Source: Desulfobacterales bacterium
GTDB taxonomy: Bacteria; Desulfobacterota; Desulfobacteria; Desulfobacterales; C00003060
Length of the DNA: 33,432 nucleotides
NCBI GenBank assembly: GCA_023129535.1
Contig: JAGMBW010000046.1
Coordinates: 1 to 33,432 of the forward strand
Direction of reading: 5' to 3'
A program made the translations under genes and the position numbers. The notes beneath the pieces were generated by a model that saw nothing but the letters and a program-made list of their open reading frames with translations, had not been told where the DNA came from and did no database searches. Shown here one piece after another: positions 1 to 33,432 of the stretch (the stretch's first letter is position 1; each line of letters begins with the position of its first letter).

Positions 1-142
1 ATGCGCTCGCTTTTGCGGTTCAAGTACAACATATTCAAAGAGAAGACCTCCTTTGCTGATGTTTCTGATCTGACCGAGCTTCCCGTGGTCTTGTCTCACA
101 GATGCAAAGCTGTTATCTGGTGCTGAATATCTCTCAAATCCT
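1..142 (-). pseudogene. PilZ-domain fragment (partial; no start codon, runs off the window)
   Basis: Reverse-strand translation reads ...GFERYSAPDNSFASVRQDHGKLGQIRNISKGGLLFEYVVLEPQKRAH. 'G-Q-I-x-N-I-S-K-G-G-L-x-F' resembles the PilZ (D/N)xSxxG core. The frame is closed upstream by TGA with no start codon. Confidence 0.5.
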
Positions 143-155
143 CAATTCGCAATTC

Positions 156-1424
156 CTAATCCTTACCTTTCCCTTTGTAATAATAGTCTCGATACTTGTA
201 GTAATAGCTGTAGTAATGTTTTTCTTCCTTTGGATTCATCCGGTTTAAGACAAATCCCAGGATGGGTGCGTTGATCTGCTTGAGCTGGTCAACGGCCTTA
301 TGGATGATGGCCCGGTTGGCAGCTCCGCCACGCACCACCATAATTACGCCGTCTGCAAAGGCCGAAAGGATCGAGGCATCGCTTACAGAGGTTACCGGCG
401 GCGAATCGATGATCAAGACCTCATAGTCGAACGTATCCTTGAGTATGTTCATAAGCGCAGCCATCCGCCTTGAACCAAGCACCTCGGACGGATTCGGGGG
501 TTTGGAACCACCGGGCAAGGCATGGAGGTTCTTTACATCCGTCTCGATGGTCGAAGAGGCTATCTGCTTGCAAAGGAAGGGTCGTATGCGTAGGCCGGGC
601 ACTTCATCCGTCAGAATATCTCCCAATCTAATCGGGTCGATGATCTCCCGCTCGTACATCACGTGCGAACTTTTTTCAAAACTGTACTTACCGTCTGAAA
701 GGTTGAAGGCCCGACTCAGGCTGTCGATGATTTGAAGCCTGATGGGGCCTCTCAAATGGTCAGGGGTCACGATGCCCATGTTAAGCAGGATGAAACCGAG
801 CCGCTGTCCGGTCTCGGCCACCCTGTTCAGGGCTTCTTTTGCCTGCTCTTCAGTGATTCTGCCGCTGCTGATGAGTACAGAGGCAAGGCGCTTGTCTTTG
901 GGGCGGCCTTTCCAGACCGATGAAACCAGCTTCCCCTTATGAAAGAAAAATCGATAGGCATCGTTATTGTCGGCTACAGTGAGGGTGCCGGTCTTTTCCT
1001 GAAGGTCGATCAGGGTCATGAGATCGCCCATGCTGAGACTGCCGAGGGGACCCTTTTCCACAGGGGTATCAAAGGTTTCAGAGATCAGGCTTGAGACACC
1101 TTTTTTCGGATCAGAGGGAAACAAATCCTTAAAAGTCGCACGCCTTAGGTCACACTCAATAAGAAGGACTTTCTGGCCTGAAAAGGCAAGGGACTCGGCA
1201 AGGTTCACTGCCACGGTGGTCTTTCCCTCCTCAGGGACGGCCCCTGTGACCAGGATGGCTTTTATCGCGGTATCGAGCCTGGCAAACCGGATGTTTGCCC
1301 TGAGCGTGTTGAATGCCTCTGCGAAATGGGATATGAGGCTGAAATCCGCATGACGGGGTATGGACGGGCGGTTGCCCTTTTTAGACCTGGAAGACGTTTT
1401 TTTAGAAAAGAAGGGTATTTTCAT
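156..1424 (-). CDS. BY-type tyrosine autokinase (CpsD/CapB-like) with DUF4388/PATAN + MshEN-like insertion
   Basis: Walker A GAVPEEGKTT, Walker A' VLLIECDLRR, Walker B VLIIDSPP, 'LHALPGGSKPPNPSEVLGSRRM', Tyr-rich C-tail HYYSYYYKYRDYYYKGKGKD. Extra ~175 aa lie between Walker A' and Walker B. Confidence 0.92.
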   Translation of the reverse strand: MKIPFFSKKTSSRSKKGNRPSIPRHADFSLISHFAEAFNTLRANIRFARLDTAIKAILVTGAVPEEGKTTVAVNLAESLAFSGQKVLLIECDLRRATFKDLFPSDPKKGVSSLISETFDTPVEKGPLGSLSMGDLMTLIDLQEKTGTLTVADNNDAYRFFFHKGKLVSSVWKGRPKDKRLASVLISSGRITEEQAKEALNRVAETGQRLGFILLNMGIVTPDHLRGPIRLQIIDSLSRAFNLSDGKYSFEKSSHVMYEREIIDPIRLGDILTDEVPGLRIRPFLCKQIASSTIETDVKNLHALPGGSKPPNPSEVLGSRRMAALMNILKDTFDYEVLIIDSPPVTSVSDASILSAFADGVIMVVRGGAANRAIIHKAVDQLKQINAPILGFVLNRMNPKEEKHYYSYYYKYRDYYYKGKGKD

Positions 1425-2944
1425 ATCCGACTCTTGACTCCTGAGACATCGTGGACAACGGTCAGCACAGGAAGCCCAAATTGGCGCTCAATGTCTTCCG
1501 GGTTCCGCACTGTCTGGTCCAGATACTCGAAGAAAAAGGCAAGACCAGTCCCCATGGTCAGGCCCACGATTATGGCAAGGAGGATATTGAGCTTCTTCTT
1601 TGGTTTGATCGGTGCTCCTGGAACCTCGGCCCTGTCAACAATCCGGATATTGCCGGTCTTCATCTCCTCTGTGATGGAGGTCTCCTTAAACCGCTTGATC
1701 AACAAGTCATACATCTGCCTGGCGCTTTCGGCTTCTCTATACAGCACCCCGAATTCAATCGCTTTCTGGTTCAATTCGAGGGATTCCTGCTTCTGTTTTG
1801 CAAGGGAGTTCCTTAATGACCTTTCCCTTGCCAGCGCTACCTCATATTCGTTCTTCAAAGAGCCGACCACCTTTTGAATCTCGCGTTGCTTCCGGTTTTC
1901 AAGGGTGGCAAGCTCGGCCTTGATTGCTATGATTTGTGGATGGTTCTTGCCATATTTTTCGGATAGCTCTGAGAGCCTCTTTGAAAGCTCCACCTCGCTC
2001 TGTTTGATAGTCCGGATCAGCTCGCTATTCAGGATTTCAGGGATGGAATCAAGCTTCCCCTTTGACTTCATGAGCCGTCTTGTCTGTTCGTGGCGGGTCT
2101 CAGCCTCTACCCGCCTTGCCTCCGCCGCAATCACCTGGCTGTTTAGTTCAGCTAATTTTTGGGCCGTTATCTTCTCGGTATCACTCGAAAAATCAGTTAT
2201 GATCCCATGCTGCTCCTTATATTTTTGAAATCTCACTTCAGCGGCCTCAACCTTCTTCCTCTCCTCTTGAATCCGTCTGTCGAGCCACGTCACCGCATCC
2301 TGTGCTGCCTTGAGCTTGGTCTCTAAGTTCTGGTCAATATAGGTCTGGGCAAGGGTATTGGCTATCTTTGTGGCCAGCACCGGGTCTTTTGCATCAAAAT
2401 TCACGTTTACAAGCCTGCTGTTTCTTATGGGCTCAACCTTGATCCTTCCGATAAAACCTGACACCAAAGACGAGTCTGAATCGACCTGGTCAAATCCATC
2501 ACCCCCACCTGGCCTCTTTTCTGTCTTAAATAAGCAGACAATCGACTTTTGCCAGGAAGCCACGGTTTCGCTGATCGATCTTTTCATGTTCGAAAAGAGA
2601 TCATCCTTCGGTGGTGGGAAAAACTCCTCACTTTCGTGTAACTTAAGCCTTCTTATAACATCCCTGGCAATCGACCTGCTTTCGATGATCTTGTACTGGG
2701 TCTGGTAATAATCTGTCCCGGAAGCATCAACAGACATCACCTCCTGGATGGAGACCACGTTCGGGTTTTCCTTCTCTATGATCAGCTTTACTGTGGCCCT
2801 GTATATAGGCGTCGCGGTCAGGGTCGCAATGGCCACAGTGACCACAATGATGCTGAAACAGGTGATAATGGTCCACCTGCGCTTCATGATTACCCAAAGG
2901 TAATCCCTCAAGTTTATCTCTTGTTCCGTATCTTCTTCCATCAT
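1421..2944 (-). CDS. Wzz/GumC-family polysaccharide chain-length determinant
   Basis: N-terminal INLRDYLWVIMKRRWTI TM, YRATVKLIIE, long coiled coil, PGAPIKPKKKLNILLAIIVGL C-terminal TM. Overlaps the BY-kinase start by 4 nt. Confidence 0.92.
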   Translation of the reverse strand: MMEEDTEQEINLRDYLWVIMKRRWTIITCFSIIVVTVAIATLTATPIYRATVKLIIEKENPNVVSIQEVMSVDASGTDYYQTQYKIIESRSIARDVIRRLKLHESEEFFPPPKDDLFSNMKRSISETVASWQKSIVCLFKTEKRPGGGDGFDQVDSDSSLVSGFIGRIKVEPIRNSRLVNVNFDAKDPVLATKIANTLAQTYIDQNLETKLKAAQDAVTWLDRRIQEERKKVEAAEVRFQKYKEQHGIITDFSSDTEKITAQKLAELNSQVIAAEARRVEAETRHEQTRRLMKSKGKLDSIPEILNSELIRTIKQSEVELSKRLSELSEKYGKNHPQIIAIKAELATLENRKQREIQKVVGSLKNEYEVALARERSLRNSLAKQKQESLELNQKAIEFGVLYREAESARQMYDLLIKRFKETSITEEMKTGNIRIVDRAEVPGAPIKPKKKLNILLAIIVGLTMGTGLAFFFEYLDQTVRNPEDIERQFGLPVLTVVHDVSGVKSRI

Positions 2945-2970
2945 ATTAACCTAATCCTACATCTGGCATC

Positions 2971-4005
2971 CTAAAAAAAACTCTCCGGCACAACAATAAT
3001 ATCATTCGGCTTCAAGAGAATATCCTGGGCCTTTTTCCCTTCACCTGTAATCTCGTCGACTCTCACATGAATGATCTTTTCAACGCCATCTTCTATCCTG
3101 ATGATCTTGGTGCGATTTCGAGCCGCAATCCTCGTGAACCCCCCTGCCATCCCAATCGCCTCGACAAGTGTGATGTCCCTGTCTTTAATCACGTAATCCC
3201 CTGGATTCTTGACCTCGCCTATCATAAATACCTTGTCGGCCTTGGGGATATAGATGACATCCTTGTCAAACACCTGAAGGTTGGAAAGGGGGTCCTCGCC
3301 ATCCAGAAGCCGGCGAAGGTGGATGTCAATCCCTATCTTTTCACCCTTAGCGCCACCGACACTCTCGGTCCTTAAAATGGTAATCTTGTTCCCACCCTCT
3401 GCAAAATCGACGCCCCCTGCCCTCGATATAACCTCCAGCACCCTTTCTGAGGCCCTCAGCTCATAGCTCCCCGGCCTTTCCACAGCGCCGAGTATGAGGA
3501 CTTTTTTGCTTAAATACTCCTTCACAAGGACTGAGACATGAGGATTGACGAGAAATTGCCCTTCGGCCAGCCTGACGGCAATCATGTTTTCTATCTCAGC
3601 CGTGGTTTTATCTGCAACCTTGACTCTCCCGATCAAGGGAAATGTAATATACCCGTCTGCCGAAACACGCACTGCATCCCGCGAAAGGTCCGGTTCTTCA
3701 TAAACGATAATGCCCAGCACATCATAGCCCCCCGCCGTGTAATCAAGGGCGTCTGAACTTTCGAGCCCCCCCTGCCTTTCAAGATATTCACGGGCTGAGA
3801 TGTGTGGTGCTTTCTTAATCACATGATTGATCTCAGAACTTATTCCTTTTCCCTTTTGAGCCTCTTTTATCCTGGCGATCTCTGCCCGTTCGGTATCGTG
3901 AAGGGAACTCAGGTCATCATGAACGGTGGCAACGCGGACAACTTCGCCCCCACCGCACGCCCCTACAAAAAAGCAAAATAGTGTGAAAAGGATAACGCGG
4001 ATCAT
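2971..4005 (-). CDS. Polysaccharide export lipoprotein (Wza-like, Poly_export + SLBB domains)
   Basis: Lipoprotein-like N-terminus LFCFFVGACGGG; YDVLGIIVYEEPDLSRDAVRVSADGYITFPLIGRVKVADKT; two SLBB-like segments (VLILGAVERPGSYEL, VFMIGEVKNPGDYVI). Confidence 0.92.
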   Translation of the reverse strand: MIRVILFTLFCFFVGACGGGEVVRVATVHDDLSSLHDTERAEIARIKEAQKGKGISSEINHVIKKAPHISAREYLERQGGLESSDALDYTAGGYDVLGIIVYEEPDLSRDAVRVSADGYITFPLIGRVKVADKTTAEIENMIAVRLAEGQFLVNPHVSVLVKEYLSKKVLILGAVERPGSYELRASERVLEVISRAGGVDFAEGGNKITILRTESVGGAKGEKIGIDIHLRRLLDGEDPLSNLQVFDKDVIYIPKADKVFMIGEVKNPGDYVIKDRDITLVEAIGMAGGFTRIAARNRTKIIRIEDGVEKIIHVRVDEITGEGKKAQDILLKPNDIIVVPESFF

Positions 4006-4055
4006 GATTTTTTATTTATATACTACCTTTAACCTATGTTCAACTGAAAATACAC

Positions 4056-4083
4056 AAAAAAAGGGGCCGTCTCAGCCCCCTTT
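4056..4083 (-). terminator. Rho-independent terminator downstream of the beta-barrel gene
   Basis: On the minus strand: AAAGGGGGCTGAGACGGCCCCTTTTTTT, a GC stem with a T run, just after the stop at 4112. Confidence 0.75.
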
Positions 4084-4111
4084 CCCTAACCATAATCTAT
4101 CTAAAAAAGGT

Positions 4112-5398
4112 TTAAAACACAGCGCTTATCTTAATCGTCCCCTTATTCACGGTATATTCATTCTGGTCGTAGTTTGAGTCTCTATCCTTGTATTCATAAT
4201 CGAGAGATGCCTTGAGCCATGCTTGAATCCTGTACTCTACCCCTATCTGGCAAGTATAAGTATCGTCGGTCCGTTCTTTCTCGCCCGGGTGCGCATCATA
4301 CTCATTTTCCCCGTACTCAAAACCAAGGTTCAGGTAAAATCGTTCAACCAGTGCTTGATTCAGGCCAAGCCCAACTGCCGTATCTGTATAGTAATTGCTG
4401 GTTGTTGCCGTAGATTGCTTAATTGACCGCATAACCTTTGCTCTTAACCTGGTCTTTTCACTCGCTCTATACAACAGCCTGGTCTCTGCTACCCACGTGT
4501 CTTCGTCTTCGTACTTATTGCCAGCCGGGTCGCGATCATTGTCATACGCCTTATCTCCCCAACCAAATTTCACGTCCCCGCTAATCTTGGCACCGGGATC
4601 CCAGTGCAAACCGATAAGATAATCATTCAATTTATAATTCTCTGATGTTTCGCTGCTATAGGTGTCGCCTGCATATACGGCGCCATCCTCCTGTCCCGTA
4701 TAGTCGCGCTCAGTGCGGCGATACTGGACCAAAACTGAGGTCTTGGGCATAAACTTGTAATAAAACGTGCCGCCGTAAATATGGTCCTTTTTATCCTGCC
4801 ACTCGTCTTCAGAACGATCAAACTCTTCTACAAAATTCCTGTATTGGGCCTCGATGGTAAAGCGGTCCGCAAACTCATACCCACCAGAGACGTTGACAGT
4901 GTTGTTCCAGCGCTCGACCTTTGGCACGCCCAGGCCGTATTCCTCTGCAGTTCCGTAAGGATCCTCGGTGTCAATGTAACGGTCGTCGGCCTTCAGATAA
5001 AGGCCCAGGGGCGATTTGAGACCAAAACCTCCCGTCACGGTGTGCATCTCATAGTTATTGTCGTCATTGTCAGTATAGGCAACGAGATCAACTTCATAGC
5101 CTGCATTTACATAATTTCCGGGCTCCCCCCTGAAAGAAAATCCGATCCCGGGCGTCACCGTATTGATATAGTCCGACTCCTCATCTATTGGGCCATCTCC
5201 TGGGACAAGATAGATATTATCATTTAGCTCACCCTTGTATGCAACCTTTGGCGTCACTTTTACCTTGCCAATGCGTATGTTCCCCTGGGCAAAAGCCGGC
5301 ACAGGACGACAAAACAGGGCCAAACTGCCCACCAGTATCAGACAAAGAGCGGCTGTCATTGATCTCTTCATGGCTTCCTCCACCACCCGTTTAATCAA
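4112..5398 (-). CDS. Outer-membrane beta-barrel protein of the EPS locus
   Basis: Signal peptide (ALCLILVGSLALFCRPVPAFAQ), alternating amphipathic strands rich in Tyr/Asp, terminal GTIKISAVF ending in Phe. Confidence 0.8.
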   Translation of the reverse strand: MIKRVVEEAMKRSMTAALCLILVGSLALFCRPVPAFAQGNIRIGKVKVTPKVAYKGELNDNIYLVPGDGPIDEESDYINTVTPGIGFSFRGEPGNYVNAGYEVDLVAYTDNDDNNYEMHTVTGGFGLKSPLGLYLKADDRYIDTEDPYGTAEEYGLGVPKVERWNNTVNVSGGYEFADRFTIEAQYRNFVEEFDRSEDEWQDKKDHIYGGTFYYKFMPKTSVLVQYRRTERDYTGQEDGAVYAGDTYSSETSENYKLNDYLIGLHWDPGAKISGDVKFGWGDKAYDNDRDPAGNKYEDEDTWVAETRLLYRASEKTRLRAKVMRSIKQSTATTSNYYTDTAVGLGLNQALVERFYLNLGFEYGENEYDAHPGEKERTDDTYTCQIGVEYRIQAWLKASLDYEYKDRDSNYDQNEYTVNKGTIKISAVF

Positions 5399-5422
5399 AC
5401 AAGGTAATGCAGACCTCTACCG

Positions 5423-6853
5423 TTAACGGGTTACAAAACTGACATAATTGCCGAGTTCCGCACTCGGACTCGCCTCGGTTGTCGTTGTTGTTTCCGTGGT
5501 CTCGGTTGTTTCGGTCTCGGTTGTTTCGGTCTCCGTTGTTTCGGTCTCTGCGACCGGCACCTCAGTAGTCGTGACCTCGGTGGTCGTGACCTCGGTGGTC
5601 GTCACCTCGGTGGTCGTGGCCGCTGTTGTGGTGGCCGCTGTGGTTGTTGGCACTGTGGTGGTAACTGTGACATCCTCGTCTTCTATAACTGTGGTGAGAT
5701 CTCCTTGTCCCTCATCGACCTCCTTCTCTAGCTCGTCGACCTCCCTCTTTAGCTCGTCGACCTCCCTCTCTTGCTCCGTCACATCCTCCCCAATAGTCTT
5801 TCCGTCAACGACATCTTTTAACGCCTCAACAAGTTCGCTCTCCTTTTTGGCCAGATCCGCAACTTTCGTAGCCTGCTTTATTGCAGCATCTACAGTCGTC
5901 TGGCTGTCCTGGTCTATTGCAGATACAACCACATTTATGAGATCTGTTGTAACTGTCACGGCATTCTTAGCGGCTTCGATGGATGCTGCCGCAGCTTCAA
6001 GCGCGGTAACAGCTGCGTCTGAGGCTACCTTTGCCTCCTTAGCAACAGCATCATCCGCATTATCAACCAGGGCATCTGCTTCATTTTTTGACTCCTTAGC
6101 CGTCTGACTGGCCGCTTCTGCTGCTGCTAATGCCGCCTGGGCCTTTTGCTGTTCGGCCTTTACCTTGTCTTCGTCAGTAACCGCTTCTTTCATTGCATCA
6201 ACAGCAGCACCGGCTGCTTCAGCAGCGGCCTTAGCAGCAACGGTGGCAACCAATGCAGCCCGCTGGGCCGGCGTTCTATCTGCAATCTCCCGGGGAAGGT
6301 CTGGCGCCTCACCTGCTAAAACCTCACCAACCGTGAACCAGGTACCATCAATAACTACGCCGTATGCGTTGCCCTCAGGGTCAACGCCAAAGGATATGTC
6401 AGTCCCCCTCAAGGCTGCAACCGCCGTTGGTGCCTCAAACCGGGTCTCTCTTTTCTTGGAGAATTCTTCTTTGTACCTGGTCTTTCCGAGCAGGACCCTG
6501 ATGCGCCGCTCCTTGACCGTTTTTTTGAAAATGAACCCTTTCTTAACGTCCCTTTCAATAATTTTTATATTCGAGTTAGGCTCAATGTTCAATTCACTCC
6601 CATCATGAAATACCACATAAGCTGTGCCCTGCCTGCTGACAACCTTGTCACCCGTATACAGAGTGACATCCTTCACATAGGCTGTCCCCCACTTTCCGTT
6701 ATTCTTGATAAGTACCTCACCGGTGAAATCCTTTAAGGTGGCGATGCCTTTCACCTGAGCATAGGCAGGGGAGATCAAAAGGGGAAGAGCGACTAAAATA
6801 GCAAGAGAAACAAATCCTTTTGCGGCCCAACCGGACGGTTTATAGGTTTTCAT
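5423..6853 (-). CDS. Secreted FecR-domain protein with Ala-rich coiled coil and Thr/Glu/Val repeat tail
   Basis: Signal peptide; FecR-like GTAYVVFHDGSELNIEPNSNIKI...RFEAPTAVAALRGTDISFGV; then Ala-rich helical region, VDELKREVDELEKEVDE, TTEVTTTEVTTTEV and TETTETETTE repeats. Confidence 0.85.
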   Translation of the reverse strand: MKTYKPSGWAAKGFVSLAILVALPLLISPAYAQVKGIATLKDFTGEVLIKNNGKWGTAYVKDVTLYTGDKVVSRQGTAYVVFHDGSELNIEPNSNIKIIERDVKKGFIFKKTVKERRIRVLLGKTRYKEEFSKKRETRFEAPTAVAALRGTDISFGVDPEGNAYGVVIDGTWFTVGEVLAGEAPDLPREIADRTPAQRAALVATVAAKAAAEAAGAAVDAMKEAVTDEDKVKAEQQKAQAALAAAEAASQTAKESKNEADALVDNADDAVAKEAKVASDAAVTALEAAAASIEAAKNAVTVTTDLINVVVSAIDQDSQTTVDAAIKQATKVADLAKKESELVEALKDVVDGKTIGEDVTEQEREVDELKREVDELEKEVDEGQGDLTTVIEDEDVTVTTTVPTTTAATTTAATTTEVTTTEVTTTEVTTTEVPVAETETTETETTETETTETTETTTTTEASPSAELGNYVSFVTR

Positions 6854-6874
6854 CGCGTTCTCCTGTGGTTAGTG
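6823..6874. repeat. Direct repeat copy A (FecR start region), partner at 8231-8280
   Basis: CGGCCCAACCGGACGGTTTATAGGTTTTCATCGCGTTCTCCTGTGGTTAGTG; the partner differs at only a few positions. Confidence 0.85.
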
Positions 6875-7189
6875 GTAATCCTGAAAAATTTTTCGCTTCT
6901 GGGTAGCATAAAAACAATTTATTGTCAAGGCAAAAAATAATAGTTCACCCATGGAAAAATATAGAGCAGTGTATGCCTGCCCTGGCGCTTCGGCATACTA
7001 TCCTTAGAGCTGTTCCGATAACGCTATAGTGGTAATCCTGAAGAAACATTTTGTGAGGTTAAGGTGGCATAACAACAATTTAATGTCAAGGCAAAAAATA
7101 ATAGTTCAGCCATGGAAAAATATAGAGCAATGTGTACCTGCCCTGGCGCTTCGACATACTATCCTTAGAGCTGTTCCGATAACGCTATA
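6871..7189. repeat. Tandem duplication, two ~157-161 bp copies upstream of the FecR gene
   Basis: AGTGGTAATCCTGAA...TGTCAAGGCAAAAAATAATAGTTCA.CCATGGAAAAATATAGAGCA...CTTAGAGCTGTTCCGATAACGCTATA occurs at 6871-7028 and 7028-7189. Confidence 0.9.
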
Positions 7190-7200
7190 TCGGAACCATT

Positions 7201-8253
7201 GTGGATCTCTTGAGTAACACTAAAGGTTTTTGTCAAACGTTCCGATATGAAGAGCGGTTGAAAGGTATATTTACCATGGCATACTATCAGAAAGATCTCG
7301 ATTCAACTGAAACCCACCTATTAAATCAGTGTTTTGACACCTGTGTGGATCCCTTGAAAACGATTATGGGTACCACTCGGATTGGAAACCTCCTCTTAAA
7401 AAAAGAACATGCCATCACTGAGGCCCAATTGAGAGAAGCCTTAGAGACACAGAAAAAGGAACACCGGTTTTTGGGAGAAATTCTGGTCAAAATGGGCGTG
7501 GTGGAGCGAGAGAAAACAGACCGTGTATTGCACTTTCAAAATAGATTAAGGTCCCAATTGGTTTCCACATTCTGCCGGAAAAAATTACGATTAGGGCAAA
7601 TCCTGGTAAACACACGGACCATCACACGCCAGCAACTCAAGGAGGCCCTGAAAAAGCAGAAAAGGACCGGGGAACTTTTGGGGAAAATCCTGTCTGAAAT
7701 GAAAGCCATCTCCCAAAATACCCTGCAAAGATTTCTGAAAATCCAGAAGGATCTTAAGAAGATTGTGGCCATGGCCGGTTTTGCATTACTGCTGGCTGGT
7801 TGTGCCACAGGCATGAGTTACAACTACCAGGGAGTAACATCGGCCACCCCCTACGATGCCAAATACAAGCGGGTTCGGGACTATCTAAAAACGGCTTACC
7901 GATTTAAATATGAGGCCGACACCAAGGGTACTGATCACTGGCAGTTACCCGAAAAGACCGAAAGGTACGGCAAGGGAGACTGTGAGGACAAGGCCATCTG
8001 GCTCTACAGTAAGCTTCTGAACGACGGATTTGATGACGTTCGGTTGATTATTGGCAAGCTGAGGAAGGATAGCCCCGTGCTCCATGCCTGGGTAGCCTGG
8101 TATCAGCAAGAAAAAGTCTATATCTTAGACCCCACCAATGAAAGCCTGATCTGGGAGGCCAGACAATACTCCAGAGAGCATTATGAGCCCTACTATTCCT
8201 TTTACCGGGAAAAGTCCTGGACCCATGTTACGGCCCAACCGGAAGGTTTATAG
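7201..8253 (+). CDS. MshEN-like repeat protein with internal lipobox/TM and C-terminal transglutaminase-like cysteine proteinase domain (alternative ATG start at 7276)
   Basis: RIGNLLLKK.., FLGEILVKMGVVEREKTDRVLHFQ, RLGQILVNTRTITRQQLKEALKKQ, LLGKILSEMKAISQNTLQRFLKIQ; internal KKIVAMAGFALLLAGCATG; catalytic-like GDCEDKA / LHAWVAW / YILDPT. Confidence 0.75.
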   Translation: MDLLSNTKGFCQTFRYEERLKGIFTMAYYQKDLDSTETHLLNQCFDTCVDPLKTIMGTTRIGNLLLKKEHAITEAQLREALETQKKEHRFLGEILVKMGVVEREKTDRVLHFQNRLRSQLVSTFCRKKLRLGQILVNTRTITRQQLKEALKKQKRTGELLGKILSEMKAISQNTLQRFLKIQKDLKKIVAMAGFALLLAGCATGMSYNYQGVTSATPYDAKYKRVRDYLKTAYRFKYEADTKGTDHWQLPEKTERYGKGDCEDKAIWLYSKLLNDGFDDVRLIIGKLRKDSPVLHAWVAWYQQEKVYILDPTNESLIWEARQYSREHYEPYYSFYREKSWTHVTAQPEGL

Positions 8254-8280
8254 GTCTTCATCGCGTCCTCCTGTTGTTAA
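8231..8280. repeat. Direct repeat copy C of the FecR start region
   Basis: CGGCCCAACCGGAAGGTTTATAGGTCTTCATCGCGTCCTCCTGTTGTTAAGTG; its reverse strand encodes MKTYKPSGWA, the same first 10 residues as the FecR protein. Confidence 0.85.
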
Positions 8281-9004
8281 GTGTCTTTGAGTTTATATGG
8301 GTTAGTCCCAGCCAGAGTTTAAATAGATTTGCAAAACGATATACCCCTTCGTGGACTATGTTAAACTTGCTTGCCCTCAAGTCCTCACATCGTACAGGTA
8401 TCTCGATAATTCTGGTGCCATTTCGATGAGCCAGGCAGATTATGTCAATCACATATGAGGTCCCATGATCGACACGGTCCAAATACCTCAACAGGACTGA
8501 TTTGCGGTACCCTTTTGCAGCGATAGAATAGTCTTCAAACGCTAAGCCGAGCAGAAACCTGGCACTGAGGATGAAAAGCCCGCTGCCAAGCTTTCTCACG
8601 GCGGATCGCTTTTGCTGGCCCATCTTTTTTGAACCGACAACAATCCCATAACCTCCATCAAGGAGTCCCACGGCATGCTCAATAAAGTCAAGGTCGATGG
8701 AAAGGTCCATATCGAGGGAGACGATAAAGTCATATCGTGCCATCCTCGCAGCCTCTCTGAATGCGTACCCGACACCCCGCTGTGGCAGGTGAAAAAACCT
8801 GACCGGTGGATACCGCTCGGCCAGTCCCTTACCCAATGCCACGGTTTTGTCAACTGAACCGTTACTTCCAATGATAATCTCAAAGGTTTTATGACGACGC
8901 ACCAAATGAGCCATCAAGGCTTCTGTGTTCTGAACGATCACGTCTTGTTCATTGTATACCGGAATAATGATGCTAAAGGGCTTCAAGTTATAAAATCGCT
9001 CCAC
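8258..9004 (-). CDS. Family 2 glycosyltransferase (dolichol-phosphate mannosyltransferase-like)
   Basis: FSIIIPVYNEQDVIVQNTEAL, SNGSVDKT, DFIVSLDMDLSIDLDFI; GT-A fold signatures. Confidence 0.9.
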   Translation of the reverse strand: MERFYNLKPFSIIIPVYNEQDVIVQNTEALMAHLVRRHKTFEIIIGSNGSVDKTVALGKGLAERYPPVRFFHLPQRGVGYAFREAARMARYDFIVSLDMDLSIDLDFIEHAVGLLDGGYGIVVGSKKMGQQKRSAVRKLGSGLFILSARFLLGLAFEDYSIAAKGYRKSVLLRYLDRVDHGTSYVIDIICLAHRNGTRIIEIPVRCEDLRASKFNIVHEGVYRFANLFKLWLGLTHINSKTLNNRRTR

Positions 9005-9196
9005 GATTTTATGTAACGCGGCTTCGCCGCTTCAAAAAGGAAATTCCTATACAATAAAAAAAGCTTCTACACTTGAGGGTTTGTCAATCATGCTTTCTAC
9101 TGAGCTCCTTTTGTCAGCTTATGGGTAAACAGTTCAGGGAGTCCGTTGAACTGAGCCAAAATCAAGGTGCAGGCCTGGATACTTTAAATCCCCCTC

Positions 9197-9261
9197 AGTC
9201 CCCCTTTAGAAAAGGGGGAAGTTTACAGAAGTCCCCCTTTAGAAAAGGGGGAAGTTTACAG
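9197..9261. repeat. Two tandem copies of a palindromic element AGTCCCCCTTTAGAAAAGGGGGAAGTTTACAG (32 bp units)
   Basis: Exact repeat at 9197-9228 and 9230-9261; CCCCCTTT/AAAGGGGG inverted repeat. Confidence 0.9.
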
Positions 9262-9262
9262 A

Positions 9263-11500
9263 CTATTTTTCCTTTGCAACATACACTCCATCCCAATCGG
9301 GCGGGGGGAGTGAACTTTTCATCGCATGGCAGCGTCCAATAAAAAGCTCAGTAGGCTTGTCCTCTGGCTTTATCGAGAGAACCTCCTCAAAAAAGCCGAT
9401 CGCCTCATCCCATGCTTTTCTTCTGTAGGCTTCAAGGCCGTTTTTGAACGGGGCCAAAAACCGATATTCTCCCTGAGTAAAATAATCGCCCCCAAAGAGT
9501 TCATAGATCCCAACAGGCTCCTTTTTCCCCTTCACGCGCACAAAATCGAGTTCTCTGCAAATCACATCATCCTTCACCTTTTCATACGTGAATTCACTCA
9601 GTATCATCTTGACCCCGTACAACTTGGTTATCCCCTCAAGCCGCGACCCGAGGTTCACATGATCACCCATGACAGTGTAATCAAAACGCCTTTCTGAGCC
9701 CATGTTTCCCACGATCATATCCCCCGTGTTGATGCCAACGCCTATCCTAACCGTGGGCAATCCCCCTTTACTCCACTCTTCTCGATAATCATACAGCACT
9801 TCGAACATCTTTATGGCCGTACGACATGCCCGCAAGGCATGATCCTTCTGAGTCACAGGGGCCCCGTAGATCGCCATGATCGCATCTCCCAGATACTTAT
9901 CCAGGGTCCCTTCGTTTTCCAAAACAATGTTTGTCATGGCCGTTAGATACTCATTCATAAAATGAACCAGTTCCTCCGGGCTCATCCGCTCTGATATAGA
10001 AGTAAAACCGCGGATATCGCTAAAAAGAACAGAGAGCTCCCTTTTCTCACCCCCTAACTTTAACAATTCCGGGTGTTCCATGACTCGCCTCACAACCGAA
10101 GGATTCATGTACTGCTCAAAGGCGCCCTTAATCTTTTTCTTTTCACGTTCTTCGGTTAAATACTTAAACGCGGAAATCCCGGAGTATACAAGACCGATTT
10201 CGATCATGGGGTAGACAAACAAAAGCCAGATCCTGTGATTTACAAATACATACTGATTCGCGCCACAAAGTAGAACGACTATTAAGAGCGTAAAGGGTAT
10301 GGTCCATAACTGTCTTAAAACAGGGAGTACCAGGCCCAATAAAAGGCCAAGCGCCACGATAATGGCAATATCAACATAGACGACCCGGTCCGGCCGCCTC
10401 ATAAAATTCTCATCCAGAATATTTTCAACAATAGTTGCCTGTTTCTCAACGCCCCAGAAGCTCTTGGTAAAGGAGTTGGGCCAAAGATCACCCAGGCCAA
10501 CGGCAGCGCCTCCTACCAGGACGATTTTTCCCTCGAAGCGCTCTGGCCCGATCTCCCCGCTGAGAACATCGACCACGGAATAGTAAGGTATTGTATAATT
10601 CGGCCCATAGTAATTAATATAGGACATCCCTTTCCTGTCTATCGGGATGGCGCACGGTCCCACCTCGACTCTCTTGCCGAAGTGCACGGCGATGTCTTCA
10701 TTATCCAAATTCAGATAATTCTGGGCAATCCTGACCCCCAACGGCGCAAAAAGGGCACCACCGTGTTCCAGCACCACAATGCCGCGCCGCATGGCACCGT
10801 CTATATCTGGAATAAAATTGACAAACCCCAGAACTGCCGCAGCATCTCCAAGCACGGGAATCGGGAGAAGGGTGCCGTTCAAGCTTACCGGGTCAAAAGA
10901 TGCCAGCCCCTCTTCGTTTCCAAATGATTCATAAGCCGAATCAAGAAGGTACGGTGCAAACCCTTCTGGCTCGTCCTTTGATGGCACAAAGGCCATTGAA
11001 AAAACAACATTACCTACCTCTTTGGTGACAGCAGCAAGCATTGCATCATTGTCTGCCGATTCTGCGGCTTCCATCAGTTCATTAAAGAATATCTCGCTGT
11101 TATCATTCGGTCGAAGAAGTCCGAGGTCCAAAAAACTCTGGATCAAGGCATCGATACTCTCGAGTTCTGGGCTCTGATCCGGCTCTGTGAAGAGCAGATC
11201 AAAACCGATAGTCTTTACACCTGCCTCATATAATCTGGCAATCAGCTCGGCAAACGCCGACCTCGGCCATGGCCACCTCCCTATCAATTCAATGCTCTTA
11301 TCGTCAATGGCCACGATCGCAACTTTGCCGCTCGGTTCTTTGACACCTCGCAATTTGAATCTCACATCATAGCTCTTAAGCTCAAGGGACTCAACAAAGG
11401 GCAGATCAAAGCGATAATAAATGGCCAGGCATATCAATGCTGTGATAATGAGGCTGATCTTAAAGGCATTGACTTTAAATATGTGCCTGAGTATTTTCAC
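9263..11500 (-). CDS. CHASE2-domain class III adenylate cyclase
   Basis: N-terminal TM + CHASE2 (FDLLFTEPDQS, KVAIVAIDDKSIELIGRWPWPRS), three TMs, cyclase domain VLFSDIRGFTSISERM, LDKYLGDAIMAIYGAP, DYTVMGDHVNLGSRLEG. Lys and Asp/Thr positions fit adenine specificity. Confidence 0.93.
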   Translation of the reverse strand: MKILRHIFKVNAFKISLIITALICLAIYYRFDLPFVESLELKSYDVRFKLRGVKEPSGKVAIVAIDDKSIELIGRWPWPRSAFAELIARLYEAGVKTIGFDLLFTEPDQSPELESIDALIQSFLDLGLLRPNDNSEIFFNELMEAAESADNDAMLAAVTKEVGNVVFSMAFVPSKDEPEGFAPYLLDSAYESFGNEEGLASFDPVSLNGTLLPIPVLGDAAAVLGFVNFIPDIDGAMRRGIVVLEHGGALFAPLGVRIAQNYLNLDNEDIAVHFGKRVEVGPCAIPIDRKGMSYINYYGPNYTIPYYSVVDVLSGEIGPERFEGKIVLVGGAAVGLGDLWPNSFTKSFWGVEKQATIVENILDENFMRRPDRVVYVDIAIIVALGLLLGLVLPVLRQLWTIPFTLLIVVLLCGANQYVFVNHRIWLLFVYPMIEIGLVYSGISAFKYLTEEREKKKIKGAFEQYMNPSVVRRVMEHPELLKLGGEKRELSVLFSDIRGFTSISERMSPEELVHFMNEYLTAMTNIVLENEGTLDKYLGDAIMAIYGAPVTQKDHALRACRTAIKMFEVLYDYREEWSKGGLPTVRIGVGINTGDMIVGNMGSERRFDYTVMGDHVNLGSRLEGITKLYGVKMILSEFTYEKVKDDVICRELDFVRVKGKKEPVGIYELFGGDYFTQGEYRFLAPFKNGLEAYRRKAWDEAIGFFEEVLSIKPEDKPTELFIGRCHAMKSSLPPPDWDGVYVAKEK

Positions 11501-11535
11501 AAATATAGATCTTCACACATTAAATTTCAAAAAAA

Positions 11536-11612
11536 ATCCCCCTCAATCCCCCTTTAGGAAAGGGGGAAGTTTTGGATTCCCCCCTTTTCTAAAGGGGGGT
11601 TAGGGGGATTTT
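11536..11612. repeat. Palindromic CCCCCTTTAG/CTAAAGGGGG repeat element
   Basis: ATCCCCCTCAATCCCCCTTTAGGAAAGGGGG...CCCCCCTTTTCTAAAGGGGGGTTAGGGGGAT, same family as 9197-9261. Confidence 0.85.
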
Positions 11613-11680
11613 CTAATACCACAGATCACAGAAGATTCTCAAGTTAAACAAAGTATAGGCACGGGCCACCATGCCCTGTG

Positions 11681-11756
11681 TCATTGCGAGCGCAGCGAAG
11701 CAATCTCATGGTTCACGCCTCGGAGATTGCTTCGTCGCTACGCTCCTCGCAATGAC
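11681..11756. repeat. Inverted-repeat element (GTCATTGCGAGCG...CGCTCCTCGCAATGAC)
   Basis: TGTCATTGCGAGCGCAGCGAAGCAATCTC...GAGATTGCTTCGTCGCTACGCTCCTCGCAATGACA; second copy at 33335-33406. Confidence 0.9.
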
Positions 11757-11811
11757 AAGAAGAAATATCCGTGAACGGTTACCTGAACCTTTTGCTCAGG
11801 GAATTGGAAAA

Positions 11812-13371
11812 ATGAAAAGACGCCTCGTTATTCTCTGTATTCTCCTTGTGTGCGTGCCCTGTCTCGCGACAGCACAGAATCTGATTCCTAACCCCCGTTT
11901 TGAGATAGACGAGCATAGGGATGGCATTCCGGACGGATGGGAGCATGGAACATGCGCCGTTTTCGGAATCGAGAAGAGCCTGTTTGCCTGTGAGCCACCG
12001 CCAGGACAAACCGAGAAGATGCTCAAAATTATTGGCGGCCAGGATCGCACCGGTGAATGGGCCTGCGATATACAAGGGATCGAGCCATATACAGAATATG
12101 AACTCAGTTTTACAGCCTACCGGACAAGGGCTATAAACCGCGTATACCCGAAAGTCTCTTTGTTTGGCAAAGAAGTCGTACTGAACAGCGTGTGGTTTTC
12201 CAAACGGATGCACCGGCTGCGGCTGAACTTCAGGTCAGGACCTGTCAGCGGCGTTGCAAAACTCAGGTTTATCAATGAGCATCCCTATCCCTTCTGGTTC
12301 GGAAAGCCAGTATTGAAACGATTAGAAAAATATCGATCAGCACAGGACTTTTTCCCTGTGGGCCTTTACGGGGCAACCATGCAAGACTTAGAACGGATTA
12401 AAAGGGCAGGTTTCAATGTAATCACCGCCCGGGGCCGGCCAGGAGATATTGTCAGAGCACATGAACAAGGACTGGGGTGCCTTCTATCTATGCCTGTGTC
12501 TGTTGCGAATTTGGAATCCTTAAAAAGGTCTCTGGCCAGTACAGGCGATTCCATTACAGAGAGGGATTTCTTCTATGTAGCAGATGAACCTGAACTGCGC
12601 TCCGTGCCAGCAAAAGAGTTGTCCGCTACCCGAAAAGCCCTGGCCACGCTTTGGCCGAACACACAGGCCGCCATGGCTATCATTCGCCCCCAGTTTGTAC
12701 GCCATTACAGAGGGGCATCCGATATCTTTATGATGGACCAGTATCCGGTTCCCTCCATGCCCATGACATGGCTGAGCGACAGTATTGACACCGCAAGGGG
12801 TATTTTAGCAACCAATGTTGACGAGGGTGGCAGACCCGAAACGGTTTGGGCCGTGGTTCAGGCATTTGGGGGGCCAAATCATGAACCGGCCGGATGGCCG
12901 AGAATGCCTACAGTTAAGGAAATGCGTTGCTTGACGTATCTTGCCATCGCTCACGGTACAACCGGAATTTTTTACTTCACCTATGATGGCGCTGGAAAGA
13001 ACGAGATTGCCTGGGAAGGGCTGAGCAGAATTGTAAGGGAGTTGCGGGCGCTTGAACCATGGTTCATTGCCCCTAAGCCATTTCAAAAGCTACCGGCCAT
13101 GGTGCAATCGGCCTTCAAGGTCGATGCAGAGGGTCGTCCGGCCGTGCACACGGGTTTCAAGACGATGGACAACGAATGCCTCCTTTTGGCTGTGAATGTG
13201 ATTGATCGACCTGTAATGGGTTTAATTCAGGGTATACCAACAAGTTTTCCCTATCTGGATGATCCCTTTGTCAGGCGGCGATACGTGGTAAAGCAGGGAA
13301 CTGTGCTGGGAGAATTTGAGCCCTATGAGGTGAAGGTGCTGGTGGGAGTGAGCGCAGAGCGCAAAGAATAA
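11812..13371 (+). CDS. Secreted glycoside-hydrolase-like (TIM-barrel) protein; probable start ATG 11812 rather than 11671
   Basis: MKRRLVILCILLVCVPCLATAQ signal peptide; N-terminal carbohydrate-binding-like NLIPNPRFEIDEHRDGIPDGWEHG; YGATMQDLERIKRAGFNVI, DFFYVADEPE, HGTTGIFYFTYDG. Upstream ORF sequence is the translated repeat. Confidence 0.65.
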   Translation: MKRRLVILCILLVCVPCLATAQNLIPNPRFEIDEHRDGIPDGWEHGTCAVFGIEKSLFACEPPPGQTEKMLKIIGGQDRTGEWACDIQGIEPYTEYELSFTAYRTRAINRVYPKVSLFGKEVVLNSVWFSKRMHRLRLNFRSGPVSGVAKLRFINEHPYPFWFGKPVLKRLEKYRSAQDFFPVGLYGATMQDLERIKRAGFNVITARGRPGDIVRAHEQGLGCLLSMPVSVANLESLKRSLASTGDSITERDFFYVADEPELRSVPAKELSATRKALATLWPNTQAAMAIIRPQFVRHYRGASDIFMMDQYPVPSMPMTWLSDSIDTARGILATNVDEGGRPETVWAVVQAFGGPNHEPAGWPRMPTVKEMRCLTYLAIAHGTTGIFYFTYDGAGKNEIAWEGLSRIVRELRALEPWFIAPKPFQKLPAMVQSAFKVDAEGRPAVHTGFKTMDNECLLLAVNVIDRPVMGLIQGIPTSFPYLDDPFVRRRYVVKQGTVLGEFEPYEVKVLVGVSAERKE

Positions 13372-13373
13372 AA

Positions 13374-13430
13374 GAAACAGAAACCAGGTTTTTTGAAAAA
13401 ACCTGGTTTCTCTAAAAACCTGGTTTTTCT
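13374..13430. repeat. REP-like palindromes upstream of the RAYT gene
   Basis: GAAACCAGGTTTTTTGAAAAAACCTGGTTTCTCTAAAAACCTGGTTTTTC. Confidence 0.85.
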
Positions 13431-13431
13431 A

Positions 13432-14004
13432 ATGACCATGCGCAAAATCAAATTTCGTGCCGCACAATATTACCACATATATAATCGGGGTGTGAATAGC
13501 CAACCCATTTTTTTTAATGATGAAAACTGGAGTTATTTTATCAAGCGTTTACGGCACTATTGTCGGTCCGATTTAATTGACATAGTGGCCTATTGCCTTA
13601 TGCCGAACCATTACCATCTATTGGTTCATCTGAAATGTAACGACTTCAGCTCAAAAATTATGCAGCCGTTCACTGTATCCTATACCAAGGCGGTTAATCG
13701 ACAAATAGGGCGTGTAGGGCCACTTTTCCAGGGACCATTCAAAGCAAAATTAGTACATAAGAACGAGTACTTAGTACATCTCTCACGCTACATTCACCTT
13801 AATCCGATGTTGGCAGGGTTGGTTGATCATCCGGCGAAATACGCGTTCTCTAGTTACCGAGACTATGCTGGGTTGCGGAATGGGACATTGCCCAAACCTG
13901 AGATTGTCTTGTCCCAGTTTCCCTCACACCAGGCATATGCAGAGTTCGTCGAATCTTATTCTCACGCTGATAGCAAGCTGATTGAACATCTAATGCTCGA
14001 TTAG
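13432..14004 (+). mobile_element. REP-associated tyrosine transposase (RAYT; Y1_Tnp family)
   Basis: AAQYYHIYNRGVN, CLMPNHYHLLVHL (HUH-type), Tyr-containing SYTKAVNRQ, GPLFQGPFKAKLV, YLVHLSRYIHLNPMLAGL; bracketed by REP-like palindromes. Confidence 0.92.
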
Positions 14005-14009
14005 AAGCC

Positions 14010-14102
14010 ATAAGAAACCAGGTTTTTCCCAAAAACCTGGTTTCTCCTAAATAAGAAAAACCTAAAAAACCAGCTTTTTGTGAAACACCTTGTTTTTTCC
14101 AC
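14010..14102. repeat. REP-like palindromes downstream of the RAYT gene (one intact, one degenerate)
   Basis: AGAAACCAGGTTTTTCCCAAAAACCTGGTTTCTCC, then GAAAAACCTAAAAAACCAGCTTTTTGTGAAACACCTTGTTTTTTCC. Confidence 0.85.
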
Positions 14103-14187
14103 TACACAGGAATCCAAGATGAAGCTTTTTTTTCATCATTCCAGGAGTGGCCGCGGGTGCGACTCAAAAACGAGTAACGAATAACGA

Positions 14188-16500
14188 ATGCCGGATGAGA
14201 GTAAAATTGATAAGATTGTTCATGCCGGCTTAATCTTCCTGTTGATCTTTACCCCCCTTGCCTTTGGGAGTGTTCATGTCTGGGCCTATACGTTACTTGA
14301 ACTGACAGTTTTTGCTCTCCTGCTACTCTCTGTATCAGTAAGACTGTTTCACGTCCTACGCCCCACAAACTCACCCCACACGACTTACCCTGTCAGGGAC
14401 TCTGGCAGGGTTTCCTGGATATCTACGCCGCTGAATACCGTCATCCTCCTGTTTGTACTTATCGTTCTGTTTCAATTAATTCCCCTGCCCGGTTTTCTCA
14501 TCAGATTCATCAGCCCCAATACCGCCGACATCACGGAAAGCACCAGGCAAGCCCTTGTCGCACCCAACGATGTGATCGGTAAAGGGTTCGGCGCGCTGTC
14601 GCTGTATGCTTATCCCACGAGAAACGATCTGCTCAAAGTGCTCGCTTATGCGGCAATCTTTTTTCTCTTAATTCATCACACAAGAAATCGCACCAGAGTC
14701 AATTCTCTCATCATCACGATTATCCTGACCGGGTCCTTTCTTTCCCTCTATGGGCTATTTGAAAAGCTCAGCGGCCACAACCATATCTGGTGGTGGAAAA
14801 ACGCCTGGCACGCCTCTGGCTTCCGCGTGTTTGGGACCTTTATCAACCCGGACCACTTTGCCTTCTACCTGGGACTGGTCATCCCCCTGGCCTTTGGTTT
14901 TCTCTATGGCATGAAAACGAATAGGCATGGCAGGCGCCTGGTCAAAAAAGAGACGACTTTGTGGCAGCGCTTTTGGGGCCCCTTGATTGAACAAGAAGCA
15001 GGCACACAAAAACGCATTCTGCTCGCCTTTAGCGTCGGGATTATGCTCCTCACATTGATTTTTACAGGTTCCAGGGCAGCCATCTTTTCTCTGGCTACAG
15101 CCTTTGTGTTTATGGCTACAGCGGTCTTTCTAAAGACCAGAAAGAGGCATTTTGCCTTTCTGATCGGGCTCGCATGTGTCATCGCCTTTTTCTATGGGTA
15201 TCGCATCGGTTTTGAGCCGGTTGTGGAAAGATTCAAGGCCTTGACTTTTGCCAGATTGACCATGGAGGGGAGGTTGCGCTACCTTCAAGCCACCCTTCCG
15301 ATCATAGCCGCCTTTCCGGTCACGGGAACCGGCCTTGGAACATTCAAGTATATTTATCCCAAATACAATCCTGAAGGGTTTCCTTACGGCCTCTCACATC
15401 TTCACAACGACTGGATCGAACTGCTGGCCGAGACAGGGTTTGTAGGACTCGCCGTTGTTATGGTTGGCATCGCATGGCTCTTTGGGAATCTTTTTCGCCT
15501 GTGGTGGGCTCGAAATGACCCGTATGCTGTAGGCATTGGTATCGGCGCACTTGGGGCAGTCTGTTCGGCATCTGTACACAGCCTTTTTGACTACAGTCTC
15601 CATATGCCGGCCAATGCAGTTTTGCTTGGAGTCTTGGTTGCCATTGGCTTTCTGGCCCTTCACAGCAGGCGACATCCTTCGGACAGCCCTTTTTTCTTTC
15701 AATATCGAAACATCAGGATCTCCAGAGCCTTTTTCGTATCGGTCTTAGTCCTGGCGGCAGCCCTTATCCTTTGTGTGATGAACATAGTCACTGATTACTT
15801 CATGGCTGAGGCAAACTGTGCCACGGCTGTGAATTCCACCTTGAACCGGGACAAGACACCACCTTTGTCGCAGATAAAAAGGGCAATAGACTATGATCCC
15901 GCAAATGCAGAATATTATGACAAGCTGGCACGATATTACATACGGTTGCCAGTTAAAAGCAAAGAGCTAAGAGCTAAGAGCAATGAAGAGGTCATAAAAA
16001 ATCTGGAAACGGCTACATCCTTGAATCCCGTCAACGGTCTATACTGGTATGATCTTGGCCTCAGGTATTCCTATAAGGTTTATGAGGGCGCAGAATACTT
16101 TCTCAAATGGCTGCCAAGGGCTGATAAGGCATTTGAACTTGCCGATTATTTCCGGCCTAATGATCCGTATATGCTTTACAATATTGGCTGCTATTGGGTG
16201 TGGCGAAGTAGTACGCTGCCAGAGGGGCAGGGGCAAGGGGCAGAGGTCGGAGGTCGGAGGTCAAAAGTCAAGAGTCAGTGGTCAGTGATCAGTGATCAGT
16301 GGTCAAGAGAAGAAGGAATTAAGAAGTTTCAGGCGTTGTTTAAAAGAACGCTCGCGATTGACAACAGATACTGGCAGAGGGCCGCACAGAGCATCTGGAA
16401 ATACTATGCGGATGAGCAGCTCATATTGGCCATGGTGCCCCAGGGGCATGAAGGGCTCAAAAACAGACTACAAGCATGGATAAGAAAACAAAAAAAATAG
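14188..16500 (+). CDS. O-antigen ligase/polymerase (WaaL/Wzy_C)-like membrane protein with C-terminal TPR-like region
   Basis: Many TM helices, GTGLGTFKYIYPKYNPEGFPYGLSHLHNDWIELLAETGFVGL motif, TPR-like AIDYDPANAEYYDKLARYYI. Confidence 0.9.
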   Translation: MPDESKIDKIVHAGLIFLLIFTPLAFGSVHVWAYTLLELTVFALLLLSVSVRLFHVLRPTNSPHTTYPVRDSGRVSWISTPLNTVILLFVLIVLFQLIPLPGFLIRFISPNTADITESTRQALVAPNDVIGKGFGALSLYAYPTRNDLLKVLAYAAIFFLLIHHTRNRTRVNSLIITIILTGSFLSLYGLFEKLSGHNHIWWWKNAWHASGFRVFGTFINPDHFAFYLGLVIPLAFGFLYGMKTNRHGRRLVKKETTLWQRFWGPLIEQEAGTQKRILLAFSVGIMLLTLIFTGSRAAIFSLATAFVFMATAVFLKTRKRHFAFLIGLACVIAFFYGYRIGFEPVVERFKALTFARLTMEGRLRYLQATLPIIAAFPVTGTGLGTFKYIYPKYNPEGFPYGLSHLHNDWIELLAETGFVGLAVVMVGIAWLFGNLFRLWWARNDPYAVGIGIGALGAVCSASVHSLFDYSLHMPANAVLLGVLVAIGFLALHSRRHPSDSPFFFQYRNIRISRAFFVSVLVLAAALILCVMNIVTDYFMAEANCATAVNSTLNRDKTPPLSQIKRAIDYDPANAEYYDKLARYYIRLPVKSKELRAKSNEEVIKNLETATSLNPVNGLYWYDLGLRYSYKVYEGAEYFLKWLPRADKAFELADYFRPNDPYMLYNIGCYWVWRSSTLPEGQGQGAEVGGRRSKVKSQWSVISDQWSREEGIKKFQALFKRTLAIDNRYWQRAAQSIWKYYADEQLILAMVPQGHEGLKNRLQAWIRKQKK

Positions 16501-16603
16501 AGACATTTCAGACACATGATGCAGCGTCCCGGGTGCATCAAGCCGTGCCTGTCTTGGCATTGGCCCTCCACAAATAGCCTATTGACAGTGCCCTTTATCA
16601 TAA

Positions 16604-16860
16604 CAATTGAAGCTCCCCGCAGCAAGCTGCGGGGAATCTTCGACCGTAAGGAAGTTTGCCATTTTCAGATTGTTTGCATTCCCTTGCTCCGCACGGGCAA
16701 ACTTAAACAATGGCACACTTCGTGCTTCTTTATTTTGCGGCTTGCAGCCGCTCAACAAAGCCGCCTGCTGCGCAGGCGGTTATTTAGGAGCTCGCCAACC
16801 CCGTTCGCCTGCGGTCCGCCGCCGGCGGACGGGGAATGCGCTCGCTTTTGCGGTTCACGT
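16604..16860. repeat. Composite GC-rich hairpin element
   Basis: CCCCGCAGCAAGCTGCGGGG, CCGCCTGCTGCGCAGGCGG, GTCCGCCGCCGGCGGAC stems in series; 16836-16857 is identical to window positions 1-22. Confidence 0.75.
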
Positions 16861-16882
16861 CCCTGGAAGAAGGAGAAAGTCT

Positions 16883-17491
16883 ATGCACGTCCGGTCCTTA
16901 ATGATCAAAGATCCTATTACCATTTCAGAAGGCACCTCGGTCCAGGAAGCCATTCGTCTAATGCAAGACAACTCCATCCGGCACCTTCCTGTGGTAGACC
17001 GATCCAGGAGACTCTCAGGATGGGTCACCCTGGCAGACATGAAGCAGGGTCTTCTTCCTGCCATGGTTACTGGACTATCGGTGGCAGACCTCATGATAAA
17101 GAAACCCATAACCATACACCCGGAGGCTGATCTGGAGGTAGCTGCCCGGATTATTTCTGAAAAAAAGATTGGTGGCCTACCTGTTCTGGATGAGGACAAT
17201 AAGGTGGTGGGGATCATCACGATCACGGACCTCGTGAACGTTTTTATCAATATAATGGGTCTCCTTACCTATAGCACCCGGCTCGATGTGAATGTAGGCG
17301 AGGAAGCGGACGGATTTGAAAAGGTCTCCCATATTATTCACGATCAAGGAGGCGAGATCATCAGTGTGGGAATGGCTGCCCATAGAACCGACAAGAAAAT
17401 CTATTACTTTCGCCTGAAACAATGCCCTATAGAGCCCATTGTGAAGGCCCTTCAGGACCACAGGTATGAGGTCATTTCATTTGCAGGATAG
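16883..17491 (+). CDS. CBS-domain pair protein with C-terminal ACT-like region (AcuB-like)
   Basis: Two CBS motifs: MHVRSLMIKDPITISEGTSVQEAIRLM..., VADLMIKKPITIHPEADLEVAARII...GLPVLDEDNKVVGIITITDL. The ORF upstream of 16883 is repeat-derived. Confidence 0.88.
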   Translation: MHVRSLMIKDPITISEGTSVQEAIRLMQDNSIRHLPVVDRSRRLSGWVTLADMKQGLLPAMVTGLSVADLMIKKPITIHPEADLEVAARIISEKKIGGLPVLDEDNKVVGIITITDLVNVFINIMGLLTYSTRLDVNVGEEADGFEKVSHIIHDQGGEIISVGMAAHRTDKKIYYFRLKQCPIEPIVKALQDHRYEVISFAG

Positions 17492-17619
17492 AGATACCAA
17501 AATCCGCCGCTTGAATTTGGGCGGACGTTACTTGGGGCCTTTTTGTGATTTAATCAAATTCTATGTTTGCCTCAACTTTTGAGGGTTACGAATTTATTAA
17601 ACATGGAGGAGAAAAGATT

Positions 17620-18727
17620 ATGGCTGGTCGAAGACGCATTGGCGAAATGCTCATCGAGGCAGGAGTTTTGGATGAGGCCTCCCTGGAACGCGCGCTGGTG
17701 ATTCAGAAGGAGACCGCCCGCAAACTGGGCGATATCCTCATGCAGGAAGGTCTCATCGAAGAAAATGTTCTGCTCGATTTCCTGAGGAATCAATTACACG
17801 TCGATGTGATTTCAAGCGATGACCTTAAGATTGCTGACGAGATCTGGGAAAAAGTTTCGGAGGAAGTCGTCAAGAAATACAATGTACTCCCCTTGAAAAT
17901 TGAGAACGGAGAACTAACAGTGGCCATGTCGGATCCGCTCAATCTCGTGGCCATCGATGACCTGAGGTTCGCCACCAGTTGCTACCATGTTAAAGTGTTT
18001 CTGGCAGCGGAGTCCACCATCAAGAATATCCTTCACGATCGGTTTGACAGTCATGGGCTTATTTATGACATCATAGACCATGGGAAGTTATTCCAAAAGG
18101 CCCTGGACACGATCGACAAAAACGAGATTCCCGATATTCCCGTTGTGAAGGTAGAGGAAGAAACCATTTCCAGCCATGTTATTGAGCTGGAGTCCCATAC
18201 TCCGCCCATCATCAGTCTGGTCAATTACATTTTTGTTGAGGCCCTCCAGCGTAATTCGAGCGACATCCATATTGAGCCCTATCAGACCTATTTCCGGATC
18301 CGATTACGTATCGACGGTATGCTCCACACGATCCTCACTCCACCCCACAGGTTGCATGTTTACATTGTTTCTAGAATCAAGATCATGAGCGAGATGGACA
18401 TTTCCAAATGAGCCCACACCGGAAGAAATCGAGGAATTTGGCCTGGACGACTCTTTTCTTTCGGATGCCGTCCTCAACAAGGGGGAAGGATGTAGCCATT
18501 GCATGGGAACGGGGTATTCGGGAAGAGTGGCTGTCTTTGAGGTGCTGTTCGTAGGCCCAAAGATCCGGGAAATTGCCAAAGACCATGGCCGGAGCGATGC
18601 CATCGGGCAGGCCGCTGCAGAGGAAGGTATCCGCACGATACTGGATGACGGTCTGGACAAGGTTCGTCAGGGTATCACCACTTTTGACGAAGTGCGGCGA
18701 GTGCTCATTGCTGGTGCGGAGGATTGA
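17620..18727 (+). pseudogene. GspE/PilB-type ATPase with deleted catalytic core and frameshift
   Basis: MshEN domain + N-terminal ATPase part ending ...SRIKIMSEMDISK*; other frame resumes at 18410 with EPTPEEIEEFGLDDSFLSDAVLNKGEGCSHCMGTGYSGRVAVFEVL. Walker A, Asp box and Walker B are missing. Confidence 0.88.
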
Positions 18728-18730
18728 AAG

Positions 18731-20848
18731 GTGGAGTACAGGAGGATGTCTATGACAAGTAGAAAGGTATCACAAAAGCTTACATTTCGGTACATGTATG
18801 CACTCATCTTCGGTTTAACATCTATCTTACCCCTGCTCTTGTTTCTCTTTGTCTTGGACCGGTATGGCATTATCCAGGACCGTAAAGTGGCGCTGATATT
18901 GGGGATAAGCATGGTGCTTGCGGTATTGGGCTTTTTGTTTTTCCTGCGAATCGTCAAGCAGGTCGGTGCCTTGGCCCGAGATTTTGTCAAAGTGGAACGG
19001 GGAGAAATATATGAGCTGGGACAGCGTGATACAACCGGTGAATTCACGGAGATGGCCCTCATCGCGGATGCGTTCAATAAGACGCTGACCGACCTGAAAG
19101 CCCACACCAGGGAGCTTGAAAACCTGGTGGGGAAGATTACCACCCTGAGTGAGTTGACCGAGCTGGTCTCCCGCATCCCCGACATCAAGGAAGTCCTTCG
19201 AACTGTCCTCCATCGGACCATGGCCGCAGTGAACGCCAGGATTGGCTCCATCATGCTCCTGGACGATAAAAGCCAAACTCTTAGTATCGCCACTGCCGAG
19301 GGACTGGATGAGTCCATTGTGACCAAAACCACCATCCCCCTGGGCGAAGGCATTGCCGGTAAAGTCGCACAGTCCGGGGAAGCAATCCTGGTGGAAGATA
19401 TAGAGAAGGATTCCCGCTTCCACAAAGCCAATGCCCCCAAATATGGGACCTCATCTTTCATCTGCATGCCCCTTCGGTCCCATTGGCGGGTCATGGGGGT
19501 GCTCAACCTGTCGAAAAGAGGCGATCGGAAGGCTTTTAGTGAGTCTGACCTGAAGTTTTTGAGGACCCTGCTCGGCCATATCGGGTTTGCCTTGGAAAAC
19601 GCAAGGCTGCTCAAAGAGGCCAAAGAGGCGGCAAGCATACTCCAGCAGGTGGTCAACGAACAAGGCCTTCAACTGAATGAGGTCCAGCAGGAGCTTCTCG
19701 AGTCCATAAAACTCTTCCACCAGGCCCAGAAGATGGAGGCCATTGGCACCCTGGCTGGCGGCCTTGCGCATGACTATAACAACATCCTCACGGGGATTCA
19801 GGGAAATACTTCTTTGATGCTCTTAGGCGTTGACTCAAGCCATCCACATTATGAAAGATTGAAAAACATCGAGCAGTCCGTCCAGCGTGGAGCAGAACTT
19901 ACCAAACAACTTTTAGGTTTTGCCATGGGCGGGAAATACGAGCTTAAACCCACTGATCTAAACGAGCTCATAGAAGATCAAAATCGTATCTTCGGCCGCA
20001 CAAAGAAAGAGATAACCATTCATACAAAATATCGAAAAGATATCTGGACAGTGGAGGTAGACCAGGGTCAGATTGACCAGGTACTGTTAAACCTCTATGT
20101 GAATGCCTGGCAGGCAATGCCAGGAGGTGGGGATCTCTACATTGAAACAGAAAACATTACCATTGATGAGAATTTTAGCAAACACTATCAGGCGGAACCT
20201 GGCAGATATGTAAAGATATCCGTGATCGATACAGGAGTGGGTATGGATGAGGCAACACGGGAGAGGATATTTGAGCCATTTTTTACCACTAAGGAGAAGG
20301 GCAGAGGAACAGGGTTAGGATTGGCCTCTGTATATGGGATTATTAAAAACCATGGAGGCATCATCAATGTTGACAGTAAAAACGGTGAAGGAACCACCTT
20401 TAATATCTATTTAGCTGCATCAGAAAAGGAAGTCATAAAAGAGAAGGAGTTACCTGAAGAGCTATTAAAGGGAACAGAGACGGTTCTCCTTGTAGACGAT
20501 GAGGATATGATTATTGATGTTGGCAAGGATGTTCTTAAAACATTGGGGTACAAGGTATTACCGGCAAGGGGCGGCAAAGAAGCCATAGAGATCTATGAAA
20601 AGAGCAAAGACAAGATTGATATGGTTATCCTTGATATGATCATGCCGGAGATGGGTGGAAGAGAAGTCTATGACCACTTAAAGGAGATCAACCCTGATAT
20701 AAAAGTGCTCCTTTCAAGCGGATACAGCGCCAATGTACCGGTAATGGAGATACTGGAACGTGGTTGTGATGGTTTTATCCAGAAACCGTTCAATATGAAA
20801 CAATTATCGCAAAAGCTAAGGGACGTTCTGGAGAAGAAAGAAACTTGA
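18731..20848 (+). CDS. Hybrid histidine kinase: 2TM-HAMP-like-GAF-HisKA-HATPase-REC
   Basis: GAF segment (SIMLLDDKSQTLSIATAEGL), AGGLAHDYNNIL H-box, [13 protein letters not shown]-box, VLLVDDEDMI...LDMIMPEMGG receiver. Confidence 0.92.
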   Translation: MEYRRMSMTSRKVSQKLTFRYMYALIFGLTSILPLLLFLFVLDRYGIIQDRKVALILGISMVLAVLGFLFFLRIVKQVGALARDFVKVERGEIYELGQRDTTGEFTEMALIADAFNKTLTDLKAHTRELENLVGKITTLSELTELVSRIPDIKEVLRTVLHRTMAAVNARIGSIMLLDDKSQTLSIATAEGLDESIVTKTTIPLGEGIAGKVAQSGEAILVEDIEKDSRFHKANAPKYGTSSFICMPLRSHWRVMGVLNLSKRGDRKAFSESDLKFLRTLLGHIGFALENARLLKEAKEAASILQQVVNEQGLQLNEVQQELLESIKLFHQAQKMEAIGTLAGGLAHDYNNILTGIQGNTSLMLLGVDSSHPHYERLKNIEQSVQRGAELTKQLLGFAMGGKYELKPTDLNELIEDQNRIFGRTKKEITIHTKYRKDIWTVEVDQGQIDQVLLNLYVNAWQAMPGGGDLYIETENITIDENFSKHYQAEPGRYVKISVIDTGVGMDEATRERIFEPFFTTKEKGRGTGLGLASVYGIIKNHGGIINVDSKNGEGTTFNIYLAASEKEVIKEKELPEELLKGTETVLLVDDEDMIIDVGKDVLKTLGYKVLPARGGKEAIEIYEKSKDKIDMVILDMIMPEMGGREVYDHLKEINPDIKVLLSSGYSANVPVMEILERGCDGFIQKPFNMKQLSQKLRDVLEKKET

Positions 20849-20861
20849 GCCACTCTTTCAA

Positions 20862-20917
20862 CATTGAAGCTCCTCGCAGCAAGCTGCGGGTATGAGGTCA
20901 TTTCATTTGCAGGATAG
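20862..20917. repeat. Chimeric repeat scar: left end of hairpin element joined to last 29 bp of CBS gene
   Basis: 20863-20890 matches 16606-16633 with one mismatch; 20889-20917 (GGTATGAGGTCATTTCATTTGCAGGATAG) is identical to 17463-17491. Confidence 0.9.
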
Positions 20918-21063
20918 CCAGGGCGTATACATCTGCTGCCGTTCCACTTCCTTTTATTGAAATTATGAGCTATTTAACGGCACTATGTTTCTGCCATTCA
21001 CGTGCAATGATGGAGTGTTGGAGTAGTGGGTAGCAAAAAAGGGGCGAAGCCCGTAAACTCAGG

Positions 21064-22575
21064 CTATTGTTTCTCTAAGATCTGCCTTATCCATTGAGAG
21101 AGCTGTTTGATATTGAAGGGCTTCTGTATAAAACCATCACAACCCCGCTCCAATATCTCAGTCGCCTCGCCGCTTATGCTGTATCCGCTTGAAAGGAGGA
21201 CCTTGACGTCAGGGTTGATCTCCTTTATCCGGTCATAGGCCTCGCCACCACCCATATTGGGCATAATCATGTCCAAAAGAACAATGTCTATCTCACCCCG
21301 ATTTTTCTTATAGACTTCGACAGCCTCTTTCCCGTTTCTGGCAATGAGTGCCCGGTAGCCCATGGCCTCCAACAATTCCTGGCCTACTTCCAGGATGACC
21401 TCTTCATCGTCTACCAGGAGAACCGTTCCGGTTCTCTTAATGAATGGCTCAGCAGTCTTGATAGGTTTCTGGACTCCTTTTTCTGATGCAGGGAAATAAA
21501 TACTGAAGATGCTACCACGCCCTTTCTTGGAATCCACATCAATATATCCACCATGACCCTTTATGATACCGTAGGCCGAAGCCAGACCAAGGCCGGTGCC
21601 CCGGCCCATTTCCTTGGTCGTAAAGAACGGATCAAAGATGCGCTCCATGGTTTCTTTGTCCATACCTATGCCCGTGTCAGTAACCATTAACAGGACATAG
21701 TCGCCCGGCTTTGGCTCATACAGCTTGCCCTTTATATCATTATGGGTCGTATTCATGGTTTTCAAGATAAGATTCCCACCGCCAGACATGGCATCTGCGG
21801 CATTTACATACAGATTCAAAAACACCTGCTCTATCTGTGCCTGGTCTGCCTCTATTGCAAACAAGTCTTCGGCAAGCTCTCGATGAATCGTAATCTCCTT
21901 TCTGGTCCTGCCAAAGGTGTCTGAGGTTTCTTTTACCAGTTGGTTCAGGTCAACAGGCTTTATCTCATATCTGCCCTTCCTGGCATATCCAAGGAGGTGT
22001 GAAGTTAGCCTGGCTCCGCTTTGAACCTGGTTTTCAATGTTCTTTAACCGGTTATGATACGGGTGCGTGGAATCGATATCCATAAGCATCAACGAGACAT
22101 TACCCTGGATGCCCATGAGCAGGTTGTTAAAGTCATGGGCAATACCTCCAGCCAGGGTGCCAATGGCCTCCATTTTCTGGGCTTGTTGGAGTTGGGTCTC
22201 GAGTCTCTTTTTATAGAGGGATACCTCAATGGTTGTGTGTAGATCTCTATCGTCGAACGGTTTAATGATATATCCAAATGGCCCCGTTCTCTTTGCCCGC
22301 TCCAGTATTTTGTCATTTGCGTAAGCAGTGAGATAGATAATCGGGATATTGAAACGGGACCGTATCTGATCTGCTGCTTCAATACCATCCATTTCACCCT
22401 GTAGCACGATATCCATGAGCACTAAATCCGGGTTGTTTTCTGCTGCCTCTCTAATTGCCTCCTCTCCTGAAGATACCAATGAAGAGACAGAATAACCCAG
22501 GTTCTCCAAACGCATTTTTATGTCTTTGGCTACGATACTCTCATCTTCAACAACCAGGATCTTAATTCTTGCCAT
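21064..22575 (-). CDS. REC-HisKA-HATPase-REC hybrid kinase
   Basis: [19 protein letters not shown]...[13 protein letters not shown]-box [25 protein letters not shown]-terminal [13 protein letters not shown]...[10 protein letters not shown]. Confidence 0.93.
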
Positions 22576-22580
22576 TTTTT

Positions 22581-24356
22581 TTATATCCTTTGCCTGTATT
22601 TTATTTCTTTAAATCTAATGTGAAATTCGGTTCCTTCAGCCCTATTTAATTCAATCTTACCATGAATCTGATCTTCTGCTAAAGTGGTGATCAATTGCAG
22701 GCCCAATGATTCCGTATTTCTGAAATCGAGATCTTTTGGTATGCCGATGCCGTTGTCGCTTACTATCAATTCCATCTCATTTTCCTCAATAAGGCGGAGT
22801 GCTATCTCGATCTCACCTTCTCTGCCATCAGGAAAGGCGTGTTTCAGGGAATTGGACACAATTTCGTTAAGGATCAATCCACATGGTATGGCTGAATCCA
22901 CTCCCAGCAAGACATCCTGGATATCAATCTTTAGTGCAATTTTAGCTGCGTCAACTCCATAGCACGTCAACAAATCATTTGTAAGATTCTTGATGTAATC
23001 ATAGAAATCAATCTTTGCCAGGTCTCTGGACGTGTAAAGCTTTTCATGAATAAGGGCCATCGATCTTATTCGGTTCTGACTCTCCTTAAGCATCTCAATA
23101 TACGGCCTGTTTTTAATGTATTTGAACTGAAGGCTGAGCAGACTCGATATGACCTGCATATTGTTCTTGACCCGGTGATGAATCTCCCTCAGAAGCACTT
23201 CTTTCTCTTCGAGTGATTTCTTGATCTGATCCTCTGCCTCCTTGCGGTGGGTAATGTCAGTGATTGTCAAAAGGATGCCTGCTTCCTCTGCCCCAATCTT
23301 TATCTGTGATACCACTGCTGAAAATGTCATCGTAATTTCAGAACCTTCCGGGGTAAGAACTATCTCTTTATGTATAGATTCATGCATAGATTCTCCGGTT
23401 TTCATCTTTGATTTAATCTCATTTTCCAGTGGAATGACGAATTGTTCAGGGGTGATGGAAGGAAATTGGTTCCGGAGAGCTTCAAAGGCATTGTTTGCAG
23501 AAAGGATGTTGAATTGATTATTCAGGATGATCAAGAGTGAAGGGACTGTATCAATTATATTTTCCGTATATTCCTTTGCGGCCTTAAGAGATTCCATGTG
23601 CTTTAGCTCCGCTTCATGGCACAGGTATTTTACTTCCGCTTCATGGCGCAGTTGCCTTTGTTCGGCCTCCTGACGTCTGGTCTCGTCCAGTCGCTGCAAT
23701 AAGTCATTAATGGCAGTGCCCACCTGTCTGATCTCCGTGCTGACATTGCCCTGTAAGGGCGGAAGAAATCTTATTTTACTAAAATCGATCACTCCAACAT
23801 TTGAGGCGAGCTTGCTCAAGGGCCGGAGGAGATATGCAAGCAAAAAATAGACAACCAGGAGCAGGAGTAACACTGTAATCAGGCCCCAAAAAAGTTTCTC
23901 CCTGGCATCCGCTATCAGGCGATTGTAAAAATCCCCGTTATAATAGAGCCGAACAGTCCCCAGGAGTTCATGGGTGGCAGGTGAGAAAAGAGGTGTTTCG
24001 GTGGTAAAAGGAGTCAGCCGGGCGTTTGGGCTCTTACTTTGCTTCACAATCTCCTCCCCGTTCACAATCTTCACCTCCAGGCAGAGAATCATGGGCTGGT
24101 CGGCTTCGGGATCGGTCAGGAGGATCAACTGATTCATTATCTTTTCTACCCTATCTCTATTGCCAGAAGCTACAGCCGCCTCCATTAACTGTGCATAAGG
24201 CGTAATCAGTTGATCAGCCTTGGTCTGCTCACCAGCTCTGATAATGGGAACAATAACGAAGAACCAATAGAAGAGAATTCCGCCCGCTATCAAAATAATC
24301 ACCATGATGAATGCCAGGGCTATCCGGGTGGAAAGGCGTTGTAAGAATTTACTCAT
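22581..24356 (-). CDS. Membrane sensor histidine kinase: periplasmic sensor, PAS, HisKA_2-type kinase
   Basis: Two TMs, PAS-like [66 protein letters not shown]. Confidence 0.92.
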
Positions 24357-24975
24357 AGTGTTTGGATACCTTCAATACAATCTTATTGATCCTGATCCCG
24401 GACTGTCTCAGCGTATTTAGGTTAAAATAGAGCTTGATACAACTGCTCACGGCTATACCCACCGTTGCTCCTCGTTCCACATCTCCGGTGAAGGGTGAAA
24501 AAAGAATAACATGGTGTTTGGTCACATATTCCCATACCTGCTTGAAGTTACCCTCCCTCAGACGCTCGGCCAGAAAGATTGCGCTGGGTAATTTTGCGTC
24601 AAAAGGGACAGAAGTGATAACACGGGCCACAAGAATCTCAATGGATCTGCCGCCTATGTTGCTGATATTACAGCACAAATATTCAGCCAGGCGCTCTGCT
24701 GAGGCTTGATTTTTCTCATAGAGCACCAATAATCGTATCTTGCCCTCAGATGTCAACTTCGTCTCAATATCCTTATCCACCGCCACAATCCTTGGAAAGA
24801 TATCGAGCGATATCTGGACCCTTCGTTCCTCTGTTTCATTCGTCTGTGCATACACCAGGGCTGAGGTTAGCCAGAAGAGAAGGTAAACAAAAAAAGTTGT
24901 CACTATCGCTTTTGTTATTGGGTTAACATCGGTTTTGTACATACTGAGCATCTCGGATGCAAGCTTAAAACTCAT
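24349..24975 (-). CDS. YfiR-like (DUF4154-type) periplasmic protein
   Basis: N-terminal hydrophobic segment; ISLDIFPRIVAVDKDI...; paired Cys; [37 protein letters not shown] resembles the YfiR C-terminal pattern; sits between TonB receptor and kinase. Confidence 0.6.
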   Translation of the reverse strand: MSFKLASEMLSMYKTDVNPITKAIVTTFFVYLLFWLTSALVYAQTNETEERRVQISLDIFPRIVAVDKDIETKLTSEGKIRLLVLYEKNQASAERLAEYLCCNISNIGGRSIEILVARVITSVPFDAKLPSAIFLAERLREGNFKQVWEYVTKHHVILFSPFTGDVERGATVGIAVSSCIKLYFNLNTLRQSGIRINKIVLKVSKHYE

Positions 24976-27100
24976 GGCTCACTTTCAACCACCATTCTCG
25001 GCCCGGACGTGGATAATCCTCAGGGTATGTGCCGGCTGGGGAAGGATAAACGATGTCCTCATCAAAGAGATTCTTGATCCCGGCCCGAAGTGTCATCCCC
25101 TTGAAACCGAGATTAAAGATACTGGCGGTAAGATCGAGGGTGTCGTAGGCATCCAGCTTATCTCTTCGATCATCGGGGGCACGGGTACACTCACCCACAT
25201 ACCGATACTGGAGGGCAATAGAATATTGAGGCAGGGGCTGGACGATCAGACCAAGGTTTCCTGTCCAGTTGGCGACATAGGGGAGGTCTTTGTCGGTATC
25301 TTTGTCTTTGGCATCTACATAGGAAACGTTTGCATTTAGCTTGGCGAATCTGCCCATCTGCCTTACAAATTCCAATTCCAGCCCATCTAAATTGGCGCCA
25401 CCCCGGTTGCAATATTTCCTCGATGGATCGAGCACAATCAGATCCTCAAGATCGGAGTGAAAAAGGGTGGCCCTGGCGATTGTCAAGCCGCTGTTGTATA
25501 TATAGCCCAGTTCATAGGTCTGGATCGTTTCGGGCTCGAGGCCAGGGTTGCCGGTACATAGAGGGTTATTCTGCACATACATCTCTGTAAACGAGGGAGG
25601 ACGGAAGGCCTCAGCGTACTGAAACTTCAGAATCTGGGTGTCGGTCAGGCGATAACAGGCTGCCAGGCGAGGAGTCAAGCGGCTGCCAACATCGTCATAG
25701 TCGTCAAAACGAATGCCCCCGGTTAGAGTGAGCTGATCGCCTACGTCATACTGATCCTGCAAAAAGCCACTCACAATCTTTCTTTTCAGCCCTTCGGCAA
25801 TAAAATTCTTATCCCCTGTAAAACGCTCCGTCCCCGGCAGGGGCGCCAGAGTCTCTGGATCGTAGTTGGCCTCTTGCCAGGCGGCCAGTTCTTCTATGAC
25901 AGCAAAATCGAAGCCGAGCAATAGGGTGTGCTGCTCAACTCCACGATAATCGATTTCAGCTCCTCCGTAAGTCTTCCTTTCCTTGTAATAAGCGCTGCAA
26001 ATCATTCCATCAGTGTAAACGATGGGGGGGAGATAAGGAAAGCCGCTCGGAAACCCCAGAAGTTCATCGGCTTCGGCAATATACTCAGACCAGCCGAGCT
26101 TGATCTTTGATGTGAAATCGTCAGATATCTGCAAACATTGCCTGGCCTCGATAGACCAATTTTCCTCCTCGTTTACAATCCGGCCTCCAGGTGGTGGCAA
26201 TGCATTCAGTGTACCAAAATGATCACCATATCCACTTTTGATGAAGTGTCCAACAAGAGAAAATCCTTTGTAGTCGAGAGTACAAATCACCGAGCGGTTT
26301 TCTTCCTTTTCATTGGTAGCTCCGGGAGCATTGGAGATCCATCCTAATCCTAAGCCATACAGGACATCTTCACCAGTCTGGACGTCGCCCCCATCGCTGT
26401 CTGTCCCTGCGACATTAAGACTGAAAGCAAATTCCCTGTCAGGATCCTTAACGGAAAGCACCCCCCCCACTCTCTTAGTCTCAAAGTTGCTCCAGCCTGC
26501 AAAGATCTGATTCCCTTGCTTGCAGGTTATGACATTGATAACCCCGGTGTAAGCAAACTCGCCATAGATTGCAGAACCAGGCCCCCGGATCACCTCAATC
26601 CGATCCACCTGTTCAATGGGTATATTGAACAATAGATTATTTGCTTCAGCCTTTCCTGAACCAATATTAGCATTGAGTGCGATACCGTTCAGCAAGAGTT
26701 TGGTTTGCCCTATTCCCCGAAAACGAACCACTTTTATACCCTGCTTGAACATCGATAGATCGACTCCAGGTATCAGGGCCAGGGCCTCATAAACCGTGCG
26801 GATACCTCTGGCCAGGAGGTCCTTGCCATGCAGGACTGAAACCATGCCCGGAACAAAATCGATGTTCATCCTGGTCTTGGTAGCGATTTCGGTCTTTTCT
26901 TTCAAAATCTGGAGCAGTTCACGAACCGCCTTTTCTTCGTCCACCCCTAAAGGTTTATCCTTTACCCTGCCGACCTCTATTTCGGGACGATCAACTCGAT
27001 CTGCTGCCTGGACCGGAATGGCAGTCACTGCCAGAGATATCATGAACAAGACAGCGAACTCTTTAAAAATCGTTTTGATGATATTTGTGTACGATTTCAC
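24965..27100 (-). CDS. TonB-dependent outer-membrane receptor
   Basis: Plug domain (VYEALALIPGVDLSMFKQGIKVVRFRG, IEQVDRIEVIRGPGSAIYGEFAYTGVINVIT), barrel with AEAFRPPSFTEMY and NLFDEDIVYPSPAGTYPEDYPRPGREWWLKVSHEF. Confidence 0.95.
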   Translation of the reverse strand: MKSYTNIIKTIFKEFAVLFMISLAVTAIPVQAADRVDRPEIEVGRVKDKPLGVDEEKAVRELLQILKEKTEIATKTRMNIDFVPGMVSVLHGKDLLARGIRTVYEALALIPGVDLSMFKQGIKVVRFRGIGQTKLLLNGIALNANIGSGKAEANNLLFNIPIEQVDRIEVIRGPGSAIYGEFAYTGVINVITCKQGNQIFAGWSNFETKRVGGVLSVKDPDREFAFSLNVAGTDSDGGDVQTGEDVLYGLGLGWISNAPGATNEKEENRSVICTLDYKGFSLVGHFIKSGYGDHFGTLNALPPPGGRIVNEEENWSIEARQCLQISDDFTSKIKLGWSEYIAEADELLGFPSGFPYLPPIVYTDGMICSAYYKERKTYGGAEIDYRGVEQHTLLLGFDFAVIEELAAWQEANYDPETLAPLPGTERFTGDKNFIAEGLKRKIVSGFLQDQYDVGDQLTLTGGIRFDDYDDVGSRLTPRLAACYRLTDTQILKFQYAEAFRPPSFTEMYVQNNPLCTGNPGLEPETIQTYELGYIYNSGLTIARATLFHSDLEDLIVLDPSRKYCNRGGANLDGLELEFVRQMGRFAKLNANVSYVDAKDKDTDKDLPYVANWTGNLGLIVQPLPQYSIALQYRYVGECTRAPDDRRDKLDAYDTLDLTASIFNLGFKGMTLRAGIKNLFDEDIVYPSPAGTYPEDYPRPGREWWLKVSHEF

Positions 27101-27210
27101 AGCTTATTTCTCCTTACCTGAATTCCGCAATCCCCAATCCAAAATCGTGTAACACATCTGCAAAACAAGATGCAAGGTCGACTTTTGTGTGATGCAGCGG
27201 GGCAGATTGA

Positions 27211-27366
27211 CAATTGGTAGCTGATTTCGGAATTGATTATGCCATTCCTTGTGGATTGATCATCAATGAGTTGGTTTTCAATACCAAACAACTTTTAGGA
27301 TTTGCCAGAGGTGGGAAATATGAGGTCAAACCTGGTTTGCGGTTCACTTTCTGGTCTTGCAAATAA
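27211..27366 (+). pseudogene. Chimeric histidine-kinase remnant
   Basis: Open frame QLVADFGIDYAIPCGLIINELVFNTKQLLGFARGGKYEVKPGLRFTFWSCK*; first half like the HisKA_2 kinase ([14 protein letters not shown]), second half like TKQLLGFAMGGKYELKPT of the 18731 kinase. Confidence 0.85.
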
Positions 27367-27529
27367 GAATGGCAAGAATAATCAACCAATTCAGCCAACT
27401 GAAAACACACTTTTCGTAACACCTGCAGATCGCCAGGGAGACTGGCTTATCAATGCCCTTTTCTACGAGTCGGCAGTGGACATGTAGGGGATTAATCCGG
27501 TGTTGAATGGTGAACATCAGAGCTTCCAT
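27344..27529 (-). CDS. Possible small protein (uncharacterised)
   Basis: MEALMFTIQHRINPLHVHCRLVEKGIDKPVSLAICRCYEKCVFSWLNWLIILAILICKTRK; plausible composition and hydrophobic C-terminus; no clear RBS evaluation possible. Confidence 0.35.
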   Translation of the reverse strand: MEALMFTIQHRINPLHVHCRLVEKGIDKPVSLAICRCYEKCVFSWLNWLIILAILICKTRK

Positions 27530-27740
27530 AATGGCCTTTCCTGCGCTTCTTAATAGGTATATCGGAACATATTGCCTTCCACTTTAATTTTCCCAGGATT
27601 TCCCATTATATCCCTTTCCCCTGGATGCCCTCCCACCAGGGGAGGGGAACCCAATAAAACTCTCAAGCTTTAAGGATACTCATCCGATATAGATAAGGAA
27701 GGTATAAATTTTTAGGGGGCGCAGGAAAGGGGTAAGTACC

Positions 27741-28448
27741 ATGCCGGTGGAAGCCCAGTCTATCCGAAGCCTCATTGTTGATGATGATAAAGTGATCGGC
27801 GAGATCCTCAAGGAGCTGATCTTAAGGGACTATAACCTGGTTGAGGTTTTCAGCGATGGTTTTGAGGCCATCGAGTTCATAAGGAAACAGCCCGTTGATA
27901 TCGTCATAACCGATCTGATGATGCCGAGGGTTGGTGGGCTGGAGGTGCTGCATCAGGCCAAGATCACCAATCCTGACGTGGTTGTCATCATCATCACCGG
28001 CTATGCGTCACTTGACACCGCTATTGAGGCTGTAAGGGAAGGCGCCTACGATTATATCAAGAAGCCTTTCAAGCTTCAGGAAATGGAGATTGCCTTTGAC
28101 AATGCCGTTGAGAGGGTCAATCTCATGCGGGAAAACAGGCAATTGCTCCAGGAGCTAAAGGACTCGTATGACCAGTTGGTTGCCATCAAGAAAGAAAGGA
28201 ATGAATGCGATGATGAGGACGAAGAAAAACGGCACAGGATCGCCCGCCTCAATTTTTTCTCCGACAATCTGCCTGGTTTACACTTTTTGCATAATCAACA
28301 AACGGATGAACCCAACTATTTTGAACAACTTCAAAATATCTCCGCGCTGAAAAGAGACGGATTATTGACCGAAGGGGAATTCACGGCCTTCAAGGCCCAC
28401 GTGATCAAACATCTCGGGAATTCGACAACTCTTAGGACTGATGATTGA
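27741..28448 (+). CDS. Response regulator: REC + coiled coil + SHOCT-like C-terminus
   Basis: SLIVDDDKVIGEILKELI, VITDLMMPRVGG, KKPFKLQEME; C-terminal FEQLQNISALKRDGLLTEGEFTAFKAHVIKHL. Confidence 0.88.
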   Translation: MPVEAQSIRSLIVDDDKVIGEILKELILRDYNLVEVFSDGFEAIEFIRKQPVDIVITDLMMPRVGGLEVLHQAKITNPDVVVIIITGYASLDTAIEAVREGAYDYIKKPFKLQEMEIAFDNAVERVNLMRENRQLLQELKDSYDQLVAIKKERNECDDEDEEKRHRIARLNFFSDNLPGLHFLHNQQTDEPNYFEQLQNISALKRDGLLTEGEFTAFKAHVIKHLGNSTTLRTDD

Positions 28449-28530
28449 TGATCCCTGGATTGATGATTGATGATTGAAAACCAATGGACAATCGACAATC
28501 GACAATCGACAATCCAAAGACAATCCCATG
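28436..28530. repeat. Heptamer arrays (TTGATGA)n and (CAATCGA)n
   Basis: GATTGATGATTGATGATTGAAAACCAATGGACAATCGACAATCGACAATCGACAATCC. Confidence 0.9.
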
Positions 28531-28539
28531 TGAGGGCCC

Positions 28540-30087
28540 ATGAGTGAACCTATGAAAATATTGGTTCTTGATGATGACGAAATGATCCTTGAGGTTTTCA
28601 AGGATTTTTTTGACAGAAAAGAGACGTATTCGATCTTGACAGCCCGAGACGGTGTCGAAGGCCTGGAGATTTGTCAGCAAAACAAAGTCGATTTTTGTTT
28701 TACAGATCTCAATATGCCAGGAATGGATGGGATAAAGTTTACGAATAAAATCCATGAGCTCGACAACACCATACCGGTCGTTGTTATAACCGGATATCCG
28801 ACTATGGATAACGCGATAGCTACCCTGAGACACGGGGTAGTGGACTTCCTGGTCAAACCGTTCCATATTAGTGAAATAGAGCTAACGATCAAGAGGGCTT
28901 TAGAACAAAAAAAACTCTTTGTTGAAAATATGCTCTTAAAGGAAGAGATTAAGGGCAAGAAACGCCTGGAATCTCTAAATCGGGATTTATCTGATAAAGT
29001 CAAGGATCTCAATATATTGAACCTGATTTTAGAGAAAGTGGACCCGGTTACAAGCGGCTCAGACTTGTTTGACCTCATCGTTAATCTCTCTGCAGGTATC
29101 ACCGGAAGCGACGAAGCCCATTTCTACATAGTCAATGACACCGGGGAAAGACCAACCCGTATCGCCTCATTTTGCAGAGGAGCTAATGGGACTGATCAAG
29201 GTAGGCAAAACTGCATTGAGGAGGTATTGGTCAAAAGAATGTCAGATGGTATACCGCTACTCATTAAGGATGGTTATGATGAATCGCTTGCAAAAGCTGG
29301 CATCCGTTCATTGATTGCTATGCCGTTGAAGATCCGGGAGAAGGTATTTGGCATCCTGGCTGCCATCGTCATGGAGGGATCAGTCCGCTTCACAGAGAAA
29401 GATGTATACTATCTGAATTTTATAGCGACGCGAGCCGGGTTTGTCATAGAAAATGTTGGATTGTACGAAAACATCTACGAGAATCTTTTTGCAACACTTT
29501 ACGCCTTTGTGCAGGCAATCGAGGCCAGAGATCCCTATACCAAGCAGCACTCGAGTCGTGTAACCGAATTCGCGGTCACTACCGCAAAAGAGATGGGATG
29601 TTCCAGTGTAGAACTTGACGTATTAAATTTTTCAGGTCATCTGCATGACATTGGAAAGATCGGAATTCCGGATAGTATTCTCTTGAAACCCGGTCGTCTG
29701 ACCGAGGGGGAATACGAGATTATAAAAACTCACCCCGTCATCGGGGCCAATATCATTGGCCACCTGCAGCTTATGTCTGAAGAGCAGAAAATTATCCGCC
29801 ACCATCACGAGCGATGGGATGGCAACGGATATCCTGATGGCCTTAAGGGTGAATCCATCCCCTTTCTGTCCCGGATTCTGGCTGTGGCTGATGTTTATGA
29901 TGCCATGGCCTCCGACCGTGCCTATCGGAAAAAGCTTGCTGATGAGGTCGTGCTCGAGACGATTCGGCAAGGTGCTGGCACCCAATTTGATACAGAAGTA
30001 GTTTACGCATTCTTGAAGGTCTACGAAAGGGGCGAGATCCGCAGCGAGCACGAACCAGTCCCCTCCGGATTGATGATTGATGATTGA
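28540..30087 (+). CDS. REC-GAF-HD-GYP response regulator (putative c-di-GMP phosphodiesterase)
   Basis: REC ILVLDDDEMI...FTDLNMPGMDG; GAF; HLHDIGKIGIPDSILLKPG...HHERWDGNGYPDGLKGESIPFLSRILAVADVYDAM, complete HD-GYP signature. Confidence 0.95.
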   Translation: MSEPMKILVLDDDEMILEVFKDFFDRKETYSILTARDGVEGLEICQQNKVDFCFTDLNMPGMDGIKFTNKIHELDNTIPVVVITGYPTMDNAIATLRHGVVDFLVKPFHISEIELTIKRALEQKKLFVENMLLKEEIKGKKRLESLNRDLSDKVKDLNILNLILEKVDPVTSGSDLFDLIVNLSAGITGSDEAHFYIVNDTGERPTRIASFCRGANGTDQGRQNCIEEVLVKRMSDGIPLLIKDGYDESLAKAGIRSLIAMPLKIREKVFGILAAIVMEGSVRFTEKDVYYLNFIATRAGFVIENVGLYENIYENLFATLYAFVQAIEARDPYTKQHSSRVTEFAVTTAKEMGCSSVELDVLNFSGHLHDIGKIGIPDSILLKPGRLTEGEYEIIKTHPVIGANIIGHLQLMSEEQKIIRHHHERWDGNGYPDGLKGESIPFLSRILAVADVYDAMASDRAYRKKLADEVVLETIRQGAGTQFDTEVVYAFLKVYERGEIRSEHEPVPSGLMIDD

Positions 30088-30130
30088 TGATTGATGATTG
30101 AAAAAACAATCAACAATCGACAATCAAAAA
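30066..30130. repeat. Heptamer arrays (TTGATGA)n and (CAATCGA)n, second locus
   Basis: GGATTGATGATTGATGATTGATGATTGATGATTGAAAAAACAATCAACAATCGACAATC; overlaps the HD-GYP stop codon. Confidence 0.9.
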
Positions 30131-30626
30131 AGACAACCCGGAACCGTGAACGCTGAACCTGTGAACGCTTACGAAATCCCGAATGCGACACGAAGTGCCT
30201 CTTCTCAAGCCAACCCCGCAACCTTGCGCCAAATCAGGCATGATCGGTCACGGAGTATTGGAGTGATGGAGTACTGGAGTAATGCTCAGCACCCATCACC
30301 CTGGTACTCCAGTACTCCATTGCTCCGGTACTGCATTTGGGGCGAAGCTCCTAAGTTCAAAAGGATAACATGTAATCTGTTTGCATTCAGAGAAAGCCGG
30401 TGATATGGTACAATTATTGCTGGCCTTCATTGTTGAGATAAAGACGTAGTGTACAGTGGTCAGTATGTGAACCGACTCCAACAAAGTATATTTCATGTAT
30501 GGTCGATGTATGAAAATTCGTATAGAGATATTTTCTGGCCACTCACCACTGGCCACTGCTCACTTTCAATTGAGCGTTTTCGCTCAATTGAGGTATTACC
30601 ATTGACGTAGTGCAGAGAGGCCAACG

Positions 30627-31241
30627 ATGGAAAGCGTAAAGCCGGACGAAAAACGACACCGAGTGCGCGTGCCACTCCGTGCCCGGGTGGAGTTTACGGT
30701 GATGGATGCCCATGAATATGAAACCATCAGGGATGAGAAGGGTGAAGTGCCTCACCAGTTTATTGGTCAGCCCACAAAACCGGTAGCCCCTGCTGAAGAA
30801 GAAAACTATCCGCCCGGTGGCGCGGTTGACCCAAATCTGATACATTTTTTGATTCATTTAGAGGAAAAAATGGATCGAGTACTGAAACTGCTGTCCAAGG
30901 ATCAGAAATGTGACGAAGGTCTTTTTATAGGACAGGGCTTAGATATTAGTGGCGGGGGAATGAAAATCCTCTGCGACAAGGCAGTGAAGCCCGGGCAGAT
31001 CCTTAAGATAAGCTCTAAGAATTTCAGATATCCTGTCGTCTCATTAGAGGTATTTGGAGAGGTTGTTCGGGTGACACCGCTTCAGGACGATGGAGAGCAG
31101 CGCTATGAGGTGGGGGTGAAGTTCCTTGACTTGAATGAGGAGTGGAGGGAGCGGATCATTGCTTACATATTCCAGATGCAAAGGGAGGCCATCAGGAGCT
31201 CAAAGCTGAAAGGTGAAAGGACAGTGGACAGTGGACAGTGA
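30627..31241 (+). CDS. PilZ-domain protein
   Basis: KRHRVRVPLRARVEF (RxxxR region), GLDISGGGMKI (DxSxxG), RYEVGVKFLDL. Confidence 0.85.
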   Translation: MESVKPDEKRHRVRVPLRARVEFTVMDAHEYETIRDEKGEVPHQFIGQPTKPVAPAEEENYPPGGAVDPNLIHFLIHLEEKMDRVLKLLSKDQKCDEGLFIGQGLDISGGGMKILCDKAVKPGQILKISSKNFRYPVVSLEVFGEVVRVTPLQDDGEQRYEVGVKFLDLNEEWRERIIAYIFQMQREAIRSSKLKGERTVDSGQ

Positions 31242-31475
31242 TCAGTGGTCAGTGGTCAGTGGAGAATCGTGTAATCGCAGAGCGCATAGCGCATAGAGCA
31301 TAGAGCAGGGAGCAAAATCGTAAGACCTAAATTCTTTCCGCTTTGCCCTATGCGCTATGCCCTATGCGGTTTGTATGCGCTATGCCCTATGCGCCAACGA
31401 ATAACCAACAACGAATGACAAATGACAAATGACCAAACGGGCAAAACGGGCTAATGACAAATGACAAATGTCCAT
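31205..31475. repeat. Series of heptamer arrays: AGTGG(A/T)C, GCGCATA, CCTATGC, AATGACA units
   Basis: GGACAGTGGACAGTGGACAGTGATCAGTGGTCAGTGGTCAGTGG; GCGCATAGCGCATAGAGCATAGAGCA; GCCCTATGCGCTATGCCCTATGC; AATGACAAATGACAAATGAC. Confidence 0.9.
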
Positions 31476-32317
31476 CAGCATCGTCAAGCGAGCGAATGCT
31501 GCTGAGGAAGCTTACTGATCACTATTGTGGTTTGTATCTGATTCGTATTCTTGAAGGTCTTATCCACAATCTCAATGGCCCGCTTCAAATTCTTTGTATT
31601 CGAGCTGAACAACTGGAGCAAGATCTGCAGGAATTACGGGATGCCCTCCTGTCTGCGCCTGCCTGTCCGGGGACAGCAGACAGGCCCAACGCACAGGCAG
31701 AGCAATCGGAAGCTTTAACTGAAGTCGAGGGATTAGCAGGGCGCATGCAGAAAAAGGTCAAATCGATCTCAAAGAGTGTTGATAACTTGGATGTCCAGTT
31801 GAGGCACCTTACAGGTAATCTCATATTTGAGAGGCGCTCTGAGATTGGAAACGTCAAGATCAATGAAGTTATAAAAGACTGTCTTTTTCTCCTTAATGGC
31901 GACATGTTTTTCAAGCACAACGTGAAAAAGACTTTTAGGTTCGATGATGCCCTTCCGGTGATAAGAGGGCGAAAAACCGATTTTTGTATTATTATTTTGA
32001 ATCTTGTCCGAAACGCGCTGGAGGCAATGGTGGATGCTCAAGACAAACATCTTGCCGTTGAAACCACCAGCCAGGAGGGCAAGGTCATCATCCGGATTCA
32101 GGATACTGGTTGCGGCATCCCTGCAAAGGACCGTGAACGCATATATAGGCCCCTTTTTACGACCAAGAAAGGCGCTGGGCATCAGAGCGAGCATGATGAA
32201 TATGCAGGCCTCGGCCTTTCACTTGTATCCCTCTTGATTGAGGATTACAACGGAACCATTGCATGTGAGAGCATTCACGGGAAGACTACCTTTACCGTTG
32301 AAATTCCCCGCCTGTAA
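31454..32317 (+). CDS. Cytoplasmic histidine kinase (HATPase_c); likely true start ATG 31496 or nearby
   Basis: H-box LEGLIHNLNGPLQIL; N-box LNLVRNALEAM; DTGCGIPAKDRERIYRPLFTTKKGAGH...GLGLSLVSLLIED. Confidence 0.88.
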   Translation: MTNDKCPSASSSERMLLRKLTDHYCGLYLIRILEGLIHNLNGPLQILCIRAEQLEQDLQELRDALLSAPACPGTADRPNAQAEQSEALTEVEGLAGRMQKKVKSISKSVDNLDVQLRHLTGNLIFERRSEIGNVKINEVIKDCLFLLNGDMFFKHNVKKTFRFDDALPVIRGRKTDFCIIILNLVRNALEAMVDAQDKHLAVETTSQEGKVIIRIQDTGCGIPAKDRERIYRPLFTTKKGAGHQSEHDEYAGLGLSLVSLLIEDYNGTIACESIHGKTTFTVEIPRL

Positions 32318-32324
32318 GGGGAAT

Positions 32325-32368
32325 CGTAACCGTTCACGGTTCAACGGTTCACGGTTACGGATTTTTTT
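32325..32368 (+). terminator. Rho-independent terminator-like hairpin after the kinase gene
   Basis: CGTAACCGT...ACGGTTACG inverted repeat followed by GATTTTTTT. Confidence 0.6.
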
Positions 32369-32552
32369 AAGTCCCCTTAAATGTGTTATGGATCCTTAGC
32401 TTTTCTACCATCCTGTCAATCTCTTGGGCAGAAAGAATCCTGCGTTCTATGAAGTACTCTCCTATGGGTCGTTATAGGCATTGAAAAGCTCTGCTTTAGA
32501 TATGACAGGCAACAATATCTTAGCTCTCTCAGGTCAAGAGGATCCTTAAGGA
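32367..32552 (-). pseudogene. Frameshifted remnant with a MshEN-like motif
   Basis: Minus strand, with two assumed 1-nt frameshifts: DPLDLREL/KILLPVISKAELFNAYND/PIGEYFIERRILSAQEIDRMVEKLRIHNTFKGT*. Confidence 0.45.
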
Positions 32553-32619
32553 CCCCATCTTTTGATAGTTAGTTATTTGTTAGCAACGTTTCGGTCATCC
32601 CATGTGCGTTCATATTATT

Positions 32620-32757
32620 CTGGTTCCCACGCTCCGCGTGGGAACCCAAGGCTTTTGGCGCTCCGCGCCATGTAGTGAGTGGTTGTGATTAGTATGGTTT
32701 CCTGATTGGGCGCAGAGCGCCTGGTGGAGCCCGTTCCCACGCAGAGCATGGGAACGA
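32620..32757. repeat. Inverted-repeat element GTTCCCACGC...GCGTGGGAAC
   Basis: GGTTCCCACGCTCCGCGTGGGAACC, GGCGCTCCGCGCC, GGGCGCAGAGCGCC, CGTTCCCACGCAGAGCATGGGAACG. Confidence 0.85.
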
Positions 32758-32877
32758 GAAGTCAACAAATCCCAAAAGAAATCGCTCAATTTAGGAGTTA
32801 GTGTCATGCTTTATTAGGAGCGTTTCATAAAACGGCATTTATTTGACGACTGTCACGTTTTTTGACACCCTGCAAAA

Positions 32878-32938
32878 AATAATCAATATCTTGTATTCTT
32901 GTCAAGGGAAATAATCAATATCTTGTATTTTTGTCAAG
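32878..32938. repeat. Tandem 32-bp direct repeat
   Basis: AATAATCAATATCTTGTATTCTTGTCAAG and AATAATCAATATCTTGTATTTTTGTCAAG, 32 nt apart. Confidence 0.9.
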
Positions 32939-33334
32939 AACAATACCATCTGCAAATTTCCTGAGCCCGATCCGCCATAGGCGGAAAACCAACAGGGGTA
33001 GGAATTTAATTCCTATCTTTTTTGCGTATTCTGAGCCGGGTTTTTCAGTGAGGTTGAGCTAACAAATTGGAATCAAAGCCGATATTCCTGAGTCAATAAC
33101 GTTGCATGATTCTTGCAGATAGACTGCAGTTGTAACGTTTAGTAGTTGAGCAGCACATCGTGGCCCTTGCCTGGCAGGGGGGAATGTCATTAAGAATATA
33201 GTTTTCTTGTCGATAAGAAGGATGGGAACATAAGTTCAGTGGCGACATCCACTCAACGACTCAACTATTGAACGACTTAACGAAGGGTGTAAGCCTGAAT
33301 TTCGCAAGTGTTATCTGAAAATCGATGCCAGGCG

Positions 33335-33406
33335 TGTCATTGCGAGCGATAGCGAAGCAATCTCCAGGTGATGAGATTGCCACGTCGCTCCGCTCCTCGC
33401 AATGAC
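33335..33406. repeat. Second copy of the GTCATTGCGAGCG inverted-repeat element
   Basis: GTGTCATTGCGAGCGATAGCGAAGCAATCTCC...GAGATTGCCACGTCGCTCCGCTCCTCGCAATGAC. Confidence 0.9.
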
Positions 33407-33432
33407 ATTCCAGGATGCTTGCGAAATTTGGG

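Follow-up and report, generated by a model that had tools for sequence, protein, structure and literature searches.

Gene cluster and catalytic core

The window, that is, the entire 33,432-nucleotide stretch of DNA from a Desulfobacterales bacterium that was analyzed here, contains an exopolysaccharide gene cluster on the minus strand. The cluster includes a beta-barrel porin (BBP2_2 profile match, 4112..5398; same order in other members), an outer-membrane polysaccharide export (OPX/Wza-like) protein with Poly_export and SLBB domains (2971..4005), an EpsF-like chain-length (PCP) membrane partner in which profile matches detect Wzz and GNVR domains (1421..2944), and a 422-aa BY-kinase with an inserted, predicted regulatory domain (156..1424). 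The start of the kinase gene overlaps the end of the upstream PCP gene by 4 bases. Two other loci of the family were checked; in both, the genes for porin, OPX, PCP, kinase and TPR protein follow one another in this order, in one case with an O-antigen ligase gene next, and at further loci encoding insert-bearing kinases the sizes and succession of the genes agree with this arrangement. This conserved order supports a role of the kinase in the polymerization and export of exopolysaccharide.

The open reading frame was assigned by the TIGR01007 family model (polysaccharide tyrosine autokinase; 166 bits, cut-off 108, in two separate stretches) and by comparison, in both sequence and fold, with the CapAB and Wzc structures. 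The alignment with Staphylococcus CapAB (3bfv) falls into two parts, residues 32-115 and residues 290-408, with only 6 CapAB residues between the halves; CapAB, Wzc and BceF are the top Foldseek matches to the kinase fold, and the Etk kinase domain was matched as well. The N-terminal half (residues 1-116, 1077..1424 on the minus strand, delimited by the CapAB alignment and the AlphaFold model, in which residues 1-51 have low confidence) contains Walker A (GAVPEEGKTT, residues 61-70, 1215..1244) and Walker A' (LLIECDLRR, residues 87-95, 1140..1166). The C-terminal half (residues 287-422, 156..566, same strand, delimited by TIGR01007 and the CapAB alignment) contains Walker B (VLIIDSPP, residues 336-343, 396..419) and a C-terminal tyrosine cluster, YYSYYYKYRDYYY (residues 404-416, 177..215), with 9 tyrosines in an 18-residue stretch. 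By Walker A, Walker B, the tyrosine tail, the family model and the fold, the protein is a BY-kinase, and it is predicted to autophosphorylate.

Walker A, Walker B, the tyrosine cluster, fold, PCP partner and exopolysaccharide cluster are all shared with the characterized BY-kinases (Wzc, Etk, CapB/CapA, BceF, VpsO; TIGR01007), from which the window kinase differs by a domain of approximately 170 residues within the ATPase core and, together with its relatives in the same genus, by two substitutions in conserved motifs. Walker A' in this genus has the form ExD (IECDLR), as opposed to DxD in most insert-bearing kinases, and the EX2RX2R interface motif in helix 2, which we took as a conserved BY-kinase motif but not as family-defining, reads ExxNxxR, with Asn in place of one Arg; the motif is intact in 16 of the 33 insert-bearing kinases. 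In CapB, EX2RX2R provides half of the octamer interface (PMC3795738), so the ring assembly of the window kinase may differ. With both substitutions, the kinases of this genus appear slightly atypical, and their autokinase activity could be reduced.

Architecture and fold of the inserted domain

The extra residues of the window kinase, some 170 in number, occupy a single point of the ATPase domain, between the helix that follows Walker A' and the LPGG..PPNPSE segment; alignment of insert-bearing with ordinary BY-kinases places the inserted domain at residues 118-286 (567..1073, minus strand). An earlier note on this DNA, made from the letters alone, had described about 175 extra residues inside the ATPase core at 549-1061, which corresponds to residues 122-292 of the kinase, followed by Walker B (IIDSPP). 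The two-stretch TIGR01007 match and the split CapAB alignment confirm this observation, and Walker B is indeed found after the insert.

The profile and structure-prediction checks that the earlier note had proposed both point to a folded domain with known relatives. Pfam DUF4388 (PF14332) matches residues 125-261 with 67.9 bits (E 1.1e-18, cut-off 25), and NCBIfam NF053729 (c-di-GMP_motif, MshE-related) matches residues 179-225 with 41.9 bits (cut-off 38). The AlphaFold models, built from shallow alignments of 14-25 rows, have a pLDDT of 86-95 across residues 111-250 of the kinase and a mean pLDDT of 81.7 for the insert alone (25 sequences). The modelled topology is strand, helix, three strands, four helices and closing strand: the N-terminal PATAN/DUF4388 part, defined by PF14332 and AlphaFold (residues 124-175, 900..1055, minus strand), contributes the first strand, the helix and the three strands, and the closing PATAN strand (residues 246-251, 672..689, from the secondary structure of the model) follows the helix bundle. 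When the insert was compared with the PDB using Foldseek, MshE with c-di-GMP ranked first (1.1 Å over 54 residues, probability 1.00), and PilF-GSPIIB was superimposed at 1.0 Å over 53 residues; the E-values for the whole insert are weak (0.09 and above) because the matches span only about one third of the domain, and no PATAN-like fold was present among these PDB matches.

Since the four helices sit between PATAN strands, the insert is one composite domain, in the model an MshEN four-helix bundle enclosed by a PATAN (DUF4388) sandwich. Thus, both modules named in the earlier note are present and its assignment of the MshEN fold is backed by the profiles, AlphaFold and Foldseek, but the side-by-side layout that it implied gives way to a nested one. 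The same composite domain is found in the long form of the DUF4388/PATAN proteins of Desulfobacterota, and the module is descended from a c-di-GMP receptor fold common in this phylum. DUF4388 domains of Desulfobacterota fall into two size classes of about 99 and about 155 residues; among 30 free-standing cases that were read, none of which is a BY-kinase, 27 contain the MshEN bundle and the 3 short ones lack it.

Distribution and origin of the insert

A search for other BY-kinases with the same insertion site, as suggested in the earlier note, covered relatives, the phylum and a named genome collection and identified 33 distinct kinases with an insert at the same point. The named collection was searched with a 6-row insert alignment, and this search rested on a single peptide pattern; the named records obtained are metagenome assemblies of Desulfobacterales, Desulfobacteraceae and 'Deltaproteobacteria'. 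Within the phylum, 14 of 396 genomes (including that of the window) match at E 1e-60 or better, and within the genus of the window the insert-bearing kinase occurs in 9 of the 21 other genomes. The insert-bearing kinases are either free-standing (open frames of approximately 410-520 aa) or joined to the chain-length protein in one polypeptide (860-950 aa). All 25 scanned inserts match DUF4388 and all 25 match NF053729 (E up to 0.01 in each case), and 33 of the 34 inserts examined retain the MshEN bundle. The single case without it is a kinase fragment (L045, G061:C9, one of the 14 phylum matches) that retains the PATAN strands as if the bundle had been lost by in-frame deletion; the contig that carries it is 2.3 kb long, the assembly is 66% complete, and the fragment may be artefactual. 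In another insert-bearing kinase of the window's genus (L008, 1303-2733), the N-terminal kinase segment is partly duplicated in tandem.

In 15 of 15 ordinary BY-kinases of relatives, the insertion site holds between -3 and 30 residues, that is, it lies in a short, variable connection of the fold, as would be expected if the insertion were neutral and merely tolerated, with no regulatory role. This explanation appears highly improbable given that many families of the phylum have kept the insert, both in fused and in free-standing kinases, and that it is under purifying selection broadly comparable to that on the kinase: among eight copies from the same genus, pairwise dN/dS is approximately 0.1-0.5 for MshEN, 0.2-0.65 for PATAN and 0.15-0.45 for the kinase, which implies that the insert is under constraint.

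In the kinase-only tree the insert requires 2 changes, and 14% of the bootstrap trees give 1, so that the tree seems compatible with one or two origins of the insert. Chance or an assembly artefact as the source of the architecture is ruled out by the 33 homologues, and local duplication of a neighbouring DUF4388 gene is ruled out because the kinase holds the only DUF4388 domain of the genome. Insert-bearing kinases were not found on plasmids: among 430 plasmid records that match the window kinase, none has a match covering at least 80% of the query in one place.

All parts of this protein are known; the combination and the position of the insert appear new, and a search of the open-access literature yielded no report that connects MshEN or DUF4388 with a BY-kinase. 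A related case is that of the EpsG chain-length tyrosine kinases (TIGR03029): several inserts match the first 60 or so positions of this model with their MshEN part (up to 26.6 bits); the MshEN-like stretch of EpsG is N-terminal, whereas that of the window kinase lies inside the ATPase core. Judging from these matches, EpsG may be regarded as a precedent for the association of a BY-kinase with MshEN. EpsG itself was not found in 247 genomes of the phylum, in a search in which the positive control gave no match either.

The MshEN motifs and the putative c-di-GMP pocket

In the MshEN domain, 24-residue motifs are separated by a 5-residue spacer, and the key contacts (numbered here after VcMshEN) are R9, L10, G11, L25, L29 and Q32 in motif I and R38, L39, G40, L54, L58 and Q61 in motif II, along with the structural G18 and G47 (PMC5013675). 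The two motifs that the earlier note had placed at 732-890 are both present there. Compared with the MshEN consensus, motif I, RLASVLISSGRITEEQAKEALNRV (residues 179-202, 819..890, minus strand), reads R, L, A, G18, A, L, V at the key positions, that is, it retains R9 and L10 and is degenerate at three contacts (G11A, L25A and Q32V). Motif II, RLGFILLNMGIVTPDHLRGPIRLQ (residues 208-231, 732..803, minus strand), reads R, L, G, G47, L, I, Q, with the consensus kept and Ile at the L58 position. The spacer is AETGQ, so the motifs lie 29 residues apart in the 24-5-24 arrangement. Accordingly, the insert shares with the MshEN/GSPII receptors (MshE, PilF, NfrB) the two 24-residue motifs, the 5-residue spacer and the four-helix bundle (approximately 1 Å), but differs from them in its location within a catalytic domain, in its nesting in PATAN, and in motif I, where the consensus contact set, complete in motif II, lacks G11, L25 and Q32. 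On these residues, we class the window insert as having the MshEN fold and not, at present, as a c-di-GMP receptor.

Published mutants indicate what such replacements cost: loss of any conserved hydrophobic contact lowers the affinity more than 10-fold, mutation of Gly11 abrogated binding, and changes of Arg9 or Gln32 led to an up to 5-fold loss (PMC5013675, PMC12002112). PilF-GSPIIA, with deviations comparable to those of the window insert, does not bind c-di-GMP; Ala at its motif II Gly position accounts for an approximately 10-fold loss, and measurable binding required that both Gln residues and the Arg be restored (PMC5013675, PMC12002112). A high affinity for c-di-GMP is therefore unlikely for the window protein. 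Since motif II is complete and GGDEF proteins with an intact GGEEF, candidate diguanylate cyclases, are encoded in the genome, weak or altered binding is possible. In the genus of the window, binding of c-di-GMP by the insert is probably weak or lost.

Two of the replacements in motif I predominate across the family. Ala occupies position 11 in 21 and position 25 in 22 of the 33 kinase inserts; the two occur together in 19, and the G/L combination is found in 7, although for this pairing there are only one or two independent contrasts and the A11/A25 replacement reflects few independent events across the family. Unlike the kinase inserts, the free-standing DUF4388 domains with a bundle mostly keep both residues (G11 in 25 of 27, L25 in 23 of 27), which makes the A11/A25 change characteristic of the inserts. 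Three members of the family keep nearly all key positions, namely L039 (13 of 14), L016 and L042 (12 of 14 each), and G47 is invariant and L39 and L54 nearly invariant in the kinase inserts.

The earlier note had proposed that c-di-GMP may directly gate the kinase and, with it, exopolysaccharide polymerization and export; on this reading, physiological levels of c-di-GMP would suffice for binding to the insert and for switching the enzyme. The proposal is supported in part: the MshEN fold with its 24-5-24 spacing, the complete motif II, the retained R9 and L10 and the NF053729 score above cut-off are all in its favour, as are the GGDEF proteins of the genome, a REC-GAF-HD protein with an HD-GYP-like sequence encoded in the window, and the near-complete motifs of L039, L016 and L042. 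An experimental precedent exists in NfrB of Escherichia coli, in which MshEN likewise acts on exopolysaccharide production and controls the synthase with a Kd of 1 uM; NfrB differs in being a glycosyltransferase with a C-terminal MshEN, a complete motif and demonstrated c-di-GMP binding (PMC8669469). In addition, function is not always lost when a single MshEN residue is changed (PMC5013675, PMC8669469). The proposal is weakened by the motif I pocket, in which each of G11A, L25A and Q32V has a published equivalent that lowers affinity, by the failure of PilF-GSPIIA to bind, and by the fixation of A11 and A25 across most of the family as opposed to the free DUF4388 domains, and we consider it unlikely. 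Judging by the pocket residues, direct control by c-di-GMP seems plausible for the motif-complete relatives and doubtful for the window kinase, and L039, L016 and L042 would be the better candidates. A broader version, which we put forward only tentatively, is that a cyclic dinucleotide bound in the core gates the kinases throughout the family, c-di-GMP in the near-complete members and a weaker or different ligand (e.g., an asymmetric dinucleotide) via the remodelled half-site in those of the A11/A25 type. If this is true, BY-kinases would have a mode of switching that has not been reported before, namely dinucleotide gating inside the catalytic core.

Proposed mode of action

Little is known about the signal input to the tyrosine kinases that govern the chain length and the export of exopolysaccharide. 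The position and conservation of the insert suggest that it regulates the kinase; we infer both the nature of the input and the direction of the effect. The explanation that we favour, with moderate confidence, is a conserved regulatory insert that responds to a protein contact or to weak or altered nucleotide binding rather than to c-di-GMP bound with high affinity, these inputs being likelier because the first half of the binding pocket is remodelled in the genus of the window. On this reading, the protein is the cytoplasmic tyrosine autokinase of Wzx/Wzy-type exopolysaccharide export and works with the membrane protein encoded immediately upstream. BY-kinases have been proposed to cycle through ring assembly, autophosphorylation and dissociation (PMC3795738), and a domain within the ATPase core is well placed to bias this cycle. 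Most likely, binding of a partner or ligand at the insert shifts the cycle and, with it, the control of polymer length and export.

A narrow form of the partner-binding branch of this explanation holds that the insert serves docking or scaffolding only, recruiting the kinase to a partner such as a response regulator, a phosphatase or a pilus or secretion component, and senses no nucleotide. A parallel comes from cyanobacteria, where the pilus machinery is the presumed target of PATAN domains in response regulators and PilB1 a hypothesized binding partner of PixE (PMC7690835); in addition, L045, in which the PATAN strands persist without the bundle, suggests that the bundle is dispensable. Against this stand the potentially artefactual origin of that one fragment, the retention of the bundle in every other insert and the near-absolute conservation of G47, L39 and L54; recruitment alone is thus possible but, in our view, somewhat doubtful.

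The family provides a natural series that extends from ordinary kinases through inserts with a near-complete pocket and with a half-remodelled pocket to one without the helix bundle. With its matched parts, this series allows a direct test of whether a BY-kinase is controlled by nucleotides. The A11/A25 replacement shared by kinase inserts, set against the free-standing domains, is also instructive as an example of a receptor domain whose role may be shifting.

Other genes of the window related to c-di-GMP

Several further genes, all on the plus strand, are related to c-di-GMP signalling by sequence. The REC-GAF-HD protein (28540-30087; HD_5, 135.9 bits) contains HHERWDGNGYP, which is typical of HD-GYP c-di-GMP phosphodiesterases. 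In the frame at 17563-18411, MshEN precedes the beginning of a T2SSE ATPase; the frame ends after approximately 70 residues of the ATPase domain, and the gene therefore appears to be truncated or broken. Finally, a 350-aa open reading frame (7201-8253) encodes a tandem pair of MshEN domains (NF053729, 103.8 bits), followed by a hydrophobic segment that includes LLLAGC, which resembles a lipobox, and by a transglutaminase/BTLCP-like domain with a weak LapG-like match. A nearly full-length relative (68% identity) is present in 1 other of 247 genomes (L110). The 350-aa protein may connect a c-di-GMP sensor, across the membrane, with a LapG-like protease in the periplasm.
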